From Bacteroidota bacterium (GTDB lineage Bacteria; Bacteroidota; Bacteroidia; AKYH767-A; OLB10): DNA of 64,000 bases. The stretch is taken from positions 191,553 to 255,552 of the forward strand of contig JAGVTU010000024.1 of the NCBI GenBank assembly GCA_019136655.1, written 5' to 3'. The notes below the pieces were generated by a model, which was not told the origin of the DNA, did no database searches, and saw only the letters and a list, made by a program, of their open reading frames with translations. Positions 1 to 64,000 of this stretch are shown here, piece after piece; within the stretch, counting starts at the first letter, position 1, and each line of letters begins with the position of its first letter. A program made the translations under genes and the position numbers.

Positions 1-534
1 CACCATACTTTGAGCAAGACTCAAACTTTCTGCCCACCAAATATTTTTTTCTTCCAGTACAGAATTAACAAACTCCGAACCTTCAATCTCGTCTTTATAA
101 ATTTTTTGAATCCATTCCTGTTCATTGATGGCTTCATCAGTCATAGTAAGAGTTCGGTAGGCTGTGGTTTGGCGCAGTTTGTAAAAACATTTTCCAACAG
201 CTTCCATATCGGCCTGCCAGCTGATTTTACTCTTCTTAACTGCATCTTTAAAAGGTTTAAACTCCTGCAACCAACTGACAAATGCAAGTTGAGAAAATGA
301 ACGTTTAAACTCTCTTTTGTTGACAATAAATTTGGAAGCTACATCTATTCGGTAGAGGTTTTCCTGCTCAGCAAGTTCAAGCATAAGCTGAAGCAGGGTA
401 AGGTAAAGGTCGTAAACACGCTCTGTACCTTCTACCAGATCTTTTTCGGCTTTTGCCCGGCTATAACCTTCGTATTGGTAGTAAGTGTAAAGTGTTTGTA
501 AAACACGAATTCGCAGGTGACGCCTGGCTAACAT
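1..534 (-). CDS. nusB: Transcription antitermination protein NusB, N-terminal part (cut by window edge)
   Basis: An open frame of 178 codons runs off the left end of the window. It starts at an ATG at 534 with MLARRHLRIRVLQTLYTYYQ, the typical opening of Bacteroidota NusB, which begins with a basic ML(S/A)RRxLRIKVxQ segment. In this phylum NusB has a long N-terminal extension before the RNA-binding NusB fold, so most of what is visible is that extension. NusB acts with NusE (S10) on boxA RNA in rRNA antitermination. The C-terminal NusB domain lies outside the window, so completeness cannot be judged. The next gene upstream on this strand is the amino acid dehydrogenase at 586-1671, 51 bp away. 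Confidence 0.85.
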   Translation of the reverse strand, partial: MLARRHLRIRVLQTLYTYYQYEGYSRAKAEKDLVEGTERVYDLYLTLLQLMLELAEQENLYRIDVASKFIVNKREFKRSFSQLAFVSWLQEFKPFKDAVKKSKISWQADMEAVGKCFYKLRQTTAYRTLTMTDEAINEQEWIQKIYKDEIEGSEFVNSVLEEKNIWWAESLSLAQSMV

Positions 535-585
535 AGTTTTAAAAATTAATTAAGAACGAAAAAAAATCAGCTTAATGCTTTAAAA

Positions 586-1671
586 TTATTTGCCGTAGAT
601 TCTCTTTTCAGCAATCTGCATTGCAGCTTGTTGTGTAGTAATATTTTCAGCCTTTGATTTCTTGAAGATATCAAGTGTTACATCATAAATGTGCTCTGTT
701 TGTTTCATTGCATCAGCATGATTGTAGCCTTTCAGTTCGCTATAAACATTGATAAGTCCTCCCGCATTGATTAAGAAATCAGGTGCATAAAGAATTCCTT
801 TTTCCATCAGCATCTTGCCATGAATATCTTCGTCAGCAAGCTGGTTATTGGCCGAGCCGGCAACGATTGCACATTTCAGCTGCTTGATGGTTGCTGTGTT
901 GAGTGTTGCTCCAAGTGCACAGGGCGCATACACATCCACATCCATAGAATATATGCTGTCAGGATTTACAATTTCTGCTTTAAACTCTGAAGCAACATGA
1001 TTTAATGCATCCTGATTGATGTCGGTTACATACACTTTTGCTCCTTCATCAGTAAGAAACTTCACCAAACTTTCGCCAACATGACCAACTCCCTGCACAA
1101 CTACTTTTTTTCCTTTCATGCTGTCATTTCCCCAACATTCTTTGGCAGAGGCTTTCATGCCCATATATACGCCATAAGCTGTCACCGGTGAAGGGTCGCC
1201 ACTGCCGCCCATTGCAGCAGGCAATCCTGTAACATGTTTGGTTTCTTTGGCAATGTATTCCATATCTTTTGTAGATGTTCCCACATCTTCGGCAGTGATG
1301 TATCTTCCACTGAGTGAATTTACATACTTTCCGAAACTTCTGAACAGAGCCTCGCTTTTGTCTTTTTTGCTGTCGCCAATAATTACTGCTTTTCCGCCTC
1401 CCAGATTAAGACCTGAAATAGCAGCTTTGTAAGTCATACCGCGTGAAAGACGCAATACATCAGTAAGTGCATCATTTTCATTGTCGTACTTCCACATACG
1501 TGTACCTCCGAGTGAAGGTCCTAAGTTGGTGTTATGAATGGCGATTATAGCTTTTAAGCCGGTTTCATGATCGTAGCAAAATACTACCTGCTCATGTTTC
1601 ATAGAGGTTATTTGCGAAAAAATGGAGTTGGCAGTAGCTTCGGTTTGTTTAATCTCTTTAACTTCAATCAT
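586..1671 (-). CDS. Glu/Leu/Phe/Val dehydrogenase (leucine dehydrogenase type)
   Basis: This is a 361-residue NAD-dependent amino acid dehydrogenase that deaminates a branched-chain or aromatic amino acid to its 2-oxo acid and ammonia. The N-terminal catalytic domain has the substrate-binding lysine in MTYKAA (K82) and the catalytic lysine in LGGGKAVI (K94). The C-terminal Rossmann domain has GVGHVG at about 194-199. The length fits leucine dehydrogenases rather than the longer, about 450-residue glutamate dehydrogenases. A full promoter lies upstream (1742-1771), so it is probably transcribed alone or with nusB downstream. The exact substrate cannot be settled from sequence alone. Confidence 0.88.
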   Translation of the reverse strand: MIEVKEIKQTEATANSIFSQITSMKHEQVVFCYDHETGLKAIIAIHNTNLGPSLGGTRMWKYDNENDALTDVLRLSRGMTYKAAISGLNLGGGKAVIIGDSKKDKSEALFRSFGKYVNSLSGRYITAEDVGTSTKDMEYIAKETKHVTGLPAAMGGSGDPSPVTAYGVYMGMKASAKECWGNDSMKGKKVVVQGVGHVGESLVKFLTDEGAKVYVTDINQDALNHVASEFKAEIVNPDSIYSMDVDVYAPCALGATLNTATIKQLKCAIVAGSANNQLADEDIHGKMLMEKGILYAPDFLINAGGLINVYSELKGYNHADAMKQTEHIYDVTLDIFKKSKAENITTQQAAMQIAEKRIYGK

Positions 1672-1741
1672 TTTAATGTTTTTATCTGATGTTTAATTCT
1701 GCTTACTTTGCATTACCAATTATGGCAGAATTATCCGTGCG

Positions 1742-1771
1742 CAAAAGTATCATTTTTTTACTCTGCTCAAA
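1742..1771 (-). promoter_or_regulatory. Bacteroidota promoter for the amino acid dehydrogenase
   Basis: Read on the minus strand, TTTG (1771-1768) is followed after 18 bp by TACTTTTG (1749-1742), matching the phylum's -33/-7 consensus TTTG...TAnnTTTG. The predicted leader to the ATG at 1671 is about 65-70 nt. Confidence 0.65.
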
Positions 1772-1784
1772 ATAAAAATTACGA

Positions 1785-3527
1785 ATGAAAGACCTCCTTA
1801 CGCTCAACCGGTATTTTTATAAGTATCGGAAAAGAGCCTTTCTTGGTATTCTGTTCGTACTGGCAGCCAATTACTTCGGCCTTTTGCCCGCTCAAATTAC
1901 CCGAAAAGCACTCGATTTTGTTACCCAACATCAACATTCTGACATTTCAGATTCCATGCAAACCATCACTTTTTATGCACTGGCCATATTAGGTGTAGTA
2001 TTTATTCGGGGTGTGCTCATGTTTTTTATGCGCCAAACCATCATCGTCATGTCGCGCCATATTGAATATGACATGAAAAATGAAATTTATGATCAGTATC
2101 AAAAACTGAGTGCGCGGTTTTATTCCAATGCCAACACAGGCGACCTGATGAATCGTATCAGCGAAGATGTGAGTCGGGTGCGTATGTACACCGGACCTGC
2201 AATCATGTACACGGTCAATATTGTGGTGATGTTTATTCTGGTGTTTGTGGCGATGATACGTATTCACCCGGGCCTGACATTTGTGGTATTACTGCCCCTG
2301 CCTGTTTTGGTGATGATGATTTATTATGTGGAGAACATCATCAACCGCCAGAGCGAAAAAGTACAGGAAGCGTTGAGCGATCTTTCTACAGTGACGCAGG
2401 AAACATTTTCAGGAATTCGGATTATAAAGTCGTTTGCCAAAGAAGCCCTGTTCGGTTCGCTTTTCGAAAAAAGGGTACGTAGTTATTTTAATCATAGCAT
2501 GAAACTGGCAAGAGTAAATGCTCTGTTTATGCCCGCAATTGTGTTGCTGGCAGGCATCAGCTCCATTGCAGTGATTTATTATGGTGGAATACTCGTGAAC
2601 AGACATCAGATTACCTATGGGAATATTGCTGAGTTTGTCATTTATCTGAATATGCTCATGTGGCCTGTAGGTATGTTGGGATGGATTATCACCATAGTAC
2701 AACGCTCTGACGCCAGCCAGCGTAGAATAAATGAATTCTTAAAAATTGAGCCGGAGATTATTGAAGATCCTTCAGCCATAACTGTTCATCAGCTTGAAAA
2801 CATTCGTTTCAAAAATGTTGACTTTGAATATCACAATACCGATAAAAAAGTTCTTCAGGACATCAATCTCAATTTTCAGAAAGGAAAAATTACAGCCATT
2901 GTTGGAAGCACGGGTTCGGGAAAAACTACATTAGCTAATCTGCTGGTTCGGCTGTATGATGTAACCTCAGGAACCATTTATGTGAACAACACACCCATAC
3001 AACAAATTAATCTGAACGAGTGGCGCAAATCAACAGGATATATTACACAGGATGTTTTGCTTTTTTCTGATACCATTGCCAACAACATTTCTTTTGGTAT
3101 GCAGGATGCCTCGCGTGACGAAATTGAAGCTGCTGCCAAAGATGCAATGGTCTATCAGGAAATAATCCATTTCAGGAACGGATTTGAAACTGTGTTGGGC
3201 GAAAGAGGTATTTCGCTCAGTGGCGGACAAAAACAAAGAGTTGCCATAGCACGTGCCATTATAAAAAAACCTCAGCTTCTTATTCTTGACGATTGCCTTT
3301 CGGCATTAGACACACATACAGAAGAGCAGATCATGCAAAACCTTTTGCCACAACTTAAACAGAGTATGACTCTTATTATCGGTCATCGTATCTCATCGGT
3401 GAAGTATGCAAATGAAATTTATGTGCTTGATGAAGGAAGAATCATTGAGAGTGGCACTCATGAATCATTAATGGCATCTAAAGGATATTATGCCGGTCTT
3501 GCACAAATGCAAGCTGAACAGAAATAA
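1785..3527 (+). CDS. ABC exporter, fused permease/ATPase (MdlB/MsbA-like)
   Basis: A 580-residue half-transporter with an N-terminal six-helix ABC membrane domain (about residues 1-310) and a C-terminal nucleotide-binding domain. The ATPase has Walker A GSTGSGKTT at about 374, the signature LSGGQKQR at about 478, Walker B LLILDD and the switch histidine in IIGHR. It should work as a homodimer or heterodimer exporting lipids or drugs across the inner membrane. No second half-transporter is adjacent, which favours a homodimer. It is divergent from the amino acid dehydrogenase, with 113 bp between the two starts. The substrate is unknown. Confidence 0.9.
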   Translation: MKDLLTLNRYFYKYRKRAFLGILFVLAANYFGLLPAQITRKALDFVTQHQHSDISDSMQTITFYALAILGVVFIRGVLMFFMRQTIIVMSRHIEYDMKNEIYDQYQKLSARFYSNANTGDLMNRISEDVSRVRMYTGPAIMYTVNIVVMFILVFVAMIRIHPGLTFVVLLPLPVLVMMIYYVENIINRQSEKVQEALSDLSTVTQETFSGIRIIKSFAKEALFGSLFEKRVRSYFNHSMKLARVNALFMPAIVLLAGISSIAVIYYGGILVNRHQITYGNIAEFVIYLNMLMWPVGMLGWIITIVQRSDASQRRINEFLKIEPEIIEDPSAITVHQLENIRFKNVDFEYHNTDKKVLQDINLNFQKGKITAIVGSTGSGKTTLANLLVRLYDVTSGTIYVNNTPIQQINLNEWRKSTGYITQDVLLFSDTIANNISFGMQDASRDEIEAAAKDAMVYQEIIHFRNGFETVLGERGISLSGGQKQRVAIARAIIKKPQLLILDDCLSALDTHTEEQIMQNLLPQLKQSMTLIIGHRISSVKYANEIYVLDEGRIIESGTHESLMASKGYYAGLAQMQAEQK

Positions 3528-3594
3528 CAAAAAGAGAATTATCATAAGATAAAATTTGCCGGAGTTAATCTGATTCTGTTTTTTTGTTGCTGCT

Positions 3595-4428
3595 ATGTCT
3601 GTTTATATTGCCATACGTTGCAAGGTCATCCCCGTAAATCCTTTTGCAGAGATTCTTATTGCTCAGTTAGCTGACATAGGATTTGAAATGTTTGAAGAAA
3701 ACGACAATGGTTTTGACGGATACATTCTCAAAGAACATTTTCACAAAGAACAATTAAATGAAATTGACTATTTGCACGAAAACGATTTCTGCAATGTGAT
3801 TTGGCAACTGGAAGAAATTGAAAGCATCAACTGGAACGAAGAATGGGAGCGAAATTTTACTCCGGTAGAGGTTAAAGGTGTTTACATACGCGCACCGTTT
3901 CATCCTGAAAAAAAAGACATCAAAATGGAAATTATCATTCAGCCAAAGATGTCGTTCGGTACAGGGCACCATGCTACCACTGCCATGATGATAGAGCAAA
4001 TGCTTGAAATAGATTTTAAGAAAAAAGAAGTTTTGGATATGGGTTGCGGTTCGGGCATTCTGAGTATTGCTGCTTCAAAAATGGGTGCAGAGAATGTAAC
4101 TGCCATTGACAATGATCCGAATTGTGTATTGAACTCCATTGAAAATATTGAAACCAACAAAACAAAAAACATACATGTAACAGAAGGTGATGCCGATTCG
4201 CTTTCAGGAATGAAGTTCGATATTATTCTGGCAAACATCAACAGAAATATTTTGCTGAGAGATATTGAGCAATATGTGAAAGCTATGAAACCCGATGCCA
4301 TACTGCTGGTTAGCGGATTTTTAAAAGGGGACGAAGCTGTCATTACATCTTCCTTCAGTAAATTGAATTTGCAAAAAGTAAAACAACTTTACAAAGGCGA
4401 CTGGAGTGCTGTTCTTTACAAACGCTGA
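3595..4428 (+). CDS. prmA: Ribosomal protein L11 methyltransferase
   Basis: A 277-residue SAM-dependent methyltransferase that trimethylates ribosomal protein L11. After an N-terminal L11-binding domain it has the PrmA hallmark MSFGTGHHATTAMMIE just before SAM motif I, LDMGCGSGILSIAASKMGA (from about residue 147). Motif II with the acidic ribose-binding residue (AIDND) and motif IV (ILANINRNIL, the NPPY-like loop) follow. The length matches the family. It starts 67 bp after the ABC exporter and is followed 5 bp later by an MFS gene, so the three may share transcripts. Confidence 0.93.
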   Translation: MSVYIAIRCKVIPVNPFAEILIAQLADIGFEMFEENDNGFDGYILKEHFHKEQLNEIDYLHENDFCNVIWQLEEIESINWNEEWERNFTPVEVKGVYIRAPFHPEKKDIKMEIIIQPKMSFGTGHHATTAMMIEQMLEIDFKKKEVLDMGCGSGILSIAASKMGAENVTAIDNDPNCVLNSIENIETNKTKNIHVTEGDADSLSGMKFDIILANINRNILLRDIEQYVKAMKPDAILLVSGFLKGDEAVITSSFSKLNLQKVKQLYKGDWSAVLYKR

Positions 4429-4433
4429 TAGGT

Positions 4434-5699
4434 ATGGAGAGTAAAAGTCAAGGCATAAAAAACCCTTTAAATATTATTGTTGTTGTTGCCGCCTTAGGTT
4501 ATTTTGTTGACATCTACGACTTACTTTTATTTGGAATAGTTCGCACACCCAGCCTGAACGGATTAGGAATTACCGACCCTGAACTGGTGACTGAATATGG
4601 ACTGAAGTTGATGAGTTACCAGATGATAGGTATGCTTATAGGTGGTTTGCTCTGGGGAATTATGGGCGATAAAAAAGGAAGGGTGTCTGTGTTGTTCGGT
4701 TCCATTGTTGTTTATTCATTGGCCAACATTGCCAATGCTTTTGTAAAAGAACTTGCTGATATATTTTCAATGCACATAATTGATATGTATTCAGCACTGA
4801 GGTTTATGGCAGGCCTTGGGCTTGCAGGTGAGTTGGGTGCAGGAATAACATTAGTAAATGAAACCATGACAAAAGAACAACGTGGCTACGGAACTATGAT
4901 TGTTGTTGCATTCGGATTGTTAGGTGCAGTATTTGCCAATATACTCGGTCATTTTATTCAGTGGCAAACATCCTATATTATCGGTGGCATCATGGGTTTG
5001 ATTTTGTTATTTCTTCGGCTTGGTGTTTATGAAAGTGGAATGTTTAAAGACTTGCAGACAAGCAAGCAAAGTCGTGGAAATCTCTTGCTGTTATTTAACA
5101 ACAAAAAGCGATTTGTGAAATATATGAGCAGCATTGCAGTTGGCGTTCCAATTTGGTATATGGTGGGTATTCTGGTGGTATTTTCGCCCGAAGTAGCAAC
5201 ATACTATGGCATCAGCGGTGTGAAAGCAGGTGATGCTATCATGTATTGTTATATTGCTTTATCATTAGGTGATTTTGCCAGTGCATATCTGAGTCAGATT
5301 TGGAAAAGCAGAAAAAAAGCATTGTTGTTATTTTTAATAATCGCCTCAATCATTACTCCTCTCTATCTCTTTTTTCTTAAAGGTGCTTCTACTGAATTAT
5401 TCTATTTTGTTTGTGGGCTGATAGGATTTGCTTCGGGATACTGGGCTGTATTTGTTACCTCAGCATCAGAACAGTTTGGGACAAACCTCAGAGCTACTGT
5501 CACCACTACCGTACCCAATATGGTAAGAGGTTCGCTGGCTATACTCACTGCAATGGTAACCTTTTTAAGAGAACAGATGTCTATGAATATGATTCATGCT
5601 ATCTTTGTAGTTGGAATATTTGCATTTGCAATTGCTTTTCTGTCTTTATATGGTATTAAAGAGTCGTATGCAAACGACCTTGATTTTATAGAAAATTAA
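4434..5699 (+). CDS. MFS transporter (sugar/acid porter type)
   Basis: A 421-residue integral membrane protein with about 12 predicted hydrophobic helices. The loop after helix 2 carries the MFS signature in the form GDKKGRVSVL, and helix 4/5 contains the glycine-rich GLGLAGELGAGITLVNE with LRF before it, as in organic-acid or sugar porters. It begins 5 bp after prmA and ends 5 bp before the CoA-binding protein, so it is translationally packed in an operon. It should catalyse proton-coupled transport at the inner membrane; the substrate cannot be read from the sequence. Confidence 0.85.
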   Translation: MESKSQGIKNPLNIIVVVAALGYFVDIYDLLLFGIVRTPSLNGLGITDPELVTEYGLKLMSYQMIGMLIGGLLWGIMGDKKGRVSVLFGSIVVYSLANIANAFVKELADIFSMHIIDMYSALRFMAGLGLAGELGAGITLVNETMTKEQRGYGTMIVVAFGLLGAVFANILGHFIQWQTSYIIGGIMGLILLFLRLGVYESGMFKDLQTSKQSRGNLLLLFNNKKRFVKYMSSIAVGVPIWYMVGILVVFSPEVATYYGISGVKAGDAIMYCYIALSLGDFASAYLSQIWKSRKKALLLFLIIASIITPLYLFFLKGASTELFYFVCGLIGFASGYWAVFVTSASEQFGTNLRATVTTTVPNMVRGSLAILTAMVTFLREQMSMNMIHAIFVVGIFAFAIAFLSLYGIKESYANDLDFIEN

Positions 5700-5704
5700 A
5701 AAAG

Positions 5705-6067
5705 ATGTCTAAAAAAACATTAGTGATAGGAGCTTCAGAAAATCCTGCACGTTATTCAAATAAAGCAATTCACAAACTTCGATTTTTCGAACATCCTGTA
5801 GTTGCCTTAGGTGCCAAAGCAGGAAAAGTGGAGGATGTGATTATTGAAACTGAACACAAAGATTTTAAGGATATTGATACCGTTTCAATTTATCTGAATG
5901 CACAGAATCAAAAATCTTTGGAGGACTATATTCTTTCCTTAAAACCCAAACGGATTATTTTTAATCCCGGTGCTGAAAATCCGGAATTTAAATCACGTGC
6001 AGAAAAACTTAATATTGAATGTGAAGAGGCATGCACGCTGGTGATGCTTACCGTGGGAGGTTATTGA
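5705..6067 (+). CDS. CoA-binding domain protein (YccU-like)
   Basis: A 120-residue single-domain Rossmann-like protein that opens with TLVIGASENPARYSNKAIHKL, the nucleotide-binding loop of the CoA_binding family seen in YccU and in the N-terminal domain of acyl-CoA synthetases. The conserved end is RIIFNPGAENPEFKSRAEK followed by ECEEACTLVML. Such small proteins bind CoA or nucleotides, with no established reaction. It is the last gene of the prmA-MFS run. Its stop overlaps the stop of the convergent gene by 7 bp. Confidence 0.82.
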   Translation: MSKKTLVIGASENPARYSNKAIHKLRFFEHPVVALGAKAGKVEDVIIETEHKDFKDIDTVSIYLNAQNQKSLEDYILSLKPKRIIFNPGAENPEFKSRAEKLNIECEEACTLVMLTVGGY

Positions 6068-6354
6068 TTATCGTTGCTGCCAACAGGTTCTTTGAGCTCT
6101 TTCTTTTTGCTTTCGCTGTTTGGAGCTGAACCTACCCGTTTAATACATCTTGGGTTTTTTGAAGGTGAAGGCGACAACTGATTTCTTTCAGAATGTGTTT
6201 CGGATTTTGGAATATAAATAACAGGGGTGTTGTTAATCTGTTTCACTTCAACAGATTTGTTGCTGGTTTGTACCGAACGTACCTGTGATTGTCCGAATGA
6301 TTCAGAAATCACAAACTGTAAAGCCAAAAATAATATAATCGTAAAAACCTTCAT
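6061..6354 (-). CDS. Small secreted hypothetical protein
   Basis: A 97-residue protein I do not recognise. The start MKVFTIILFLALQFVISESFG is a clear Sec signal peptide, so the mature part is exported. It is rich in Ser, Lys and Asn and has no obvious domain. I chose the ATG at 6354: an in-frame TTG 24 bp upstream lies inside the -7 promoter element at 6376-6383 and cannot be in the transcript's coding part. An AG-rich stretch lies just before the ATG. The gene lies downstream of the sensor kinase on the same strand but has its own promoter. Confidence 0.6.
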   Translation of the reverse strand: MKVFTIILFLALQFVISESFGQSQVRSVQTSNKSVEVKQINNTPVIYIPKSETHSERNQLSPSPSKNPRCIKRVGSAPNSESKKKELKEPVGSNDNQ

Positions 6355-6375
6355 TTCCTTCCTCTTTTCAGTGAA

Positions 6376-6383
6376 CAAAGATA
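6376..6383 (-). promoter_or_regulatory. -7 promoter element TATCTTTG for the small secreted protein
   Basis: An exact match to TAnnTTTG on the minus strand, 21 bp before the ATG at 6354. I see no clear -33 TTTG at the right distance. Confidence 0.5.
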
Positions 6384-6402
6384 CAATTTAGCAGTGAAAT
6401 TA

Positions 6403-7734
6403 CTATGAATGATATTCGTCAGGAAACTCAATACTAAAAACGGTACCCTTATGTTCTTCAGATTCTACTGTAATGTTTATACGGTGATAATCAGAAATAG
6501 TTTTAACAATTGCAAGACCTAATCCGTAACTGGATTCTGTAGTCTTTTTAAACTTCTTAAACCTGTCAAATACATACGGAATATTTTCTTTTGCTATGCC
6601 CACTCCCGAATCTTTAATTTCAACCACATATTTGTTATTGCGAAACGAACTTCCGATTTCAATTTTACCATTCTCTACATTATACTTGATTGCATTGTTG
6701 ATGATGTTATTGAAAAGGGTATAAAGTAAATCTTTATTGGCTTTGTGAAAAGTAAATTCATCAAGATGATGTACATACAACTTCAGATTTTTTGATCCCA
6801 GGCGCTCCTGCATTTCTTCGGCAATTTCCTCCAACAGGCTTTTGATATTGACGGATTCATTACGCAAAAACTGTTCATTATCAATTCTCGAAATCATCAG
6901 CAACGACCGAATAACTTTACTCATACGGTTTAGTTTACGAATAGAATCTTCAATTTTGTCAGCAACTTCATCGGTCAGGTTATCATCCATCAGCATATTC
7001 TCAAATCTTGATTTAAGAATAGAAATGGGTGTCTGAAGTTCGTGAGAAACATTGGTAATAAATTCTTTTTCATTGAGGAATGCATCTTTGATGCGTTTCA
7101 TCAGTGCTGTAAGACTTTCATCCAGTGATTTAAACTCAGTAGTGGAAGTCTTTACAGGTGCATCATTAAAATGAACAGGGTCTTTTGTCCCTTTCAGTTT
7201 ATTCTCCACAATATTATTCAGCGGACGAAGCAGTAATTGTACATAGCCAATATCCACAAAAATCGAAATTAGCACTGTGAGTATTGTTGCCCACAATGCC
7301 ACCTTGGTGATAGTAGCTTTAAGTTTATCAAGTGAATCTATCCCCTCTCCTATTTGCAGACTGTAAATCTGATTATCATAAATAAATGGTTGCCTGATGA
7401 TTCGGTGGTTTAATTTTTCACCATCAATATCCCATTGTTCATTGGCAATGATTGTAGGTTTAATATCTATCATTCCTGAAAGTGGTTCTATCAGAATAAA
7501 CTCTTCTTTAAGGATATTATAACTTTCAAACGTACAGTCTGACTCACGTACGATATCATTCAGACCACCCTTCTCGATAATGCGCAGCACTTTGGCAGTA
7601 CGCGCTTTGAGGCGATGATCAATATGATTATACACCACACGCTCTACCAGAAAAGGCATCAACGCTCCGAATGCAAGCAATACCAGTGCTTTACTCAGAG
7701 CGTTGTAAATAGCAAGCTTTAACTTTAACTTCAT
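6403..7734 (-). CDS. Sensor histidine kinase of a two-component system
   Basis: A 443-residue membrane kinase. The first hydrophobic segment is at about residues 13-32 and the second at about 146-168, enclosing a sensor region of about 110 residues. A HAMP-like linker follows. The H box is FITNVSHELQTPI with H231 as the phospho-acceptor, then the N box (NNIINNAIKYN), a G1 box (DSGVGIAKEN) and a G2-type GLGLAI. It lies 19 bp downstream of its regulator (7754-8431) on the same strand, in a regulator-kinase operon. The signal sensed is unknown. It resembles the short-sensor class paired with PhoB/OmpR regulators. Confidence 0.9.
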   Translation of the reverse strand: MKLKLKLAIYNALSKALVLLAFGALMPFLVERVVYNHIDHRLKARTAKVLRIIEKGGLNDIVRESDCTFESYNILKEEFILIEPLSGMIDIKPTIIANEQWDIDGEKLNHRIIRQPFIYDNQIYSLQIGEGIDSLDKLKATITKVALWATILTVLISIFVDIGYVQLLLRPLNNIVENKLKGTKDPVHFNDAPVKTSTTEFKSLDESLTALMKRIKDAFLNEKEFITNVSHELQTPISILKSRFENMLMDDNLTDEVADKIEDSIRKLNRMSKVIRSLLMISRIDNEQFLRNESVNIKSLLEEIAEEMQERLGSKNLKLYVHHLDEFTFHKANKDLLYTLFNNIINNAIKYNVENGKIEIGSSFRNNKYVVEIKDSGVGIAKENIPYVFDRFKKFKKTTESSYGLGLAIVKTISDYHRINITVESEEHKGTVFSIEFPDEYHS

Positions 7735-7753
7735 TCCCGCATGGGCATTTTAT

Positions 7754-8431
7754 TTACTGAATATTGAGGCGGTAACCAATTCCGCGAACTGTTTCAAACC
7801 AATCAATTGGGCTGTGTGCAGCAAGTTTTTTCCGAAGGTTCTTCACATGCACATCAATATAATTTGAATCGTAATCATCATCCATTACATCACCCCAGAT
7901 ATGTTCTGTAAGCTGTGAACGTGAAAGCACTCTGTTTTTATGCATGGCAAGGTAATGCAACAGATCAAACTCTTTTTTTGTTAGAACCACAGGAGTGCCA
8001 TCATAGTGTAGTGTGCGGTTCTGATAGTCCATAACAAAACCATTGATGTCAATAGTCTGAACTTTCAATCCATGTTTACGTCTGAGAATGGCCTGCATAC
8101 GTGCATGCAATTCGGGCAATGAGAATGGTTTGGCCAAATAATCATCAGCACCTAAATCGAGTCCGTGAATTTTGTCATCGGTTTCGCTGCGTGCCGTGAG
8201 GACGATAAATGCACTGTCCACATTATTGTTTTTTGCTTCTTTCAGGATTTCAAATCCGTTGGTATCGGGCAAACCGATGTCTAATAAAACAAAGTCGTAA
8301 GAGTTTACTGCTACCATTTCTGAAGCCTTTGAACCTGTAAAAGCTACATCGCAATGAAAACCTTGCTTGGTGAGATAAATTTCGATTTCGTGTGACAGAC
8401 TGCGTTCGTCTTCAATGATTAATACGTTCAT
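7754..8431 (-). CDS. OmpR/PhoB-family response regulator
   Basis: A 225-residue regulator with an N-terminal receiver domain (acidic pair E7-D8, phospho-acceptor D51 in VLLDIGLPD, switch threonine in VLTARS, lysine in YLAKPF). The C-terminal winged helix carries LTKKEFDLLHYLAMHKNRVLSR and ends VRGIGYRLN. It precedes the histidine kinase at 6403-7734 and is almost certainly its partner. A -7 element lies about 50 bp upstream. Two TTAAC motifs lie in the leader between promoter and ATG; with only one 8-bp offset pair I do not call them an operator. Confidence 0.92.
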   Translation of the reverse strand: MNVLIIEDERSLSHEIEIYLTKQGFHCDVAFTGSKASEMVAVNSYDFVLLDIGLPDTNGFEILKEAKNNNVDSAFIVLTARSETDDKIHGLDLGADDYLAKPFSLPELHARMQAILRRKHGLKVQTIDINGFVMDYQNRTLHYDGTPVVLTKKEFDLLHYLAMHKNRVLSRSQLTEHIWGDVMDDDYDSNYIDVHVKNLRKKLAAHSPIDWFETVRGIGYRLNIQ

Positions 8432-8481
8432 AATTCTGATGTGTTAAGATGTTAAAATTATAAAATTCATAAACATGAAGA

Positions 8482-8489
8482 CAAATATA
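8482..8489 (-). promoter_or_regulatory. -7 promoter element TATATTTG for the two-component operon
   Basis: An exact TAnnTTTG match on the minus strand, 50 bp before the regulator's ATG at 8431. No convincing -33 box is visible. Confidence 0.45.
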
Positions 8490-8511
8490 TTGCCGTTTTA
8501 TTCCGGTTGAA

Positions 8512-9690
8512 TTAATTGTTCAGGCCGTTCAGTATTATTTCACATGAATGTTGAATGATGTCGTCAGGAATATTGAGTGGAGGTGCTATGCGCATACTCT
8601 GTGGAGCAAACAAAAACCAGTCGGTAAAAACTCCTTCCTTTACAAAAGCATCAATATTTTTTTTGCATGATTGAGCGGTATCAAATTCAACGGCAAGGAG
8701 CAGTCCTTTTCCCGAAATGGAAAGAATTTTCTCATGTTGAAGCATTTTTCGGAAAAGTTTTTCTTTCTCTTTGGCCTTCAGATAAATTTTGCTTTCAGCA
8801 ATTTCTTTTAAAGAAGCATAAGCTGCGGCACAACTCACCGGATGTCCGCCAAAAGTTGTGAGGTGACCGAGAACAGGATTTTTGGTCAGGACACTCATTA
8901 TTTCTTTGGAAGAAACAAATGCACCTAAAGGCATTCCTCCACCAAGTGCTTTGCCCAGAATAATTACATCAGGTTGTATGGCATATTCTTCAAAGGCAAA
9001 TAAACTTCCTGTGCGTCCGATTCCTGTCTGACATTCATCAATAATAAGAAGAGCACCGGTTTCTCTGCAACGTTTTGCAACAGACTGCACCAGCTCCTGC
9101 GGCAACACCTTGCATCCCTCCTCACCTTTTACAAGTTCCAAAATCACACAAGCTGTCTGAGGTGATATTAAGTTCAAATCCGGCTTTTGTCTGTCAATAA
9201 ATTTTATCCCCGGAAGAAGTGGTCTGAAAGCCGAGGTAAAATACTCATCACTCATAAGACTCAAAGCTCCCTGTGTGCTGCCATGATATGCATTCTTAAA
9301 TGCAATTATCTCATTTCTTCCCGTAAAGCGTTTTGCAAGTTTCATGGCACCTTCCACAGCTTCGGCTCCGGAATTTACGAAGTAGGTACAGTTCAACTGA
9401 GGTGGCAATAACTCATCAAGCAGTTTTGCCAGTTGCGTTTGCGGACTTTCTATCAGCTCGCCATAAACCATAATGTGCATGTATTTATCGAGTTGATTTT
9501 TTATGGCTTCCTTCACCAAAGGATGGTTATGTCCCAGATTGCAAACCGATATCCCTGAAATTAAATCAATATATTTTTTCCCGTCACTGTCATATAAAAA
9601 ACAACCCTCCGCTTTTTCTATATGCAAAGCAAGCGGGCTGGGGCTGGTTTGCGCAACATGCTGAAGAAATAGTTGACGTTGGCTTATCAT
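8512..9690 (-). CDS. Class III PLP aminotransferase
   Basis: A 392-residue fold-type I aminotransferase of the acetylornithine/ornithine/4-aminobutyrate group. It has the glycine/aromatic cofactor region YFVNSGAEAVEGAMKLA, the PLP aspartate in LLIIDECQTGIGRTG, and the Schiff-base lysine in VIILGKALGGGMPLGAF. I take MISQRQLFLQHVAQ at 9690 as the start: it matches close homologues as I know them, and it leaves one base after the stop of the upstream phosphatase gene, whereas a longer frame would overlap it by about 77 bp. This tight coupling implies co-transcription with the phosphatase. The amino donor is not determinable. Confidence 0.88.
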   Translation of the reverse strand: MISQRQLFLQHVAQTSPSPLALHIEKAEGCFLYDSDGKKYIDLISGISVCNLGHNHPLVKEAIKNQLDKYMHIMVYGELIESPQTQLAKLLDELLPPQLNCTYFVNSGAEAVEGAMKLAKRFTGRNEIIAFKNAYHGSTQGALSLMSDEYFTSAFRPLLPGIKFIDRQKPDLNLISPQTACVILELVKGEEGCKVLPQELVQSVAKRCRETGALLIIDECQTGIGRTGSLFAFEEYAIQPDVIILGKALGGGMPLGAFVSSKEIMSVLTKNPVLGHLTTFGGHPVSCAAAYASLKEIAESKIYLKAKEKEKLFRKMLQHEKILSISGKGLLLAVEFDTAQSCKKNIDAFVKEGVFTDWFLFAPQSMRIAPPLNIPDDIIQHSCEIILNGLNN

Positions 9691-9691
9691 A

Positions 9692-10486
9692 TTAGTGGTT
9701 GAAACATTTTTTGATGACTTCCATAAACTCATTATAAACCGAGAAATTGGTAGCAACCAATTCGGCACCGAATAAAAAATTATTCTGCCCTGAAAAATCA
9801 GACACCCTACCTCCTGCTTCCTTTACCAGCAAAGCCCCTCCTGCCACATCCCATGCATTGAGTCCGTACTCGAAGAAACCATCCAATCGTCCACATGCTG
9901 TGTAAGCAAGGTCGGCTGCTGCTGAGCCCAACCTTCTTATTCCTCTGGTATTTCGCATGCAATAATCAAACACTTTCATGTATTCTTCCATATGTGAGTA
10001 ATCAGTGTAAGGGAAACCGGTAGCAAGCAAGGTATGCTGCAACGAAGGTGTAGAAGTAACAGCAATGCGTTTGCCATTCATATAAGCTCCTCCTTTATGC
10101 CATCCGTAAAAACATTCGTTGAAATTAATTTCAAGTACCACACCTATCTCTAATTTCTCAGCTGACATAAGTGCAATGCTTACGCAATAACAAGGAAGCC
10201 CATGAATGAAATTAGTAGTGCCATCCAATGGGTCAATAATCCAGTTATACTCTTTATCACTTCTTGCTACGGTTGATTCTTCAGTAATAAACCCTGCCTC
10301 AGGGAAAATTTTTCCGAGTCTGTCAACAAGAATTTTTTCAGAAGTTTTATCTACGTAACTCACCAGGTCATGCAATCCTTTATGTTCAACTTTTGATTTG
10401 TCGAACGTCAAACTTTCTTTTCTGATAAAATCAGAGGCTTCCTGTGCTGCTTCGCAGGTTTGCTTTGTAATAAGTCCGAAATTCAT
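9692..10486 (-). CDS. Inositol monophosphatase family protein (SuhB-like)
   Basis: A 264-residue metal-dependent, Li-sensitive-type phosphatase. Metal ligands are visible in ITEES (E69/E70), the first signature WIIDPLDGTTNFIHG (D85, D88) and the second signature WDVAGGALLVKEAGG. It would hydrolyse inositol-1-phosphate or a related sugar phosphate such as a nucleotide-pathway intermediate. It is the upstream partner of the class III aminotransferase, whose start is one base past its stop. The length is normal for the family. Confidence 0.9.
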   Translation of the reverse strand: MNFGLITKQTCEAAQEASDFIRKESLTFDKSKVEHKGLHDLVSYVDKTSEKILVDRLGKIFPEAGFITEESTVARSDKEYNWIIDPLDGTTNFIHGLPCYCVSIALMSAEKLEIGVVLEINFNECFYGWHKGGAYMNGKRIAVTSTPSLQHTLLATGFPYTDYSHMEEYMKVFDYCMRNTRGIRRLGSAAADLAYTACGRLDGFFEYGLNAWDVAGGALLVKEAGGRVSDFSGQNNFLFGAELVATNFSVYNEFMEVIKKCFNH

Positions 10487-10587
10487 TTCTCAACTTAAAT
10501 ATGTTTACAAAAGAAAAGAAAATATGCTCTCAAATAACTAAGGTGATACAACATTATTGCACTGATGCTGAAATGAAATTGTGCAGA

Positions 10588-12954
10588 TTAAAAAATTTCA
10601 ATTCTTTTGAAAGCGGAAGAAGCACTGATGGTCAGCGTTTTCTCACGCAATCTTTTGGGCAATGCTATTTCCATATTATCCACTTTAACTTTATGTGGGC
10701 GGAAAGGTAATCCATGAATAACTATTCTGTATTCGGGATTAGCCGATTTAAAATTACCATACGTATCGCAAATAATTCTCATTTGTCTGCGATTTCCGAA
10801 GACAGTAAATTTTTTAACCGAAAAATTGCCTTTGCGATAAGTATAATTTTCGCCATCGTCCTCGTAATAATGACTTACTTTTCTGTTTACCGAATAATAT
10901 ACATGCAGTGTAATCTGAGCTGATTTATTTTCGCCCGTATGTTGCATTACCGGTTGATGTGGAATTACTGAACCTTCTCTTACAAAGAATGGAAATCTGT
11001 CGAGAGGAGCTTCAATTTCATACTCATGTCCACCTCTGTAATTTTTATCGTTCCAGTAATAATACCAGTTACCTTCAGGTAAATATACCAACCGCTCACT
11101 TGAAGCACTTTGATTTATGGGACAAATAAGTAAATGATCACCAAAACCAAACTCATCCATTCGCATGTGTGTTTCTACATCGTCCTGCGCCATAAAAACA
11201 AGAGGTTTAATCATGGGCGTACCTTTGCTGATATATTGCCAGAAGGTTGTATAGATGTAAGGTAACAACTGATAACGCAATTCAATAGCTTTACGAATGA
11301 GTGCTTCATAAGCAGCGCCAAATGCCCAGGGTTCTTTATCGCCCTGGTCGCTGCTGGAGTGACCTCTGAAAAAAGGATGGAATACGGCCATCTGAATGTA
11401 ACGCACAAACAATTCGCCATCAGGCTCACCGATAAAACCTCCGATGTCGGTTCCGCAAAAAGATATTCCTGAAATACTCAGTCGCTGGCATTGCATATTG
11501 GCAACCCAGATATGTTCCCATGAAGCAACATTGTCGCCCGTCCACACAGCAGCATAGCGCTGCACTCCTGAAAAACCTGAACGCGTAAGTACAAATGGTC
11601 TTATGTCGGGGTTGAAATGTTTTATTCCTTCATAGGTTGCACGTGCCATCTGCATTCCATAAACGTTGTGAGCCATCCGGTGGCTTACATTTAATCCATC
11701 GTAGCTATGTCTCACATCATCAGGAAATGTACCCATCTCAAAAACTGCAGGCTCATTCATATCATTCCAAACACCGCTTACCCCTTGCGCCATGAGTTCT
11801 TTATACAGTCCGCTCCACCACTTGCGCACATCAGGATTTGTAAAGTCAGGAAAATAACAATCGCCCGGCCACACTTTTCCTTCCATATAATCGCCATCCT
11901 GTCTGCGGCAGAAATAATCATTCTCCAATGCCTGACGGAAAACCCAATAGTCTTTATCTTTTTTTATTCCAGGGTCAATGATGACAATAATTCTGAAACC
12001 ATGTTCACGCAACTGACTGATCATTCGTTTAGGGTCAGGAAAACGCTCTTCGTCCCAGGTGAAACATCTGAAACCTTTCATGTAATCTATATCGAGGTGG
12101 ATGACATCACAAGGGATAGCTTTACTGCGAAAATCCCCAGCCAGTTCCCACACTTTAGATTCGGGATAATAGCTCCACTTGCTCTGATGGTATCCTAATG
12201 CCCATTTGGGAGGCAGCTCCGGCAGACCTGTGAGTTTGCAATATTCCTCTGCTACTCCGAGTAATGTAGGCGCGTAAACAAAATAATAACACATCTGTCC
12301 GCCTTCGGCCCAGAAGCTTGCACTTGTAGCGTCCTCTTTACCAAAATCAAAAAAAGTCTGAAAGCTGTTGTCAAAGAAAATTCCATAGCACAGGTTATTG
12401 TGCAACCCGTAGTAAAAGGGAATATTTCGATAAAGTGGGTCTTGCTCTTTGGCAAACCCGTAGGTATCGGTACCCCAGTTAAGAAAACGTTTACCTCTGA
12501 TGTTTTGAGAAGTAGCTTTATCGCCAAGTCCGAAAAAATTTTCGTTATTTTGAATTTGTTTGGTGCAATATACATAATTGCCACCAAAGCCCGGATTAGG
12601 TTCCCAGTGAAAACCTCCTGCATCAACATTCAGCAAATCGCCATTATGATTGAAAAGTGAAACGGTAAGTTTGTTTTTATCAATATGACAGTTTACCTCC
12701 TGAGTTGAAATACGAATTTGAGTTTCGCTTTCTGTCCATTCGGTAATGACGGCATTGCTTTTCAACTCAGGATTAACAGCATAGGAAAAATCTTTTGCAA
12801 AAAAATCAACTGCATAGCGAAATCGGATAATGCGATCCGTAAGTACAATAATTTCGAGTGCGCTATTGGTGGTTTCAATCAAAAACTTGTTTTCGGTACG
12901 TGAGACACGTAAAAACTGATCAGGATAATTTTTTTTGTTTACATTAACTTCCAT
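10588..12954 (-). CDS. Glycoside hydrolase family 31 alpha-glucosidase
   Basis: A 788-residue GH31 enzyme with the family order: N-terminal beta-sandwich, (beta/alpha)8 barrel, two C-terminal beta domains. The catalytic nucleophile is D398 in GVWNDMNEPAVF and the acid/base is D474 in VWTGDNVASWEH. The barrel also has the active-site HLDIDYMKGFRCFTWD and the downstream HSSSDQGDKEPW. It should release alpha-linked glucose from oligosaccharides. No signal peptide is visible, so it is probably cytoplasmic and acts on imported glucans or glycogen-like polymers. It lies 101 bp upstream of the phosphatase gene on the same strand. Confidence 0.93.
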   Translation of the reverse strand: MEVNVNKKNYPDQFLRVSRTENKFLIETTNSALEIIVLTDRIIRFRYAVDFFAKDFSYAVNPELKSNAVITEWTESETQIRISTQEVNCHIDKNKLTVSLFNHNGDLLNVDAGGFHWEPNPGFGGNYVYCTKQIQNNENFFGLGDKATSQNIRGKRFLNWGTDTYGFAKEQDPLYRNIPFYYGLHNNLCYGIFFDNSFQTFFDFGKEDATSASFWAEGGQMCYYFVYAPTLLGVAEEYCKLTGLPELPPKWALGYHQSKWSYYPESKVWELAGDFRSKAIPCDVIHLDIDYMKGFRCFTWDEERFPDPKRMISQLREHGFRIIVIIDPGIKKDKDYWVFRQALENDYFCRRQDGDYMEGKVWPGDCYFPDFTNPDVRKWWSGLYKELMAQGVSGVWNDMNEPAVFEMGTFPDDVRHSYDGLNVSHRMAHNVYGMQMARATYEGIKHFNPDIRPFVLTRSGFSGVQRYAAVWTGDNVASWEHIWVANMQCQRLSISGISFCGTDIGGFIGEPDGELFVRYIQMAVFHPFFRGHSSSDQGDKEPWAFGAAYEALIRKAIELRYQLLPYIYTTFWQYISKGTPMIKPLVFMAQDDVETHMRMDEFGFGDHLLICPINQSASSERLVYLPEGNWYYYWNDKNYRGGHEYEIEAPLDRFPFFVREGSVIPHQPVMQHTGENKSAQITLHVYYSVNRKVSHYYEDDGENYTYRKGNFSVKKFTVFGNRRQMRIICDTYGNFKSANPEYRIVIHGLPFRPHKVKVDNMEIALPKRLREKTLTISASSAFKRIEIF

Positions 12955-13212
12955 AAATCGTCCGCCTGAATTTTAATCGTATAGTGTGATTGCAAATAAA
13001 AAGAAATAAAGCCTTCTTACGCAAAGCGGGATGGAATAGTTTTCAAATAAGTTGATTTAAAAACGGAAATTATATATCCCTCCAAAACATTACGATAACT
13101 ATCATGATGAGTAAATTCAAGAAGGTGGCCGGTTGCTGTGGGTAGGTTGCAGTATTCAAATTTTGAAAATTATCGGGATGCGACAGGAAGTGTTGTCTTT
13201 CTTTTTTCTTAC

Positions 13213-13238
13213 GTTCTTTTGTCTTGATACAAAAGAAC
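13213..13238. repeat. Palindromic repeat (GTTCTTTTGT / ACAAAAGAAC)
   Basis: A perfect 10-bp inverted repeat with a 6-base loop CTTGAT, followed by AACCAAAAAATCAAG. The same sequence style recurs as interspersed repeats in many Bacteroidota genomes, to my knowledge. In this window it appears once. Confidence 0.55.
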
Positions 13239-13273
13239 CAAAAAATCAAGCCTGTTGGAGACCTCACCCCCGA

Positions 13274-13294
13274 CCCCTCTCCGAAGGAGAGGGG
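13274..13294. repeat. GC-rich palindromic repeat (CCCCTCTCC-GAA-GGAGAGGGG)
   Basis: A perfect 9-bp inverted repeat with the 3-base loop GAA, preceded by ACCTCACCCCCGA. It is typical of short interspersed hairpin repeats in this phylum, and a stem this stable could also stop transcription. Confidence 0.6.
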
Positions 13295-13484
13295 AGTGAC
13301 AGATTCTTCAATTGAGAAGTGCGCTCCGGATTGCTAACCTACCCTGCCCCTTTGAAATGTGCTGCTATTTCTTTACGCTTATTTTCCAAAGGGCGGGGAC
13401 TCACTGTCGTGAGTTTGGGTTGATGTTATGTTTTCTGACATTTCAACCCAGCAGGAACTCCGTAACCACGAGGCAGGCTCGCGG

Positions 13485-14231
13485 TTACTTCGTAACCTGC
13501 CGGGATGAAATAGAATTTATTTTTTTAATGATAGGTTGGCACAAGTCAAATAAGACTTGCGCCAGAGGGTTAAACCTTTCTATATGGCAGTTTTGTTGTG
13601 GGCTTGCTTTGGGTATTTTACTCCAGCTTATATCATTATTTTCTAACCACAATTGAAATTGTTTAGAGATGAATTCCGGGCCGTTATCGCAACGAATGGC
13701 CTTAGGTTTACCATATATCTCAATGGCCGTTGTCAGATACTCTATCACTCGTATAGCCGGAATAGAATAGGCTAAAAACATGCCTTTGCATTGCCTGTTA
13801 TAAGGGTCAATAATATTCAAAGAGCGTATCCTCCGTCCATTATACAGTGTGTCTTGCATAAAATCTATAGCCCATTCTTCATTGGCTTGCAGGGGTACAT
13901 AAGCTGCATTGGATGGGTTTTGAATTCTTTTTCTTTTCATACGTTTACTTAATGCAAATCCACTTTGTTTATACACTCTTCTTATTTTATATTTGCTGTA
14001 CTGTGCATTTTCTTTTTGAACAAGCGTAATCACTTTTTTACGCCCTTTTTTACTCTTCCCTATCACTTTTATAATTAATGCCTTAACAGGCTCGTCTTTT
14101 AAGGGCATCTGTTTTTGATAGTAGTGTCTTCCTCTGGAACAATGAAGTAGTTTACACGCCCGCGAATGCGTAATGCTGAAGTTTGATTTTACATAGTTTA
14201 CGCATTGTTCCTTATCCGCAGACGTTACCAC
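13485..14231 (-). pseudogene. IS3-family transposase OrfB, C-terminally truncated
   Basis: A 248-codon frame with the retroviral-integrase-like DDE core: first Asp in EWAIDFMQD, second in IRCDNGPEF, Glu in HIERFN, with exactly 35 residues between the second Asp and the Glu as in IS3 transposases. An N-terminal HTH_21-like part precedes it. After IERFN family members continue with a conserved YN..RPHSSL-type end; here the frame instead reads NPLAQVLFDLCQ through the hairpin repeat and stops. The start shown is a GTG in the -1 frame of orfA; the protein is normally made by frameshifting. Probably inactive. Confidence 0.8.
13510..13569 (-). repeat. Hairpin repeat, copy C (inverted relative to A and B)
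   Basis: Read on the minus strand it begins CCCTCTGGCGCAAGTC, loop TTATTT, then GACTTGTGCC. The first 32 bp differ from copy A at one base. After a diverged 6-base stretch a second homologous block (TCATT, A-run, TAAATT) follows. It is inside the 3' part of the IS3 orfB frame and encodes that frame's aberrant C-terminus. Confidence 0.75.
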
Positions 14232-14491
14232 TTTTTTGAGTTCACATCTTTTAATATCTGGACATCTAATGTCAAATCGGCAACAGCGCGTTTTAACCTG
14301 CTATTCTCTTGCTCCAACTCCCTAACTCTGCGAAGCTCCTTTACACTCATGCCTTCATACTTCTTCTTCCAGTTATGAAATGTTTGATCGGATATGCCAT
14401 GCTTACGGCATATCTCCATAACCTTTAAGCCTTGTTCCTGCTCTTTTAAAATGGCAATAATTTGCTCTTCACTAAATTTTGATCTTTTCAT
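14225..14491 (-). CDS. IS3-family transposase OrfA (helix-turn-helix)
   Basis: An 88-residue DNA-binding protein that opens MKRSKFSEEQIIAILKEQ with a helix-turn-helix of the HTH_Tnp_1 type (VMEICRKHGISDQTFHNWKK). A leucine-zipper-like segment, LEQENSRLKRAVADLTLDVQ, should mediate oligomerisation. It overlaps orfB by 7 bp. Its end contains the slippery heptamer that allows an OrfAB fusion. The protein itself looks intact. Confidence 0.88.
   Translation of the reverse strand: MKRSKFSEEQIIAILKEQEQGLKVMEICRKHGISDQTFHNWKKKYEGMSVKELRRVRELEQENSRLKRAVADLTLDVQILKDVNSKKW
14231..14237 (-). promoter_or_regulatory. Programmed -1 frameshift site A_AAA_AAG
   Basis: On the minus strand the end of orfA reads tcA AAA AAG tgg taa in the zero frame, an exact X_XXY_YYZ heptamer. 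Slipping back one base enters orfB directly (AAA AAA GTG GTA). This is the classical IS3 mechanism for making the OrfAB transposase. Confidence 0.75.
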
Positions 14492-14684
14492 TTTTTATTG
14501 ATTTTTTTTTGAAAGTTAATACTTTTTATCCATTTTTAACTTGTTCAAAAAAGTCAGCCACGTACCAGATTATGAAAGTACGGAAGGTTTTAAATTTTAA
14601 ATTTGATGATATCGTTGCGGGACTAAAATTGCCGAGATTTACCGCGATTGCGCTTTTGCATTAACTACAAATTGTTTTGTTGCA
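14492..14684. other. Non-coding 5' part of the IS element
   Basis: 193 bp between the OrfA start and hairpin copy A with no gene. On the minus strand it contains CTGACTTTTTTGAACAAG and an A/T-rich leader before the OrfA ATG, consistent with the promoter end of an IS3 element. The true terminal inverted repeat could be here or at the hairpin. Confidence 0.4.
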
Positions 14685-14778
14685 CCCTCTGGCGCAAGTC
14701 TTATTTGACTTTTGCCTTCTTGTCATTTAAAAAAGTAAATTATATGTAAGACCCAAGTTTGTCCCGATAGTTTTCGGG
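14685..14778 (+). repeat. Hairpin repeat, copy A (94 bp)
   Basis: It begins CCCTCTGGCGCAAGTC, has the stem-loop GGCGCAAGTC-TTATTT-GACTTTTGCC, and ends with a second small hairpin CCCGA-TAGTTT-TCGGG. It matches copy B (18830-18925) in direct orientation with three substitutions and a 2-bp indel in the loop. The first third matches copy C in inverse orientation. The 78 bp between it and the next gene (14779-14856) contain only a weak CCCTAT/ATAGGG inverted repeat. Confidence 0.85.
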
Positions 14779-14856
14779 TGGAGCTAACCTATCATTTAAT
14801 ATCACCCTATCGCGAATCTCGATAACAATAGGGATATGTGAGATGCAGTGCGTATA

Positions 14857-15450
14857 TTACATTTTCATTCCGATAGATAGACCAATAAAATGATAAGGAA
14901 TATTGTAACCTATTGCTATTTTCGGTTCATTCGGATTTATAATTCTACTATATGATGAACGCATGTTTTGCATTTTATAATACAGTCCGATTGCGATTGC
15001 GAAGTCTTTTGGCAAATTGAACTGAAAACCGCTTCCTCCCTTGAAATAATAACTACCTTTTTCTACTCCATCATATTCGGTCTTGCCTTTATTCCCAAAT
15101 GCGTATCCACTCGACAATTCAAAATATGGAATATGTTTTTTTTTAGTGAATCCGATTTTATATAAAATACCTAATGGAAATAATAAAGACCCTTTCCATT
15201 TATCAACTCCCAGTAGTAATCCAATTTGATGTTTCTTTATTTGAATACCGTTTACGGTTTCAATATTAAATGTAAGCTCTTTGTTTTTAACAACATATTC
15301 ATAACCATTAAAATATAGAGAAGTGTAATTACCTACACCCATTGCAATACTTACCTTACTCTCATTAAAATAATGAATAGCAATTGTGTCTTGACCAAAG
15401 ACATTAAATACTTTTAAATATAGCACTATGGTGAATATAAAGGATTTCAT
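14857..15450 (-). CDS. Predicted outer-membrane beta-barrel protein, unknown function
   Basis: A 197-residue protein I cannot assign to a named family. MKSFIFTIVLYLKVFNVFG is a signal peptide. The rest alternates polar and aromatic or hydrophobic residues with repeated short strands (GVGNYTSLYFNGYEYVV, HIPYFELSSGYAFG) and ends in an aromatic/hydrophobic strand FIGLSIGMKM, as in small OmpA/OmpW-like barrels. It starts 2 bp after the GH16 stop on the same strand, so it is the distal gene of the SprB-GH16-barrel operon and probably serves the same surface process. Confidence 0.6.
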   Translation of the reverse strand: MKSFIFTIVLYLKVFNVFGQDTIAIHYFNESKVSIAMGVGNYTSLYFNGYEYVVKNKELTFNIETVNGIQIKKHQIGLLLGVDKWKGSLLFPLGILYKIGFTKKKHIPYFELSSGYAFGNKGKTEYDGVEKGSYYFKGGSGFQFNLPKDFAIAIGLYYKMQNMRSSYSRIINPNEPKIAIGYNIPYHFIGLSIGMKM

Positions 15451-15452
15451 TT

Positions 15453-16889
15453 TTAGTTTAAGATTATTTTGTCTGTTATAGAATCACTTCCGAAAATGCC
15501 TTTTAGGAAATATACTCCTTTGGGTAAAGGGGAAATATCAATATCAAGTTTTTTATCTTTAATGTTTTCTTTGGAATACACTTTTTCACCCAGTGAATTA
15601 ATAAGTTCAATAGCAATTATTTTGTCCGTATATCCAACAAACTCAATAGAGATTTTCCCATCTGTTGGGTTAGGATAAATTTTAGTATAAAGTATCGGTG
15701 GATTATTTTCTACTGATTCAGCTTCTCTTCTTTCACTTGAATTACTTAAAGAATCCTGTTCTACTTCTGATAGAATATGTAAAGTAGAAGCAGCAGCTTC
15801 ACTTGAATCAAGTGCAAATTGTATTTGTGGAACAGGACAGTTAACTATTTTAGCACTAAAGTTACTACCTGCATCGGCTATGAACCCTGGCAAAAGTTCA
15901 ATGTAATCTGTTGCAATTAAATGTAGATTTTGCTCGTTTTGAACAACTGCATTGCAGTTTGTTCCACCCATTGTAATTTGACTTCCTGTAATCCCGGTAG
16001 GATCAGTAGAGGTTTGATTATAATTGCAGATAGTTATTACTTGTTGACAGTCAAGCCGTGTCCATACACGAATAAAATCAATTTCAAAATACGAAGTAGT
16101 GGGGGTATTAGCATTAGTTCCTGGACAAAAAGTCGCGGGGCAGCTATTAGCTACAGCCATATTCGCAATGATATTTGCCTGATAATTTAAGTTGCCAAGC
16201 CAAATAGCAAACTCACTTCCATTGAGATACCAGAAACTAAAATTTGGTCCCCATTCACCCATTATATCATTAAAGCCATCAGAAAAGTTGCCATTTGCAG
16301 TAGCCCAGCCTCCGAAGTTGTTACAATCATTACTCGGACAATGCACATCAATATGTATTTTATTTGGTGTTTCCCCTTTATATTCAAATATGTCAAATTC
16401 TTCGTTTGGATTGCCACCATAGAGCCAGTAAGCAGGCCAAAGCCCACTACCAACAGGTGGCTTGAAACGAATTTCAAAGAGTCCATATTTGAATTTTTGC
16501 TTTGAAAAAATCATTCCTGATGTCCATGGGAAATATCTATTATTGGGTTGACCATCACTTAAAATATCACTCCCACTATGCCATGGTTCAACAGTATAAT
16601 ATCCAGGCTCATATTTTGTTATTAGTTTTAAAATACCATTGTCAAAAGAAATGTTATCAATTCCAGGTTTATAGTATTGTTGTTCTTGATTTCCTATCAA
16701 AGACCTCCCCCAAGGATAACCATCATCCCATTTAGAATAATCCAGTTGAGTACCATTAAATTCATCCCCACCTGAGTATGCCCAACGTATGATTGAACCA
16801 TCTATTAGTTGCCAAATGGTTTCAGGTTGGGCTGAAACCTTACTATGAATAGCAATTATGCAAACAAATATTATAATTGTTTTTTTCAT
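15453..16889 (-). CDS. Secreted GH16 beta-glucanase with T9SS type A sorting domain
   Basis: A 478-residue exported glycoside hydrolase. Order: signal peptide (1-20), GH16 jelly roll (about 25-280), a small beta domain with IELLPGFIADAGSNF like the '3-coathanger stack' domain (about 285-360), a Ser/Glu linker, and a C-terminal sorting domain with YPNPTDGKISIEF (about 400-478). The catalytic motif is EFDIFE: nucleophile E164, assisting D166, acid/base E169. It should cleave beta-1,3 or mixed beta-glucans such as laminarin at or outside the cell surface, exported by type IX secretion. It is the middle gene of an apparent three-gene operon. Confidence 0.88.
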   Translation of the reverse strand: MKKTIIIFVCIIAIHSKVSAQPETIWQLIDGSIIRWAYSGGDEFNGTQLDYSKWDDGYPWGRSLIGNQEQQYYKPGIDNISFDNGILKLITKYEPGYYTVEPWHSGSDILSDGQPNNRYFPWTSGMIFSKQKFKYGLFEIRFKPPVGSGLWPAYWLYGGNPNEEFDIFEYKGETPNKIHIDVHCPSNDCNNFGGWATANGNFSDGFNDIMGEWGPNFSFWYLNGSEFAIWLGNLNYQANIIANMAVANSCPATFCPGTNANTPTTSYFEIDFIRVWTRLDCQQVITICNYNQTSTDPTGITGSQITMGGTNCNAVVQNEQNLHLIATDYIELLPGFIADAGSNFSAKIVNCPVPQIQFALDSSEAAASTLHILSEVEQDSLSNSSERREAESVENNPPILYTKIYPNPTDGKISIEFVGYTDKIIAIELINSLGEKVYSKENIKDKKLDIDISPLPKGVYFLKGIFGSDSITDKIILN

Positions 16890-16902
16890 TTATGATTATA
16901 GT

Positions 16903-18684
16903 TTATTTTTCGCCTTTTAACCCTTCAATTTTTTTATTCAATTCAATTATGTACAGTGTTAATTCTTCTATTTTTTGCATTTGCTTTCTTACTATTTCTC
17001 CCAAATCAACACCTTCTTTGTTGATTTTAGTTGCCAATGGTATTTCAGGCAAATGCTTATTTAATTTAATGTAATTTTCTAAGTCGTTTAATTGCATTAA
17101 TTTGTAACTTTCATTGAATACATAATCGGGAAAATTATTCATATTAATGTTAATACTACGAGCAAAGACATTGCCATCAGATGTAACTTTGAAATTTTCT
17201 CTGTAATAACCTGGATTGCTTGGATCTGCACCTCTGTATATCATGGAAAATTTATTTAATTGAAACATTTCATATACAGAATTACCCCCACTCCAATAAT
17301 GATTATTTGACAAAATATAAAATCCTTCATTATTATGTTGAGAATTTATTAAATCAACAGGATCAGCATCTAAAAATATGGCAAAATGATACTTGGAATA
17401 AAATCTAAAAGCATCGTTTTTATACTGTATTCTACCAATTTGGGTATTATCATCACCCTCAAAGGTTAAAAAATCCTTAAACCGTGAATTGCCAATAACA
17501 TCTAATTTGTATAGTGAGTTAGGATTATTAGTTCCTATGCCTACATTTTTCCCAGAACTTGTAGCCAAAAAAGTATTTCCTCCTGTTTCAACATCGCCTT
17601 TCACGGTTCCTGTGTTCAGGTAAATATTTTTACCACTGTAATAATTTAACAAAAGATTATCGGTAGTATTGATGCTTGCATTGGATCCGTCATGCTCCAC
17701 ATCTAAATATTTTGTGTGGTCATTAAAATTAAAAAACCTTGCTCCGCCTTTTATTCCTAAATTTTTCTGCGGATCATCAGTTCCAATACCAACCGTATTC
17801 CAACATGTGTATGCAACATTGGGGCTAACATTTGTTTTAATTTGCCATGCAAGAGTAAGCGGGTCATTACAATTTAATGCAGGAAGTAAAACAGGCTTTC
17901 TGTTTAAAACACCATTACTGTCAACCATAAGAATACCTGATGAACCGCCACTAAACGAGTTTATTTTTATATTTCCGTTGCTTAATACCCGCAGCCTTTC
18001 GTTATTATTAGTTTTAAAAACCAAATCTTTACTATCAATAGTTCCGATAAAATTAAAATTAGGATTGCTTCCTACATTTCCTGTCATGGTCCAATCATCA
18101 CGCTGCGGCTCTTTTAAGTTAATGGAGTTTCGCACTTCGCACCCATTCAGGTCGGTAACGTTAAGTGTGTTTTCACCGCCACATAAATTTACAGGCGCAA
18201 GCAGTGTCTGCTGTCCCGGTTTCCAAAAATAGCTGTAAGGCAAAACACCTCCGGAGACGGTTGTTGTTACCGAGCCGTTGCATGCGCCAAAGGAGCTTAC
18301 ATTAAATCCGTTGACATAGGTGTAAGCATTCAGTTCACTCATGGCCAAAGGCTCAGGTTGAGTAAGGGTAATCTGCAATGTAGTGTCACTGCTAAGACTG
18401 TCGGTAATGCGTACGGAATAATAACCGGCAGGAAGATTATTTACTGAAGAAGTTGTGGCACCATTGCTCCATGTAAAAGTGTAAGGCGGTGTTCCACCTG
18501 AAACTGAAATACTGACAGAACCATTTTGCATTCCAAAACAAGTGATGTTATATCCGTTGTAGTCGGAAGCGGTTAAAGTAACTTGTAAAGACTGGGCTTG
18601 TTGAGTTTGCGCTCTGCCTGTAAATGTAACAAGCAGCAATACCATTATTACAATGGATGAGGGTTGAGTGATGTGTTTTTTCAT
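16903..18684 (-). CDS. SprB-repeat, tail-fibre-like surface protein
   Basis: A 593-residue exported protein. After a signal peptide (about 1-25) come two SprB-type repeats (GGTPPYTFTWSNGATTSSV and GGVLPYSYFWKPGQQ). A long fibre-like region has GIGTDDPQKNLGIKG and GIGTNNPNSLYKLDVIG motifs typical of phage-tail-fibre-like Bacteroidota proteins. The C-terminus, from HLPEIPLATKINKEGVDLGE, ends in a coiled coil of about 30 residues (MQKIEELTLYIIELNKKIEGL). No T9SS sorting domain and no S74 peptidase is visible. The coiled coil suggests a trimeric fibre. First gene of the operon, with a full promoter upstream. A role in adhesion is inference. Confidence 0.72.
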   Translation of the reverse strand: MKKHITQPSSIVIMVLLLVTFTGRAQTQQAQSLQVTLTASDYNGYNITCFGMQNGSVSISVSGGTPPYTFTWSNGATTSSVNNLPAGYYSVRITDSLSSDTTLQITLTQPEPLAMSELNAYTYVNGFNVSSFGACNGSVTTTVSGGVLPYSYFWKPGQQTLLAPVNLCGGENTLNVTDLNGCEVRNSINLKEPQRDDWTMTGNVGSNPNFNFIGTIDSKDLVFKTNNNERLRVLSNGNIKINSFSGGSSGILMVDSNGVLNRKPVLLPALNCNDPLTLAWQIKTNVSPNVAYTCWNTVGIGTDDPQKNLGIKGGARFFNFNDHTKYLDVEHDGSNASINTTDNLLLNYYSGKNIYLNTGTVKGDVETGGNTFLATSSGKNVGIGTNNPNSLYKLDVIGNSRFKDFLTFEGDDNTQIGRIQYKNDAFRFYSKYHFAIFLDADPVDLINSQHNNEGFYILSNNHYWSGGNSVYEMFQLNKFSMIYRGADPSNPGYYRENFKVTSDGNVFARSININMNNFPDYVFNESYKLMQLNDLENYIKLNKHLPEIPLATKINKEGVDLGEIVRKQMQKIEELTLYIIELNKKIEGLKGEK

Positions 18685-18726
18685 TGTTGTAAAAGTTTAA
18701 GTAAACAAATGAATAATTTAACACAC

Positions 18727-18756
18727 CAAATATAATGTATTTCAGTTGGGAACAAA
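18727..18756 (-). promoter_or_regulatory. Bacteroidota promoter for the fibre-GH16-barrel operon
   Basis: On the minus strand TTTG (18756-18753), an 18-bp spacer, then TATATTTG (18734-18727). The predicted leader to the ATG at 18684 is about 40 nt. The cassette therefore carries its own promoter. Confidence 0.65.
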
Positions 18757-18829
18757 TAAAATTTTATCAACAATAAAATTTAAAGATTCCTGTACTTTCA
18801 TATCCCCGATTTTCGGAAGACTATGCCCC

Positions 18830-18925
18830 CCCTCTGGAGCAAGTCTTATTTATGACTTGTGCCTTCTTGTCATTTAAAAAAGCAAATTATATGTAAGACC
18901 CAAGTTTGTCCCGATAGTTTTCGGG
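18830..18925 (+). repeat. Hairpin repeat, copy B (96 bp)
   Basis: It begins CCCTCTGGAGCAAGTC and contains the hairpin AGCAAGTC-TTATTTAT-GACTTGTGC. The following 62 bp up to the terminal TCGGG differ from copy A at one base. It lies in direct orientation to copy A, 4.05 kb away, on the other side of the three-gene cassette. Confidence 0.85.
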
Positions 18926-18979
18926 ACGGTTAAAATCCGCCACAAACGCCAAGCTGCAAAAACGTAGACGGCAAGCATT

Positions 18980-19174
18980 TTAAATCTCGTCACGGGCTGG
19001 CAAAAAACCTTTATCTCCCAATGACTTAATGATACTTCTTAGCAAATAGCTGTTATCAAATCTAAGAACATACTTTCTGGTTCCATCTTTTTCCGGAAAA
19101 ATCATCTTTTTATCAATCAACCGCTTAATTTGCCTTGACACCTCTGCATCTACTTTTCCAACAAAAAACTCCTT
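18980..19174 (-). pseudogene. C-terminal remnant of a Fic-family protein
   Basis: An open 64-codon fragment with no start reads VDAEVSRQIKRLIDKKMI, then a short linker, then LLRSIIKSLGDKGFLP near its stop. This is how the C-terminal winged-helix part of many bacterial Fic-domain (AMP-transferase) proteins ends. The catalytic HPFxxGNGR part is absent; an in-frame stop precedes residue 1. It is a decayed remnant, in keeping with an unstable island. Family assignment is from memory of the C-terminal pattern and is moderately sure. Confidence 0.5.
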
Positions 19175-19193
19175 TCATGTACTTTCATAGTCT

Positions 19194-19303
19194 CCCACCA
19201 TTTTGTGGGGACTCGTATGTTCGCAACAAAATGTTCGACCTCCTTCGAGGTAGGTATTTATGATGATATATCCTTGCTATAAACATTTGACTCCTTCGAA
19301 GTC
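19194..19303. repeat. Cluster of three short hairpins
   Basis: Three inverted repeats in 110 bp: CCCAC/GTGGG (19194-19209), ACCTC-CTTC-GAGGT (19238-19251) and GACTCCTTCGAAGTC (19289-19303). The last two share the CTCCTTCGA core and lie 51 bp apart, so they look like related units of an interspersed repeat. I see no gene in 19175-19459, which also contains about 150 bp of featureless AT-rich sequence before rlmB's stop. Confidence 0.5.
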
Positions 19304-19459
19304 ATCGTTCTATAATACATCCAAACACAGTCTCCAGATTTTTTTCGGGTGACTAAGTCAGGGCAAAAGCTGTTTCACTTCTGCATAATGAAAACATTGC
19401 TTTCAATTATATTACCTCTTGTGAGTACGAGGGAAGGCTCTGTTAATACAAATAACACA

Positions 19460-20203
19460 TCAGGCATTTCGCTGGCGAAATGCTTCAAATAAAATGACAC
19501 CGGCAGCAACAGAAACATTCAGTGATGCTACGGTTTGTTTCATAGGTATGGTAATCTGCTCATCGGCACGTTTGAGATATTCAGGCGAAATACCTTCTCC
19601 TTCACTGCCCATGATGATACAACACGGGTCTGCAAGATTCGCTTTGTAATAAGGCAAGGAGGCTTTTTCAGTTGCAGCAAAAATTCTGATACCACTACCT
19701 TTCATATATTCCATAGCAAGTTTCAGATTTTTTTCGCGACAAACAGGAACAGAGTGAAGTGCACCGGCAGATGTTTTTACGGCATCTGCATTAATTCTTG
19801 CAGAACCTTGTTCCGGAATAATAATGGCATGAACACCGGTACACAATGCAGTACGCGCAATGGCTCCAAGGTTTCGCACATCTGTAACTCTGTCGAGCAT
19901 AATAAAAAGCGGCAACTCACCCTTGTCGAAAATGAGAGGGATGAGGTCTTCCACTTGCTGATACTCTACCAACGATAACCATGCTACTACTCCCTGATGA
20001 TTTCCTCTGGTTACCTGCTGAATTTTGGGTAGCGGCACCAGCTGAAAAGGAATTTTTCTCTCTACAAGAAGGTCCTTCAATTCAGTTATCAGCGGATTAG
20101 ACAATCCCTGCTGCAGAATAATTTTTTCAATCTGCTTTCCGGCTTTCACTGCTTCAGCTACTGCACGTGTGCCATAAATATATTCCGTTTTCTTGTCAAT
20201 CAT
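19460..20203 (-). CDS. rlmB: 23S rRNA (guanosine-2'-O-) methyltransferase RlmB (TrmH/SPOUT family)
   Basis: A 247-residue SPOUT methyltransferase that would methylate the ribose of G2251 in 23S rRNA. The N-terminal substrate-binding domain starts TEYIYGTRAVAEAVKAGKQIEKI. The SPOUT motifs are LDRVTDVRNLGAIARTA (motif 1), IIMGSEGEGIS (motif 2) and ASLNVSVAAGVILFEA (motif 3). I start it at the ATG at 20203, preceded by AGGAGA at good spacing; a longer frame would run far back into the GWxTD gene. It overlaps the stop of that gene by 8 bp, so they are translationally coupled. Confidence 0.93.
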   Translation of the reverse strand: MIDKKTEYIYGTRAVAEAVKAGKQIEKIILQQGLSNPLITELKDLLVERKIPFQLVPLPKIQQVTRGNHQGVVAWLSLVEYQQVEDLIPLIFDKGELPLFIMLDRVTDVRNLGAIARTALCTGVHAIIIPEQGSARINADAVKTSAGALHSVPVCREKNLKLAMEYMKGSGIRIFAATEKASLPYYKANLADPCCIIMGSEGEGISPEYLKRADEQITIPMKQTVASLNVSVAAGVILFEAFRQRNA

Positions 20204-21476
20204 GTATATCTTCTCCTGAGATTCGTCCCTGCCGCCAGTTGTCAACAGCCATATACCATACAGGCTCATAACTTGCTGACCTTACCAATACAAAATCATT
20301 GTCGGTAAAAGGGTTATTTATTTTTTGAAATGAAAAACTGAGTGCGCCATAACCTCTGTACGTTCCATACTCCCAATATTCTGCTTCAGCGGTGCGATAC
20401 ACCGTTTTAGGAGGTCCGAAAACTAAGTATATCATTCCTCTGTCTGTTTTCCATCCTTCCAGATAGGAGGTAAAAAAGCGATTCGCATTTTGCATGCGCG
20501 TATAAAACATACGTATTAAAAATCGTGCACGCTCTTTGCTTCCTGAAACTTTTATCCAGAAATCGTCCACTGCAGCTTTTTTATCGTCAGCACTCATCAA
20601 CTCATCGTATTCCTTTGCAGTAGTCAGATAACGCAAAGCTTCAATTAGCAGATTGGTGTTGGTGACCTCTGGATAAGACTCATCAAAATGAAATAAAGTA
20701 GCACCTGATTTTATCATCGTATCAAACTGCAGATGATAAATTCCGTATCTCAAAGGGTTGATATTAAATTTACCGTTGTTGTCTGCACTTACACTGTAAC
20801 TGCTGTCAGAAGTGTAGCTGAATATCTGCGGAGGTTTGGTGCTGAATGGCGGCAAAGCAACCGGATATTCCCTGAAAAAACATCGAACCCACATTTCAGA
20901 TGTTCCTTCGTAATCAGAAACAGATAAGTTATTGCTGAATGCATTATTTATTACACTGCTGAACAAAGGAAAATTGTCGTTGTCGGCTCTGATATCAAAA
21001 TCCTGCCTGCTTTGCTTGCTTACATCCACATCTATAAACGATTCTTTGAAAGAGCCACGGTTCAAATCATTCAGACGTAATGCAAGCAAACAATTTTGTT
21101 TTGGATGGCGAAAACCGAACGACTTGATAACAATGGCATTTGAATCGTTGCTATAGGGTGGCGAAAATGAAACCGACAGGCTGTCAATAATTTTTTTGCT
21201 TTCATAAGACTGGAAAAATATAAAACGCAAACTAAAGTCTGCTTTCATTTCACCGTCATCGCTGCGTTTGTACAAGATATCAGCCACAGGCAACCGGAGA
21301 TACAACGTACTGCTGTCGGCAGATTCATGTACGATAGCATATTGAGGTTTCAGCCATGAAGGGTCATTTCGATATTGCCAACTTAAATCGGAATTACTTA
21401 TCCGGTGTAATCCACTGCATGCTGCCAGAGAGAAAACTAAAAAAGAAAATAATAGTCTATTCACCTGCTCTCTCAA
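20196..21476 (-). CDS. GWxTD-domain lipoprotein
   Basis: A 426-residue Bacteroidota-specific protein. The N-terminus RLLFSFLVFSLAACSG is a lipoprotein signal with the lipobox cysteine in LAAC. A beta-rich middle part follows. The C-terminal GWxTD domain contains EGWKTDRGMIYLVFGPPKTV followed by EAEYWEYGTYRG, which defines the family. The molecular role of GWxTD proteins is not established. It sits between rmuC, with which it overlaps by 20 bp at its start, and rlmB, in one tightly packed operon. Confidence 0.88.
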   Translation of the reverse strand: MREQVNRLLFSFLVFSLAACSGLHRISNSDLSWQYRNDPSWLKPQYAIVHESADSSTLYLRLPVADILYKRSDDGEMKADFSLRFIFFQSYESKKIIDSLSVSFSPPYSNDSNAIVIKSFGFRHPKQNCLLALRLNDLNRGSFKESFIDVDVSKQSRQDFDIRADNDNFPLFSSVINNAFSNNLSVSDYEGTSEMWVRCFFREYPVALPPFSTKPPQIFSYTSDSSYSVSADNNGKFNINPLRYGIYHLQFDTMIKSGATLFHFDESYPEVTNTNLLIEALRYLTTAKEYDELMSADDKKAAVDDFWIKVSGSKERARFLIRMFYTRMQNANRFFTSYLEGWKTDRGMIYLVFGPPKTVYRTAEAEYWEYGTYRGYGALSFSFQKINNPFTDNDFVLVRSASYEPVWYMAVDNWRQGRISGEDIHD

Positions 21477-22785
21477 TTATGGGTCCCGGTAATGATTTGG
21501 CAGCCTTAGCTCCAAGGTCTTTCATTTTTTGTGCACGGCTCACCAGATTGCCTGTTCCGTCAGTCAGTTTTTTCATTGCCTCCACATAGTCTTCTTTTGC
21601 TCCGTCCATTTTTTTACCGATTGAAATCAAATCGCTGACAAACGACACAAGTTTGTCATACATCTTCCCTCCTTCTTCGGCAATCTGTAATGCATTTTTC
21701 ACCTGACGCTCGTGCTTCCAGATGGATGCCACTGTGCGCAAGGTGGCAAGTAAGGTGGTAGGGCTTACAAGAACAATTTTTCGCTCCCATGCATAGCTGT
21801 ACAAATCTTTATCGAACTGCATGGCAAAACTGAAAGCAGATTCGACAGGCATAAAAAGGATTACAAAATCGGGAGTACTGAACCCGTTGGCAGTATGGTA
21901 ACTTTTATCACTAAGCTGTTTGATATGATTGCGCACTGACTGTACGTGCTGCGATGCAAACTGTTCCCGCAATGTATCATCTTCAGCCGACAGATACTCG
22001 TTGTATGCAACCAGCGAAACTTTGGAATCAATAATCAGATGTTTGTTGTCAGGAAGATAAACAATGACATCAGGTTTTATTCTTTCGCCATCATCATTCA
22101 TTGTATTAACCTGCGTTTTATATTCCTGGTCTTTGATCAGTCCTGATGATTCAAGAATTTTTTCCAACACCAGTTCGCCCCAGTTGCCCTGCATCTTGTT
22201 GTCGCCTTTGAGTGCTGTGGCCAGATTATTGGCTTCGGCACTAAGTTGTTTGTTCAGATCCAACAGGTTGTTGATTTGTGTTTTCAGCGAAATGCGTTCA
22301 TCCGATTCTGTCTTATATGCTTTCTCAACTTTGTCTTCAAAGTTTTTTATTTTTTCTTTTAGCGGATTGAGAATGATATCAAGATTGACTTTATTCTGCT
22401 CAGTAAACTTATGGCTTTTCTCCTCAAGAATTTTATTGGCAAGGTTTTCAAACTCTGTCTTAAGTTTTTGCTGCATCTGTTCCAACTCCAGCTTCTGTTC
22501 ATTCATCCGTTTAACAGCTTCCTCATATCTTGTTTGTGCTGTAGCAAGGTCGTTGGTGAGTTTTAAAGTATGGTTACGCTCCTCTGACAACATCTGATCA
22601 GTTTTTTGCTGAGATAACTGCAACTGACTTACAGATGCTTTAAGTGATTCATTCTGTTTTTCCAGTTCTACAGCTTTCTGATGCGCGTTGTTGAGGTTGG
22701 TGGAAAATAAACGCTGTACAACAATATAGGTAATTGCTGCTGTGAGTAAAATGGTTATTAAAATATACACTATCATCATTTGCAT
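21457..22785 (-). CDS. rmuC: DNA recombination protein RmuC
   Basis: About 442 residues. An N-terminal membrane helix (IVYILITILLTAAITYIVV) is followed by about 150 residues of coiled coil rich in Gln, Glu and Lys. The RmuC nuclease-like domain then has KMQGNWGELVLEKILESSGL, KPDVIVYLPDNKHLIIDSKVSL and PVESAFSFA. It restrains inversions and processes DNA at the membrane. A frame extends to 22803, but the -7 element TACCTTTG (22797-22790) lies just inside it, so translation must begin at 22785 or at the ATGs at 22779 or 22776. The transcript would be almost leaderless. Confidence 0.88.
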   Translation of the reverse strand: MQMMIVYILITILLTAAITYIVVQRLFSTNLNNAHQKAVELEKQNESLKASVSQLQLSQQKTDQMLSEERNHTLKLTNDLATAQTRYEEAVKRMNEQKLELEQMQQKLKTEFENLANKILEEKSHKFTEQNKVNLDIILNPLKEKIKNFEDKVEKAYKTESDERISLKTQINNLLDLNKQLSAEANNLATALKGDNKMQGNWGELVLEKILESSGLIKDQEYKTQVNTMNDDGERIKPDVIVYLPDNKHLIIDSKVSLVAYNEYLSAEDDTLREQFASQHVQSVRNHIKQLSDKSYHTANGFSTPDFVILFMPVESAFSFAMQFDKDLYSYAWERKIVLVSPTTLLATLRTVASIWKHERQVKNALQIAEEGGKMYDKLVSFVSDLISIGKKMDGAKEDYVEAMKKLTDGTGNLVSRAQKMKDLGAKAAKSLPGPIIERAGE

Positions 22786-22789
22786 TACA

Positions 22790-22797
22790 CAAAGGTA
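22790..22797 (-). promoter_or_regulatory. -7 promoter element TACCTTTG for rmuC
   Basis: An exact TAnnTTTG match on the minus strand, 4 to 13 bp before the candidate rmuC start codons. No clear -33 box. Confidence 0.45.
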
Positions 22798-22899
22798 AGG
22801 CATTATGATGAATCGGTAAAACCATGAAGCAAAGTGTACTTAACTGACTTCGGTCTGAGACTGAATTATTTTATCAGACAACAATCAAACGATTCCATT

Positions 22900-25800
22900 T
22901 TATCGAACCAGTGTAACGTGGCCAACCATCTTATGCATTTTTCCGAATACGTCTTTTGCAACAACAGTATAGACGTAAACATCCTGTTTGGCCTGAACCG
23001 ATTTACCTTTTACGCGTCCATCCCATCCATGATTTTCGCCTTCATAAATCAATTCGCCCCAGCGGTCATGTATCATCAGCGTATAGTTGATGATGTTGAT
23101 TCCTTTGATGTCAAACTCTTCGTTGTGTCCGTCATTATTCGGAGTAAATGCATTAGGAATAAAGAATGTTGTGATTGGTGCAATGTAAACTTTATCATAA
23201 GCACTGTCGCGACAACCGAATGAATTAACCACTATGAGGCTCACATCATACCATCCTGTATCGCCATAAGCATGTTGCGGACTAAACTCAAATGATGTAT
23301 GTCCGTCACCAAAAGTCCAATCCCATGTATTGGCTCCCACACTCTGATTTACAAAATTGATGACAGGGTTGAGAATATTTGTCTCACGCGGATCAGGAGT
23401 AAATGCTGCAATCGGACTTGGATAAACTGTAACAGCATTCTCAACGGTGTCGGTATTTACGCAGCCATATTCAGAAGTAACTGTTAACACCACATTATAA
23501 ACTCCGGTTTGAGAATATATGTTAACAGGATTCTGCAATGTATCTCCGTTGCCATCACCAAAATTCCAGTTCCACTGCACGATGTTGCCATCTGTTCCCT
23601 GTGAATAATCATAGAACTGCACTGGCAAAGGTCCGCAACCGGCATGGCTGCTTTGCTGAAACTGTGCAACAGGATTGGCATGAATGGTAACAAATCCCTG
23701 TATGGAGTCAATACAACCCTGATCAGAAATGGCAGTGAGTGTTACCAGATAATTTCCTGCAGGAGAATAAGTATGTGAAGGATTCTCTGCCTGTGATGAG
23801 GCACTGTCGCCAAAATTCCAGCTATATCCTGTAATAATACCTGAAGGAATGGTGCTGTAGTTCTGGAATTGAACAGGAGCACCTTCGCAACCGGGACCTC
23901 CGGTAAATGATGCAACAGGATTAGGGTAAACTTCAACCTGAGCAGAATCGCGTGAAACACAACCATTGGTATCCTGAACTGTGAGCGAAACCCAGTATGT
24001 TCCTGCAGTAGTATATGCATGTACAGGAGAAGACTGATTTGAGTAATAACCATCACCAAAACTCCAGAGCCAGATATCATTCATCGCTGCTGAAGGAGAA
24101 ACATCTGTCATTGATATAGATACATTCTCACAATTATTCATGGTGTAAATCTGTGGTTCAGGCAAGCGGTATATCTCTACTGAATCGCGATATAAATCAG
24201 TACAACCATGATTCGACATGATACGCAGTTGCACAGGATATACGCCATCATTTGCATAAGTATGTAACGGGTTTTTACTGGTAGATGTAGCACCGTCACC
24301 AAAATCCCAGTTCCATGAAACTATCAATCCGTTGTTGATGGTACTCATATCATGAAATGAAGTCTGTTTCTTTCTGCAAACATCATCAGCAGTAAAATAA
24401 GCTGTTGGCGGAGTATAAATCTCAACAGGCTGATTGATAGAAGCAGTACATCCGTTACCGGAAACTATTTGCAGTGATACTGTATAGTTGCCGGGCTGAG
24501 CATAAATATGAGAAGGATTTTGCTGACCTGATATAGTGCTGTCGCCAAAATTCCAGAGATAACTCATCATATTTCCTGAAGCAATGGTTGACTGATTCAG
24601 GAAGTGTGTAGTATCTCCAAAACATATAGGTGATACTGTAAACTGAGGTACAGGAAGTGGATTAACAGTTACAATAGATTCGAATAATCCGGTACAACCA
24701 TTAGCATCCGTTACAGTAACAGTGTAGGTTCCCTGAGCGGAAACAGTGATAGTTTGTGAAGTTGCTCCATTAGACCAAAGGAATGATGATCCTGGATTAC
24801 CTGCATCGAGTAATGTTGATTGTCCATCGCATAACATAACATTGGTGGAGTTGTTCACTATCGAATCGCCACCTACTGTTACCGTTGCTTCGCCATAACC
24901 GGTGCAGCCATTGGCTGTGGTAACAATTACACCATAAGTTCCGGCAGTAGAAACCTGAATACTTTGTGTCACTTCGCCATTAGGAGTCCATTGATAAGTT
25001 GAACCCGGATAACCTGCATCCAGTGTAGCGCTGTAGCCCATACATACAAATGTATTGCTGAGAGATACAACAGGTGAAGGCATCACATTCACCATGATGG
25101 TGTCATTAGATTTGCAGCCATTTAAATCTGTTACTTCAACAAGATATTGGGTGTTTGACTGTGGTGTAACATAAATTATCGCAGTAGTATCTCCTGTTGG
25201 ATACCAAGTGTAATTACTTCCTCCTGAAGCCTGCAATGCTACAGTCATTCCACTGCAGATGCTGATATCAGGTGTTGACTGAACAACAGGCAAAGGATTC
25301 ACTGTTACCAGTACAGAATCAGTTGCAGTGCAACCATTGGCACCTGTAACAGTAACAAAGTACCATGTTGAAATAGCAGGTGAAACCGTTATGGATGCAG
25401 TCGTTTGTGATCCCGGAGACCACACATAACTTACACCACCTGATGCCTGAAGTGATACATTGCTGCCCTGACAAATTGTTTGATTGTTTCCTGCATCAGC
25501 TGCGGGAAGTGGCAATACATTCACACGAACACTGTCGTGCGCAACACAATTGTTTGTATCAGTAACTGTAACATAACAGGTAACAGAAGACTGTGGAGTA
25601 AATGTTATTGAACTTGAATTACCTGAAACAGGCGACCACTGATACTGATTGCCACCGGTAGCTGTAAGCGTAACCGGTTCGCCTAGACAAGTATTTTGGT
25701 TTATACCTGCATCAGCAACAGGCAATGCATAAACAGTAACAGGTTTTTGAATGGTATCGCTGCAACCATAAGCAGTTTGAACAATTAACTGAGCAACATA

Positions 25801-28800
25801 ATTGCCACTCTGTGCATATTGCATGGTTGGATTTTGTGCATTAGAACTTGTTGCATTTCCGAAATTCCAGTTCCATGAGTTGATATTGTTGCCACTCACT
25901 GCAGAAAGGTCACTGAAGGAAGTTTGCTGACCAAGGCATACAGGTTGAACACTGAAATCGGCAACAAGGAGAGGATAAATTGTAAGAGATTTGCGGATGC
26001 TGTCCACACAGCCACCTGATGAATTCGCAATTAAAGTTACGGTGTAATTACCATCAAGCGAATAACTATGTGTAGGTGATGTAAGTGATGAAGTATCGCC
26101 ATCATTAAAATACCATGTGTAAGAAGAAATTATTCCGGCATTTACGGTAGAAGTATTTGTAAATGTTATGTCAGAACCTGCACAGGCATTAGCAGCAGTG
26201 AAGTTTACAACAGGCAACGGATACACTGTTATTGACTGCGCAACTGAATCAGTACAACCGGCAGCAGATGTTGCAACCAAACTTATCTGATAAGTTCCCG
26301 GAGCAGCAAAGTTGTGAGAAGGATTTTGCTGAAGTGAAGTATTGCCATCACCAAAATTCCATTGCCATGAAGTAATGGTTCCTGAACTTATTGAACTTGC
26401 ATCAACAAATCCTGCTGACTGGTTTATGCAAATATCCTGAGGAGTAAATGCTGCCTGAGGAAGTGGATTTACAATAACATTTGTCACTAATGCAGCTGTA
26501 CATCCGTGAATGTTGGTAATCGTTACAGTATATTGTCCTGCAGCAGCTGCCAATATGGTTTGTGTAGTTGCTCCATTCGACCACAAATAAGTATTACCCG
26601 GATTACCTGCATCAAGAATAGTGGTTTGTCCCTGGCATAATTCTACATCGGTGTTGTTATTGGTTATGGTACCTCCAAGTGTTACCTGCGCTGTTTGGGT
26701 TGCTGTACAACCGTAAGCATTGGTAACAGTGACTGTATAATTTCCGGGCGAAGTAACATCTATTGATTGGGTGATAGCTCCTGTTGACCATTGATATGTT
26801 GAACCTGTGTTACCTGCATTGAGAGTAGTGTATGTTCCCGGGCATACAAAGGTTGCAGGAATATTCAGTACAGGATTTGGATTCACTGTTACAACAGATG
26901 ATGTTACAGCCGAACATCCATTGGCATCCGTTACTGTTACGCTGTAAGTTGTAGTAGATGACGGATTAACTGTTATTGTTGATGTTGAATTACCTGTAGG
27001 ATTCCAGCTATACGAAGTACCACCGGATGCTGTTAAAGTTGCTGACTGCCCTTGACAAATCACCTGATTAGGTGAAATAACAGCTGTGGGTAACGGATTT
27101 ACATTTACCATTACCGTATCTGTTGCAGTGCAACCACTGGCATCGGTCACTGTCACGGTGTAAACACCGGATGTTGCGGGACTCACAGTAATTGGATTGG
27201 ATGTTTGGCCGGTGCTCCACTGATAGGTTTGACCACCTGTGGCAGTAAGTACAACAGATTGACCAAGACAAAGTGATGTATTTGATCCTGCATCAGCAAC
27301 CGGAGGAGGCGAAATACTGATATTCTGCGAAACGGTACTTGTACATCCATTAGAAGAAGTTACAGTAAGTGTAACTGCGTAAATGCCGGATGAGTTATAA
27401 GTGATGGAAGTATCCATTGCTGTGGAAGTAACTCCATTTCCAAAATCCCAGAAATAAGAAATGATATTTCCACTGGAAGTATTATTCAGTGTAAATGTGC
27501 TTCCTACGCAGGTTGCCATTCCGTTCAGATTGAATGAAGCAACAGGAGAAGGTTCAATTTCTACCGTATCAGTATAAACACCTACACACCCATTTCCATC
27601 TGTAGCTGTGAGGGTTATGACATAGGTTCCTGAATCAGAATAAACAATTACAGGATTCTGCTGGGTTGATGTTTGACCATTGCCAAAGTTCCAATCCCAT
27701 GATGATATCGTTCCCGGAGTGGTATTGTTGATAGTAACTGCATTTCCTGCACATCCTGGCTGAACGGTGAATAACGGTTCGGGCAATGGCGAAATGGTTA
27801 CAGGTTGCATGATGGTATCAAGACAACCCAGATTGGTTTCTACAACAAGAGTAACATTATAAGTTCCCTGACCGGGGAAAGTGTGAATGGGGTTTTGATC
27901 GAAAGAAGTGGTGCTGTCGCCAAAATCCCAGTACCATCCGATGATGGTGCTACCTGAAACTGTTGACTGATCCTGAAACTGAACCGGTGAGTTGGGACAT
28001 GCATTGGTATAAGTAAATGCTGCTGTAGGGAATGAGATATAATGCACCTCTACAGTATCCGTAGCCGAACACATTCCATCGCTCACTGTTACTATATATG
28101 TTCCCGGTGAAACTGTTTGTGTAGGGTTGGTAAATCCGTTGCTCCACTGATAAGTGTATGGCCCACCTGTACCTCCTGATGCAGTAGCTGTTATTGTTGC
28201 AAGGTCGCTGCAGGTAACATACTGGTCAGGTCCAGCATCTACATTTACGCCAACAACTGTCAGACAATAAGAGTAAATCTGGCTGCCCAGCCAGGGGCAG
28301 TTATCATCAGTTACTTTAACTGTAAAGCAATGTGGAGTTGCACTGATATCAGAATTATTCGGTGTCCAGCAGAATGTACCCGTTGGATGTGGCGTACCTG
28401 CAGAAGTAAATGTTGCTCCTGTTATAGAACTGTCATAGCTTAGTGTTAATGTTTGGCCTGAGTCAGGGTCGTTGGAATAAATATCAAAACAATAAGGTTC
28501 ATTCGCACAAATTGTAGCAGAGAACTGATTTGTACCGTTTATTCCCGTAAGTGTAGGAAGATTATTGTTACAGTTAATCACAGTAACCTGAATATCGCGC
28601 TCTACAGAACCAATCAATACTCCATTGCGATACTCCTGCACCAATACTGCCATCACCGTTACATCAAGTTGTGTTGGGGTCATACAAATATCACCTGTAG
28701 AATTATTAAATGAAACCGGTGGACTTGAAGTGAGAGGGTTGGTAGCACTATAAGGCGGAATGTAGTTTACTGTTGTACTTGCATCCTGCATTGGTGTTAT

Positions 28801-29403
28801 TAAAGAATAAACAAGAGAATCACCATCAGCATCATAGGCACCATGATTAAAACACAGTTGCTGACCTAAACAAGCAAAAGGCACAGGCTTGTTGCTGAAT
28901 ACCGGAGAAGTATTGCAAGTAACAACCGTATTATTCAGAGTAGCATAAATGTAAAATGTATTTGTTAGAGGTGTGGTAATGGTATTGATGGCGGCATTTC
29001 GACAACACAACTGATAGCTGAATGTCCAGTCAACACATTGCATAGGCAGGTTGACAATGCCTTCGTATATCCATTCCTGAATTCCGGTAAACACACCGCC
29101 TCTGCATGTTGAGAGTGCATAGGGGCATAAAGGAGATATTTCTACTCCGGTTCCCGGAATGGGATAGAGTCGTTTGTTAAAACTCTGACCACATGATGCG
29201 GAACTTACCTTCACATCAACATAACCTGGAGCGCTGATGCCAATACAATCCCTGTAAAAGGAAACACGGATTTTATAATTATTTCCGCCTACACACTCGT
29301 AAGTGAGGTCGGCACCCATGCTGTGTGTGGCCAGGCTTTGCTTGCAAAACATGAGCGTAACCAGCAGCGAAACTAAAATCTTCAGACGTAAACGTGTGCT
29401 CAT
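22900..29403 (-). CDS. Giant PKD/Ig-repeat adhesin with T9SS type B sorting domain
   Basis: A 2167-residue secreted protein. Signal peptide 1-25; a Cys-rich N-terminal module opening THSMGADLTYECVGG (to about 385); one Ig-like unit (386-455); then blocks PKD x3 (460-700), Ig x4 (701-980), PKD x3 (981-1225), Ig x5 (1228-1581), PKD x6 (1583-2075); and a gliding-motility-type (CHU_C, type B) C-terminal domain, FFIPNAFTPNNDGHNEEFDI to the end (2078-2167). PKD units carry WxFGDG-type motifs; Ig units carry DANGCTATD and SLQASGG-type motifs. Such proteins are secreted by type IX machinery, stay at the surface and mediate adhesion or gliding. It appears monocistronic, with its own promoter. Confidence 0.9.
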   Translation of the reverse strand: MSTRLRLKILVSLLVTLMFCKQSLATHSMGADLTYECVGGNNYKIRVSFYRDCIGISAPGYVDVKVSSASCGQSFNKRLYPIPGTGVEISPLCPYALSTCRGGVFTGIQEWIYEGIVNLPMQCVDWTFSYQLCCRNAAINTITTPLTNTFYIYATLNNTVVTCNTSPVFSNKPVPFACLGQQLCFNHGAYDADGDSLVYSLITPMQDASTTVNYIPPYSATNPLTSSPPVSFNNSTGDICMTPTQLDVTVMAVLVQEYRNGVLIGSVERDIQVTVINCNNNLPTLTGINGTNQFSATICANEPYCFDIYSNDPDSGQTLTLSYDSSITGATFTSAGTPHPTGTFCWTPNNSDISATPHCFTVKVTDDNCPWLGSQIYSYCLTVVGVNVDAGPDQYVTCSDLATITATASGGTGGPYTYQWSNGFTNPTQTVSPGTYIVTVSDGMCSATDTVEVHYISFPTAAFTYTNACPNSPVQFQDQSTVSGSTIIGWYWDFGDSTTSFDQNPIHTFPGQGTYNVTLVVETNLGCLDTIMQPVTISPLPEPLFTVQPGCAGNAVTINNTTPGTISSWDWNFGNGQTSTQQNPVIVYSDSGTYVITLTATDGNGCVGVYTDTVEIEPSPVASFNLNGMATCVGSTFTLNNTSSGNIISYFWDFGNGVTSTAMDTSITYNSSGIYAVTLTVTSSNGCTSTVSQNISISPPPVADAGSNTSLCLGQSVVLTATGGQTYQWSTGQTSNPITVSPATSGVYTVTVTDASGCTATDTVMVNVNPLPTAVISPNQVICQGQSATLTASGGTSYSWNPTGNSTSTITVNPSSTTTYSVTVTDANGCSAVTSSVVTVNPNPVLNIPATFVCPGTYTTLNAGNTGSTYQWSTGAITQSIDVTSPGNYTVTVTNAYGCTATQTAQVTLGGTITNNNTDVELCQGQTTILDAGNPGNTYLWSNGATTQTILAAAAGQYTVTITNIHGCTAALVTNVIVNPLPQAAFTPQDICINQSAGFVDASSISSGTITSWQWNFGDGNTSLQQNPSHNFAAPGTYQISLVATSAAGCTDSVAQSITVYPLPVVNFTAANACAGSDITFTNTSTVNAGIISSYTWYFNDGDTSSLTSPTHSYSLDGNYTVTLIANSSGGCVDSIRKSLTIYPLLVADFSVQPVCLGQQTSFSDLSAVSGNNINSWNWNFGNATSSNAQNPTMQYAQSGNYVAQLIVQTAYGCSDTIQKPVTVYALPVADAGINQNTCLGEPVTLTATGGNQYQWSPVSGNSSSITFTPQSSVTCYVTVTDTNNCVAHDSVRVNVLPLPAADAGNNQTICQGSNVSLQASGGVSYVWSPGSQTTASITVSPAISTWYFVTVTGANGCTATDSVLVTVNPLPVVQSTPDISICSGMTVALQASGGSNYTWYPTGDTTAIIYVTPQSNTQYLVEVTDLNGCKSNDTIMVNVMPSPVVSLSNTFVCMGYSATLDAGYPGSTYQWTPNGEVTQSIQVSTAGTYGVIVTTANGCTGYGEATVTVGGDSIVNNSTNVMLCDGQSTLLDAGNPGSSFLWSNGATSQTITVSAQGTYTVTVTDANGCTGLFESIVTVNPLPVPQFTVSPICFGDTTHFLNQSTIASGNMMSYLWNFGDSTISGQQNPSHIYAQPGNYTVSLQIVSGNGCTASINQPVEIYTPPTAYFTADDVCRKKQTSFHDMSTINNGLIVSWNWDFGDGATSTSKNPLHTYANDGVYPVQLRIMSNHGCTDLYRDSVEIYRLPEPQIYTMNNCENVSISMTDVSPSAAMNDIWLWSFGDGYYSNQSSPVHAYTTAGTYWVSLTVQDTNGCVSRDSAQVEVYPNPVASFTGGPGCEGAPVQFQNYSTIPSGIITGYSWNFGDSASSQAENPSHTYSPAGNYLVTLTAISDQGCIDSIQGFVTIHANPVAQFQQSSHAGCGPLPVQFYDYSQGTDGNIVQWNWNFGDGNGDTLQNPVNIYSQTGVYNVVLTVTSEYGCVNTDTVENAVTVYPSPIAAFTPDPRETNILNPVINFVNQSVGANTWDWTFGDGHTSFEFSPQHAYGDTGWYDVSLIVVNSFGCRDSAYDKVYIAPITTFFIPNAFTPNNDGHNEEFDIKGINIINYTLMIHDRWGELIYEGENHGWDGRVKGKSVQAKQDVYVYTVVAKDVFGKMHKMVGHVTLVR

Positions 29404-29451
29404 AAGCTAAAAATTTGATGTGATGCACTATGGAATTAATCCATTTGTCTT

Positions 29452-29459
29452 CAAATTTA
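29452..29459 (-). promoter_or_regulatory. -7 promoter element TAAATTTG for the giant adhesin
   Basis: An exact TAnnTTTG match on the minus strand, 48 bp before the ATG at 29403. No -33 TTTG at standard spacing. Confidence 0.45.
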
Positions 29460-29757
29460 TCTCCGTCCTGAAGAGAGTCGCTTACTAAGTAAACAAGGTA
29501 ATGTGTTTGTAAGAAAGTAAGAATATATTACTTTTCTATTGAGAGTTTTTCATGCTTTCAACAGCACTACAGAGTGGAGCTTGAATAAATCAACTAAGCC
29601 AATGCTTAAAAAGTGTCTGTAAGAAATTACATTAAAACAGTTTAATCACATGAAAAAATGCGGAAAGTGCAACTTGTTTCACTTCTATTACAAACGTGCC
29701 TATCGTTTTACTTCTGTTTTAAAAATCGCTTTAGCAATTCGGCTTGATTAAAAAAAA
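29460..29757. other. AT-rich intergenic region, no gene seen
   Basis: About 300 bp between the adhesin promoter and the stop of idi. I see no coding frame, strong hairpin or clear terminator. The direct repeat TTTCACTTC / TTTTACTTC near 29,680-29,716 is too weak to call. Confidence 0.4.
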
Positions 29758-30255
29758 TCAAAATATGCTGATGATTTCTTTAAACCAGAATGTAAACAAC
29801 TCAGGGTTCGTTTTAATTTCTGATTTAATCTGCGAGACAGGTTGCCATTTGCATGCTTCGGCTTCAGCGGGATCAGGCTTAACATTTCCATCATAAACTG
29901 CGGTGAAAATATGGTCGAGTTCATGTTCTGTCAAACCATTTTCAAATTTCGCTTTATATAAAAATGTTTGTTTGAAATTCAACTCACAGGATATGCCCAT
30001 TTCTTCTTTCAACCTCCTTTTGGCAGCATCCTTTACTTCTTCGCCCGGACGTGGATGACCGCAACAGGTGTTTGTCCATAATCCACTGCTATGATACTTT
30101 ACTGAGCTGCGTTTCTGAAGCAGTAATTCCTTCTTGCTGTTGAAAATGAAAACTGAAAATGCTCTGTGAAGCATACCCAACTCATGCGCCTGAATTTTCT
30201 CCATCTCTCCTATGACTTCGTCCTCCTGATTCACAAGAGTTACATACTCCACCAT
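29758..30255 (-). CDS. idi: Isopentenyl-diphosphate delta-isomerase, type 1 (Nudix)
   Basis: A 165-residue enzyme interconverting isopentenyl and dimethylallyl diphosphate for isoprenoid synthesis. It has the N-terminal VTLVNQEDEVIG and HELGMLHRAFSVFIF, the catalytic cysteine region LWTNTCCGHPRPGE, the Nudix helix AAKRRLKEEMGI and the metal/acid segment NGLTEHELDHIF. It starts 6 bp after the PorE-like gene; I choose the ATG at 30255 over the adjacent TTG. It ends a probable operon with the PorE-like and DPP4-like genes. Confidence 0.92.
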   Translation of the reverse strand: MVEYVTLVNQEDEVIGEMEKIQAHELGMLHRAFSVFIFNSKKELLLQKRSSVKYHSSGLWTNTCCGHPRPGEEVKDAAKRRLKEEMGISCELNFKQTFLYKAKFENGLTEHELDHIFTAVYDGNVKPDPAEAEACKWQPVSQIKSEIKTNPELFTFWFKEIISIF

Positions 30256-30261
30256 CAAAAA

Positions 30262-32196
30262 TTATTTCTTTAAAATAACAAACTCTGTTCTTCTGTTCAG
30301 AGCTTTTCCTTTTTCAGTTGTATTTGCTGCAACCGGTTTTGTCTGTCCAAATCCTTCGTGTGACAATCGGCTTGCAGCAATTCCTACCGACACCAGATAA
30401 TCATAAACTGCTTTTGCTCTGTTTTTTGAAAGTGTAAGATTATCTGCAGCACTTCCGGAATTATCAGTATGTCCATAAATGCCCACCTGCAGCCTTGGAT
30501 TAGCCTTTAGAAACTCAGCAAAATCATTGATTACTTCTTTTGACACTTCAGTAAGGCGATAAGAGTCCGATTCAAACAAAATATCATTCAGGTTATATGC
30601 GCTGCCTTCTTTCATTTTTTTCATTTCAAAATCAATCTCCACAGGAGTTGTTTCAATGCTACCGGCACGTATCACACGCGAGTTAAATGCATAATCATCC
30701 TTCTTAACAGTAAGAATATAATCAGCATCAGCTTCCAAAACTCCTGCATATTTTCCGCTACCTGCATCATAATCTATCTGCTGCACCTGCTTCGACTTAA
30801 TATTTTTAATTTCTATTCGTGCACTGTCTGGTACTTCATTGTCTTCGTTCTTAAGATTACCTTTAAAGAGCACCATCTTCTCAGGACGCAAACTGTCAGG
30901 CAGGTTAAAGGAATAAATATCATATCCACCTGAACCCAACTGATTACTGGCAAAGTAACCTTTGCTACCGTCAGTGCTTACAAAAAATCCTACTTCATCA
31001 GCATCGGTGTTGATGGGATAACCGAGGTTCACAGGTTTTCCCCAGTTACCTTTGTCATCCTTTATTGAATAAAAAATATCATAACCTCCCATTCCGGGTA
31101 AACCATCACTGCTGAAGAAAAGTGTTTTGCCATCAGAGTGTATAAATGGTGACTTTTCATTCTTCTTTGTATTGATAACAGATGAAAGAGGTACTGCACT
31201 GTTCCATGCACCGTTTGATTTTACAGTTACATAAATATCACACGTCAGGTTCACCGAATCTCTGAAACTTGCAAAATATAATGTTCTGTTATCAGGAGCA
31301 ATAGAAGGTTGTGAGTCCCATAACTTAGGATCGTTTGCAAGGCCAATACTTCTTGGTTCTGTCCAGCCTTTAAGTGTAGAATCTGAAGTATAAATATCAA
31401 AATTTCCTTTATCATTCACTGTAAAAAAGAGGTGAAGGTTATCAAGTGTAATAGAAGCTCCGCCTTCATTTCCGCTGTTTTGTTTATTGAAAGGTAATCC
31501 CATCGGCTCACCGATTTCCCATTTCCCATTTAAGTTATGACTTATCATAAACTTTTCTACACTTGTTGGCGTAAGCATATTTCTGCTCTGATATTCGAAA
31601 CGTCTCGTAAAAAAACACAATTCATTATCTGCAGAAATTATTGGGAGATATTCAGGGTCGGCAGTACTTACACCTTTCAACAGCTCAGGTTTGAACTCAA
31701 CAGGGTGAGAGTAAGCGTAAGCTCTGAACATTTTAACCTCAGCATCATCAGCAGCAACAGTATCAGAAGGTGACAATTCCAAAAATGCTTTATACACAGG
31801 AATTGCTTCTTCGTATTTTTTTGTCTCGTAATAATATGTAGCAAGCCGGTAATATGCTTTTTCAGAAGCATCAGGACAAACTTCAATCAGTTTTTTATAA
31901 GCCATTGCCATGGTTCTGAATTCTTTTTTACGAAACGATGCATCACCCATCAAAAGATATGGCCTGGCATACGTACTGTCTTCCTCAATTGCTTCTTTAC
32001 AAACTTTTAATCCATTTTCATAAGTATTCAGCGACTTAAAGAGTTTTTCAGCTTCATCAGCTTTTCTCTCTGCCTGCTTAGAAGTTGTCTGAGGGCAACG
32101 TTTCAAACCCAGCCCCTGAGCAAAAGTTTTATTGGTCTGAAATAATAAAAACATCACTACTACAGCAATGCCTGATACGGTGGTTTTGTAATTCAT
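30262..32196 (-). CDS. PorE-like envelope protein: TPR, beta-propeller, CRD, OmpA
   Basis: A 644-residue exported protein. Signal peptide (1-26), TPR repeats (about 40-145, e.g. YYETKKYEEAIPVYKAFLEL), PD40/WD40-like propeller with repeated SxDGKTLFFSSD and STDGSKGYFASN motifs (about 170-440), a carboxypeptidase-regulatory-like beta domain (about 455-535), and a C-terminal OmpA peptidoglycan-binding domain (DILFESDSYRL, GIYGHTDNSGSAADNLTLS). This four-domain order matches Porphyromonas PorE, a T9SS component tethered to peptidoglycan. Orthology is inference because paralogues with this order exist. It lies 5 bp after the peptidase gene and 6 bp before idi. Confidence 0.82.
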   Translation of the reverse strand: MNYKTTVSGIAVVVMFLLFQTNKTFAQGLGLKRCPQTTSKQAERKADEAEKLFKSLNTYENGLKVCKEAIEEDSTYARPYLLMGDASFRKKEFRTMAMAYKKLIEVCPDASEKAYYRLATYYYETKKYEEAIPVYKAFLELSPSDTVAADDAEVKMFRAYAYSHPVEFKPELLKGVSTADPEYLPIISADNELCFFTRRFEYQSRNMLTPTSVEKFMISHNLNGKWEIGEPMGLPFNKQNSGNEGGASITLDNLHLFFTVNDKGNFDIYTSDSTLKGWTEPRSIGLANDPKLWDSQPSIAPDNRTLYFASFRDSVNLTCDIYVTVKSNGAWNSAVPLSSVINTKKNEKSPFIHSDGKTLFFSSDGLPGMGGYDIFYSIKDDKGNWGKPVNLGYPINTDADEVGFFVSTDGSKGYFASNQLGSGGYDIYSFNLPDSLRPEKMVLFKGNLKNEDNEVPDSARIEIKNIKSKQVQQIDYDAGSGKYAGVLEADADYILTVKKDDYAFNSRVIRAGSIETTPVEIDFEMKKMKEGSAYNLNDILFESDSYRLTEVSKEVINDFAEFLKANPRLQVGIYGHTDNSGSAADNLTLSKNRAKAVYDYLVSVGIAASRLSHEGFGQTKPVAANTTEKGKALNRRTEFVILKK

Positions 32197-32201
32197 TACT
32201 T

Positions 32202-34361
32202 TTAAAGATTTTGCTTAAAGTAATCAGTAATTTTATTCATCAGATGTACGCGGTCCTTCCCTCTCACATTATGCGGATGTCCTGGATAGATAAAATAGTC
32301 CACCTGTTTATTTACATCCACTGCTTTTTTAAGATATGTTATACTTTGTTGCCACACCACCACATCATCATCCGTTCCGTGAATGAGCATCAGCTTTCCT
32401 TTTAAATCTTTTACATAATTGAGCAGATTGCTTTTCTCGAATCCTTCAGGATTGGTTTGTGGTGTATCCATATAACGTTCGGTGTACATAACTTCATACA
32501 TGCTCCAGTCAATCACGGGGCCTCCGGCAACAGCTACCTTAAATACTCCGGGATTTCGAGTCATCAGTGAAGTAGTCATAAACCCTCCATAGCTCCAACC
32601 ATCAACTCCTATGCGTGTAGTATCAATGTAGGGAAGTGACTTTAAATATTCAACTCCTGTGAGCTGGTCTTCCATCTCGGCATTGCCGCAGTTGCGGAAA
32701 ATAGCCTGTTCAAATTTTTTGCCTCTGTTGTAGCTGCCTCTGTTGTCGAGCGAAAAAACAATAAAACCCTGTTGTGCCAAATAATAAAACCAAAGATCGC
32801 GCTGACCACCCTGCCATGAATTGGTGATAAGTTGCAGATGAGGTCCTCCATACACATAAACAATTACCGGATATTTACGAGTAGAATCCATATGAGGTGG
32901 CAGATACATGCGTGTGTATAACACATCACCTGATTTTCCTTTAAGAGATGATAATCTTAACTCTCCGAGGTCGTATCCGCTTAAAGGATTTTCAGCAGTT
33001 AATAATGTTTTTGCATCACTGCCATTGGGCATGATAAGTTTTATTTTTCTGGGAGTTGTTACATTGCTATAAACATCAAGCACTTCATTGTTAAACGGAT
33101 TATAAAAACAATCATGCACACCACTATCCCCACTCACACGTTTCATTCGTCCGTCTGTCAGTGTCACGTAATACAAGTCTCTGTCGAGAGGGCTTAAAGC
33201 CGTACACATGTAATACAACCGCTCGCCTTTTTTATCAAAACCTTTTAATGCTGTCACCACAAATTCTCCTTTGGTAAGCTGACGAATTAATTTGCCATCG
33301 GTATTGTACAGGTATAAATGATTATAACCATCACGCTGACTTTGCCAAATAAATTCTTTATCATTACCCGGAACGAAAAGCACAGGATTCAAAGGCTCCA
33401 CATATTTATCATCCTTTTCTTCAAATAATGTTTTATCCAACTCACCTGTTGTGGCAGAATATCTGTTTAGTTTCATGTGATTCTGATCACGGTTAAGTAC
33501 TGCCACATAAATATGCTTCTCATCGGGGCTCCAGGAAATATTTGTCAGATACTGTTCCTTTGGCTCACCGGTATTCAGAAAAATTGTTTTTTCTGTTGTC
33601 ACGTCAAAAACTCCTATTGTTACCTGATGACTTGTACCTCCTGCCATGGGATATTTTATCATTTTCACTGTAGTGGGTTTTGTTTTCCAGTTAACAATCG
33701 GATAATCTGTCACCATGGTTTGATCCATACGATAAAAGGCAAGTTTGTTTCCCTGTGGCGACCAAAATGTTCCTTTGGTGATTCCGAATTCATCACGATG
33801 TACTGAAGTACCGCACAGGACATTTTCATTTGACTCTTGAGTCACCTGTATATTTTTCCCTTTATCATAAATGTATAAATTGTTGGCAAGCGTATAGGCA
33901 ATTCGTTTTGTTACAGGGTCTGTATCTTTTCTCTCAGCACTGTCCGGTATTTCAAGAATGCGTGTGTTATATAAACCAAATTTCGTTTTGTCATACTCGT
34001 ATTCTTTTTTTCCTATGAAAAATGTAAAACTATTTTCCTCTTTCCATTCTATCAATGGAAACTTAGCAAGCGTATCAGCATTTTGTCTTCGAAGTTTTTC
34101 ATTTATGTCTGATAACGCAATCAGTTTTTCATCATGCACCAACCCATCATCACCTGTGAATAAAGTAGGATCAGACAGTCTTGTATCCACATAATAATAA
34201 CTGTTGGTATTTTTAATCCATCCTAACTGTGACAAATTATCAGGTGAAAGTTTTGTATTCACATTCAGTATGGCATCTTCCATTGTAAGTTGTTTCAGTT
34301 GCGCCTGCACGCCTGAACTCACTGCCAGCAATAAAATTATTCCTCTGAAAAATTTACTCAT
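32202..34361 (-). CDS. S9B peptidase, dipeptidyl peptidase IV-like
   Basis: A 719-residue exported serine peptidase. After a signal peptide (FFRGIILLLAVSSGVQAQ) comes the DPP4 N-terminal beta-propeller and then the alpha/beta-hydrolase domain. The nucleophile is S590 in GWSYGGFM, the acid is in IHGTDDDVV, and the histidine is in YPGHPHNV. It would release N-terminal Xaa-Pro dipeptides in the periplasm. I start at the ATG at 34361: an in-frame ATG at 34385 lies inside the -7 element. First gene of the run DPP4-PorE-like-idi. Confidence 0.9.
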   Translation of the reverse strand: MSKFFRGIILLLAVSSGVQAQLKQLTMEDAILNVNTKLSPDNLSQLGWIKNTNSYYYVDTRLSDPTLFTGDDGLVHDEKLIALSDINEKLRRQNADTLAKFPLIEWKEENSFTFFIGKKEYEYDKTKFGLYNTRILEIPDSAERKDTDPVTKRIAYTLANNLYIYDKGKNIQVTQESNENVLCGTSVHRDEFGITKGTFWSPQGNKLAFYRMDQTMVTDYPIVNWKTKPTTVKMIKYPMAGGTSHQVTIGVFDVTTEKTIFLNTGEPKEQYLTNISWSPDEKHIYVAVLNRDQNHMKLNRYSATTGELDKTLFEEKDDKYVEPLNPVLFVPGNDKEFIWQSQRDGYNHLYLYNTDGKLIRQLTKGEFVVTALKGFDKKGERLYYMCTALSPLDRDLYYVTLTDGRMKRVSGDSGVHDCFYNPFNNEVLDVYSNVTTPRKIKLIMPNGSDAKTLLTAENPLSGYDLGELRLSSLKGKSGDVLYTRMYLPPHMDSTRKYPVIVYVYGGPHLQLITNSWQGGQRDLWFYYLAQQGFIVFSLDNRGSYNRGKKFEQAIFRNCGNAEMEDQLTGVEYLKSLPYIDTTRIGVDGWSYGGFMTTSLMTRNPGVFKVAVAGGPVIDWSMYEVMYTERYMDTPQTNPEGFEKSNLLNYVKDLKGKLMLIHGTDDDVVVWQQSITYLKKAVDVNKQVDYFIYPGHPHNVRGKDRVHLMNKITDYFKQNL

Positions 34362-34382
34362 ATTTGATTTTTTAAATTCCCG

Positions 34383-34390
34383 CAAATTTA
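34383..34390 (-). promoter_or_regulatory. -7 promoter element TAAATTTG for the DPP4-like operon
   Basis: An exact TAnnTTTG match on the minus strand, 21 bp before the ATG at 34361. It rules out the upstream ATG at 34385. Confidence 0.5.
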
Positions 34391-34438
34391 TGCGTTTAAC
34401 ATTGCAACCGGTTCAATCTGTATTTTGTTAAACAATAT

Positions 34439-34744
34439 TTATTTTACCACATGCAATAATGTTCTGAAAGCTACAAATTTATCTTTGTATCGCTGCGTAT
34501 GTTCCTCACGCAGTGATGCCGCATGCTGTTTTTCATAGATCTCCATATCGTCCATTGTGTTAAAAAAATACTGAACTGAATATGTTTTGCCTCCGCTTTC
34601 TTCATCAGCCATTACTCTAAGAATTTTATGTTCGGTAAAACAACCGGTTTTTAAAACATCAGGAATATGTGTGTCCATCATCCATTGCAGCCATTCTTCT
34701 GCCACATCATTGTCAATATTTATGGTAACATTGTAAATATACAT
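34439..34744 (-). CDS. DUF4286 family protein
   Basis: A 101-residue cytosolic protein with the family's opening MYIYNVTINIDNDVAEEWLQWMMDTHIPDVL and central YSVQYFFNTMDDMEIYEKQHA. It looks like a small ferredoxin-like (antibiotic-monooxygenase-type) fold. The family is common in Bacteroidota and has no known function. It is divergent from the prolyl oligopeptidase, with 86 bp between starts. Confidence 0.75.
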   Translation of the reverse strand: MYIYNVTINIDNDVAEEWLQWMMDTHIPDVLKTGCFTEHKILRVMADEESGGKTYSVQYFFNTMDDMEIYEKQHAASLREEHTQRYKDKFVAFRTLLHVVK

Positions 34745-34797
34745 TTACTTTAACGTTTTGTTAAGTGACTCAACTGATTTAAGAGATTTTGATTTGC

Positions 34798-34805
34798 TAA
34801 TTTTG
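34798..34805 (+). promoter_or_regulatory. -7 promoter element TAATTTTG for the prolyl oligopeptidase
   Basis: An exact TAnnTTTG match, 25 bp before the ATG at 34831; AAAGG lies in between as a weak ribosome site. Confidence 0.5.
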
Positions 34806-34830
34806 CATTCATATCAACAAAGGTAAAAAA

Positions 34831-36966
34831 ATGAATAAACTACTTTTATCTGCATTAGCTATTTCAATGTACACAGCATCCTGTCAGCCTGACAATAAAA
34901 GTGTTTCACAGGAAAAACTCAAGTATCCTGAAACCAAAAAAGTAGATCAGAAAGATGATTACTTTGGAACCATTGTGGAAGATCCTTATCGCTGGCTTGA
35001 ATATGATACAGCACAGGATGTAAAAGACTGGGTAACCGAAGAAAATAAAGTTACATTCAGCTATCTTGAAAAAATACCATACCGTGAAAAAATAAAACAA
35101 CGTTTGACTGAAATCTATAATTATCCCAAATATTCGAGCCCGTTTCGTGCAGGAGACTATTATTTCTTCAACAAAAATGACGGTTTGCAAAATCAAAGTG
35201 TCATCTATTATCAGAAAGGCATGGATGGCACTCCTGAAGTTTTTATAGACCCGAACAAACTCAGTGCTGACGGAACTGCAGCGGTATCACTTTTGGGATT
35301 TTCTAAAGACAAAAAATATGTGGCTTACGCTGTTAACCAATCGGGAAGCGACTGGCAAACCATACAGATAATGGAAGTAGCCACTAAAAGATTGCTTGAT
35401 GATAAACTGGAATGGGTGAAGTTTAGTGGTGCCTCATGGAAAAATGATGGGTTCTATTATTCCCGTTATGATGCTCCTCCAAAAGGGAAAGAGTTATCAC
35501 AGAAAAATGAATATCACAAAATATACTACCATAAGCTTGGCGACCCACAGTCGAATGATCAGTTGATTTATGAAAACAAAAACAAACCACTTCGCTATTA
35601 CGGTGCAGCTACAACAGAAGACGAACGCTTTTTGTTGATTTATGTTTCGGAAGGAACAGATGGTACAGAAATGTATTGTAAAGATCTTGATGCCGGACAA
35701 AAAGATTTCACTTTATTGTTTAAAGGCTTTGATGACAACTTCATGGTGCTGAACAATGATGGAGATAAACTGCTTGTTCAAACTGATGCAGACGCACCCA
35801 ACCAGCGTGTAATACTTGTTGATCCAAAAAATCCATCAAAAGAAAACTGGACAACTGTTATTCCTGAGAAAAAAGACCTTCTTCAGTCTGCAATGACAGC
35901 AGGCGGAAAAATATTTGCATTGTATTTACAGGACGTGGCTACACATGTTCATCAATTTGATTATACAGGAAAAGTTGAACATGAAATAACCCTACCCGCT
36001 TTGGGAAGTGCTTATGGATTTGGTGGAGAGAAAGGCGACAAAGAAGTATTTTACACATTTACATCATTTACCTATCCTCCTACCATTTACAAATATGATA
36101 TTGCAACCGGGAAATCAGAAGTATGGCAGAAGACAGATGTGAAATTCAATCCCGATGATTACGAAACAAAACAAGTATTTTATAACAGCAAGGATGGAAC
36201 AAGAGTGCCTATGTTCTTAGTGTATAAGAAAGGAGTAAAGCTGGATGGCAACAACCCTACTTTTCTTTATGGATATGGTGGATTTAACATCAGTGTAGAA
36301 CCGAGTTTCAGTGTTGGAAGACTTATATTACTTGAAAATGGTGGTGTGTATGCTTTGGCTAATATCAGAGGTGGCGGTGAGTACGGTGAAAAATGGCATG
36401 AAGCAGGCAAACTGCTCAAAAAACAAAATGTGTTTGATGATTTCATTGCAGCAGCCGAATATCTTATAAAAGAAAAGTACACATCTCCTGCTAAATTAGC
36501 TATAGCAGGTGGTTCTAATGGTGGACTGTTGGTTGGAGCCTGTATGCTGCAACGCCCTGACCTTTACGCTGTAGCATTTCCTGCTGTAGGAGTAATGGAT
36601 ATGCTGCGTTATCATAAATTTACTGTTGGTTGGGGCTGGGCTGTTGAATACGGCAGCAGCGACAGTCTGGAAAATTTTAAGAATTTATATTCTTACTCTC
36701 CTTTACATAACATAAAAACTGATGTGGAATATCCTGCAACCATGGTTACTACTGCTGACCATGATGACAGAGTAGTACCGGCACACTCATTTAAGTTTAT
36801 AGCTACGCTACAGGAAAAATACAAAGGCAAACGCCCTCAATTGATAAGAATTGATGTAAAGGCAGGACATGGTGCCGGAAAACCGATTTCTAAAATTATA
36901 GAGGAGCAGGCAGATATTTGGTCGTTTATGTTTTACAATACCGGTGTAACGCCAGTCTATAAATAA
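34831..36966 (+). CDS. S9A prolyl oligopeptidase, lipoprotein form
   Basis: A 711-residue peptidase cutting after proline in short peptides. The N-terminus LLLSALAISMYTASCQPD is a lipoprotein signal with the lipobox cysteine in TASC, so it is periplasmic and membrane-anchored. The DPYRWLEYD segment, seven-blade propeller and hydrolase domain follow. Catalytic residues are S562 in AIAGGSNGGLL, the Asp within DHDDRVVP and H680 in AGHGAG. The family's usual length is about 700. Single gene with its own promoter; no terminator stronger than a short AT-rich stem is seen after it. Confidence 0.92.
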   Translation: MNKLLLSALAISMYTASCQPDNKSVSQEKLKYPETKKVDQKDDYFGTIVEDPYRWLEYDTAQDVKDWVTEENKVTFSYLEKIPYREKIKQRLTEIYNYPKYSSPFRAGDYYFFNKNDGLQNQSVIYYQKGMDGTPEVFIDPNKLSADGTAAVSLLGFSKDKKYVAYAVNQSGSDWQTIQIMEVATKRLLDDKLEWVKFSGASWKNDGFYYSRYDAPPKGKELSQKNEYHKIYYHKLGDPQSNDQLIYENKNKPLRYYGAATTEDERFLLIYVSEGTDGTEMYCKDLDAGQKDFTLLFKGFDDNFMVLNNDGDKLLVQTDADAPNQRVILVDPKNPSKENWTTVIPEKKDLLQSAMTAGGKIFALYLQDVATHVHQFDYTGKVEHEITLPALGSAYGFGGEKGDKEVFYTFTSFTYPPTIYKYDIATGKSEVWQKTDVKFNPDDYETKQVFYNSKDGTRVPMFLVYKKGVKLDGNNPTFLYGYGGFNISVEPSFSVGRLILLENGGVYALANIRGGGEYGEKWHEAGKLLKKQNVFDDFIAAAEYLIKEKYTSPAKLAIAGGSNGGLLVGACMLQRPDLYAVAFPAVGVMDMLRYHKFTVGWGWAVEYGSSDSLENFKNLYSYSPLHNIKTDVEYPATMVTTADHDDRVVPAHSFKFIATLQEKYKGKRPQLIRIDVKAGHGAGKPISKIIEEQADIWSFMFYNTGVTPVYK

Positions 36967-37176
36967 AGACCTGCAGGAACATTAAAGTACTAATTTCATT
37001 TACACAATCAACAGACATAATACTTGTTGAATGTAAACAATATTGAAAATTGTGTTTTTTGTTTGAATGAAGGGATTGCAAATAATCTTTATTCAATTAC
37101 AAAATCAATTGCTGAGTCAATCTTCAAAAACACTAATTCATTTGATTAAGTTGTAGCAATTATCCGGCATTTAAAA

Positions 37177-37203
37177 AAAGGTCATCAATCTCAGATGGCC
37201 TTT
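37177..37203 (-). terminator. Rho-independent terminator, probably bidirectional
   Basis: A 10-bp stem AAAGGTCATC / GATGGCCTTT (one G-U pair) with a 7-base loop. On the minus strand it is followed by a T-run, fitting the end of the SDR gene whose stop is at 37210. The remaining 210 bp between it and the oligopeptidase stop hold nothing recognisable. Confidence 0.75.
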
Positions 37204-37209
37204 CTTATT

Positions 37210-37899
37210 TTATGGAGTATCTGATGCAACAGGTATAGTCTTGCCATTGAAATAAACTGCTCCTTCCTTAACAAACCATGCAATCATGTTAGCCATTTCT
37301 TCAGAGGTAAGCGAGGCTTTATACCCCGGAAAAGCTTTTGCCAACATAGGTGTTTGCACTGATCCAAGAGCTAATGTATTGACACGGATATTTTCTTCTT
37401 TAAATTCTTCAGCAAGACATTCGGTAAGAATGGTCAATGCTCCTTTGGATGAACTGTAGGCTGATAGCCCCGGGAATTTTACACTTCCCTGCACACCGCC
37501 CATACTGCTTATATTAACAATGTGAGGCGATTTTGATTTTTTTAAATATGGGAAAGCAATTCTGATTAAATGTGCAACAGCAAAAACATTGGTTTGATAC
37601 ACCTCACTCCAGTCTTCATCTGTAATCTTTAAAAAAGGCTTGTTTATCAGTGAACCGGCATTATTGATTAAAACATCAATATGGGACCATCCTGCCGAAC
37701 TTAAAAAACTGCTGAACTGTGATTCTGTAATATTACTGATATCAGCAGGAAAAGCTGTGATATTTGTATTTGCTGTTGCCAACTCATGCAATGTTTTGGC
37801 AGAACGGGCTATGGCAAGAATACGATGTTCAGAAGCAAGTAAAGTTGCGAGGGCTGCTCCTATTCCTGATGAAGCTCCGGTGATAACAATATTCATCAT
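37210..37899 (-). CDS. Short-chain dehydrogenase/reductase
   Basis: A 229-residue classical SDR with the NAD(P) motif ITGASSGIGAAL at the very N-terminus, the structural NNAGS, the catalytic Ser in NISSMGG and the YxxxK pair in AYSSSKGALT. I start at MMNIVITG (37899; the adjacent ATG at 37896 is equivalent). A frame extends 44 codons further but that stretch covers the promoter and start of the divergent gene at 37944. The substrate is unknown. Confidence 0.85.
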   Translation of the reverse strand: MMNIVITGASSGIGAALATLLASEHRILAIARSAKTLHELATANTNITAFPADISNITESQFSSFLSSAGWSHIDVLINNAGSLINKPFLKITDEDWSEVYQTNVFAVAHLIRIAFPYLKKSKSPHIVNISSMGGVQGSVKFPGLSAYSSSKGALTILTECLAEEFKEENIRVNTLALGSVQTPMLAKAFPGYKASLTSEEMANMIAWFVKEGAVYFNGKTIPVASDTP

Positions 37900-37924
37900 A
37901 TAGCGTTTTTTGATGTATTTGAAG

Positions 37925-37932
37925 TACCTTTG
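37925..37932 (+). promoter_or_regulatory. -7 promoter element TACCTTTG for the barrel protein
   Basis: An exact TAnnTTTG match, 11 bp before the ATG at 37944, giving a leader of only a few nucleotides, or about 20 if the ATG at 37959 is used. Confidence 0.45.
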
Positions 37933-37943
37933 CAGAAGCAAAA

Positions 37944-38534
37944 ATGAAGATAAAATCAATGCGCAGGCTAAAAACAATTTTGTTGACATTAATGGCACTT
38001 GTGCCGGTGGCGCTTTTGGCGCAGGAAACAACTACTGAGCCACCAAAAGAAATTAAAACGCCTAAGCAAGAAAAAAATAAAATCCCTTTTAAAGACAGGA
38101 TATATATTGGTGGTAACCTTGGGTTGCAGTTTGGTAATGAAACCTATATTGACATTTCACCTCTTGTGGGATATAAGTTTACTGAAAAAGTAACTGCAGG
38201 TGCCGGCATCACTTACATTTATTACCGATATAAAAGTAATAACTATAACTACAACACCAGTATTTACGGTGGTCGTGTTTTCGGACGTTATTTCATTATT
38301 CCAAACCTTTTCGCTCATGCTGAGGTTGAATTGCTGAACATGGAATTATTCAACACCAACAGTGGGGAGTATTATCGCAAAAATATTATCAGCCCATTTG
38401 TGGGTGGCGGATATATTCAGCGAATCGGAAGTAATTCCGGCATTTACCTTATGCTGCTTTACAACCTGAATGATTCAGCAGAATCACCCTATAGCAATCC
38501 CATCATACGAATAGGTTTTAATGTAGGCTTATAA
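37944..38534 (+). CDS. Predicted outer-membrane beta-barrel protein
   Basis: A 196-residue protein with a basic signal peptide (RRLKTILLTLMALVPVALLAQ), a Pro/Lys-rich linker (about 27-50), then eight or so amphipathic strands with tyrosine-rich segments (ITYIYYRYKSNNYNYNTSIY) and a C-terminal strand PIIRIGFNVGL. This fits a small 8-stranded barrel; no named family is recognised. It is divergent from the SDR gene. Confidence 0.65.
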   Translation: MKIKSMRRLKTILLTLMALVPVALLAQETTTEPPKEIKTPKQEKNKIPFKDRIYIGGNLGLQFGNETYIDISPLVGYKFTEKVTAGAGITYIYYRYKSNNYNYNTSIYGGRVFGRYFIIPNLFAHAEVELLNMELFNTNSGEYYRKNIISPFVGGGYIQRIGSNSGIYLMLLYNLNDSAESPYSNPIIRIGFNVGL

Positions 38535-38615
38535 ACATAGTACTTCTCACCTGAAGATTTACTTAAAAAGCGATTGTTATACTGATTAAAATAGTGTCAG
38601 GTTCATGCATTTTAA

Positions 38616-38623
38616 TAGTTTTG
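38616..38623 (+). promoter_or_regulatory. -7 promoter element TAGTTTTG for the rhodanese operon
   Basis: An exact TAnnTTTG match, 18 bp before the ATG at 38642. It excludes an upstream in-frame start at 38594. Confidence 0.5.
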
Positions 38624-38641
38624 CGCATTCAAAAAAAAATC

Positions 38642-38959
38642 ATGCAGGAAATAACCGTCCAGGAACTTAAACAATGGCAGGAAGAAGGCCGTAATTTTCA
38701 GTTGGTAGATGTAAGAGAAGAGCACGAGTTTGAAATTTGTAACTTAAATGGCTTACTGATACCAATGGGAGAAATTATGACCCGTCATGAAGAAATCAAG
38801 AAAGATATCCCCGTAGTTATTCATTGTCGCAGCGGAGCACGAAGTGCCACCATTGTTCAGCTATTAGAAAAGCAATTCGGATATACAAATGTGAATAATC
38901 TCAAAGGAGGAATTATTGCATGGTCAAAAGAAATTGACCCCTCTCTTCCTTCTTATTAA
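38642..38959 (+). CDS. Single-domain rhodanese-like protein
   Basis: A 105-residue sulfurtransferase-like domain. The order is EITVQELKQW, LVDVREEHEFEICNL, the active-site loop VIHCRSGARSAT with the catalytic Cys, and NLKGGIIAWSKEIDP at the end. This is the GlpE/PspE size class and is probably cytoplasmic (no signal peptide). The start at 38642 follows the promoter. It is followed 13 bp later by the DedA gene. Confidence 0.9.
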   Translation: MQEITVQELKQWQEEGRNFQLVDVREEHEFEICNLNGLLIPMGEIMTRHEEIKKDIPVVIHCRSGARSATIVQLLEKQFGYTNVNNLKGGIIAWSKEIDPSLPSY

Positions 38960-38972
38960 TACTATTCTTACT

Positions 38973-39617
38973 GTGGAGCAAATTAAATTTCTTTTCGACT
39001 TTATCCTGCATATTGACAAGCATTTGCTGGAACTGGTTCAACGTTACGACACCTGGATTTACCTGATACTTTTTCTGATAGTTTTTGCTGAAACAGGTCT
39101 GGTTGTAACACCACTTCTTCCCGGAGATTCATTGCTGTTTGCTGCAGGAGCACTGGCTGCACCACCTGATAATCCGCTGAATGTTGGCATCCTCATGCTG
39201 ATATTTTTTGTGGCAGCTTTCGGTGGTGACAACACAAATTATTTTATCGGAAATTATATCGGACCAAAGGTGTTTGAAAAAAATTATAAACTGCTGAAGA
39301 AAGAATATCTATTCAAAACACAGGACTTTTATGATAAACATGGTGGCAAGGCTGTGATATTTGCACGATTTGTTCCAATTGTACGAACGTTTGCACCATT
39401 TGTTGCCGGTGTAGGCAGTATGGCATACAAAAGATTTATCGGATTTAGTTTGTTGGCAAGTGTGCTATGGATAAACATTTGTGTGTGGGCCGGATATTTT
39501 TTCGGTAAACTGGAAATCGTAAAAAACAATTTTTCGCTGGTAGTGATAGCGATTATTGGAATTTCACTTGTGCCAATATTAATCGGAGTTATCAAACATC
39601 GCCTGCAAAAGAAATGA
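38973..39617 (+). CDS. DedA-family membrane protein
   Basis: About 214 residues with the DedA (SNARE-associated/VTT) pattern: FAETGLVVTPLLPGDSLLFAAGALAA, a central DNTNYFIGNYIG, then ARFVPIVRTFAPFVAGVGSM, plus several membrane helices. DedA proteins are flippases or transporters for undecaprenyl phosphate or phospholipids. I use the GTG at 38973 because the longer frame from 38916 overlaps the rhodanese C-terminus by 44 bp; the true start is not certain. Its end overlaps aroE by 4 bp (ATGA). Confidence 0.88.
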   Translation: MEQIKFLFDFILHIDKHLLELVQRYDTWIYLILFLIVFAETGLVVTPLLPGDSLLFAAGALAAPPDNPLNVGILMLIFFVAAFGGDNTNYFIGNYIGPKVFEKNYKLLKKEYLFKTQDFYDKHGGKAVIFARFVPIVRTFAPFVAGVGSMAYKRFIGFSLLASVLWINICVWAGYFFGKLEIVKNNFSLVVIAIIGISLVPILIGVIKHRLQKK

Positions 39618-40357
39618 GGCTTTTCGGACTTATCGGCCATCCACTGTCTCACTCTTTTTCAAAATCTTTTTTCACTGAGAAATTTAAAAAAGAGAATATT
39701 TCAGATTGCCGGTATGAAAATTTTGATCTGGAAAAAATTGAACACTTTAAGAGTTTAACGGAAACACACGATGACCTTTGCGGGTTGAACGTAACCATCC
39801 CTTATAAGACAGCCATCATTCCCTGGCTCACACAACTTGATGCTGTGGCTGCTGAAACAGGAGCTGTAAATACTGTTTTATTTAAGGACGGAATTACTAT
39901 CGGATTCAATACTGATGTCATTGGATTCATAGAGACAATTAAAGATTACCTCTCTCACAATAATCCGTGCGTCTTGATACTTGGTACAGGAGGATCAGCC
40001 AAAGCAGTTTCCTTTGTTTTGAAAAAGGCAGGTGTTGCCGTTCAGATGGTTTCAAGAAAAACAGATGCTCATGCATTAACCTACTCACAACTGACAAAAG
40101 AAATTGTCGAATCACACACTCTAATTATCAACTGCACACCATTGGGCCGCCACCCTGATGTGGATCAGGCTCCCCCCATTCCTTATGACTATTTAACAGA
40201 CAAACATTTTTTATACGACCTGAATTATAACCCTGCAGAAACACTCTTTTTAAAAGAAGGTTTAAAACACAATGCCAAAGTCAAAAACGGAATGGAAATG
40301 CTTATAAAACAAGCAGAAGCATCGTGGCAAATTTGGAATTACTATTCCGGTAAGTGA
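39614..40357 (+). CDS. aroE: Shikimate dehydrogenase
   Basis: A 247-residue NADPH enzyme of the shikimate pathway. Visible are the substrate site LIGHPLSHSFSKSFF, NVTIPYKTAI with the catalytic lysine, DAVAAETGAVNTV with its paired Asp, the dinucleotide loop ILGTGGSAKAVSFVL and the C-terminal DLNYNPAETLFL, KNGMEMLIKQA. It is coupled by an ATGA overlap to dedA. Confidence 0.92.
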   Translation: MRLFGLIGHPLSHSFSKSFFTEKFKKENISDCRYENFDLEKIEHFKSLTETHDDLCGLNVTIPYKTAIIPWLTQLDAVAAETGAVNTVLFKDGITIGFNTDVIGFIETIKDYLSHNNPCVLILGTGGSAKAVSFVLKKAGVAVQMVSRKTDAHALTYSQLTKEIVESHTLIINCTPLGRHPDVDQAPPIPYDYLTDKHFLYDLNYNPAETLFLKEGLKHNAKVKNGMEMLIKQAEASWQIWNYYSGK

Positions 40358-40380
40358 TTCAGCTGAGAACTAACAGCCCT

Positions 40381-40412
40381 TTTGATTGTTAACCATAGAA
40401 AATATATCTTTG
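40381..40412 (+). promoter_or_regulatory. Bacteroidota promoter for the DUF6580-like membrane gene
   Basis: TTTG (40381-40384), a 20-bp spacer, then TATCTTTG (40405-40412): a complete -33/-7 match, 23 bp before the ATG at 40436. An ATG-less upstream start at 40382 lies inside the -33 box and is excluded. Confidence 0.7.
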
Positions 40413-40435
40413 CCACACTTAATATCTCAAATAAA

Positions 40436-40987
40436 ATGAATAAGATTTTCAAAGACAATAAAACAAAATTTGTTGCCGTAGCAGTGGTGCTCGCTGCATT
40501 AAGCCGTGTTTTACCTCATCCTTATAATTTTACACCTATCGGGGCTATTGCTTTATTTGGAGGAACTTATCTGAGCAATAAAAAAACAGCATTCATAATT
40601 CCACTGGCTGTACTATTATTTACTGATTTACTTCTTCAAATGCTGAATCCGGGATATGCATTTTACAAAGGATGGATTTGGGTTTATGGAAGTTTTGCAT
40701 TAATCATTCCTCTTGGATTTTATCTTCGTAAAAAAGTAACAGGACAGAATATTGCCATTGCATCAATAGCAGGCTCAGTCATATTTTATATTGTAACCAA
40801 CTTTGGCATGTGGGTGGCAAGCGGTTTTTATCCTTTAACAGCAGCAGGTTTAGCCGATTGTTATATTAAAGCAATTCCATTTTTCGGAGGAACAATGATG
40901 GGTGATTTGTTTTACAACGCTGTTCTTTTCGGGGTTTATGCTCTTGCAAAATGGCGTTTCCCTGTGGTATTAAAGGAAACTAATTAA
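40436..40987 (+). CDS. Small integral membrane protein (DUF6580-like)
   Basis: A 183-residue protein with about five membrane helices. The opening SRVLPHPYNFTPIGAIALFGGTYLS and the later YIVTNFGMWVASGFYPLTAAGL with AIPFFGGTMMGDLFYNAVLFG are characteristic of a conserved Bacteroidota family that resembles ECF-transporter substrate-binding subunits. The function is not established; the similarity to S-components is my inference. It may be cotranscribed with the cystathionine beta-synthase 50 bp downstream, though a GGCAG/CTGCC hairpin (40997-41011) lies between. Confidence 0.65.
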   Translation: MNKIFKDNKTKFVAVAVVLAALSRVLPHPYNFTPIGAIALFGGTYLSNKKTAFIIPLAVLLFTDLLLQMLNPGYAFYKGWIWVYGSFALIIPLGFYLRKKVTGQNIAIASIAGSVIFYIVTNFGMWVASGFYPLTAAGLADCYIKAIPFFGGTMMGDLFYNAVLFGVYALAKWRFPVVLKETN

Positions 40988-41037
40988 AAATTTTGCGGCA
41001 GTGATGCTGCCCGGTTTATTTAAAAAAATTACTGCTG

Positions 41038-42399
41038 ATGTATTGCAAAAATATTCTTGAAACCATTGGGAATACGCCATTGGTGAAACTTAACAAAGTT
41101 GTTGAAGGTGTAAATGCCACTGTCCTCGCCAAGGTAGAAACATTTAATCCCGGAAATTCTATAAAAGACCGCATGGCACTTAAGATGATTGAAGATGCTG
41201 AGAAGTCAGGAAAACTGAAACCCGGAGGCACCATCATTGAAGGAACCAGCGGAAACACAGGTATGGGACTTGCCATTGCTGCAATTATCAAAGGTTACAA
41301 ATGTATTTTCACAACTACCGATAAACAAAGCAAAGAAAAAGCAGATGCATTAAGAGCATTTGGTGCAGAAGTAATCATTTGCCCTACCAATGTTGAACCT
41401 GAAGACCCTCGCTCCTATTACTCAGTGTCTGCACGGCTTGGCAAAGAAATCCCCAATTCATTTTATGTCAATCAATACGATAATCTGAGCAACCGTCAGG
41501 CGCATTACGAACAAACAGGACCTGAAATCTGGGAACAGACTGAAGGTAAAATCACACATCTTGTAGTAGGTGCCGGCACCGGTGGAACCATTACCGGAAC
41601 AGGAAAATTTCTGAAAGAAAAAAATCCCAATATCAAAGTATGGGGTATTGACACTTATGGCTCTGCACTGAAGAAATATCATGAAACAGGTGTGCTTGAT
41701 AAGAATGAAATTTATCCTTACGTAACTGAAGGTATTGGCGAAGATTTTATTCCTGAGAATTACGACTTTTCAGTAATAGATCATTTTGAAAAAGTTACTG
41801 ATAAGGACGCAGCGCTGATGACACGCGAAATTGTGCGCAAAGAAGGTATATGGGTGGGCAACAGTGCAGGTTCTGCTGTGGCAGGTTTGCTGCAGATGAA
41901 AGACAAGCTAAAGCCGACCGATGTTGTAGTAATAATATTTCATGATCATGGCTCACGTTATCTTGCAAAGATTTTTAATGATGAATGGATGCGTGCCAAA
42001 GGATATTTTGATAAAAAAGGTATGACGGCAGCTGATATTGTTGGCAGCAAAAAGAATGTAGAACTTATAACTGCCAGCGTAAACCAGAGTGTTGGAGAAG
42101 CACTTTCCATCATACATCAGAATAATTTTTCGCAATTGCCTGTTACTCGTGAAGGACGAATTGTAGGCAACATTACCGAAAATCATATTTACTCAGAGTT
42201 GATTAAAAATCCGGAGTTAAAAAACAAACCGGTTGAAACCATCATGGAAGAAGCTATGCCATTTATGGATATACACACTCCAATTGATACACTTTCTGAA
42301 TCATTGTGCAAACAAAATCAGGCAGTGATAGTAAAAGATTTTAAAGCCGACAGAAATTATATCATAACTCGCCAGGATATGGTGGATGTTTTATGCTAA
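41038..42399 (+). CDS. Cystathionine beta-synthase (PLP) with C-terminal CBS pair
   Basis: A 453-residue fold-type II PLP enzyme. The Schiff-base lysine is K43 in GNSIKDRMA, the substrate loop is EGTSGNTG (about 69-75), and the phosphate loop is GAGTGGTITGTG. The region from about 335 to 453 is a tandem CBS (Bateman) module that may bind adenosyl ligands and regulate activity. It condenses serine (or O-acetylserine) with homocysteine (or sulfide); the CBS pair favours cystathionine beta-synthase over cysteine synthase. No haem-binding N-terminus is present. The next gene starts 11 bp downstream. Confidence 0.88.
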   Translation: MYCKNILETIGNTPLVKLNKVVEGVNATVLAKVETFNPGNSIKDRMALKMIEDAEKSGKLKPGGTIIEGTSGNTGMGLAIAAIIKGYKCIFTTTDKQSKEKADALRAFGAEVIICPTNVEPEDPRSYYSVSARLGKEIPNSFYVNQYDNLSNRQAHYEQTGPEIWEQTEGKITHLVVGAGTGGTITGTGKFLKEKNPNIKVWGIDTYGSALKKYHETGVLDKNEIYPYVTEGIGEDFIPENYDFSVIDHFEKVTDKDAALMTREIVRKEGIWVGNSAGSAVAGLLQMKDKLKPTDVVVIIFHDHGSRYLAKIFNDEWMRAKGYFDKKGMTAADIVGSKKNVELITASVNQSVGEALSIIHQNNFSQLPVTREGRIVGNITENHIYSELIKNPELKNKPVETIMEEAMPFMDIHTPIDTLSESLCKQNQAVIVKDFKADRNYIITRQDMVDVLC

Positions 42400-42410
42400 A
42401 AAACTAACAC

Positions 42411-43184
42411 GTGTCATTCGGAATATGCCAGCTAAGCCTGATACCACTACGCAGCGAAACTTCACACCGCAGCGAAATGGTGAGTCAGTTGCTTTTTGGT
42501 GAACATTACGAAGTAAAAGAAACCATTCGGGATTGGATAAGGATAAGATCCGCTCATGACGGATATGAAGGATTTATGCCTGTAATTCAGCATACAGAAA
42601 TGCAGTTTAACGACTATAATTTCCTCCAAAAAACCGGAGCTTTTCTTTCGTACGATATGGTGCAACTGCTGGTACATGACAACAGAATGCAGACTATCTT
42701 ATTAGGCAGTGTACTCCCATTTTTCGAAAATCAACATTGCAGAATTAATGACAAGCGTTATCGTTATGACGGAGCTGCACGTTTTCCTGAGAAAAACAGC
42801 AATCCACAACTGCTTATAGAAAATGCCTACATGTATCTAAATACGCCTTACATGTGGGGAGGACGTTCGCCATTTGGGATAGACTGTTCAGGGTTTACAC
42901 AAATGGTTTTTCGCCTTTTGGGATACAAACTTTTGCGCGATGCCAATCTGCAGGCAGGTCAGGGCGATACAGTAAATCTTATTGATGAAAGTCAGCCCGG
43001 AGATTTAGCTTTTTTTGACAATGAAGAAGGAAATATAATTCACGTTGGAATACTCATCACCAAAGAGAGTATCATACATGCCTCCGGCAAAGTGCGTATA
43101 GATTCATTCGATCAGGTTGGAATTTACAACAACGAAACCAGACGTTATACTCATAAACTCAGACTGATAAAAAGATTGCTCTGA
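42411..43184 (+). CDS. NlpC/P60 peptidoglycan peptidase with SH3-like N-terminus
   Basis: A 257-residue putative D-gamma-glutamyl-diamino-acid endopeptidase. The N-terminal half is a bacterial SH3-like pair (QLLFGEHYEVKETIRDWIRIR). The C-terminal NlpC/P60 domain has YMWGGRSPFGIDCSGFTQMVF with the catalytic Cys, PGDLAFFDNEEGNIIHVGIL with the catalytic His, and IIHASGKVRID. It starts at a GTG at 42411. No signal peptide is visible, so it may recycle imported muropeptides in the cytoplasm (YkfC-like). Confidence 0.87.
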   Translation: MSFGICQLSLIPLRSETSHRSEMVSQLLFGEHYEVKETIRDWIRIRSAHDGYEGFMPVIQHTEMQFNDYNFLQKTGAFLSYDMVQLLVHDNRMQTILLGSVLPFFENQHCRINDKRYRYDGAARFPEKNSNPQLLIENAYMYLNTPYMWGGRSPFGIDCSGFTQMVFRLLGYKLLRDANLQAGQGDTVNLIDESQPGDLAFFDNEEGNIIHVGILITKESIIHASGKVRIDSFDQVGIYNNETRRYTHKLRLIKRLL

Positions 43185-43231
43185 TTTTCCTTTAAGTAAG
43201 AGATAATACCATTCATAACTATTGACCAGGT

Positions 43232-43489
43232 ATGGAAAAACAATTTTTAATAGCTACTGAACCTTTTGCATGCAGCAGTAATGAATTGCGCGACAGCGAC
43301 AGTGGCGAACTTGTGCTGGTAATATACAACACTGAAGAAGTAGATTTGCCTGAAGGATTGTGGTTATCAACGGAAGGATATTACGAAGCTGTGATAAATA
43401 AAACAGACATTATGCCATCAGATGTTGAAGCTTGTCTGGCAGAATTGAGTGAAATTACAGGAGTCAGTTACGAACTTGTTTTGAATTAA
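43232..43489 (+). CDS. Small hypothetical cytosolic protein
   Basis: An 85-residue acidic protein I do not recognise. It starts MEKQFLIATEPFACSSNELRD and has no signal peptide, membrane helix or cysteine motif. It sits 47 bp after the NlpC/P60 gene on the same strand and ends 5 bp before the stop of the convergent glycosyltransferase. Coding composition and a clean start make it a likely real gene. Confidence 0.55.
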   Translation: MEKQFLIATEPFACSSNELRDSDSGELVLVIYNTEEVDLPEGLWLSTEGYYEAVINKTDIMPSDVEACLAELSEITGVSYELVLN

Positions 43490-43494
43490 TTTTT

Positions 43495-44565
43495 TCAACC
43501 ATTTACCAAACGTTTTACAAGTGAAGCCAAGCCATTGGATGGAGTGATTGACATAGGCACAATCGCTGAAATTTTTTCCATTGCTTCTGAAACATTAAAT
43601 GCTGATTGCTTCTGTGCAACAAAATAATTTTTACTACTTAAATAAGTTGCAAGATACTCCTGTTCGGTTTGCCCGGGTGTTGGAACAAGTATGGCTCTGC
43701 ATCCGGTTTTAACCAAGTCCATAATAGTTGAATATCCTGAACGTGCAATCACTATGGTATCTTTATGCAGCATCGAAGCAATTGTATCACTCGATGCATA
43801 ATTCAAAAATTCCATATTGCCTCTCTGTGGCATTGGTTGCGGGTCATTAATTCTTCCACGTATTACAAGTGTTCTTGAAAAACTGCGGCTAAGCTGATCA
43901 ATAATCATCCCTTCAAACATGGAACGTTGCGGCTCAGGGCCTGAGAGCACAGCTATCATATCATATACTTTTTCTTCAGGTTGAAGCTGTGTGTTCATTG
44001 CAGATAAAATGCCTGAGAAATACAGTGGGATCTTTATTTTCTCCGACTGTACCAGTTTTCCTGCCAAATTGTTTTCATTTCCGGTATCAGGTATCCAACA
44101 TTCATCAAAACGATTAATATAGGAAGCCTGCCATTTGTTAATCAATGAATGATACTGACTCATATTTTCGGGCACCTGAATATTGATCTGATGTGAAATA
44201 AAAATATTTTTTGTGAAAGAAGTTCTTGCTCCATATCTGTTATCAGAGATAATGCAATCCGCCTTAACTTTTCTGGCAATCTTAACCGTTGCGACTTTTT
44301 CTCTTTCTATCAGATAAAGAAACTTAGGGAGTTGCTTTAACATTGCCAGAGTCATTTTTCCATGTGACGGATAAGTTGGATTGAAGCCCGGCAGAATGTA
44401 TGACTGTAATGCAGGAAACTGCCTTTCAAGTAATGCTAAACTTTGGCCATTGGAAGCAATGACAACTTCCATTCCTTGTTTTAACAATTCATGAACAACA
44501 GGTATGCATCGGGTGGCATGTCCCAGTCCCCAGTTGAGCGGAGCTATAATTACTCTCTTAGCCAT
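43495..44565 (-). CDS. Glycosyltransferase, GT28/MurG-like fold
   Basis: A 356-residue GT-B protein. The N-terminal donor/acceptor loop is IIAPLNWGLGHATRCIPVVHELLKQG, as in MurG-like and MGT-like enzymes. The C-terminal half has VLSGPEPQR, TLVIRGR and DTIVIARSGYSTIMDLVKTGCRAILVPTPGQTEQEY, the UDP-sugar-binding half typical of the GT28 C-terminal domain. The acceptor is unknown; lipid or polysaccharide glycosylation is likely. It starts 17 bp after the patatin stop, in the same operon. Confidence 0.82.
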   Translation of the reverse strand: MAKRVIIAPLNWGLGHATRCIPVVHELLKQGMEVVIASNGQSLALLERQFPALQSYILPGFNPTYPSHGKMTLAMLKQLPKFLYLIEREKVATVKIARKVKADCIISDNRYGARTSFTKNIFISHQINIQVPENMSQYHSLINKWQASYINRFDECWIPDTGNENNLAGKLVQSEKIKIPLYFSGILSAMNTQLQPEEKVYDMIAVLSGPEPQRSMFEGMIIDQLSRSFSRTLVIRGRINDPQPMPQRGNMEFLNYASSDTIASMLHKDTIVIARSGYSTIMDLVKTGCRAILVPTPGQTEQEYLATYLSSKNYFVAQKQSAFNVSEAMEKISAIVPMSITPSNGLASLVKRLVNG

Positions 44566-44582
44566 AAATCGAAAAAACCATT

Positions 44583-46868
44583 TTAATCAAGTGCAGACCG
44601 GTTGAAGAGAATATATCCGAAATGAAACAGCAATGTAAACGAATTCGACCTGCGGTCATAATAGTTAAGTGTTATAGCAAATGGTCCTACAGGACTGTGA
44701 TATACACCCGACAAGCATGCAATATAATATCGTGCTGATAAAGCATCACCATACTTTGCCTGCCCATATCCATTATCAATTATAGTCTGTAAGGGCTGAA
44801 AGACATACCCCTCTAATCTGAAATCAATATTTGACCGAAGGCTGAAAATAGTTTTCAATCCGGTGCCAAAATAATTATGTGCATGAAAGTTTTCAAGAAA
44901 TAAAGTTCTGCTCTCCTGAGTAGGGAAAAAGCCCGGAGCCTGCAATGTAGTAGCTGTATAATTTTGTGAAAAGGGCTGATTCGAAAAATTAGTTTCAGCA
45001 TAAAATCCAAACCTGAATGAACCTATACGAGCAAAGTAATTATCATAAGCAAGCCTTACCTGCCACCACTCCATCTTACGTCTGACGCTTACAGTATCTG
45101 CATTAAGTGAACCCGGATTGGTTAACTCATTGCCTTTTACATAACGTGAACGTATATACATATAACTTCCTTTGGATGCATACATTCGTCTGTTTAAAGT
45201 ATTTCTCTCAAAATTCAGGTATGATGAAATTCCTTCAAGTGTTGTTTCATCTGCCTGATCATCTTTGGTAAAATTACGTGTCTGATAATATTTATCTCTT
45301 GCCGAAAATATTGTACCTGCAACTGATACCACACCCTTGTTGCGGGCCGGTACTCCTATTTCAATACCTGCATACTTATCTGTTTTCAGCAAAAATGCAG
45401 GGCGTACATCTTCTGTAAATGCATTACTGCTTTTATAGTAATCCATCCTGTTGATGGTTGCATGTGGTTCGATATAAAAATCAATAGCCCCGGGAATATC
45501 CATACGCAACCGTACTTGCCCTGAATTATAAAGTTTACCAAAATATACATTGCCTTTAATCCCCAGACTTTGTCTTGCCAATACATTATATCTAAAACCA
45601 ATAAATCCTTCAGAAATTGGACGTGATGAAAAATTACCTCCAACATCCACACGCAGATTGGTTTCAGGCTTCACATAAATCTCGAGGTCATACATTTTCT
45701 TTTCGGGTTTATAAACAAGTTTTGGGAAAGCATATCTGATATTATCATCTGCCATCAACCTGAAATACCGAAATTTCAACTGGCGTAACTGTAATGGTTG
45801 TTTCAAAGGATTTAGAATTGTAAGAATATACTTTGCCTTGGCTGCATTCACACCGGTAACAACAATACTGTCAATTAACAATGGAGGAAACTTTCTTATA
45901 AACTCAAGTCTTTTTTCATTTAACTCTTCTGCACTCACACGTCTTGCAATCACACTTTTTATCTGCTCCATCTTTGCCATTGCAGCATTATAACCACTGT
46001 CTATCAGTGCCTGAATATTATTAAAATCAAAAACACCAATATCATCAACATTCGGCAGAATCAGAACATCATTCTCTCCGGGAAGTACAACATGTTGCGA
46101 CTGAACTATCATATTACGCAACTGAGAAAACATATTCTCTTCGTAGGGTGTATCCTGCCCTTGAGAAACACTTACACCAATCATAATATCCGGATCAAAA
46201 TCAGTGAGCATTATATCTGACGGAAAGTTGTTATAAATACCACCATCATATAAAAGCTGATTGTCAGCAGTCATAGGAGAAAGATACAAAGGATAAGCAA
46301 TGGAAGAACGAATAGCCTGCCCCAAATCACCACAATTAAAAATAACCGGCCTCTTATTTTTTATATCTGCTGCCACACATCTGAACGGAACAAATAAATT
46401 ATTGAAATCATAATCCGCACTTGCACTTGCTGCCGAATGATTTGCCATGAGTGAAAAATCAACCTGTGCACTGTTTATCAGTGAACCATTCAGGTTCATG
46501 TGTAATGTGGAGTCATAACTGAGTTTGACAGTTACCCATGAAGCGTCCCAGGGTTTTTCTTTAAAATAATAATTCAGGTCTTCGTTCAGGTTTCCTGTAG
46601 CCCAGTCTTTGAAATCATCACTTTTTACAATATTGGTCATTTGCTCAGGGCTGTCGCCAGAAACATACATACCTCCAACAATGGCACCGGCTGAAGTGCC
46701 TGTTATGTAATCAATAGGAATGCCGTTTTCCTCAAGCGCTTTTATAACACCAATATGAGCAAATCCTCTTGCTCCACCTCCACTTAATACCAATCCGACT
46801 TTCTGGGCACATGCATTAGCCGCAACGAAAAAAGAAAATACAAAAATGACGATTTTTAGTCTGTACAT
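44583..46868 (-). CDS. Patatin-like phospholipase with POTRA and outer-membrane barrel
   Basis: A 761-residue exported protein. Signal peptide (1-21); patatin domain with oxyanion loop LSGGGARGFAHIG, nucleophile S59 in ITGTSAGA and the dyad aspartate D208 in YDGGIYNNFP; a POTRA-like segment (about 328-395, DSIVVTGVNAAKAKYILTILN); then a 16-strand-type barrel to the C-terminus (YFRLMADDNIRY onward, ending LFHFGYILFNRSALD). This order matches PlpD-type (type Vd) autotransporters, though those usually release the passenger. It should hydrolyse phospholipids at or beyond the outer membrane. First gene ahead of the glycosyltransferase. Confidence 0.87.
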   Translation of the reverse strand: MYRLKIVIFVFSFFVAANACAQKVGLVLSGGGARGFAHIGVIKALEENGIPIDYITGTSAGAIVGGMYVSGDSPEQMTNIVKSDDFKDWATGNLNEDLNYYFKEKPWDASWVTVKLSYDSTLHMNLNGSLINSAQVDFSLMANHSAASASADYDFNNLFVPFRCVAADIKNKRPVIFNCGDLGQAIRSSIAYPLYLSPMTADNQLLYDGGIYNNFPSDIMLTDFDPDIMIGVSVSQGQDTPYEENMFSQLRNMIVQSQHVVLPGENDVLILPNVDDIGVFDFNNIQALIDSGYNAAMAKMEQIKSVIARRVSAEELNEKRLEFIRKFPPLLIDSIVVTGVNAAKAKYILTILNPLKQPLQLRQLKFRYFRLMADDNIRYAFPKLVYKPEKKMYDLEIYVKPETNLRVDVGGNFSSRPISEGFIGFRYNVLARQSLGIKGNVYFGKLYNSGQVRLRMDIPGAIDFYIEPHATINRMDYYKSSNAFTEDVRPAFLLKTDKYAGIEIGVPARNKGVVSVAGTIFSARDKYYQTRNFTKDDQADETTLEGISSYLNFERNTLNRRMYASKGSYMYIRSRYVKGNELTNPGSLNADTVSVRRKMEWWQVRLAYDNYFARIGSFRFGFYAETNFSNQPFSQNYTATTLQAPGFFPTQESRTLFLENFHAHNYFGTGLKTIFSLRSNIDFRLEGYVFQPLQTIIDNGYGQAKYGDALSARYYIACLSGVYHSPVGPFAITLNYYDRRSNSFTLLFHFGYILFNRSALD

Positions 46869-46875
46869 AACTTTG

Positions 46876-46883
46876 CAAAAGTA
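46876..46883 (-). promoter_or_regulatory. -7 promoter element TACTTTTG for the patatin operon
   Basis: An exact TAnnTTTG match on the minus strand, ending 7 bp before the patatin ATG at 46868 and abutting the stop of the upstream gene at 46884. The transcript would be almost leaderless. Confidence 0.45.
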
Positions 46884-47690
46884 TTATTCTGCCACATTGA
46901 AAACTTCGTTATGCAGGGCAGAAAAATAATCTGATGCCAAACGCATTCTGCTTCCATACCATGAAAAATATTCGCCATCTACTAAAATTATCCTCGCATG
47001 CGGGCAAATCTCTTTAAACTCCTGAATATGCTTTTGACTGAACGGATAAGGCTCTGATGACAACAAAATAATTTCCGGATTGAGCTTTTTAATTTTTTCG
47101 ATGGACAACTCAGGATAACGTGTTTCATAATAAAGTGCATTATCAAATCCGCAACGCGACATCATATCATGAATAAACGTATTACCTGCAACGGCCATGT
47201 AGGGTTTGCGCCAGATGAAATACAATGCTCTCAAAGAAGAATTCTTATGTTTTTCTTTCTCCAGTTTTTCGAATCGTTTATTGATGTCTTCAATAATCTT
47301 TGAGGCCTTATTTTCAGTACCTGTGAGCTGTCCGATATTGAAAATCATATCGCATGCCTCTTCCATGTTGCTGATATCGCTCACCCACACCTTATATTTC
47401 TCCCGCAATTGTTCAATTATCTCCTTGGTATTTTCTTCTTTATTTGCAATTATCAAATCGGGGTTTATGGAGTCAATGCTTTCAATATTTAAAGACTTTG
47501 TTCCCCCAACTCGCGGTACAGACATATAAACCTCCGGAGGATAAATACAATAACGGGTGATACCGGCAATCCGTGTACTCAATCCCAAATCTGCAAGTAA
47601 CTCAGTCTGCGAAGGAACTAAAGAGATTATTCGTTGGGGAGCTTGTTCCAGGTTTATGGTAAATCCCATTTGGTCAATACTGGAATACAT
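46884..47690 (-). CDS. BtuF-like substrate-binding protein (cobalamin/siderophore type)
   Basis: A 268-residue helical-backbone periplasmic-binding-protein fold. Features: QRIISLVPSQTELLADLGLSTRIAGITRYC, VGGTKSLNIESIDSINPDLIIANKEENTK and the C-terminal PEIILLSSEPYPFSQKHI with HARIILVDGEYFSWYGSR. Without the false extension, no signal peptide remains, as in several Bacteroidota relatives. The ATG at 47738 is rejected because it lies in the terminator hairpin 47728-47749; I use MYSSIDQMG at 47690. No ABC permease or ATPase is adjacent, so its partner is elsewhere. Confidence 0.8.
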   Translation of the reverse strand: MYSSIDQMGFTINLEQAPQRIISLVPSQTELLADLGLSTRIAGITRYCIYPPEVYMSVPRVGGTKSLNIESIDSINPDLIIANKEENTKEIIEQLREKYKVWVSDISNMEEACDMIFNIGQLTGTENKASKIIEDINKRFEKLEKEKHKNSSLRALYFIWRKPYMAVAGNTFIHDMMSRCGFDNALYYETRYPELSIEKIKKLNPEIILLSSEPYPFSQKHIQEFKEICPHARIILVDGEYFSWYGSRMRLASDYFSALHNEVFNVAE

Positions 47691-47727
47691 AACTGGAAAA
47701 TTTAATATGATAAAGATAAGAAATAAA

Positions 47728-47749
47728 AAAGCCGGCAAATGCCGGCTTT
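47728..47749 (-). terminator. Rho-independent terminator of the DUF6799 gene
   Basis: Stem AAAGCCGGC / GCCGGCTTT with loop ATTT on the minus strand, followed by a T-rich tract. It lies 20 bp after the stop at 47770 and is a textbook intrinsic terminator. Confidence 0.88.
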
Positions 47750-47769
47750 CCGATTATTTTTAAACCAGG

Positions 47770-48243
47770 TTATTTTATGACTTCTCCGAGAAGGTTCATT
47801 TTTTGTCCCGACAACAATCTTGTTCCATTAGTTGTTGAGCCATTTTCATCTATAGCAACTCCGTTTTCCAACTTCATCGCCTTTTCTACAGGTGTGTAAA
47901 TATCATTGGTAACAATATTTAATTTACCATCCTTCATTTCAAAATGTTCTTTTACTGCTCCTGGCATAACATTGCCTTCAAAGGTAAGCAACTCTCCATT
48001 CTTTAACTGTTCTGAAGTTCCGTTCGAATAAGTAACCATTCCACTTTGGTCAATTTTTACACCACTATCCAACTCCTGATTAGATGTGAGGTAATGAACA
48101 TTTCCACTTTTGATGTAATAAACGGCCCCATTTCTAACAAAAAAACCTCCGGAGTTCTCTGCTTTATGCAAATGTTGGGCAAACATAGTGGATACAGAGA
48201 ATGTCAATAATAAGGCAATAAATGCAATTACTTTCTTATTCAT
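47770..48243 (-). CDS. DUF6799-type secreted protein
   Basis: A 157-residue exported protein with signal peptide (VIAFIALLLTFSVSTMFAQ). Three similar units of about 40 residues follow, each with a 'GxxxxxxNGxxxxLxxGxxL' pattern: GGFFVRNGAVYYIKSGN, GVKIDQSGMVTYSNGTSEQL with NGELLTFEGN, and GVAIDENGSTTNGTRLLSGQKM. This is the repeated beta unit of DUF6799 proteins. The function is unknown. It has its own strong terminator downstream. Confidence 0.68.
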   Translation of the reverse strand: MNKKVIAFIALLLTFSVSTMFAQHLHKAENSGGFFVRNGAVYYIKSGNVHYLTSNQELDSGVKIDQSGMVTYSNGTSEQLKNGELLTFEGNVMPGAVKEHFEMKDGKLNIVTNDIYTPVEKAMKLENGVAIDENGSTTNGTRLLSGQKMNLLGEVIK

Positions 48244-48298
48244 TTTTCAGTTTATTTTTTGATAAAAGTATAATATTCTAATTTAAAAACCAATAATT

Positions 48299-48598
48299 TT
48301 AGTTTTTAGGATCATAAATTACATTATTACCTCTTTGTCTTCCTGAGTATAATTTGTGTCTTGTTGCAGGTTTTTCATTATCAGTTGAGGTTGCAGGTTC
48401 TGCTCCTTCTACAGCGGTAGAATCTGTTGCTGTAACTGTTGTTTCATCACCTCCTTCAGCAGGGGTGGCAGATTGTTCCTCCACCGGAGCAGGTGTCTCC
48501 TCAGTGGTGGTTTCTGTAGTAGTTGATTGAGCTGATGCAGTTACATGAGCAAACATGAAACCGCATACGATTAAAGCCGATGATACTAACTTTTTCAT
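48299..48598 (-). CDS. Small secreted Thr/Glu-rich protein
   Basis: A 99-residue protein of no known family. The signal peptide is KKLVSSALIVCGFMFAHVTASAQ. The mature part is a low-complexity acidic Thr/Ala/Glu/Pro stretch (TTTEETPAPVEEQSATPAEGG) ending in a basic RHKLYSGRQRGNNVIYDPKN. I start at the ATG at 48598, 15 bp after a -7 element. Probably a disordered periplasmic or surface protein. Confidence 0.6.
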   Translation of the reverse strand: MKKLVSSALIVCGFMFAHVTASAQSTTTETTTEETPAPVEEQSATPAEGGDETTVTATDSTAVEGAEPATSTDNEKPATRHKLYSGRQRGNNVIYDPKN

Positions 48599-48613
48599 TG
48601 TTATTATTTTTTT

Positions 48614-48621
48614 CAAAATTA
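48614..48621 (-). promoter_or_regulatory. -7 promoter element TAATTTTG for the Thr/Glu-rich protein
   Basis: An exact TAnnTTTG match on the minus strand, 15 bp before the ATG at 48598. The ATG at 48616 falls inside this element and is excluded. Confidence 0.45.
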
Positions 48622-48768
48622 ATAATTTTACAAATGAATTTTGGACGAATTTATAAATTTAATTAACCCTCCCTATTCCCGGAAAGCCAATTAACGAATC
48701 CCAACAAAAATTGTTGCATCCTGAAATGGGTTTATAACAGAAAAATTGTCTGATTGAAAAGTGCCGTT

Positions 48769-48783
48769 AGGTCATTATGACCT
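48769..48783. promoter_or_regulatory. Perfect 15-bp palindrome upstream of hsp20 (possible operator)
   Basis: AGGTCATTATGACCT, two 7-bp arms around one base, 97 bp upstream of the hsp20 ATG. The CCTGAAAAA that follows it recurs about 30 bp downstream. The rest of the 264-bp gap is AT-rich without a gene. Operator function is inference. Confidence 0.4.
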
Positions 48784-48880
48784 GAAAAATACAACTTAAA
48801 CATACATTTTGTCCTGAAAAACCCAGTGGAACTATTGTTGATTGTAACTGAATAAGTTTAACAAATTAAAAATTAAAAAC

Positions 48881-49330
48881 ATGACACTCATTAAATTTAA
48901 GAACGAACCGGCATCACGTATGATGGACCGCTCACAACATTTCAGCGATTTGTTTAATGACTTCTTTGAAGGAGTTATTAACAGCAATGCATCCAAATCC
49001 TTCAATCCTTCAATCAACATCAAGGAGTCTGACACGCAGTTTAAGCTTGAAATAGCTGCTCCGGGTTTGAAGAAGGAAGATTTTAAAATTAACCTCGAAA
49101 ATGATGTATTAAGCATCAGTGCCGAAAAGAGTGAAGAGAAAAGCGAAAAGAATGAAAAATATACGAGAAAGGAATTTTCGTATGCAAGTTTCAGCCGCTC
49201 TTTCACATTACCTGAAGTAGCCGACAATGAGAAAATTGTTGCCAACTATGAGAATGGTGTTATGACTCTTGTAATTCCTAAGAAAGAAGAAGCAAGACCA
49301 AAACCTGCACGTGAAATAAAGATTGTGTGA
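48881..49330 (+). CDS. Small heat-shock protein, Hsp20/alpha-crystallin family
   Basis: A 149-residue ATP-independent chaperone that binds unfolding proteins in the cytoplasm. The alpha-crystallin domain (about 43-145) has INIKESDTQFKLEIAAPGLKK at its start and the sheet with EFSYASFSRSFTLPEVAD. It closes with the family signature ANYENGVMTLVIPKKE. The C-terminal oligomerisation motif is degenerate (REIKIV). It is monocistronic, with a terminator 25 bp downstream and a palindrome upstream. Confidence 0.93.
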   Translation: MTLIKFKNEPASRMMDRSQHFSDLFNDFFEGVINSNASKSFNPSINIKESDTQFKLEIAAPGLKKEDFKINLENDVLSISAEKSEEKSEKNEKYTRKEFSYASFSRSFTLPEVADNEKIVANYENGVMTLVIPKKEEARPKPAREIKIV

Positions 49331-49354
49331 TTAGTTTGATTGATATTAGTGACA

Positions 49355-49387
49355 AATCCCTTCGGTTAGTCCGGAGGGATTTTTTTT
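49355..49387 (+). terminator. Rho-independent terminator of hsp20
   Basis: Stem AATCCCTTCGG / CCGGAGGGATT around a short loop, followed by a run of eight T. It overlaps by two bases the stop of the convergent ZIP gene. Confidence 0.85.
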
Positions 49388-50075
49388 ATACCAATAACGA
49401 CAAACCTGCACCGCTGATTATAATACCCAACTTAATGATGTTGAACCGGTGATCACTGTCTGACTCAAACAATATTGTAGTACTGATATGCAGAAAAATA
49501 CCTATAACCAAAGCCATCACCTTTTCGAACAATCCATTTATCAGCCAATCGCCAAGATAGATTCCGGCAAAAGCTCCTACAGGCGACATTGCGGAGAACA
49601 AAAAGAGTGAGAATATCGCCCACTTTTTATCTATTCCTGACTGCATGAGCATACTCATCAGCGCAAATGCAACCGGTATATGGTGCATGGCAATGCCCAT
49701 CATGAGCGACTGCCTCTGCGAAACGTCTGCCATAGGAATTCCCTCAAAGAATGAATGGATACACAAACTGAACATCATTGTAAAAGGAAAAATTCCGGAA
49801 TGTTTGCTGTGAACATGAATGTGCCCGTGTTCGATTCCTTCAGAAAAAAATTCGAGCAAAATCTGAAAAATAAATCCTGCAAGAATATAAACGCCTATGT
49901 GCTCAGCATCCGATGAATAAACTTCCGGAATAAGGTGCGTAACGGTTATACCTAACAAATACGCTCCGGAAAATGAAAGTGTCAGCTTCAGGATAATGTC
50001 ATTTCTTTTATTAAACAAAAAGTACAACAATCCTCCTCCAAAAATAACTGCAAAAAGTATGATGAAAGCTCCCAC
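49386..50075 (-). CDS. ZIP-family divalent metal transporter
   Basis: A 229-residue inner-membrane protein with about eight helices. Between helices 3 and 4 is the histidine loop EGIEHGHIHVHSKHSG. Helix 4 has SLCIHSFFEGIPMAD and helix 5 has MGIAMHHIPVAFALMSML, the paired His/Glu metal-binding sites of ZIP carriers. It would import Zn or Fe/Mn. It starts 1 bp after the methyltransferase stop. Confidence 0.88.
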   Translation of the reverse strand: MGAFIILFAVIFGGGLLYFLFNKRNDIILKLTLSFSGAYLLGITVTHLIPEVYSSDAEHIGVYILAGFIFQILLEFFSEGIEHGHIHVHSKHSGIFPFTMMFSLCIHSFFEGIPMADVSQRQSLMMGIAMHHIPVAFALMSMLMQSGIDKKWAIFSLFLFSAMSPVGAFAGIYLGDWLINGLFEKVMALVIGIFLHISTTILFESDSDHRFNIIKLGIIISGAGLSLLV

Positions 50076-50076
50076 G

Positions 50077-50808
50077 TTATCTGATTTTTTGAGTAATGAA
50101 AATTAAACGAGGACTGTCCTTAGCAGAATATTTATTAAGGTTATAATCACCAAAAACATGGGTAACCTCTAATGATGTCTGCTTAAAATATTCCTGAAAT
50201 TTTTCAGGAGATATTAGCTGAACCGATTCTTTAAAATTGAACTCCTGTCCTTTATCACTAAAAGAAATTGATTTTACAACTCTGTCGCCAACTGTTTCTT
50301 TAACCACAGTAAAATCAATACCGTCAATTGTTTTATGAAAAGTTTTTGGAGTAGCATGATTTACCACAACAGGATTTAAATAATCAAGCACAAAATAACC
50401 TCCGGGTCTAAGTGCCAATGCAGCTGAACGCAAAGTACGTAGATTATCATGTTCGCGGTCGAAATATCCGAAACTGGTAAATAAGTTGAGAGCGAGATCA
50501 TAATCATTGGTACGAAAAATTTCTCGCATATCATGCTCATAAAATTCAAGTCTGTCATTCTCATGCTTGCGGCAACAAATGATGTTTTGTTCCGACAAAT
50601 CGAGACCCGTAACCCGATAGCCTTTATTAGCAAGGTAAATGCTGTGACGACCTTTCCCACATGCAATATCGAGAATGGAGGCTGACTGAGGTGGTTTCAA
50701 CAACTGCAATAATTCATCAATAAAGCTTGCAGCCTCTGCATTATCACGGTGTTTATATAGAATATGATAATAAGGAGAATCGAACCAACTCTGAAACCAT
50801 TCCTTCAT
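50077..50808 (-). CDS. Class I SAM-dependent methyltransferase
   Basis: A 243-residue methyltransferase. The opening EWFQSWFDSPYYHILYKHRD is common to a Bacteroidota family of unknown substrate. Motif I is ILDIACGKGRHSIYLANKGY and motif II VTGLDLSEQNI, followed by NLFTSFGYFD and a YFVLDYLNP segment. I start at the ATG at 50808: the frame extends 22 codons further, but that stretch crosses the divergent corA promoter and the gene's own -7 element. It is coupled to the ZIP gene. Confidence 0.85.
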   Translation of the reverse strand: MKEWFQSWFDSPYYHILYKHRDNAEAASFIDELLQLLKPPQSASILDIACGKGRHSIYLANKGYRVTGLDLSEQNIICCRKHENDRLEFYEHDMREIFRTNDYDLALNLFTSFGYFDREHDNLRTLRSAALALRPGGYFVLDYLNPVVVNHATPKTFHKTIDGIDFTVVKETVGDRVVKSISFSDKGQEFNFKESVQLISPEKFQEYFKQTSLEVTHVFGDYNLNKYSAKDSPRLIFITQKIR

Positions 50809-50829
50809 ACGTACTGAAAAAAATATTGG

Positions 50830-50837
50830 CAAATTTA
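50830..50837 (-). promoter_or_regulatory. -7 promoter element TAAATTTG for the methyltransferase-ZIP operon
   Basis: An exact TAnnTTTG match on the minus strand, 21 bp before the ATG at 50808. Confidence 0.5.
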
Positions 50838-50841
50838 TCGC

Positions 50842-50849
50842 TATTTTTG
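50842..50849 (+). promoter_or_regulatory. -7 promoter element TATTTTTG for corA
   Basis: An exact TAnnTTTG match on the plus strand, 26 bp before the corA ATG at 50876. It lies only 4 bp from the divergent -7 element at 50830-50837. Confidence 0.45.
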
Positions 50850-50875
50850 ACACTCCTATCAGCAAACAATACATA

Positions 50876-52003
50876 ATGGCAAAACACAGACGTTTAAGTG
50901 TTAAACTAAGCAGAAAGAAGAATACACAACCGGGATCGTTGCCCGGCAGTTTTAATATTCCGTCTGATGCACCTGCACCTGTTGCTCATGCTTTTGTATA
51001 TGATACTGAAACCTGTATTGAAAAGCAAAACTGCACTCTGGAGGATATTGAAAAAATGTATGCCTCGCTAAATGGAAAATCGCTTTGGTTGCATATCAGT
51101 GGATTTGGCAACAGAGAATTTTTCGAAAAAATTGCTTCGGTATTTCATTTCCACAGGCTTGAAATGGAAGATGTTTTTAACGTGTATCAGCGTCCGAAAC
51201 TTGACGAATACGAAGGGCATTTGTTTTTTACCAGTCGAATGTTAAGTATGAACAACGGTGAATTGTTAAACGATCAGCTTAGCCTTATGTTAGGCAAGAA
51301 TTTCGTAATCACCATTCAGGAGAAAAGACAGGACTTTTTTGAGCCGGTACGTCTGAGATTACGGAACAGTAAAGGAGCTATTCGCTCACTGAAATCAGAC
51401 CATATGGCTTATGCTCTCATGGATGCCATTGTTGATTTTTATTATCCTGCTCTGGAAGAGATAGGGGTTAAACTGGACGACCTGGAAGAGGAACTTCTCA
51501 CCAAACCAAGCAGTGAATCCATGAACAAAATTCTTCAGATTAAACGAGAGTTAATAGTTTTTAAACGAACAATATGGCCCGAGCGCGACAAAATAAATGA
51601 TATCATTCGCTCAACATTTGATGAGATACATGAAGACACAAAAGTTTATTTCAGAGATTCGTATGACCACTGTATTCAGATACTGGATATTGTAGAAAGT
51701 TATAAGGAAGTAACCAGCAGCCTTATGGATGTTTATTTGTCGGGGGTGAGCAACAGACTTAATCAGGTAATGAAGGTGCTGACCATCATATCCACCATTT
51801 TTATTCCTCTGACATTTATAGTTGGACTCTATGGTATGAATTTTCAGGATACCAATCCAACAACAGGTGAGAAATTACCATTGAACATGCCTGAACTTTA
51901 TTCTCCTTATGGTTATGTAGGTGTTATTGTAGTGATGGTTTTAATCGTTGTTATTCAGCTGTATATTTTCCATCGTAAAGGCTGGATAAGATTCAGGGAG
52001 TAA
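50876..52003 (+). CDS. corA: Magnesium/cobalt transporter CorA
   Basis: A 375-residue pentameric Mg channel subunit. The long cytoplasmic funnel (LWLHISGFGN, HFHRLEMEDVFNVYQRPKLDEYEGHLFF, a basic/acidic stalk helix) is followed by two C-terminal membrane helices with the selectivity motif YGMNF between them and a Lys/Arg-rich tail (FHRKGWIRFRE). All family hallmarks are present at standard length. It is 10 bp upstream of priA, so both may be one transcript. Confidence 0.94.
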   Translation: MAKHRRLSVKLSRKKNTQPGSLPGSFNIPSDAPAPVAHAFVYDTETCIEKQNCTLEDIEKMYASLNGKSLWLHISGFGNREFFEKIASVFHFHRLEMEDVFNVYQRPKLDEYEGHLFFTSRMLSMNNGELLNDQLSLMLGKNFVITIQEKRQDFFEPVRLRLRNSKGAIRSLKSDHMAYALMDAIVDFYYPALEEIGVKLDDLEEELLTKPSSESMNKILQIKRELIVFKRTIWPERDKINDIIRSTFDEIHEDTKVYFRDSYDHCIQILDIVESYKEVTSSLMDVYLSGVSNRLNQVMKVLTIISTIFIPLTFIVGLYGMNFQDTNPTTGEKLPLNMPELYSPYGYVGVIVVMVLIVVIQLYIFHRKGWIRFRE

Positions 52004-52013
52004 TGAGCGGTTT

Positions 52014-54473
52014 ATGGCTAACTTTTTTATAGAAGTAATTGTACCGGTTCCGCTTCCAAAACTTTTCACTTATTCAGTAGGCGATGAATGGACAGATCAG
52101 GTTGCTGTTGGCAAAAGAGTTTTGGTACCTTTTGGCAATCAGAAAATTTATGCAGCCGTAGTTTACCGTACTGATACAGCAGCACCCGAAGGATATACGG
52201 CCAAACCTGTGATTTCAGTTCTGGACGAAGTACCTGTGGTCAACGAAAAACAGTTGTTGCTATGGAACTGGATGCAGAACTATTACCTCTGCAATCTTGG
52301 GGATGTAATGCAAGCAGCACTTCCTTCTGCTTTAAAACTCAGCAGTGAAACAAAAATGATTCTCAACCCCGATGCAGATATTCATTCCACATCGCTGACT
52401 GATGATGAGTTCCTGGTTGTTGAAGCTTTACACTCAGTAAAATCACTTACGTTAAAGGAAATTTCAAAAATTTTAGACAGAAAATATGTATTTCCTGTTG
52501 TTAAATCGCTGTTGCGAAAAAACGTTACCCTGTCAGTTGAAGACGTAAAAGAAGATTTTAAAATTCCTTTGGTGCACTACGTAAAATTGTCTTCTAAGAC
52601 GCAAGATGCCGATTTTATGAAGAAGGAATTTGACAAGCTTGAAAAAAAAGCTCCTAAGCAATTGGACATCATGATGCAGTTAACGCTCATGAGCCCTCAT
52701 TATCCCGAGGGTAAAGTGCCGCAGCGCGAGTTGCTGAAAAAATCAGGAAGCAATTCAGCAGCACTTCAACAATTAGTAAAAAAAAATCTGCTGGAAATTT
52801 TCTTAGAAAAAGCAATTGGAAGAGTTAAAGCAAACAACGAAGACTTTTTTACTTTAAATGCTGCACAACAGCAGGCGTTGAATCACATTCAGGAAGGATT
52901 TTCCTCTAAAAAAGTCGGGCTGCTTCACGGTGTTACTTCTTCAGGTAAAACCGAAGTTTATATCCGTCTCATTGATGAATGCATGAAAAGAGGCAAACAG
53001 GCATTGTATCTTCTTCCTGAAATTGCACTCACAACACAAATGATACATCGCCTCGAAAAACATTTTGGTGACAGATTGCTGGTGTATCACTCCCGTTTCA
53101 GCGACAATGAACGGGCAACTACCTGGACAAAACTTATTGAAGCATCATCTTCTGATAAACCGTTTCTTGTTTTAGGGGCTCGTTCTGCTGTTTTTCTTCC
53201 ATTCAGTAATCTTGGGTTGGTTATTGTTGACGAAGAACATGAAACTTCTTACAAACAATTTGATCCTGCACCGCGATATCATGCACGCGATACAGCAATA
53301 GTGCTTGCCTCACTTTTTGATGCTGATGTGTTGTTAGGCAGTGCCACCCCTTCCATTGAAAGTTATTATAATGCACTTACCGGGAAATATTTTCTAACGG
53401 AGCTTTTTGCACGTCATGCTGACATTGCACCACCTTTTATACAACTGGTAAACATCAAAGAGCTTACACTCCGGAGGCAGATGAAATCTCATTTTTCGCC
53501 TTTGCTGATACAGGCTATGCAGGAAGAACTGAAAAATGGCAAGCAGGTGATACTTTTTCAGAACAGAAGAGGTTATGCACCGGTCATTCAATGTCATCAC
53601 TGCAACTGGATACCTCATTGCACCAATTGTGATGTGGCATTAACTTACTATAAACGTGCAGACCTGTTACGATGTCATTATTGCGGTTATACAACACAAA
53701 TACCTCAGAAGTGTCCTTCTTGCGGTGATACAGATTTGAGACAACATGGTTTCGGTACTGAAAAAATTGAAGATGAGTTGCAGATATTTTTCCCCGATAA
53801 AAAAATTGCGCGACTTGATTTGGACAGCACACGAGGTAAAAACAGTTACAAAGAAATTATTTATCGTTTTGAAACAAGAGAGACTGATATTTTGGTAGGC
53901 ACTCAAATGGTGACCAAAGGTCTCGACTTCGACAATGTGAGTCTTGTTGGAATACTGAATGCAGATAACCTGATTAACTTCCCTGATTTCAGAGCATATG
54001 AACGAAGTTTTCAAATGTTGCTGCAGGTGAGTGGCCGGGCAGGGCGCAAAGACAAACAGGGAAAAGTGATAATACAAACATACAATCCTGCACATTCCAT
54101 ACTGGAGTTTGTTGTGAAAAACGATTATAAAGCATTCATTGATTTTGAACTTGCTGAACGACAAAAATTCCATTACCCTCCCTACTACCGCCTGACTGAG
54201 ATAATTCTTAAAGGCAGACAAGCCGAGGCTACTGAGGCAGCAGCACGATTGTTGGCTACTGAATTGCGTAAATATTTTCCTGATACAATGGGACCTGTTT
54301 CGCCTGTAGTGTCGCGAATAAAAAATTATTATCTGCGCACCATCATGATCAAGAATTCCAAAAAAATATCAAACTCAAAAACAAGAGCTGCAATGCAATC
54401 TTCCTTTGAAAAGTACAGACTCAGTGACAAATCAAAAGGAATATTAGTGCATATTGATGTAGATCCGGTATAA
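52014..54473 (+). CDS. priA: Primosomal protein N' (replication restart helicase)
   Basis: An 819-residue superfamily 2 DNA helicase that reloads the replisome at stalled forks. N-terminal 3'-DNA-binding domain (FIEVIVPVPLPKLFTYSV), winged helix, Walker A in HGVTSSGKTEVYIRL (about 305-315), DEEH box (LVIVDEEHETSYKQ), and the zinc region with paired CxxC motifs (CHHCNWIPHCTNCDVAL, RCHYCG, CPSCG). The helicase end has GRAGRKDKQGKVIIQT. All eight zinc cysteines are present. Confidence 0.95.
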   Translation: MANFFIEVIVPVPLPKLFTYSVGDEWTDQVAVGKRVLVPFGNQKIYAAVVYRTDTAAPEGYTAKPVISVLDEVPVVNEKQLLLWNWMQNYYLCNLGDVMQAALPSALKLSSETKMILNPDADIHSTSLTDDEFLVVEALHSVKSLTLKEISKILDRKYVFPVVKSLLRKNVTLSVEDVKEDFKIPLVHYVKLSSKTQDADFMKKEFDKLEKKAPKQLDIMMQLTLMSPHYPEGKVPQRELLKKSGSNSAALQQLVKKNLLEIFLEKAIGRVKANNEDFFTLNAAQQQALNHIQEGFSSKKVGLLHGVTSSGKTEVYIRLIDECMKRGKQALYLLPEIALTTQMIHRLEKHFGDRLLVYHSRFSDNERATTWTKLIEASSSDKPFLVLGARSAVFLPFSNLGLVIVDEEHETSYKQFDPAPRYHARDTAIVLASLFDADVLLGSATPSIESYYNALTGKYFLTELFARHADIAPPFIQLVNIKELTLRRQMKSHFSPLLIQAMQEELKNGKQVILFQNRRGYAPVIQCHHCNWIPHCTNCDVALTYYKRADLLRCHYCGYTTQIPQKCPSCGDTDLRQHGFGTEKIEDELQIFFPDKKIARLDLDSTRGKNSYKEIIYRFETRETDILVGTQMVTKGLDFDNVSLVGILNADNLINFPDFRAYERSFQMLLQVSGRAGRKDKQGKVIIQTYNPAHSILEFVVKNDYKAFIDFELAERQKFHYPPYYRLTEIILKGRQAEATEAAARLLATELRKYFPDTMGPVSPVVSRIKNYYLRTIMIKNSKKISNSKTRAAMQSSFEKYRLSDKSKGILVHIDVDPV

Positions 54474-54510
54474 AGTGCGGAAATGTTTATCCCGGAATTT
54501 TTCCTGTGCT

Positions 54511-54849
54511 TTACTCACCAATTTCCGGTGGAGGTGGTGGCAGTGGAGGCACCGGCATACGAACTGATGGTGGAACAGGTGGTGCAGGTGGTTCCGGAAG
54601 TGCGCAAGGTATTGGAGGTGTTATTCCGGCAAAAGGCTCAGGAGGTTCAGGTAACAGAATTTTATTCTTCTTCAAAAACAAATTCAGACTTTCCATATCA
54701 TTAAAAGTTGTGTCAATGTGTATCTTCTCTCCATTAATATTGGTAGTAATGTTGAGGGAATATTTTCCGTTTTCTTCGGCAGGAACCTGAGCATTTACTT
54801 TGTATGCCAACAGCAAAACTGATCCTGCAATCATTATCACTCTTTTCAT
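54511..54849 (-). CDS. Secreted proline-rich protein
   Basis: A 112-residue exported protein with signal peptide (KRVIMIAGSVLLLAYKVNAQ). A short folded-looking part (NGKYSLNITTNINGEKIHIDTTFNDMESL) is followed by a C-terminal half that is nearly a third proline (LPEPPAPPVPP, VRMPVPPLPPPPP). No named family. It is divergent from the RprX-like kinase, whose periplasmic domain also has a proline-rich stretch. The plus-strand frame across it is a glycine-rich shadow. Function unknown. Confidence 0.62.
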   Translation of the reverse strand: MKRVIMIAGSVLLLAYKVNAQVPAEENGKYSLNITTNINGEKIHIDTTFNDMESLNLFLKKNKILLPEPPEPFAGITPPIPCALPEPPAPPVPPSVRMPVPPLPPPPPEIGE

Positions 54850-54877
54850 CATATATTATTTTATATGTTCAGCATAA

Positions 54878-54885
54878 CAAAGCTA
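54878..54885 (-). promoter_or_regulatory. -7 promoter element TAGCTTTG for the proline-rich protein
   Basis: An exact TAnnTTTG match on the minus strand, 28 bp before the ATG at 54849. Confidence 0.5.
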
Positions 54886-54907
54886 CTCTCACATTAAAGC
54901 AAGTAGC

Positions 54908-54944
54908 GTTATCAATGAGTTAAGATGGGTTAAAGATTCGTTAA
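54908..54944 (+). promoter_or_regulatory. Four phased GTTA(A/T) half sites, candidate response-regulator operator
   Basis: GTTAT at 54908 and GTTAA at 54919, 54929 and 54940, spaced 11, 10 and 11 bp, all on the same DNA face. They end 26 bp before the -7 element of the kinase-regulator operon, where an OmpR-type activator would bind. Confidence 0.5.
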
Positions 54945-54970
54945 ACAGATTATCCGTTCTTAAAGAAGTT

Positions 54971-54978
54971 TAAATTTG
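54971..54978 (+). promoter_or_regulatory. -7 promoter element TAAATTTG for the RprXY-like operon
   Basis: An exact TAnnTTTG match, 5 bp before the GTG at 54984. No -33 TTTG is visible, which is expected if an activator binds the upstream half sites. Confidence 0.5.
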
Positions 54979-54983
54979 CAATT

Positions 54984-56681
54984 GTGAACAGAAATAAGAT
55001 AATCATCATAACCATTCTTATGGCCAGTGCCTTCATTGGAATTGTATCCATGCAGGTCAACTGGATATTGCACGATTATCAGCTGAAAGAACAACAGTTT
55101 AATCAAAGAGCAAATGATGCATTGATGGCAGTAGCAGTTAAACTGGAAAAAAAAGAAGCATACAATATCATCAGCAACAGTTTTATTTCTTTCAACAACG
55201 ATTCTATCTTTTCATTGCTGCGCGAAAAACAAATGCTTGACAAACAATGGATGGAGGACTCACCTGACTCTGAAAATTCTTACGACCAAAAAAATTTAGA
55301 CAACAATCCCAAGACTCCACCCATACCACCTACCCCACCGGTTCCACCCGAACTGAATGACCCTCCATTGACACCTGATTTCAATAAAGACGAAATAAGA
55401 ATGGTGATAAGCCACATGGGCGGACGTAAAATTGTCATACATCACAACAGGCAAGTGCTGACCATAGATGATTCGACACAAACTGCAGAGAATAATCTTA
55501 AGACAGAAAAGATCAAAGCTGCTATTCTTGAAAAACAAAAATCAAAAATTGAAGCCAAAATAAACAGCTGGAATAAAGTTGTTCAGAATATGGCCTTTGA
55601 ATTTATCACTGATGAAAAAGATATTGAAAGCCGAATCAATCCTGTGCAATTAGACTCAATCATTCAAACTGAACTTAATGGAAGAGGAATTGAAACACCT
55701 TATCACTTCGGTGTTGTAAATGTAGGTGAGAATAATATTATGACCACTGATGCACCTGAGTTTAAGTCAGAAATTTTAGCGAGCCGATATAAAACAGATT
55801 TATTCCCGAATGATTTATTGGCAAAACCGGTATTACTTTCAGTTTATTTTCCTGACAGCTTCAAATATGTTCTTTCCACCATGTGGGTTATGCTTATCAG
55901 CTCTTCTGTGTTCATCATTATCATGCTTATTGGAACGGCATATACTATTTATGTGGTGTTCAGACAGAAAAAGCTTTCGGATATTAAAACGGATTTTATC
56001 AATAACATGACCCATGAATTCAAGACTCCGATAGCTACTATCTCTCTTGCAAGTGATGCTGCGGGCAGCCCTGCCATAGCTCAAAATCCAGAGACTCTTC
56101 ATCGCTACCTACATATCATCAAAGAAGAAAATCAACGGATGCATAGTCATGTGGAGTCAATATTGCAAATGGCATTACTCGATAAAAAAGGATTAAACCT
56201 TCAGCTGGAAAAATTTAATCTGCATGATTTAATACATAAGGCTGCTGAACAATTCAGGTTGCCTGTTGAGAGTAAAGGCGGAAAAATAGAACTTAACCTT
56301 AATGCAGCGCAGTCTGTAATAACAGGTGACCAAAACCTGCTGTATAATTCTATTGCCAACTTAATTGATAATGCCAATAAATACAGTCCGCTGCAACCGA
56401 ATATTAAAATCAATACAACCAACATTCACAACAGTATTCAGATATTGATAAGTGACAATGGTATTGGTATGAGCAAAGAAGTTCAAAAGAATATCTTTGA
56501 AAAATTCTACCGAGCAACCACCGGAAACTTGCATGATGTAAAAGGATTTGGACTCGGGTTAAGCTTTGCAAAGGCAATTATTCAGGCACATCATGGTGAA
56601 ATAAGAATTCTGGAAAGCACTGTGCATGTTGGAACAACCATGGAAGTTTTAATACCCTTACAACAATCTATACGAAAATAA
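54984..56681 (+). CDS. Sensor histidine kinase, RprX-like
   Basis: A 565-residue kinase. Helix 1 is at about 5-27 (IIIITILMASAFIGIVSMQ) and helix 2 at about 298-325; the periplasmic domain of about 270 residues contains a proline-rich stretch (PPIPPTPPVPPELNDPP, about 112-130) and a Lys/Glu-rich coiled coil. The H box is INNMTHEFKTPIATI (H344), then N box LIDNANKYS, G1 SDNGIGMSKEV and GFGLGLSFA. The start is GTG at 54984, five bases after the -7 element; the next ATG, at 55020, would cut the membrane helix. It is followed 43 bp later by its OmpR-type regulator. Confidence 0.87.
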   Translation: MNRNKIIIITILMASAFIGIVSMQVNWILHDYQLKEQQFNQRANDALMAVAVKLEKKEAYNIISNSFISFNNDSIFSLLREKQMLDKQWMEDSPDSENSYDQKNLDNNPKTPPIPPTPPVPPELNDPPLTPDFNKDEIRMVISHMGGRKIVIHHNRQVLTIDDSTQTAENNLKTEKIKAAILEKQKSKIEAKINSWNKVVQNMAFEFITDEKDIESRINPVQLDSIIQTELNGRGIETPYHFGVVNVGENNIMTTDAPEFKSEILASRYKTDLFPNDLLAKPVLLSVYFPDSFKYVLSTMWVMLISSSVFIIIMLIGTAYTIYVVFRQKKLSDIKTDFINNMTHEFKTPIATISLASDAAGSPAIAQNPETLHRYLHIIKEENQRMHSHVESILQMALLDKKGLNLQLEKFNLHDLIHKAAEQFRLPVESKGGKIELNLNAAQSVITGDQNLLYNSIANLIDNANKYSPLQPNIKINTTNIHNSIQILISDNGIGMSKEVQKNIFEKFYRATTGNLHDVKGFGLGLSFAKAIIQAHHGEIRILESTVHVGTTMEVLIPLQQSIRK

Positions 56682-56724
56682 AATACAGATTACTTAGTTT
56701 ATACATTCAACACAATCCTAAATT

Positions 56725-57432
56725 ATGTCAATACTCACAGGCAGAACCAAAATAATGATAGTAGAAGACGATACTAACTTTGGTATGGTGCTAAAAGATT
56801 ATCTCGCATTGCATGATTACGATGTACTCTTATATCGTGACGGTCAGCAAGCCATAGAAAAATTCGAACCCGGGAAATTTAACCTGTGCATCCTTGATGT
56901 GATGATGCCTGTTATGGATGGGTTTACCCTTGCCGAAAAAATCAAAGAAAAAGATCATCATGTTCCAATTATTTTTCTTACCGCAAAATCCATGAAAACG
57001 GATATGGTAAGAGGATTCAAAATAGGAGCTGATGATTATATTACCAAACCATTTGATTCAGAAATATTGTTGCTAAAGATTAAAGCCTTGCTCAACCGAA
57101 GCGAAACCATTGTTAAAGCTGCCAACGAACAGGTGGAATTTACAGTAGGTGGTTTTAAGTTTAACAGCAGGTTGCGTACAATTGAGGGATTTGGAAAAAC
57201 TCAGAAATTATCGCCAAAAGAAGCAGCATTGCTTGCCTTGTTATGCCTTTATCTGAACGATATATTACCAAGGGAAGTGGCTCTGCGCAAAATATGGAAT
57301 GACGACAATTATTTCACTGCCCGCAGTATGGACGTTTTCATTACAAAGATCAGAAAGTATCTTAAAGATGACCCAAAGGTTGAACTGCTGAATGTGCATG
57401 GCAACGGCTATCGCTTAGTAGTAATAGAATAA
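56725..57432 (+). CDS. OmpR-family response regulator, RprY-like
   Basis: A 235-residue regulator. Receiver: IMIVEDDTNFGMVLKDYLALHDYDV, phospho-acceptor D58 in LCILDVMMPVMDG, FLTAKS and ITKPFDSE. The C-terminal winged helix has KLSPKEAALLALLCLYLNDILPREVALRKIW and NVHGNGYRLVV. The receiver sequence closely resembles RprY of Bacteroides/Porphyromonas, which pairs with RprX. It is downstream of the kinase and likely autoregulates the operon through the phased half sites. Confidence 0.9.
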   Translation: MSILTGRTKIMIVEDDTNFGMVLKDYLALHDYDVLLYRDGQQAIEKFEPGKFNLCILDVMMPVMDGFTLAEKIKEKDHHVPIIFLTAKSMKTDMVRGFKIGADDYITKPFDSEILLLKIKALLNRSETIVKAANEQVEFTVGGFKFNSRLRTIEGFGKTQKLSPKEAALLALLCLYLNDILPREVALRKIWNDDNYFTARSMDVFITKIRKYLKDDPKVELLNVHGNGYRLVVIE

Positions 57433-57472
57433 TTATTTTCAGAAAAGTCGCCTGTTATATTAAAATAACATA

Positions 57473-57480
57473 TATATTTG
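57473..57480 (+). promoter_or_regulatory. -7 promoter element TATATTTG for the TPR-kinase
   Basis: An exact TAnnTTTG match, 21 bp before the ATG at 57502. A TTG at 57478 that would extend the frame lies inside it. Confidence 0.5.
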
Positions 57481-57501
57481 GAGGCAACTACCCTGCTTCC
57501 C

Positions 57502-59505
57502 ATGGATAACTGTTATCTAAGACGGATTTTTCTTTTATGCATTTTGACATGCATATTTTTCCCCTCCATATCCGTATTTGCACAAACTAATAGTAACAAC
57601 GACATACAAACTTCTGTTGACAAATATATGAAGCTTCGAAAAGAAGACTCCATTGCTGTTGACATTATAAAAAGCATCATATATAAATATCAGAAAAATG
57701 ACCGACTGAGTGATACTTGCATGTGGTGGATTGACAGTTTACGCATTGCAGGGTCTAAATTAAAACGTCCTGACCTGATAGCACAAAGTGATATATATAC
57801 AGCTCAATTTTATATCCGCACTGCGGACGATGCACGTGCTATGGATTATCTATACAAAGCATTGACACAGTTTCGCAAACTAAAAGATGCAAGTGGGGAA
57901 GCAAATGCCTTTTTACAAATCGGGCTTATTCATTACTTACAAAAACAGTATAACGATGCTATTGAAAACCTTGGATATTCAGCTGATATATATAAAAGAG
58001 AATCCAGAGACAGCAGTTTGTCAACGGTTTATTACCTAATGGGTTTAAGTTATGTTAATCTTAAACAATGGCAAAAAGCAGAAGAAATGCTGAACGCTGC
58101 TTTGGCAAAAAACCTAATCACTAATAATGACGACCGTTATTTTGAATATTATGTCGCTCTCGCAGATTTATACACTTTGCAAGAAAAATATGATGAAGCT
58201 TCAATTATATTTAAGAAAATATTCTCTACATGGAATGATCCAAATGATAAATATGGAACCTGTATGGTATTGGTGCCATATAGCAGAATGCTCATTGGAA
58301 AAGGAGAATTAGACTCTGCATATAACACTTTACAAAATGCTTTGGTAATTGCAAATGAATTCTCCTTAATTGATTTTAAAATAAATATTCTCAATTTACT
58401 TTCACAATACCATTCTAAAAAGGGAGAATTTAAAGAAGCCAATAGTTATCTTTTAAAATATTACACACTGCGTGATTCTGTTTTTACTGCCGACAGTCAT
58501 AAAACAATCAACATGCTGAAAACTAAAATCGGATATGACAGGCAGGAAGACAAGTTAAATTTTTTGACTCAGAAAGAAAAAGTAAGCAAATTACAAAAAA
58601 TAGTTTTAGCCCTTTGTGTATTTATTCTCTTGGTAATCTCCATTGGATTGTACAGAAGATACAGCTTTAAAACACGAAAAGAAAAAGAACTGAATAAAGC
58701 CAATACAGAATTGAATAAAGCTTTGCATAACATAAGGCAAGCACAGAATCAACTTATTCAAACTGAAAAAATGGCCTCACTTGGGCGCATGTCCGTAGGG
58801 CTTGCGCATGAATTACGTAATCCATTGAACTTTGTAATCAACTTTGCTAAACTCACGAGTGAACTGACGCATGAAATTGAAAACTCGAAACAAGGTTCAA
58901 ATTCTGATGAATTATATAACCAAATACATAAAAATCTTGAATTGATTTATCAACACTCTTTGCGTGCGGAGAAAATAATCTTTGACATGGTAAAACATAC
59001 TCAATTCCCTGACAAAAATAAAACGGTTGATAATCTGAATAAAATTTTAAACGAATTTTCAAACGTTGCATTATACAGCTATAAAAACCATACCCCTGAA
59101 TTTGATTGTGCAATACATTTAGACGGAGACCCAAATCTTAAAGAAGTTAAAATCAGCCCTCATGAAATGATGACTATTGTGCTGAGCATTTTTAACAACG
59201 CTTTTGACAGTATGTATCAGCGAATGCAACTAATAACAGGGTTCAAACCTATTCTGAGAATTACGACCAAAGATGTAGGGCACGCTGCTGAAATAAGCAT
59301 TATTGATAATGGCAATGGCATAAGCGATGAAATCATGGATCACATTTTTGAGCCTTTCTTCACTACCAAACCTTTAGGCAAAGGAACAGGGCTGGGTTTG
59401 AGTATGTCATACGAAATTATCAGATCACACAATGGTACTATTACAGCTAAATCCATTCCCGGATTTCAAACTGAATTTATTCTAACTATTCCTTATGTAT
59501 CTTAA
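57502..59505 (+). CDS. TPR-repeat sensor histidine kinase
   Basis: A 667-residue kinase. Signal-anchor region (RRIFLLCILTCIFFPSISVFAQ), five or more TPR units in the periplasm (e.g. ANAFLQIGLIHYLQKQYNDAI, STVYYLMGLSYVNLKQWQKAE), one membrane helix (about 372-392), a coiled coil, then the kinase with GRMSVGLAHELRNPLNFV (H436) and DNGNGISDEIMDHIFEPFFTTK with GLGLSM. No receiver domain or adjacent regulator of its own is seen, so it may be an orphan or signal to another regulator. The ATG at 57502 is fixed by the promoter. Confidence 0.88.
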   Translation: MDNCYLRRIFLLCILTCIFFPSISVFAQTNSNNDIQTSVDKYMKLRKEDSIAVDIIKSIIYKYQKNDRLSDTCMWWIDSLRIAGSKLKRPDLIAQSDIYTAQFYIRTADDARAMDYLYKALTQFRKLKDASGEANAFLQIGLIHYLQKQYNDAIENLGYSADIYKRESRDSSLSTVYYLMGLSYVNLKQWQKAEEMLNAALAKNLITNNDDRYFEYYVALADLYTLQEKYDEASIIFKKIFSTWNDPNDKYGTCMVLVPYSRMLIGKGELDSAYNTLQNALVIANEFSLIDFKINILNLLSQYHSKKGEFKEANSYLLKYYTLRDSVFTADSHKTINMLKTKIGYDRQEDKLNFLTQKEKVSKLQKIVLALCVFILLVISIGLYRRYSFKTRKEKELNKANTELNKALHNIRQAQNQLIQTEKMASLGRMSVGLAHELRNPLNFVINFAKLTSELTHEIENSKQGSNSDELYNQIHKNLELIYQHSLRAEKIIFDMVKHTQFPDKNKTVDNLNKILNEFSNVALYSYKNHTPEFDCAIHLDGDPNLKEVKISPHEMMTIVLSIFNNAFDSMYQRMQLITGFKPILRITTKDVGHAAEISIIDNGNGISDEIMDHIFEPFFTTKPLGKGTGLGLSMSYEIIRSHNGTITAKSIPGFQTEFILTIPYVS

Positions 59506-59538
59506 TCACACATATGTATTACTTTAAAAATTAAATTT

Positions 59539-60027
59539 ATGAAAATCAACAATTATGTATTAGCACTTTCAGTTGCGATCAATGTTATGTTCATCTTTAG
59601 TCAATGCAGTTCTCCAGGACCTTCTAATGAAATGGCAAAAATGGAGAAAGATACTTCAGTAATAACCTCTGACTGTGATGATGATAGTCGGTATAGTACA
59701 GAAGAACAGCCTGGCGGAGGGGAATGTATCACTTCAGATAAAGCCAAAGAAAATATAAAATCATTTCATGAAGAGTTTAAAATTCCAATTAAAGGAGCCT
59801 TTTTCAGCAAAAGAGCTATTGATGCTATCTTCTGTTCAAAATCAGATTTAAACGGAATAGTTTGTTATATGGCCAAAACTGAAAGCGACTCCAATAGTGT
59901 TACTATTATTATAGAAGGGGCCAAAAGCGACAGTACTAAAATCAAAGAATGTGGTGAGGGTAATCCTGCAATCTTCAGAGCAACTGCTAAATGTCCAAAT
60001 TTATGTACAGAAATTGCGGATTTTTAA
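59539..60027 (+). CDS. Predicted lipoprotein, unknown function
   Basis: A 162-residue protein. The N-terminus VLALSVAINVMFIFSQCSSP is a lipoprotein-like signal with Cys23. The mature part has an acidic linker and eight further cysteines (e.g. ITSDCDDD, ECITSDK, AIFCSK, IVCYMAK, KECGEG, KCPNLCTE), which could form disulfides in the periplasm. It lies 33 bp after the TPR-kinase on the same strand and may be its accessory or target. No family is recognised. Confidence 0.6.
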   Translation: MKINNYVLALSVAINVMFIFSQCSSPGPSNEMAKMEKDTSVITSDCDDDSRYSTEEQPGGGECITSDKAKENIKSFHEEFKIPIKGAFFSKRAIDAIFCSKSDLNGIVCYMAKTESDSNSVTIIIEGAKSDSTKIKECGEGNPAIFRATAKCPNLCTEIADF

Positions 60028-60033
60028 TACTGC

Positions 60034-60549
60034 TTACCACGATAAATCTTTAAAGGAGGCATTGCTTATATTCAAAGGACTAGAGCCGCTTTTAGTACAA
60101 TTTAGTTGAAATTGTGCTGACATCTTCCTCTCGACTGTATCAAATCGGGTAAAATGTATGAATCCATTTTTACAAATGTATGGAATACCTGTAGCATCTA
60201 AAACAGAAGCACTGAAGGAATCACCGGTGGCTACTTTGCCGGTGGTTTCTTTTCCGCTATAAGTGAGAATAACATTATTGACACCGTCAGTGAGCATAAT
60301 TGCATAGTGCTTTTTATGATCCTGTGTAACGGAAACATTTACATTCCCTGTAAGTGGTTTCCATTTACTGTCATTTACTATTGCATCTGCTTCAATCTCT
60401 TTATACTTTAATCCTGTGTCTTTGTTGTTTGCCACCCGTTTCTGCTGCAACGGCTCAGTTTTATTATCGCTTGACTGCTGCGGCCTGCTGCAAGCACTTA
60501 GAAATGTTAATATGCTTACGCAACAAAACATTTTCACAAATAATTTCAT
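60034..60549 (-). CDS. Predicted lipoprotein, unknown function
   Basis: A 171-residue protein with a lipoprotein signal, KLFVKMFCCVSILTFLSACS, and lipobox Cys. The mature domain (about 65-171) looks beta-rich: VNVSVTQDHKKHYAIMLTDGVNNVILTYSGKET and GFIHFTRFDTVERKMSAQFQLN. It resembles small periplasmic beta-sandwich lipoproteins, but I recognise no family. I start at MKLFVK (60549), which places the signal directly at the N-terminus. It is convergent with the preceding lipoprotein gene. Confidence 0.6.
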   Translation of the reverse strand: MKLFVKMFCCVSILTFLSACSRPQQSSDNKTEPLQQKRVANNKDTGLKYKEIEADAIVNDSKWKPLTGNVNVSVTQDHKKHYAIMLTDGVNNVILTYSGKETTGKVATGDSFSASVLDATGIPYICKNGFIHFTRFDTVERKMSAQFQLNCTKSGSSPLNISNASFKDLSW

Positions 60550-60654
60550 TGATTTCATACTGCAAATTAAGCAGATTGCAATTAACATTAAGGCTTGTTA
60601 CCTCAAATTCTCTTCCATGTTGAACAACACAGCAATATTACATCTGCAATTTTT

Positions 60655-60662
60655 TATTTTTG
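60655..60662 (+). promoter_or_regulatory. -7 promoter element TATTTTTG for the M16 peptidase
   Basis: An exact TAnnTTTG match, 10 bp before the ATG at 60673; a very short leader. It excludes the upstream ATG at 60595. Confidence 0.45.
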
Positions 60663-60672
60663 TGAATTATAT

Positions 60673-61917
60673 ATGACAAAGATAATTGCACTTCCTAATA
60701 ATCTCCGCATTGTTTTTACTCCTTTAAGCAATACCGAAGTTGCCCATTGTGCATTGATGATAAAAGCGGGAACTCGTCATGAAAAAACTGGCAAAGAAGG
60801 GCTTGCTCATTTTATTGAGCACATGCTTTTTAAAGGAACACACAAAAGAAAATCATTTCACATTCTGAACAGGCTTGAAGTTGTGGGAGGAGAACTCAAC
60901 GCTTTTACAAGTAAGGAAGAAACCTGCATTCATGCATCGCTGCCTGCAGTGTTTACTGAGCGTGCACTGGAGCTGATTGCTGATCTGGCTTTTAACAGTT
61001 TGTTTCCTTTAAAAGAATTAGAAAAAGAAAAAGAAGTGGTCTGTGATGAGATAAGAACCTATCTGGATACTCCCGGAGAACAGATTTTTGATGACTTTGA
61101 GAGTATTTTATTTAAAAATAATTCTTTGGGTAATCCGATTCTTGGTACAGAGAAAACAGTTCGTGGGTTTAAGCAGAAAGATTTATTCGATTTCGTTTCA
61201 TGTAATTATTCTCCGTCAAATATGGTTGTGGCTATAGCGGCACCCACTGATGAAAAAACAATTATTGAACTCACCAAAAAATACTTTGGTAACAGAAAAA
61301 ATAAATCTGCCAATCATAAAATAACTTCTTTTAAAAATTATAAACCCGAACGAATTAAGATTTCTCGACATAATGCACAATGCCATTATATGATGGGAAA
61401 ACCTGCCCCTTCATTACATAGCAAGGACAGACTTACAATGGCTTTGGTCAATAATATTTTGGGAGGGCCAGGCATGAACTCTAAACTGAATTTGGGAATC
61501 CGTGAAAAATATGGCTACACCTACACTATAGAATCAGGTTTTAACTCCTACAGCGACACCGGAACATTTCATGTCTATCTGGCGACAGATAAAAAACATC
61601 TTGAAAAAAGTATTTCTCTGACTCAGTCTGTTATGGACAAACTGGCTACCCACAAAATGAGCAGTTCATTACTCCATCAATATAAACAGCAGTTTAAGGG
61701 ACAACTTGCTTTGGCAAGAGAGAACAAAGCAAACATTGTTATTTCAAATGCAAAAAGTCTTCTGAACTTTAATAAAGTAAGATCTCTGGAAGATATTTAT
61801 AAAAGCATTGATAAAATTACACCGGAAGGATTACTAAAAGTAGCAGGAAACTACCTGAACACACATTCCGGTAAATACTCCAGTTTGTTGTATGAAAGTG
61901 AAACAAACAGCAAATAA
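60673..61917 (+). CDS. M16-family zinc peptidase (processing-peptidase type)
   Basis: A 414-residue single-chain M16 peptidase. The inverted zinc motif HxxEH is HFIEHMLFKGT (H46, E49, H50), with the third ligand in EKEKEVVCDEI. The C-terminal R/Y region is NILGGPGMNSKLNLGIREKYGYTYTIESG. The length fits PqqL/mitochondrial-processing-peptidase-like bacterial proteins. No signal peptide, so cytoplasmic. Its end overlaps the next gene by 26 bp. Confidence 0.9.
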   Translation: MTKIIALPNNLRIVFTPLSNTEVAHCALMIKAGTRHEKTGKEGLAHFIEHMLFKGTHKRKSFHILNRLEVVGGELNAFTSKEETCIHASLPAVFTERALELIADLAFNSLFPLKELEKEKEVVCDEIRTYLDTPGEQIFDDFESILFKNNSLGNPILGTEKTVRGFKQKDLFDFVSCNYSPSNMVVAIAAPTDEKTIIELTKKYFGNRKNKSANHKITSFKNYKPERIKISRHNAQCHYMMGKPAPSLHSKDRLTMALVNNILGGPGMNSKLNLGIREKYGYTYTIESGFNSYSDTGTFHVYLATDKKHLEKSISLTQSVMDKLATHKMSSSLLHQYKQQFKGQLALARENKANIVISNAKSLLNFNKVRSLEDIYKSIDKITPEGLLKVAGNYLNTHSGKYSSLLYESETNSK

Positions 61918-64000
61918 TACAACAACATTTATCTCATCCTTGGCAGATGAAATAGCATCTCTTCGCAATGATTTTAATTATTCGGATTTTACCGTTGTAT
62001 TTCCAACACGCAGAGCTGCTTTAATATTCAAACTGACATTTGCTGAAAAACTGAAACACGCTTCGCTACTGCCTTCGGTTTTCTCCATCAGTGATTTTAT
62101 TGCGCATTATACACCTCAGCGCATAGTTGAAAAAAAAGAATTGTTGCTGGAGTTTTATACCATTTACAAAGAGTACTTTAAAGACATTGACTTCCGAACA
62201 TTTGCTCCATGGGGTGAAATGATTCTTTCTGATTTCGATGAAGTAAATCGCTATCTCATTGATCATACTGCAATTTTTGCAGATCTAAAATCCTACAAAG
62301 AGATTGAAACACTCTTTCAGGACGATGAACAGCAAAGAGAGCAGTTATTGAACTTTTATAAAATGTTTTCGGATGGAGACTCTACAAAACTTCAGCAGAA
62401 GTTTGCCGAAATATGGAATTTGCTCCCTGTATTGTATGATAAATTATTCACAAAGTTGCATACTTCCAATAAAACCACAGAAGGACATGCACTGAAAACC
62501 ATTGCCAATTCGCCCGAAATAGTTTTTTCAGGAATGAATGCTTCTGCTACTGTACTTGCCGGATTTTATGCCCTTACTCCGGCTGAGAGAAAATTATTTG
62601 AATTCATACAACAGCGTAAAGGCCTTATACGTTGGGATGCCGATGAATACTATGTGGACTCGGCCTATCAGGAAGCAGGATTCTTTTTCAGAAACAATCC
62701 TTTAACCCACGATGAGTTTAAATACAAAAACAACAACTTCAGGTCGCTGAAAAAAAATGTACGGGTTACGGGTGTACCGTTGGTTACAGGTCAGGTCAAA
62801 TATTTGGGACAACAGCTTCAGGATTTGGCAAAAGATACTAAATCAGATATTGATAAAACTGTCATTGTATTACCTGATGAATCATTACTTCCACTCGTAC
62901 TTCAATCTTTGCCTCCTGAAATTGAAGACCTGAACATCACCATGGGGTACCCTTTTACCAATACAAATACTTACAGGTTTATATATTTTCTGGAAATACT
63001 GAAGAAAAAGACTGTTGTTAGTGACAAACAAACACTCCTGCATCATCATTCGTTTGAGCAGATGCTTCGACATCCTTATTCAAATTTTATTTCGGAATGG
63101 CAAATTGATACACTTAGTAGCCATGGATTTTATTTTCCTGTTGACGTGTTGCATGACGATGCTCAATCGTTTATTTCTACATGGTTAAATGATGTAAATG
63201 TATTTGAAAACCATATTTCCGCATTCAGAAAACTTGTTGCACATCTTGAATCTGTAAAATCAACAGAACACGATATAGCAGCCTTTATGCTTAATGAACT
63301 GGAAGAGTTATATATGATGACTCAACCATATCTGAATATACTCGACCAACATGCCGTTGAAATGCTGATTGAAGAGTTATATAATAACACCCGAATACCA
63401 TTCAGCGGAGAACCGGTTAATGGATTGCAGATTATGGGTTTGCTGGAAACACGGGCACTCGACTTTGAAAATATCTATGTTGTGAATGTCAATGAAGGTT
63501 CCTTTCCGAAAATCACCAAACATCATTCATTTATTCCATACACACTTCGCAAATCATTTAATCTGCCAACTTACACTGAGCAGGATGCCATCTCTGCTTA
63601 TCATTTCTGGCGGTTGCTGCAACGTGCAAAGCATATTGAACTATTGTATAATACCCAAACCGATGATTTTGCAGGAGGCGAACGAAGTCGTTATCTGTTG
63701 CAACTATTTTATGAGATTCAATTTGAGCTTAAAAACTGGAGTATCGCACATACCATCATTACTCCCCCGCTGAATCAGATACATTATATTAATCCTAAAA
63801 TAGAACGCACTCCCAAACTGACAAAAGAATTAGAAAAACTATTTCATTCAGGGGCAGTAAAGTTTTCAGCAACATCACTGCAGACCTTTATCAACTGTTC
63901 CCTGCAATATTATTACCGATATATAGAGAAAATAAAAGAAGCTGAAACCAAAAACGAAGAAATAGATATGGCTTTGTTCGGTGAAATGTTGCACCATGCC
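61892..64000 (+). CDS. AddB-like PD-(D/E)XK nuclease/helicase-like protein, N-terminal part (cut by window edge)
   Basis: 703 codons from the ATG at 61892 run off the right edge. The opening has FTVVFPTRRAALIFKLTFAEKL and the later TVIVLPDESLLPLVLQSL, as in AddB/RexB-type inactive helicase domains. The region VNGLQIMGLLETRALDFENIY matches helicase motif V/VI-type sequence. The PD-(D/E)XK nuclease begins near the end with FSATSLQTFINCSLQYYYRY, whose Cys is probably the first Fe-S ligand, and the frame is cut at ALFGEMLHHA. It should partner an AddA-like UvrD helicase for end resection of double-strand breaks. It overlaps the M16 gene by 26 bp. Confidence 0.82.
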   Translation, partial: MKVKQTANNTTTFISSLADEIASLRNDFNYSDFTVVFPTRRAALIFKLTFAEKLKHASLLPSVFSISDFIAHYTPQRIVEKKELLLEFYTIYKEYFKDIDFRTFAPWGEMILSDFDEVNRYLIDHTAIFADLKSYKEIETLFQDDEQQREQLLNFYKMFSDGDSTKLQQKFAEIWNLLPVLYDKLFTKLHTSNKTTEGHALKTIANSPEIVFSGMNASATVLAGFYALTPAERKLFEFIQQRKGLIRWDADEYYVDSAYQEAGFFFRNNPLTHDEFKYKNNNFRSLKKNVRVTGVPLVTGQVKYLGQQLQDLAKDTKSDIDKTVIVLPDESLLPLVLQSLPPEIEDLNITMGYPFTNTNTYRFIYFLEILKKKTVVSDKQTLLHHHSFEQMLRHPYSNFISEWQIDTLSSHGFYFPVDVLHDDAQSFISTWLNDVNVFENHISAFRKLVAHLESVKSTEHDIAAFMLNELEELYMMTQPYLNILDQHAVEMLIEELYNNTRIPFSGEPVNGLQIMGLLETRALDFENIYVVNVNEGSFPKITKHHSFIPYTLRKSFNLPTYTEQDAISAYHFWRLLQRAKHIELLYNTQTDDFAGGERSRYLLQLFYEIQFELKNWSIAHTIITPPLNQIHYINPKIERTPKLTKELEKLFHSGAVKFSATSLQTFINCSLQYYYRYIEKIKEAETKNEEIDMALFGEMLHHA

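Follow-up and report, generated by a model that had tools for sequence, protein, structure and literature searches.

A phased GTTAA array as the probable bidirectional operator of an RprY-like system and its proposed Cpx-like envelope-stress regulon in Bacteroidota

To our knowledge, the sensing and repair of envelope damage are poorly known in the Bacteroidota by comparison with the Cpx and sigma-E responses of E. coli. Within the window, by which we mean the whole 64,000-nucleotide stretch of Bacteroidota DNA analysed here, a sensor kinase and response regulator operon is preceded by a series of short direct repeats that also face a divergently transcribed gene, raising the question of which protein binds these repeats and which genes they govern. 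The first-pass annotation had read the repeats as four helically phased half sites of an OmpR-family regulator, forming an activator-dependent, autoregulated promoter that might also control the divergent gene. The analysis described below indicates that this reading is right and that the finding is wider than the annotation had stated: very probably, judging from the sequence evidence, the array is a bidirectional autoregulatory operator of the operon's own RprY-like regulator, which would run a Cpx-like envelope-stress regulon.

The four half sites are present as proposed, at spacings of 11, 10 and 11 bp (Table 1), and as tandem direct repeats lying 10-11 bp apart on one face of the DNA they have the form of an OmpR/PhoB-type operator. 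In the whole 2.96-Mb genome the pattern GTTAAN5-6GTTAAN5-6GTTAA has a single match, the window array itself, while the same pattern read backwards has 0 matches. Relaxing the last base adds solely the overlapping upstream triple across the genome, and by a rough composition estimate a four-box chain is expected about 1e-4 times per genome.

Table 1. Coordinates of the array, the flanking promoter elements and the genes they serve (window positions).
Feature	Position	Strand	Remarks
Divergent exported proline-rich protein, 113 aa	54511..54852	-	Signal peptide, NGxxxxIDTTF segment, Pro-rich tail
-7 element of divergent gene, TAGCTTTG	54878..54885	-	
Half site 1, GTTAT	54908..54912	+	Reads ATAAC on the - strand, 27 bp upstream of the divergent gene's -7 box
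Half site 2, GTTAA	54919..54923	+	Kept in same-genus relatives L003 and L004
Half site 3, GTTAA	54929..54933	+	Kept in same-genus relatives L003 and L004
Half site 4, GTTAA, promoter-proximal	54940..54944	+	Start lies 31 bp upstream of the kinase -7 box
Place for a -33 TTG/TTTG box	54945..54970	+	None present
-7 element of kinase operon, TAAATTTG (TAnnTTTG)	54971..54978	+	31 bp from the start of the last box
Sensor histidine kinase	54984..56681	+	HisKA + HATPase_c; two TM helices; GTG start
OmpR/PhoB-family response regulator, RprY-like	56725..57432	+	Probable binder of the array

The regulator carries the Pfam domains Response_reg and Trans_reg_C (receiver and winged helix) of the OmpR/PhoB family, in keeping with its earlier assignment to the OmpR-type regulators. 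Among NCBIfam models RprY scores highest (284.6 bits, against 168 bits for the next), which upholds the description of the operon as RprXY-like; since this score lies under the curated 370-bit cut-off of the RprY model (NF051850), the protein is named RprY-like only. The regulator adjoins the kinase in the operons of 30/30 relatives, and its recognition helix is near-invariant. The periplasmic domain of the kinase contains a proline-rich tract (window 55300-55380); an AlphaFold model of the sensor domain is of middling confidence (pLDDT 69.6), with low confidence in the proline tract, and comparison of this model with the PDB gave no significant match. The operon is followed immediately by a second sensor-kinase-like gene on its strand (window 57478-59505), which has a repeat-like N-terminal region.

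Conservation of the array was assessed among kinase orthologues taken at the genus, family, order and class level, for which 30 promoters were examined (L002-L031), and among 80 named genomes, in 62 of which the kinase gene immediately precedes that of the regulator (52 from outside the gut Bacteroidales families and 10 from within them). Two or more exact GTTAA boxes at 10- or 11-bp spacing, always in one orientation, are found in 30/30 of the relatives' kinase promoters and three or more in 18/30; arrays are likewise present in 36/52 of the named genomes outside the gut Bacteroidales, these counts taking related genomes as independent. The conserved operator at the operon's own promoter is what an autoregulated two-component system would display, and the comparison, in which absence of conservation would have told against the annotation, leaves its proposal standing. 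Array-bearing named genomes include Flavobacterium, Arenibacter, Tenacibaculum, Pedobacter, Mucilaginibacter and Carboxylicivirga, so that the range of the array reaches the Flavobacteriia, Sphingobacteriia and Marinilabiliales. In the gut Bacteroidales, arrays occur in 0/10 of the named kinase promoters while the recognition helix is equally conserved, and covariation between helix and array fails there.

Could such an array be a product of chance or of the composition of AT-rich intergenic DNA? Two-box matches that are not conserved do exist, 5/13 of the places at which they occur in this genome being absent from a congener. Against this, arrays appear in 0.37% of shuffled sequences and almost never with scrambled boxes, in 3/395 (0.8%) of unrelated intergenic windows from the same loci and in 1/2138 coding windows; a figure of 3.2% of all windows counts the promoters themselves, and the intergenic and coding values are the clean controls. 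Because the array is conserved far above these two controls, the question is settled: conservation rules out a chance origin, which is further contradicted by the rigid geometry described below and to which we attach practically no probability.

The position of the array relative to the promoter is as regular as the array itself. As had been noted, the array stops just before the place of a -33 box, and no TTG or TTTG element is found between its end and the -7 box. Among kinase promoters that have a strict -7 box, the distance from the start of the proximal GTTAA box to this element is 31-33 bp in 26/28 of those from relatives and 32-34 bp in 26/26 of those from named genomes; it is 31-33 bp in 12/17 GTTAA-oriented promoters of DegP and DUF5916 genes. 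Promoters that read the array in the TTAAC orientation (the divergent gene, most DUF5916 genes and the beta-barrel gene) mostly lie at 26-27 or 37-38 bp. The spacing therefore follows orientation: GTTAA arrays stand 32±1 bp, and TTAAC arrays 27 or 38 bp, from TAnnTTTG. Read rightwards towards the kinase, the window array fits the first rule at 31 bp; read leftwards towards the divergent gene it fits the second, at 27 bp from the GTTAT box and 38 bp from the next. As both rules are satisfied by the same repeats, one array probably serves both promoters.

The TAnnTTTG element occupies positions -12 to -5, and 5.5% of mRNAs in F. psychrophilum are leaderless (PMC9723704). Transcription of the kinase operon is predicted to start at about 54983, giving a leader of about 0-1 nt before the GTG codon at 54984, and the end of the -7 box lies 2-8 nt from the kinase start codon in 28/28 relatives with a strict -7 box; with the box so near the start codon, the kinase mRNA is predicted to be leaderless or nearly so. 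A scan for promoters and terminators of the E. coli type gave background levels.

Control of the divergent gene by the array, raised earlier as a possibility, is supported by the 27-bp geometry, by the conservation of the divergent partner, whose family has divergently oriented members next to the operon in many relatives, and by an unlinked homologue that has an array of its own; on this sequence evidence the exported protein is a probable member of the regulon. Pfam has no match for the window's protein or for two further members, and finds in two others a T9SS sorting tail only; no sequence likeness to CpxP/Spy (LTxxQ) or to known families was detected. The proline tracts of the protein and of the periplasmic domain of the kinase covary (Spearman 0.80, n=13 relatives, kinship uncorrected), and kinases without a divergent partner have no periplasmic proline tract, observations that together suggest a role as sensor partner. 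A small exported protein encoded divergently behind a shared operator is CpxP-like in arrangement, and the divergent protein would be a candidate for a partner that exerts feedback on the kinase.

The same operator is found well beyond this locus. The proposed genome scan for GTTAA-N5/6-GTTAA returned 14 two-box matches at 13 distinct places, of which the congener keeps 8/13 beside the same genes: the kinase operon, DegP/HtrA, an S41 protease, MoxR with a DUF58-like gene, a TolC-family gene, an M1 peptidase, a TetR-TolC cluster and the gene of a DUF5916 outer-membrane protein. Phased pairs recur among the relatives in 22/30 DegP, 22/30 MoxR and 19/30 DUF5916 promoters, and in named genomes, including Chryseobacterium and a Weeksellaceae isolate, in 16/21 MoxR and 16/22 DegP promoters. 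Perfect triples at unlinked places precede a DUF5916 gene, a gene homologous to the divergent one and, in two genomes, outer-membrane beta-barrel genes that are orthologues of each other. The operator thus stands ahead of a DegP-type protease and of other envelope genes, as in a Cpx-like regulon, and none of the conserved sites lies at phosphate genes. In relatives of family f5, arrays are present at the kinase promoter and absent at DegP and MoxR. The outer-membrane beta-barrel gene was rejected as a general target, pairs being found in only 6/30 homologues, several of which are the closest orthologues.

How might such an array work? In E. coli, ArcA and PhoB bind 11-bp direct repeats head to tail, and the half site of ArcA is GTTAA-like; by analogy, dimers of the regulator would bind the phased half sites head to tail. 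The CpxRA-CpxP system of the same organism is an autoregulated operon that includes DegP in its envelope-stress regulon and shares its regulatory region with a divergently transcribed gene whose product is small and exported. All three properties would have counterparts here, although the divergent proteins are unrelated in sequence, the Cpx half site is GTAAA and the phyla differ. ArcA sites comprise 2-5 direct repeats, 11 bp from centre to centre (PMC3798270), and resemble the window array in repeat form and in placement on one helix face; ArcA nonetheless belongs to another regulator subfamily and governs a carbon-oxidation regulon, whereas the window array combines 10- and 11-bp spacing with a fixed distance to the -7 element. 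Read rightwards and leftwards, the array would serve the kinase-regulator operon and the exported protein, and both promoters are most likely activated through contact of the bound regulator with RNA polymerase, as we infer from the fixed, orientation-dependent -7 distance and the missing -33 box. With further arrays ahead of DegP/HtrA, MoxR-Bat and DUF5916 genes and, in the genus, of the S41 protease, TolC-like proteins and M1 peptidase, that is, before envelope quality-control genes, the system would act like a Cpx-type envelope-stress response of the Bacteroidota.

Literature on a Bacteroidota regulon or GTTAA motif of this kind was found only in papers on Riemerella and on RprY. In Riemerella anatipestifer, the PhoPR operon consists, as here, of a kinase gene followed by a regulator gene (RAYM_RS09735 and RAYM_RS09740); the DAP-seq motif core of PhoP is TTTAACA, termed highly similar to that of ArcA, and PhoP occupies its own operon as well as the moxR promoter and those of a TonB receptor and an outer-membrane beta-barrel gene (PMC5399024, PMC9603813). 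Its direct targets number 34 repressed and 16 activated (PMC9603813), with MoxR and Bat genes activated and a Do-family endopeptidase and outer-membrane proteins, the beta-barrel protein among them, repressed (PMC9603813, PMC5399024). From targets and gene order only, Riemerella PhoP is likely an orthologue of the window regulator, and the overlap of its targets with the regulon described here is strong independent support. The two systems differ in that the site reported for PhoP at its own operon lies at -156 to -121, that its DAP-seq peaks number 583, and that neither a phased multi-box array nor its -7 geometry was found described for Riemerella. In P. gingivalis, RprY binds the promoter of its own gene and has been discussed as a self-regulating repressor (PMC3646045). 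RprXY, known also from Bacteroides fragilis, is comparable to the window system in that it supplies the regulator's best family match and in that RprY of P. gingivalis binds at home, as the window regulator probably would; it differs in that the window regulator falls below the family cut-off and the gut Bacteroidales kinase promoters tested have no GTTAA arrays.

The Riemerella and P. gingivalis data bear directly on the sign of regulation. The same regulator, on the same operator, might act mainly as a repressor at its own promoter, an array near the -33 region blocking RNA polymerase, with some other targets activated. We consider this possible, if distinctly the less probable course: it accords with the predominance of repression among PhoP targets, with the discussion of RprY as a repressor, and with an orientation of the kinase promoter that differs from that of most TTAAC-type targets, while simple blocking needs neither a -7 spacing kept within 1 bp across large distances nor the lack of a -33 box. 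These two features of the sequence favour activation at the kinase promoter; the repression of some PhoP targets, including a DegP-type gene, argues against one sign for all.

Another regulator of the OmpR/PhoB family, such as a PhoB-like protein, might occupy the arrays, with the kinase-regulator operon as just one of its targets, but this seems improbable. TTAAC repeats do resemble the Pho boxes of Bacillus and cyanobacteria, and genomes of this kind likely hold several OmpR-family regulators. It is nevertheless the kinase-regulator operon that the array fronts in every relative and in most named genomes outside the gut families, and two genomes of family f4 in which no kinase reached the match threshold also lack arrays at the promoters tested (G026 at DegP and MoxR, G029 at DegP). 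The conserved targets moreover include no phosphate genes, for which reason a Pho-regulon reading was dropped. Binding by the operon's own regulator remains the reading that we prefer.

No description of the phased arrays or of their -7 geometry was found in the literature. Whether the present data define an undescribed RprY-like envelope-stress regulon in most Bacteroidota outside the gut Bacteroidales, with a two-orientation code (GTTAA at 32 bp, TTAAC at 27 or 38 bp from the -7 element) and a core array that would drive the sensor operon together with an exported partner co-evolving with the sensor's periplasmic proline-rich segment, is in our judgement evenly balanced. A conserved operator of fixed geometry allows a regulon to be read straight from genome sequences over much of the phylum; it provides a likely regulator for DegP, MoxR-Bat and DUF5916 genes, points to the exported protein as a candidate sensor partner, and gives the Riemerella PhoP data a context in which to be read.

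Several further observations were made in passing. Both in G000 (14 vs 30) and in G003 (18 vs 35), GTTAA-N5/6-GTTAA has fewer matches than its reversed pattern, which suggests avoidance of stray sites. In congener G002 (C53:15901-19537; L040, L057, L099), an outer-membrane beta-barrel homologue lies a short way downstream of a DUF5916 gene that has a TTAAC array, the two perhaps forming one operon. Chitinophagaceae-type genomes have an RprY-like regulator without an adjacent kinase (L120, L123, L129, L133, L138, L140, L146, L147), and a TTAACAAAA-like element recurs upstream of the regulator in several of these loci. One of them, L129, lies on a contig labelled as an Azovibrio restrictus MAG and holds a Bacteroidota-type regulator locus; the label is probably wrong.
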